From JALXCG01 sp026991065 [NCBI: Gemmatimonadota bacterium] (lineage in GTDB: Bacteria > GCA-2686955): a stretch of DNA of 5,851 nt. Under the pieces are notes generated by a model. It had not been told where the DNA came from and searched no databases. It saw only the letters and a list, made by a program, of their open reading frames with translations. Location: assembly GCA_026991065.1 (NCBI GenBank), contig JALXCG010000453.1:1-5851 (forward strand). The letters are read 5' to 3'. A program made the position numbers and the translations under genes. Below are positions 1 to 5,851 of the stretch, in pieces; positions within the stretch are counted from its first letter, which is position 1, and each line of letters begins with the position of its first letter.

Positions 1-395
1 ACACCCTGAACGCCGCCATCTCGCGCGTGTTTCCCGCAGTCGACCGCAACCACCTGGCGGTCTTCGAGGTGGACCTGCAGAACCCGCCGCGCACCTTCGT
101 CGCCGGCATGACGGTCGCCCTGGATGTCTCCTTTGCCGCCGCCGAAGGACTGTCGGTCCCCGTGGATGCCCTGCTGGAGGGCACCAACGGCAACTGGGTG
201 TTCAAAGTGCAGCAGCAGACCATCCATCCGGTCGCCGTGCAGGTCCTCTCCGCCGGCAGCGACTTTGTCGTCGTCAGCGGTGAACTGAGCACCGGAGACC
301 GCGTTGTGACCGCCCGCCCGTCGCGCCTGATGATGCTGAGTGACGGCCAGCAGGTGCGCCTGGCGACCCCGAACCAAGAGGGAGGCCGGCCATGA
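1..395 (+). CDS. RND efflux membrane-fusion (periplasmic adaptor) protein, C-terminal part
   Basis: The reading frame is open from the left edge (first full codon at base 3), so the true start lies outside the window; the GTG at 27 is internal. The 130 visible residues match the C-terminal beta-barrel and membrane-proximal domains of HlyD/AcrA-type adaptors. The stretch RTFVAGMTVALDV (residues about 36-48) is the usual 'R-x-F-x-x-G-M-x-V' barrel motif. It is followed by 'LSVPVDALLEG', the common 'l-x-VP-x-x-A-l' strand, then VFKV, and then GELSTGDRVV, which corresponds to the family's 'GL-x-x-GD-x-VV'. In this family the protein is periplasmic, anchored to the inner membrane, and couples the RND permease to an outer-membrane channel. 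The stop codon overlaps the permease start as ATGA, which implies translational coupling and a shared transcript. The substrate cannot be inferred. Family assignment is firm; the subfamily is not. Confidence 0.9.
   Translation, partial: TLNAAISRVFPAVDRNHLAVFEVDLQNPPRTFVAGMTVALDVSFAAAEGLSVPVDALLEGTNGNWVFKVQQQTIHPVAVQVLSAGSDFVVVSGELSTGDRVVTARPSRLMMLSDGQQVRLATPNQEGGRP
378..385 (+). promoter_or_regulatory. Ribosome binding site of the RND permease gene
   Basis: GAGGGAGG lies inside the last codons of the adaptor gene, 6 nt before the ATG at 392. It supports this ATG as the permease start and fits coupled translation across the 4-bp overlap. Confidence 0.75.
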
Positions 396-3300
396 GCATC
401 GTTGAATCCTACCTGCGCAAACCCCACCTTCTGATCTCGCTGGTTCTGCTCGCCGCGGTGGTTGGGTTCGTCGGCTTCAAGAAGATGCCGGTGAATCTCT
501 TTCCCGACTCCGAGCGCCCCCAGATCGCGGTGGTGACAGTGTTTCCCGGCGCCTCCTCCGCCGATGTCGAGAGCGATGTTTCCCGCACCATCGAAAAAGA
601 GGTCAACACCATCGACCTGGTGCGGCGGGTGGTTTCGGTCAGCAAGGATGAGGTCTCCGCGGTCACTGTGGAGTTCGAATATGAGAAGGGGCTGGACGCC
701 GCCGCTACCGACGTCGCCAACGCCCTGCAGAAGATCAAGGCGAAACTGCCGCCCAGCATCCGCCCGCCGATGCTCTTCAAGATCTCCTCCGCCACCGGCG
801 CGGTGATGACCCTGGCCCTGACCCCGCATCCAGACTCCCCGCTGGATCTCTCCATGGTCCGCCAGTTGGCCGACAACCAGATCAAAGAGAAGCTCCTGCA
901 GCTACCGGAGGTGGCCAATGTGGAGGTGTTCGGCGCCCACCAGCCGGTGATCCGCGTCGATCTCGATCGCGACCGCCTGGAGCGCAACCACCTGACCGCC
1001 TTGCAGGTGCGCCAGGCGCTCACCGCCTTCAACGCCAACCAACCGATCGGCCTGCTGATCACCGCCGAGAGCCAGTTCCTGGTCAAACGCACCGGCGAGT
1101 TTCAGCGCGTCGCCGAGGTGGGCGCGATACCGGTCGCCAACCGTCCCGGCGGCGCCGTCCACCTGCGCGATGTCGCGACCATCCGTCGCGGCGTCCTGGA
1201 GCCGCAGAGCGCCTATCACGGCAACGGCGCCCCCGCCATCGCCGTCAACATCCAGCGCGCCACCAGCGGCCACGCCCTCAACACCATCGCCGACGTCGCC
1301 GGCTACCTGCCGCAACTCGAGCAACAGTTCCCCGGCATCGACTTCACCATTCCCGACACCCAGGGCGAGCTGATCGAACTCTCGGTCGGCAACATGATCG
1401 ACGCGCTCCGCGACGCGGTGATCATGACCATCATCGTCATCTTTCTTTTCCTCGCCGACCTGCGCGGCATGTTGCTGGCGGCGATCAGCATCCCCTTCAC
1501 CTATCTGCTCACCTTCGCGGCGATGTGGGTGATCGGCTACGAATTCAACATGGTCACTCTGACCGCGATCATCATTGCCGTGGGCATGTTGCTCGACGAT
1601 GCCATCGTGGTGTTGGAAAACATAGAGCGACACTACCGGGAGGTAGCCAAGGATGTCCATGAAGCAGTGGTCGGCGGCACCGAGGAAGTGATGCTGGCGA
1701 TTTTCTCCGGCACCTACGCCACCGCGATGGTGCTGCTACCGATCATCTTCATCGGCGGCTATGTGCAGACAGTCCTGCGCCCGCTTTCGGTCAGCCTGGT
1801 GATCGCCCTGGCCGCATCCTACATCGTCTCGGTTACGGTGATCCCACTGCTCGCTCCGCTTCTGCTGCGGCGCAGTCACGGCGCCCATCGCAACACCCTC
1901 GAACGGATCGTCGGCAAGTTTCAGATCTACATCGTCGATCCGGTGCGCGAGTTCTATGTGCGCCTCACCACTTTCGCCCTGGATCACCGTCTTCCGTTCA
2001 TGGTCGCCGGGGTGATGATGACCATGGTCGCCGGCCGCCAGATGCCGCTGGTGGGCCGCGATCTGATGCCGCCGATGGACACCGGGATCATCAAAGTGGC
2101 CTTTGAAACCGATGCCAACACCTCACTGGCCGAGACCGAGGCAACCCTGAGCAGGATGGAGGAGCTGATCCGGGCGCGGCCCGAGGTAACCTCAGTCTCT
2201 TCGGTGATCGGCTCCGAACCGGCGGTGATCTCCTTCGGCGCCGGCCGCCTGCCGCAACAGGGCACCATCACCATTCACCTGCTGGATCGCTTTCACCGCG
2301 ACGCCTCGATCTGGGAGATCGAGGACGACCTCCGGCAACAGTTCCACACCCTCCCCGGCCTCAAGACCGCCGACGTCTTCGATTTCGGCGCCACCGCCCT
2401 CTCCAGCATCCGAGCCCCGGTCGATGTCATGATCTCCGGTCCCGACACCGCGGTCCTCGACCGCATCGGCAAGGATGTGGAGCAACGCCTGCGCGCCAAT
2501 CTGCACGACATCACTTCGATCTCGCGCAGTTGGTCCCTGGACAACCAGGAGATCACTTTCACCGCCGACCCGGAAAAACTGGCGCTTTACCAACTCTCGC
2601 CGGCGGTGCTGGCCGCGCAGCTCTCCTCTACGGTGCGCGGCATGCCGGGGTCCACTTTCCGCATCCCCAACCAGGATGGCCTGGCGGTGTGGCTCCAACT
2701 GCCGCCCGAGCAGCGTCGCAACATCGGCCAGGTGGCCGACTACAAGATCGCCACCCCCAAGGGAGAGGTCCCGCTCGGTCAGCTCGGAACGATCGGCCGC
2801 CAATGGATCAGCTCCGTGATCACCCGCCAGGGGCTGCAACGCACGCTGGACATTCAGGCCTACCGCGCCAAACGCCCGATCAGCCACATGCAAGAGGATG
2901 TGATGCAGGCGCTGGAGGGGCTGGAACTGCCCGCCGGTTACACCATCAGCCACGAAGGCGACATCAAACAGATGAACGAGTCGTTCGGTCGTCTGGGCGC
3001 CGCCCTGGCGCTCGGTATGTTGCTACTCTATTTCTCCCTGGTGCCGGCTTTCAAATCCTGGATCCACCCGCTGACCATCATGTCGGCGATTCCGTTGGCC
3101 CTGATCGGCGCCGCCTGGAGCATGCTGATCATGAACAAACACGGCTGCATGCCGTCGATGATGGGCATGATCCTGCTGGCCGGAATTGTGGTGAAAAACT
3201 CGATTCTGCTGATCGACTTCATCGCCGCCGCGCGTGACCGTGGCGACACCGTTCACGATGCGCTGATCGGCTCGGTCCGCGTCCGTACCCGCCCGATCCT

Positions 3301-3535
3301 GATGACTGCGGTGGGAACGTCGGTCGGCATGATCCCGATCGCGGCCGAGTGGGCGATCGGCCTGGAGCGTCTCTCACCGCTGGCGGTGGTGGCGATCGGC
3401 GGATTGATGGTCTCCACCTTCCTCACCATGGTCTATGTGCCGATTATCTACTCGCTCTTCGAGGACCTCGAAACAAAAGTGCGGAGCCTGATCGGCCGGA
3501 AGCGACACTTGGCCGAGCCCGGCGTCGCGGTCTGA
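392..3535 (+). CDS. RND efflux pump inner-membrane permease (AcrB/HAE-like)
   Basis: This is a complete 1047-residue protein, the normal length for the AcrB/MdtB superfamily. Such permeases are homotrimers in the inner membrane that use proton influx to export compounds through the adaptor and an outer-membrane channel. The expected twelve-helix layout is visible: TM1 at about 11-29, periplasmic loop 1 at about 34-338, TM2-TM6 at about 340-492, TM7 at about 533-550, periplasmic loop 2 at about 555-866, and TM8-TM12 at about 868-1022. The N-terminal signature 'MPVNLFPDSERP' and 'FPGASSADVE' is typical. Proton-relay residues are present: D402 and D403 in TM4 (GMLLDDAIVVLENIER) and K935 in TM10 (GIVVKNSILLIDF), matching AcrB D407, D408 and K940. 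The double aspartate favours an HAE-type (organic substrate) pump over a CusA/CzcA metal pump. However, 'GRDLMPPMDTG' at 555-565 resembles the 'MPxLDEG' segment of the HME type, so the substrate is left open. The ATG at 392 has a good Shine-Dalgarno sequence and overlaps the adaptor stop. No truncation or frameshift is seen. Confidence 0.96.
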   Translation: MSIVESYLRKPHLLISLVLLAAVVGFVGFKKMPVNLFPDSERPQIAVVTVFPGASSADVESDVSRTIEKEVNTIDLVRRVVSVSKDEVSAVTVEFEYEKGLDAAATDVANALQKIKAKLPPSIRPPMLFKISSATGAVMTLALTPHPDSPLDLSMVRQLADNQIKEKLLQLPEVANVEVFGAHQPVIRVDLDRDRLERNHLTALQVRQALTAFNANQPIGLLITAESQFLVKRTGEFQRVAEVGAIPVANRPGGAVHLRDVATIRRGVLEPQSAYHGNGAPAIAVNIQRATSGHALNTIADVAGYLPQLEQQFPGIDFTIPDTQGELIELSVGNMIDALRDAVIMTIIVIFLFLADLRGMLLAAISIPFTYLLTFAAMWVIGYEFNMVTLTAIIIAVGMLLDDAIVVLENIERHYREVAKDVHEAVVGGTEEVMLAIFSGTYATAMVLLPIIFIGGYVQTVLRPLSVSLVIALAASYIVSVTVIPLLAPLLLRRSHGAHRNTLERIVGKFQIYIVDPVREFYVRLTTFALDHRLPFMVAGVMMTMVAGRQMPLVGRDLMPPMDTGIIKVAFETDANTSLAETEATLSRMEELIRARPEVTSVSSVIGSEPAVISFGAGRLPQQGTITIHLLDRFHRDASIWEIEDDLRQQFHTLPGLKTADVFDFGATALSSIRAPVDVMISGPDTAVLDRIGKDVEQRLRANLHDITSISRSWSLDNQEITFTADPEKLALYQLSPAVLAAQLSSTVRGMPGSTFRIPNQDGLAVWLQLPPEQRRNIGQVADYKIATPKGEVPLGQLGTIGRQWISSVITRQGLQRTLDIQAYRAKRPISHMQEDVMQALEGLELPAGYTISHEGDIKQMNESFGRLGAALALGMLLLYFSLVPAFKSWIHPLTIMSAIPLALIGAAWSMLIMNKHGCMPSMMGMILLAGIVVKNSILLIDFIAAARDRGDTVHDALIGSVRVRTRPILMTAVGTSVGMIPIAAEWAIGLERLSPLAVVAIGGLMVSTFLTMVYVPIIYSLFEDLETKVRSLIGRKRHLAEPGVAV

Positions 3536-3556
3536 CGACACTGCGGCCGCGGCTGC

Positions 3557-3586
3557 GCGACGGCGGTTCGTTTGAGCCGCCGTCGC
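3557..3586 (+). terminator. Stem-loop after the RND operon, probable terminator
   Basis: A 13-bp stem (3557-3569 with 3574-3586, one G-T wobble) closes on a 4-nt GTTT loop, 22 nt after the permease stop. It is very G+C-rich. No T-run follows directly; the nearest, six Ts at 3618-3623, is about 30 nt further on. It is therefore not a textbook intrinsic terminator on either strand, but its position between convergent genes makes termination or 3'-end protection the most likely role. Confidence 0.55.
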
Positions 3587-3639
3587 TGCCGGATTGTCAG
3601 GAATCGGAGCGGGCGTCTTTTTTGTGTTGTGGTGCACCG

Positions 3640-3669
3640 GCAGCGCCCTGCTGAAAGCAGTTGCGCTGC
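3640..3669. repeat. Two-tier inverted repeat
   Basis: An outer 7-bp stem GCAGCGC/GCGCTGC (3640-3646 with 3663-3669) encloses an inner 5-bp stem CTGCT/AGCAG (3648-3652 with 3656-3660) with a GAA loop. The two are separated by a small asymmetric internal loop. No T-tract follows on either strand, so a terminator role is not clear. Confidence 0.45.
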
Positions 3670-3792
3670 GCCGGCCGCAGCCAGCGCCCCGCCCCGCCGG
3701 GTCGATGCTGAATGAGCCACTTCAGAGCGGAGCCGCGCTTTGGCTCCAGATCGGTCTTCCGTCGCGTGGCCCGGCGCGACGGTGGGCGGCTG

Positions 3793-4000
3793 CTACGGCT
3801 CCACAAACCCGATCTCCGGCTCATCGAGCACAAGCACCCGCTGCGCCGCCAGATTGATGCGGGTCTGCACCGCGCCCGAGGGCCAGTAGACCCGCAGGGT
3901 GTCGACAGAGACCGATTCGGCGAGCCCGAAATGAGCGATCGGCGGTCCCTGCCCGCCGCGGCCGCTTGGGAACGCCCGCCACCCCGGCCGGGGGCGGACG
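3793..4000 (-). pseudogene. Remnant of an ASPIC/UnbV C-terminal domain
   Basis: Reading the minus strand from about 4000 to the TAG at 3793-3795 gives a chain containing 'GQGPPIAHFGLAESVSVDTL' followed directly by 'RVYWPSGAVQTRINLAAQ' and ending in VLVLDEPEIGFVEP. This matches the ASPIC/UnbV family pattern 'HFGLG...VDxLxVxWPSGxxQ...N...Q.L.v.E', found at the C-terminus of FG-GAP proteins of the CRTAC1 type. The frame is closed upstream by a stop at 4042-4044 and has no ATG, GTG or TTG start, so it cannot be an independent intact gene. It lies just downstream of the FG-GAP gene on the same strand but one base out of frame with it. The early part of the domain, normally with a 'D/N-x-x-G-x-GA-x-V' motif, is missing. 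It is either debris from a deletion or the frameshifted tail of the neighbouring gene. The domain call is confident; pseudogene status is inferred. Confidence 0.7.
3976..3997 (-). terminator. G+C-rich stem-loop after the FG-GAP gene, weak terminator candidate
   Basis: CCGCC (3976-3980) can pair with GGCGG (3993-3997) and CCC (3983-3985) with GGG (3990-3992), leaving a GGCC loop and a 2-nt bulge. It begins about 10 nt after the FG-GAP stop on the minus strand. It has no T-tract and lies inside the ASPIC/UnbV remnant, so it may be incidental. Confidence 0.25.
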
Positions 4001-4007
4001 CCGCGCT

Positions 4008-5177
4008 TTAGTTGTTGCGCAGAAAAACGGTCATGGTGCCGTCACCGGAGTTGCCCACCACCACATCGAGCGTGCCGTTGCCGTCCAGATCACCGCTCGC
4101 CAGCGACGTGGGGTCCGCCCCGACCGGCACGGCATAACGCTTGCTGCCGATGCCGCCCGCGCCATCATTGACCAGCCAGTTCACCACCGAACCGTAGTAG
4201 GTGGGAACCAGCAGATCGGCGTCGCTGTCGCCATCGACATCGGCGAAGCCGAGCGTGGTTGCCGGTTGGTCGAAAAGATAGGTGGAAGCGGCGGAGGAGT
4301 AGGCGCCGGAGTCGTTCAGGAAGAGTTCGACCACGTCGTTCAGCCCGGAACCCACCGCCAGATCGATCGCGCCATCGCCGTCGACATCGCCGAAAGCGAG
4401 TGTGGTGGGGCGCAGGTAGGCGGATTGGACCGCAGCCTGGGAGAAGAAACCGTCGCCGAGGTTGGTCAGGATCTTCACGCCATATTTGTAGGAAACAGCG
4501 AGATCGGGGGCGCCGTCGCCGTTCACATCGCCGCTGATCACCTCACGCGGGTATTTGCCGATGTAGTTGTTGCGCGGCGCGCCGAAGCTGCCGTCGCCGG
4601 CGTTGACCAGCACCGAAAGATTGGAGTCGAAATAGTTGGCGGTCATCAGATCGGCGTCGCCGTCATCATCAATGTCGGCCACCGCCAGGTCGAAGGGGTT
4701 GTAGCCGGTTTCGAAGAGGGTCTCGGCGCCGAACGTAGCATCCCCATTGTTGGGGACCACCGCGACATAGCTCTGCAGGTAGACCCCATCCACTGCCGCC
4801 GCGATGTCGATGTCACCATCGCCGTCGAAATCCGCCGCCGCGATCGCCGCGGGACGACTGCTCAGTGCGTAGAAGGCGCTTGTGCCGAAGCTGCCGCTGC
4901 CATCATTCAGTGAGACCGTGAAGCCGATCCCCTGCCAGGTCTGCGCCGCGGCATTGAACTGGCCGCGGGCGGCGGCGGCCAGGTCCAGGTCGCCATCACC
5001 GTCGAGATCGGCCAGGGTCACCGTGGCGGGGGCGGAGCTGAGTTCGTAGGAGGAGCGGCTGAAGGGGCGGCTGAATGCGGCCGTGGCGCCGGCCACTTCC
5101 AGAACGGCCAGGGCCAGGGGGAGCGTGTGAGAGAGAGTCAGTCTTCGGTTCCTGCTTCCGCGTTGGAGTGTGCGCAA
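4008..5177 (-). CDS. Secreted FG-GAP/VCBS-repeat beta-propeller protein
   Basis: From the TTG at 5177 the product is 389 residues. The N-terminus is arginine-rich (MRTLQRGSRNRR) followed by a hydrophobic core, LPLALAVLEVAGATAA, with likely Sec cleavage near residue 34; the mature chain is therefore exported. Seven calcium-loop motifs of the D-x-D-G-D/N-G-x-x-D type start at about residues 57, 116, 168, 217, 264, 313 and 363. Their spacing is 47-59 residues, and each is followed by hydrophobic segments such as DLAAA or DLAV. This is the FG-GAP/VCBS pattern of integrin-alpha-like propellers, and seven copies fit one complete seven-bladed propeller. No catalytic, sorting or anchoring domain is seen. 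The last blade ends naturally in VFLRNN before the TAA. The family is extracytoplasmic and often has binding roles; no specific ligand can be given. The TTG at 5246 would also be in frame but would place 23 non-signal-like residues before the signal peptide. The TTG at 5177 has AAAGGAA 7 nt upstream. The nearby ATG at 5194 is out of frame. Confidence 0.85.
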   Translation of the reverse strand: MRTLQRGSRNRRLTLSHTLPLALAVLEVAGATAAFSRPFSRSSYELSSAPATVTLADLDGDGDLDLAAAARGQFNAAAQTWQGIGFTVSLNDGSGSFGTSAFYALSSRPAAIAAADFDGDGDIDIAAAVDGVYLQSYVAVVPNNGDATFGAETLFETGYNPFDLAVADIDDDGDADLMTANYFDSNLSVLVNAGDGSFGAPRNNYIGKYPREVISGDVNGDGAPDLAVSYKYGVKILTNLGDGFFSQAAVQSAYLRPTTLAFGDVDGDGAIDLAVGSGLNDVVELFLNDSGAYSSAASTYLFDQPATTLGFADVDGDSDADLLVPTYYGSVVNWLVNDGAGGIGSKRYAVPVGADPTSLASGDLDGNGTLDVVVGNSGDGTMTVFLRNN

Positions 5178-5184
5178 AGCGGTG

Positions 5185-5191
5185 TTCCTTT
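5185..5191 (-). promoter_or_regulatory. Ribosome binding site supporting the TTG start at 5177
   Basis: On the minus strand AAAGGAA lies 7 nt before the TTG at 5177, directly ahead of the arginine-rich n-region of the signal peptide. It is what decides this start over the TTG at 5246. A competing GGGGAG a few nt before the out-of-frame ATG at 5194 is at least as strong. Confidence 0.5.
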
Positions 5192-5210
5192 CATGGCGTC
5201 TCCCCGGGGT

Positions 5211-5224
5211 GCTCCGCGCGGAGC
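5211..5224. repeat. 14-bp perfect palindrome in the FG-GAP gene leader
   Basis: GCTCCGCGCGGAGC is identical to its own reverse complement. The flanking GGGG and CCCC can lengthen the hairpin with a 2-nt bulge. It lies about 35 nt upstream of the TTG start, within the predicted 5' leader, so it could be a protein-binding site or a leader hairpin. No regulator is recognised. Confidence 0.45.
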
Positions 5225-5278
5225 CCCAACCGTTGTTCAAGAGCAATGGGTTGAAAACACGGCACCGGCCTGCCGCGG

Positions 5279-5297
5279 CGCGCTGAACCGCGCTGAA
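5279..5297. repeat. 9-bp direct repeat, 10-bp period, next to the putative promoter
   Basis: CGCGCTGAA occurs at 5279-5287 and again at 5289-5297, one helical turn apart, directly downstream (in minus-strand sense) of the proposed -10 element and overlapping the predicted transcription start. The spacing suits binding of a regulator to one face of the DNA; this is inference only. Confidence 0.4.
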
Positions 5298-5300
5298 AAG

Positions 5301-5328
5301 AGAGTAGGTCGGACCCGGTGAATGTCAA
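5301..5328 (-). promoter_or_regulatory. Sigma-70-like promoter for the FG-GAP gene
   Basis: The minus strand reads TTGACA (5328-5323), a perfect -35 consensus, then a 16-bp spacer and TACTCT (5306-5301), which matches the -10 consensus at only three of six positions. Transcription would start near 5294 and give a leader of about 115 nt. It lies in the gap between the DUF202 stop and the FG-GAP start, arguing that the latter can be transcribed on its own. The weak -10 suggests activation or low basal activity. Confidence 0.4.
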
Positions 5329-5369
5329 GCGGCGGGCAGCCCGCGTCCCCGTGTTCCCGTGCCCCGCCC

Positions 5370-5851
5370 TCACCCCAGCAGATCCATGAACCCCGGGTCC
5401 GCGCGCAGGCGCGCCTGCAACTCCCGAATCAGCCGCGCCACGCGGAAATAGCCGACCGCGCCCCAGGTCACCATCACCACACTGCCGCAGATCAGGAGAC
5501 CATCGAAGAGACTCCACCAGGAGAGACCGAAGTAGCGCAGAAAACCGATTCCGAGCGACAGAAACGCCAGACCGGTGCGGATCAAAGCGAGAAAAGTGCG
5601 CTCCCGCGCCAGTTCCGTGCGCTCCATCGAGAGCCGCGTACGGGTCACCGCGCGCCGGGTTCGGCGATCGGCCAGGTCGGTGCGCTTCCCCGCCAGATCG
5701 GTCCGTTCACCCGCCAGGTCGGTCCGCCGTTCCGCCAGTTCGGTGCGCTTCCCCGCCAGATCGGTCCGTTCACCCGCCAGGTCGGTCCGCCGTTCCGCCA
5801 GTTCGGTGCGCTCGCCCGCCAGATCGGTGCGGCTCGATGCCAGCTCGGTGC
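5370..5851 (-). CDS. DUF202-like small membrane protein with N-terminal heptad-repeat region, 5' end outside window
   Basis: The frame is open from the right edge (first full codon at 5849) to the TGA at 5370-5372, giving 159 visible residues. The C-terminal part matches the DUF202 (YidH-like) family: the signature 'TELARERTFLALIRTGLAF' is followed by a first membrane helix through LSLGIGFLRYFG. A second helix (LLICGSVVMVTWGAVGYF) and a basic/amphipathic tail with RVARLIRELQARLR follow. DUF202 proteins are small inner-membrane proteins of unknown function. Ahead of the domain are about nine clean heptads of the form T-D/E-L-A-x-x-R and two degenerate ones, with no stop and in exact seven-residue register with the signature. 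Internal GTG (5648) and ATG (5627) codons could start a bare DUF202 protein. The uninterrupted, codon-consistent repeats upstream argue that the gene begins beyond the window. The charged repeat region is predicted to be cytoplasmic and helical. The FG-GAP gene follows 192 bp downstream on the same strand. Confidence 0.75.
   Translation of the reverse strand, partial: TELASSRTDLAGERTELAERRTDLAGERTDLAGKRTELAERRTDLAGERTDLAGKRTDLADRRTRRAVTRTRLSMERTELARERTFLALIRTGLAFLSLGIGFLRYFGLSWWSLFDGLLICGSVVMVTWGAVGYFRVARLIRELQARLRADPGFMDLLG
5661..5849 (-). repeat. In-frame 21-bp tandem repeats (nine heptads), with a 63-bp higher-order unit
   Basis: Nine consecutive 21-bp units encode T-D/E-L-A-x-x-R heptads. 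The order from the right edge is TELASSR, TDLAGER, TELAERR, TDLAGER, TDLAGKR, TELAERR, TDLAGER, TDLAGKR, TDLADRR. A three-heptad unit is repeated exactly: bases 5681-5743 and 5744-5806 are identical over 63 bp, and the match extends a few bases on either side. The first copy at the edge is partial, so the array probably continues outside the window. Base-level identity between the 63-bp copies points to recent duplication. Confidence 0.9.

Follow-up and report, generated by a model that had tools for sequence, protein, structure and literature searches.

Heptad Arrays in Exact Phase with the DUF202 Membrane Domain Are a Conserved Extension of the Family Signature

Introduction

The DUF202 family (PF02656) is little described in the literature that we searched, and no paper there held DUF202 together with "coiled" (both as whole words). 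An excerpt of PMC5767969 places the domain in the fungal vacuolar transporter chaperones. For yeast VTC, the excerpted structural account (PMC9911596) describes a channel that is formed by five TM1 helices and lined by K24 and R31 of Vtc1 and by K622 and R629 of Vtc4, each pair being seven residues apart. The narrowest ring of this channel is made up of R31, R709 and R629, while the pore basics of Vtc3 are found at 694, 698, 705 and 709, so that the seven-residue step is not kept there (PMC9911596).

Here we describe DUF202 proteins with a long rod. They share with the rest of the family the TxLAxxR signature, the signature Arg, a basic end of TM1 and a Pfam match over the cut-off. However, ordinary members carry about three heptads, compared with 18–44 in the complete relatives of our protein. 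The rod is a real, phase-locked and conserved extension of DUF202.

Results and Discussion

The window, by which we mean the whole stretch of DNA analysed, is one entire contig of 5851 bases (G000:C453). Its right end holds only the 3′ part of a DUF202 rod protein gene (5370..5849, minus strand), an open frame with 159 visible residues whose 5′ end is cut by the contig edge, where the frame is still open. The relatives L004–L009 align over the complete visible length. A reading-frame error was considered and rejected, the minus-strand frame being fixed by the relatives. Pfam detects the DUF202 domain at 5433..5621 on the minus strand (residues 77–139 of the visible protein, 36 bits versus a cut-off of 23.4, E=9.6e-9). 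At least 13 TxLAxxR heptads (5577..5849, minus) run in phase and unbroken into TM1; 13 is a minimum because the contig ends inside the repeat. Counting back from RTG, we saw no phase change over these heptads, and 12 of the 13 fit all four residue classes (T/S/N at position 1, L-like at 3, A-like at 4, R/K at 7). When the same residues were shuffled and scored at all seven offsets, the best of 20,000 shuffles gave 2 full matches versus the 12 observed, which excludes a chance origin of the pattern. The initial annotation had described upstream heptads that share the TxLAxxR pattern of the DUF202 signature and keep its register, and this array in exact phase with the DUF202 membrane domain is confirmed as a real observation.

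A 63-bp unit, equal to three heptads, is repeated 2.5 times at 5671..5828 (minus; 96% matches by Tandem Repeats Finder), which shows that duplication has recently occurred in part of the array. It is plausible that these near-identical repeats are the reason why the contig breaks at this point. Towards the C-terminus we find two juxtamembrane heptads, TRRAVTR and TRLSMER (5619..5660, minus), then the end of TM1 with the loop RYFGLSWW (5514..5537, minus) and finally, transferred by alignment from the AlphaFold2 model of L004, a predicted second membrane helix with the helix that follows it (5400..5513, minus). The window additionally contains, downstream of the rod gene, a gene for an FG-GAP repeat protein (4008–5246, minus; PF13517, E=1.6e-40). 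An RND efflux permease-like gene (392–3535, plus) has strong NCBIfam subfamily matches that stay below their cut-offs, and the open frame before it (3–395) looks by eye like the end of an adaptor.

Seven ordinary DUF202 proteins were counted, and six of these contain three heptads and one contains four. Intermediate arrays were also detected, with five heptads in MshEN-DUF202 proteins (four domains in G093) and about 10–11 in two plasmid proteins. Because ordinary members have about three heptads and such intermediates exist, the array and the DUF202 signature are the same repeat, in line with the earlier proposal that the array is an expansion of the signature motif. The MshEN-DUF202 proteins (G093, and G1034 by sequence resemblance) are similar to the rods in that about five heptads precede each DUF202 domain, but they differ in having several DUF202 domains per protein and an MshEN domain (Pfam on two G093 proteins). 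MshEN is a c-di-GMP receptor. The proteins at L011 and L023 (G093:C6) and at L077 and L079 (G1034:C1) show two or three DUF202 domains, with about 4–5 heptads before each, and an N-terminal MshEN, which was assigned by Pfam in the G093 pair only. The plasmid proteins WP_225907736.1 (Leptolyngbya) and WP_037145520.1 (Neorhizobium) have their 10–11 heptads in register with DUF202. Unlike the rods, the Leptolyngbya protein carries a fused sodium/bile-acid symporter domain. In the Neorhizobium protein the repeat reads TxLSxxR, a hint that this array grew separately. Plasmid DUF202 genes lie at L086:4959–6401 and L087:5019–5666, and DUF1622 and arylsulfatase genes are present in both neighbourhoods.

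The rod design is common to a few distantly related bacteria. A scan of genome contigs furnished six relatives among 314 pattern matches, namely four Acidobacteria, one Aminicenantes and one Myxococcales record. The profile survey of 396 genomes from the phylum of the L004 genome (E<=1e-10) matched 13, of which nine span array and DUF202; since five of these nine carriers were already known beforehand, the survey gives no prevalence estimate. The four array-only matches (G280, G397, G416, G491) were excluded from the rods by profile span. Among 377 genomes from the phylum of the L009 genome, 11 matched, three with a long array and DUF202 (one already known). The other eight (G555, G639, G695, G701, G729, G786, G841, G864) are array-only matches excluded by the same profile span. 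Individual reading covered some of the array-only matches of the two surveys, L047, L050 and L063 not being among those read; in G701 (L061) we counted about six heptads by eye. Across the window's domain, four of 386 genomes matched at E<=1e-12: that of the window, one further rod (G1030) and two with MshEN-type proteins (G093, G1034). Within the window's own phylum, one of two genomes matched the profile. The DUF202 family itself is widespread, 13 of 98 sampled genomes having a Pfam match over the cut-off; the window protein and L004, L045, L056 and L057 are likewise over the cut-off. We also considered a phage origin and rejected it: none of the 13 pattern matches in viral contigs was a relative, and phage records furnished only a tail fibre that is 31% identical across the array (Proteus phage PM135, in two records). 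Among the PHROGs, L004 matched a minor head protein (E=2.3e-7) and a tape-measure protein (2.3e-4), neither of them DUF202, and we tentatively read these matches as coiled-coil resemblance.

For the analysis of complete arrays we used 13 relatives (L004–L009, L043–L046, L056, L057, L076), which include the near-identical pairs L005/L008 and L007/L043. The alignment has 13 rows with 12 of these relatives in it; L076 stands outside and is similar by eye, with about 20 heptads. In the 12 aligned relatives, in-register counts reach from 18 to 44 when counted leniently and from 16 to 35 when strictly contiguous heptads are counted, and the longest array is that of L056:778–2112 (G495), with 44 in-register heptads (lenient count). 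All net indels in these arrays are multiples of seven. Indeed, the distance from the distal QTRLS-type motif to the membrane RTG, which amounts to 16 to 35 heptads, is at phase 0 modulo 7 in all 12, as is expected of a heptad coiled coil. A comparison of heptad counts across relatives had been suggested as a check, and it yields 18–44 heptads with the exact seven-residue phase kept. Array and membrane domain had furthermore been taken as parts of one gene, and in the 13 complete relatives the array is nowhere interrupted by a stop or a start of its own. Proline is absent from the 13 arrays scanned (the L006 array read in part).

The conservation is unevenly distributed along the protein. For eight non-redundant clade members we obtained 0.49 for the N-terminus, 0.88 for the distal cap, 0.60 for the middle, 0.84 for the juxtamembrane stretch (a mean majority identity of 84%) and 0.82 for TM1 and the loop, which gives two peaks, at the distal cap and the juxtamembrane stretch, around a variable middle. 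At the level of single positions, 252 heptads of 11 sequences contain T (87%) at position 1, L (73%) or M (13%) at 3, A (73%) or S (19%) at 4 and R (89%) at 7, percentages that are somewhat inflated, since the heptads were picked by these same residue classes. Two cap heptads deviate from this pattern. The ten kinase-linked relatives carry first Q or M and then S or A in place of Arg, and L056, L057 and L076 have Q and then N or S where Arg is usual. The two juxtamembrane heptads TRRAVTR and TRLSMER had been regarded as a degenerate bridge, but instead they are strongly conserved. The 12 aligned relatives mostly read TxRAxTR-TRLSxxR, and six residues do not vary in any of the 13 rows: A and the final R in the first heptad, and T, L, S and R in the second. 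The Arg of RYFGLSWW (R235 in L004), which follows the Arg of IRTG by 14 residues, is also invariant in 13 of 13 rows.

Structure prediction of a full chain, likewise proposed earlier, was performed with AlphaFold2 on L004 as a single chain with the alignment of 13 rows. The model draws the array and TM1 as one continuous helix (residues 10–237), followed by a second helix (243–280), with a pLDDT of 92–97 over residues 61–180 and 79–88 over residues 181–240 and a pTM of 0.35. AlphaFold2 draws long helices readily for sequences of this sort. The two helices would be compatible with two membrane helices after the signature. An 84-residue model gave a pLDDT of only 69.6. With the rise of an alpha-helix of 0.15 nm per residue, 18–44 heptads would correspond to a rod of about 19–46 nm.

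The initial annotation had placed L and A on one helix face, with acidic and basic side chains alternating. This picture needs correcting. By hand geometry, the near-invariant R and also T join L and A on this face, and position 2, where acidic residues are most frequent (48% of the 252 heptads), is on the other side of the helix. Acidic and basic residues are mixed at positions 2, 5 and 6. The residues i±3/4 from the Arg, which occupy positions 3 and 4, are acidic in a fraction of 0.00 and 0.01 of 252 heptads. The near-invariant Arg is therefore without a conserved acidic partner in its own helix. The idea of a rod held together by salt bridges is thus not supported as stated, since the Arg has almost no acidic i±3/4 residue; for the same reason, salt bridges could form only via the variable outer positions or with other chains. 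The top PDB match of the rod profile is a designed alpha-helical barrel with Leu at d and Ala at e (8qae, sc-apCC-6-SLLA). The match is weak (E=0.012), and the barrel differs from the rods in being designed, antiparallel and six-helix and in having Leu in place of the rod Arg.

In 10 of 13 complete loci, the immediate upstream neighbour of the rod gene, on its own strand, is a cytidylate-kinase-like gene (8 of 11 with near-identical pairs counted once). All five of the encoded proteins that were scanned are over the cut-off for PF13189. Their C-terminus is BON-like, below the Pfam cut-off in all five, and its profile matches OsmY in the PDB (E=6.2e-7). On reading, the nucleotide loop is without the usual GK[ST], and we refer to the protein as a putative kinase. 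The gene is absent from L056 (on a 12-kb contig), L057 and L076. Because these three loci keep the distal cap, the cap is not specific to the kinase-like partner. Close relatives of a histidine kinase and a response regulator flank the rod/kinase-like pair in 4 of 13 loci (L092–L095), with several of the neighbourhood regions being short or ending at contig edges; L097 and L098 contain more distant histidine kinase matches, which are situated 6.5 kb upstream and immediately adjacent on the opposite strand. In the window, the gene upstream of the rod lies off the contig. The missing 5′ part of the rod gene was not found elsewhere in the same genome by profile search (one match only), and neither of the two PF13189 matches in this genome is next to a rod. 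On another contig of this genome, a paralogue of the kinase-like gene directly follows a response regulator gene. A further kinase-like paralogue, at L005:802–2310, has a C-terminus that by eye looks membrane-spanning, as if the kinase were fused to an anchor.

The observed array, its phase, the conservation pattern and the gene order are in our view best explained, with a probability of about 50%, by a DUF202 protein with a parallel oligomeric coiled-coil stalk, which extends the basic face of the bundle into the cytoplasm and whose distal cap holds a partner. The short helix before TM1 would have been lengthened by whole heptads, giving the one continuous cytoplasmic helix that a single model predicts. 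Copies may stand side by side in the membrane, by analogy with the helices of the yeast VTC pentamer, and their rods would pack in parallel into a left-handed coiled coil whose inner face is made up of T, L, A and R. The cap would hold something, the variable middle would set the distance, and the conserved base would join the membrane bundle. For the main clade, we regard the cytidylate-kinase-like protein of the next upstream gene as the likely partner, which may dock onto the cap; a two-component system sometimes joins this pair and could point to a role in signalling. Against the stalk, an Arg in a coiled-coil core is unusual unless it is neutralised. Additionally, the cap is kept in the 3 of 13 loci that have no kinase-like gene, and the BON matches are below the Pfam cut-off.

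A tentative alternative, which we consider possible but not probable, is that the inward Arg ladder forms a tube-like extension of an anion pore, through which polyphosphate or another polyanion is guided between a cytoplasmic enzyme and the DUF202 channel. The VTC channel is built, according to the excerpt of PMC9911596, from TM1 helices with basic residues seven residues apart, but the pore basics of Vtc3 depart from this step. Of the VTC membrane domain (Vtc1, Vtc3, Vtc4), the Vtc1 chains are the four best PDB matches of the DUF202 profile, which aligns ANERT with the heptad Arg at the pore-lining R31 of Vtc1 (8i6v_A). This match is weak, the E-values of 0.047–0.1 being not significant alone, and Foldseek lists VTC chains among its best matches at E 0.58–1.1 with none under 0.001. 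The residue 14 after the Arg of [xR]T is basic in all 13 rods and in seven of the eight ordinary DUF202 proteins examined, which together with an Arg at position 7 in 89% of heptads, having no conserved acidic i±3/4 partner, would suit a basic conduit. However, in the rod proteins that were scanned Pfam detects neither an SPX nor a VTC polymerase domain, the neighbourhoods having been searched for kinase-like, histidine kinase, response regulator and rod relatives, and the upstream protein is kinase-like and no known polyphosphate polymerase. VTC, in contrast, is eukaryotic, has no long array and works with SPX and polymerase domains in its partners. The conduit is a bolder reading than the stalk. 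In its full form, a bacterial VTC-like pore whose Arg ladder was extended by 19–46 nm through whole-heptad duplication would be a length-tunable tube for polyanion delivery between the kinase-like enzyme and the membrane, which we regard as doubtful.

A monomeric single alpha-helix, acting as a stiff charged spacer without a partner helix, is unlikely. The sequence is indeed helix-rich, charged and proline-free, with its acidic/basic mix at positions 2, 5 and 6, but a lone helix needs neither the conserved T-L-A-R face nor an exact phase over 18–44 repeats. Lone-helix proteins are usually without a conserved hydrophobic strip. We give still less credence to an amphipathic helix that lies flat on the membrane surface. 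Every heptad is amphipathic and the helix adjoins the membrane domain, but at 3.6 residues per turn the conserved face circles the helix about once per 18 heptads (hand geometry), and because this face winds round a straight helix, 18–44 heptads could not lie flat on it. Neutral slippage of a GC-rich 21-bp unit, leaving an array without selected function, would fit the recent 63-bp duplications in the window and the six frames that are open over long parts of the repeat, but is hardly credible and already disfavoured by the conservation, as phase, Arg and cap are kept in relatives with diverged DNA.

Conclusion

In summary, DUF202 proteins provide a natural series of 3 to 44 heptads, in phase with an Arg that a weak match aligns with the pore Arg of yeast VTC, and this series offers a handle on the role of the DUF202 signature. 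The rods would represent a case in which a membrane bundle is lengthened by copying its own entry motif.
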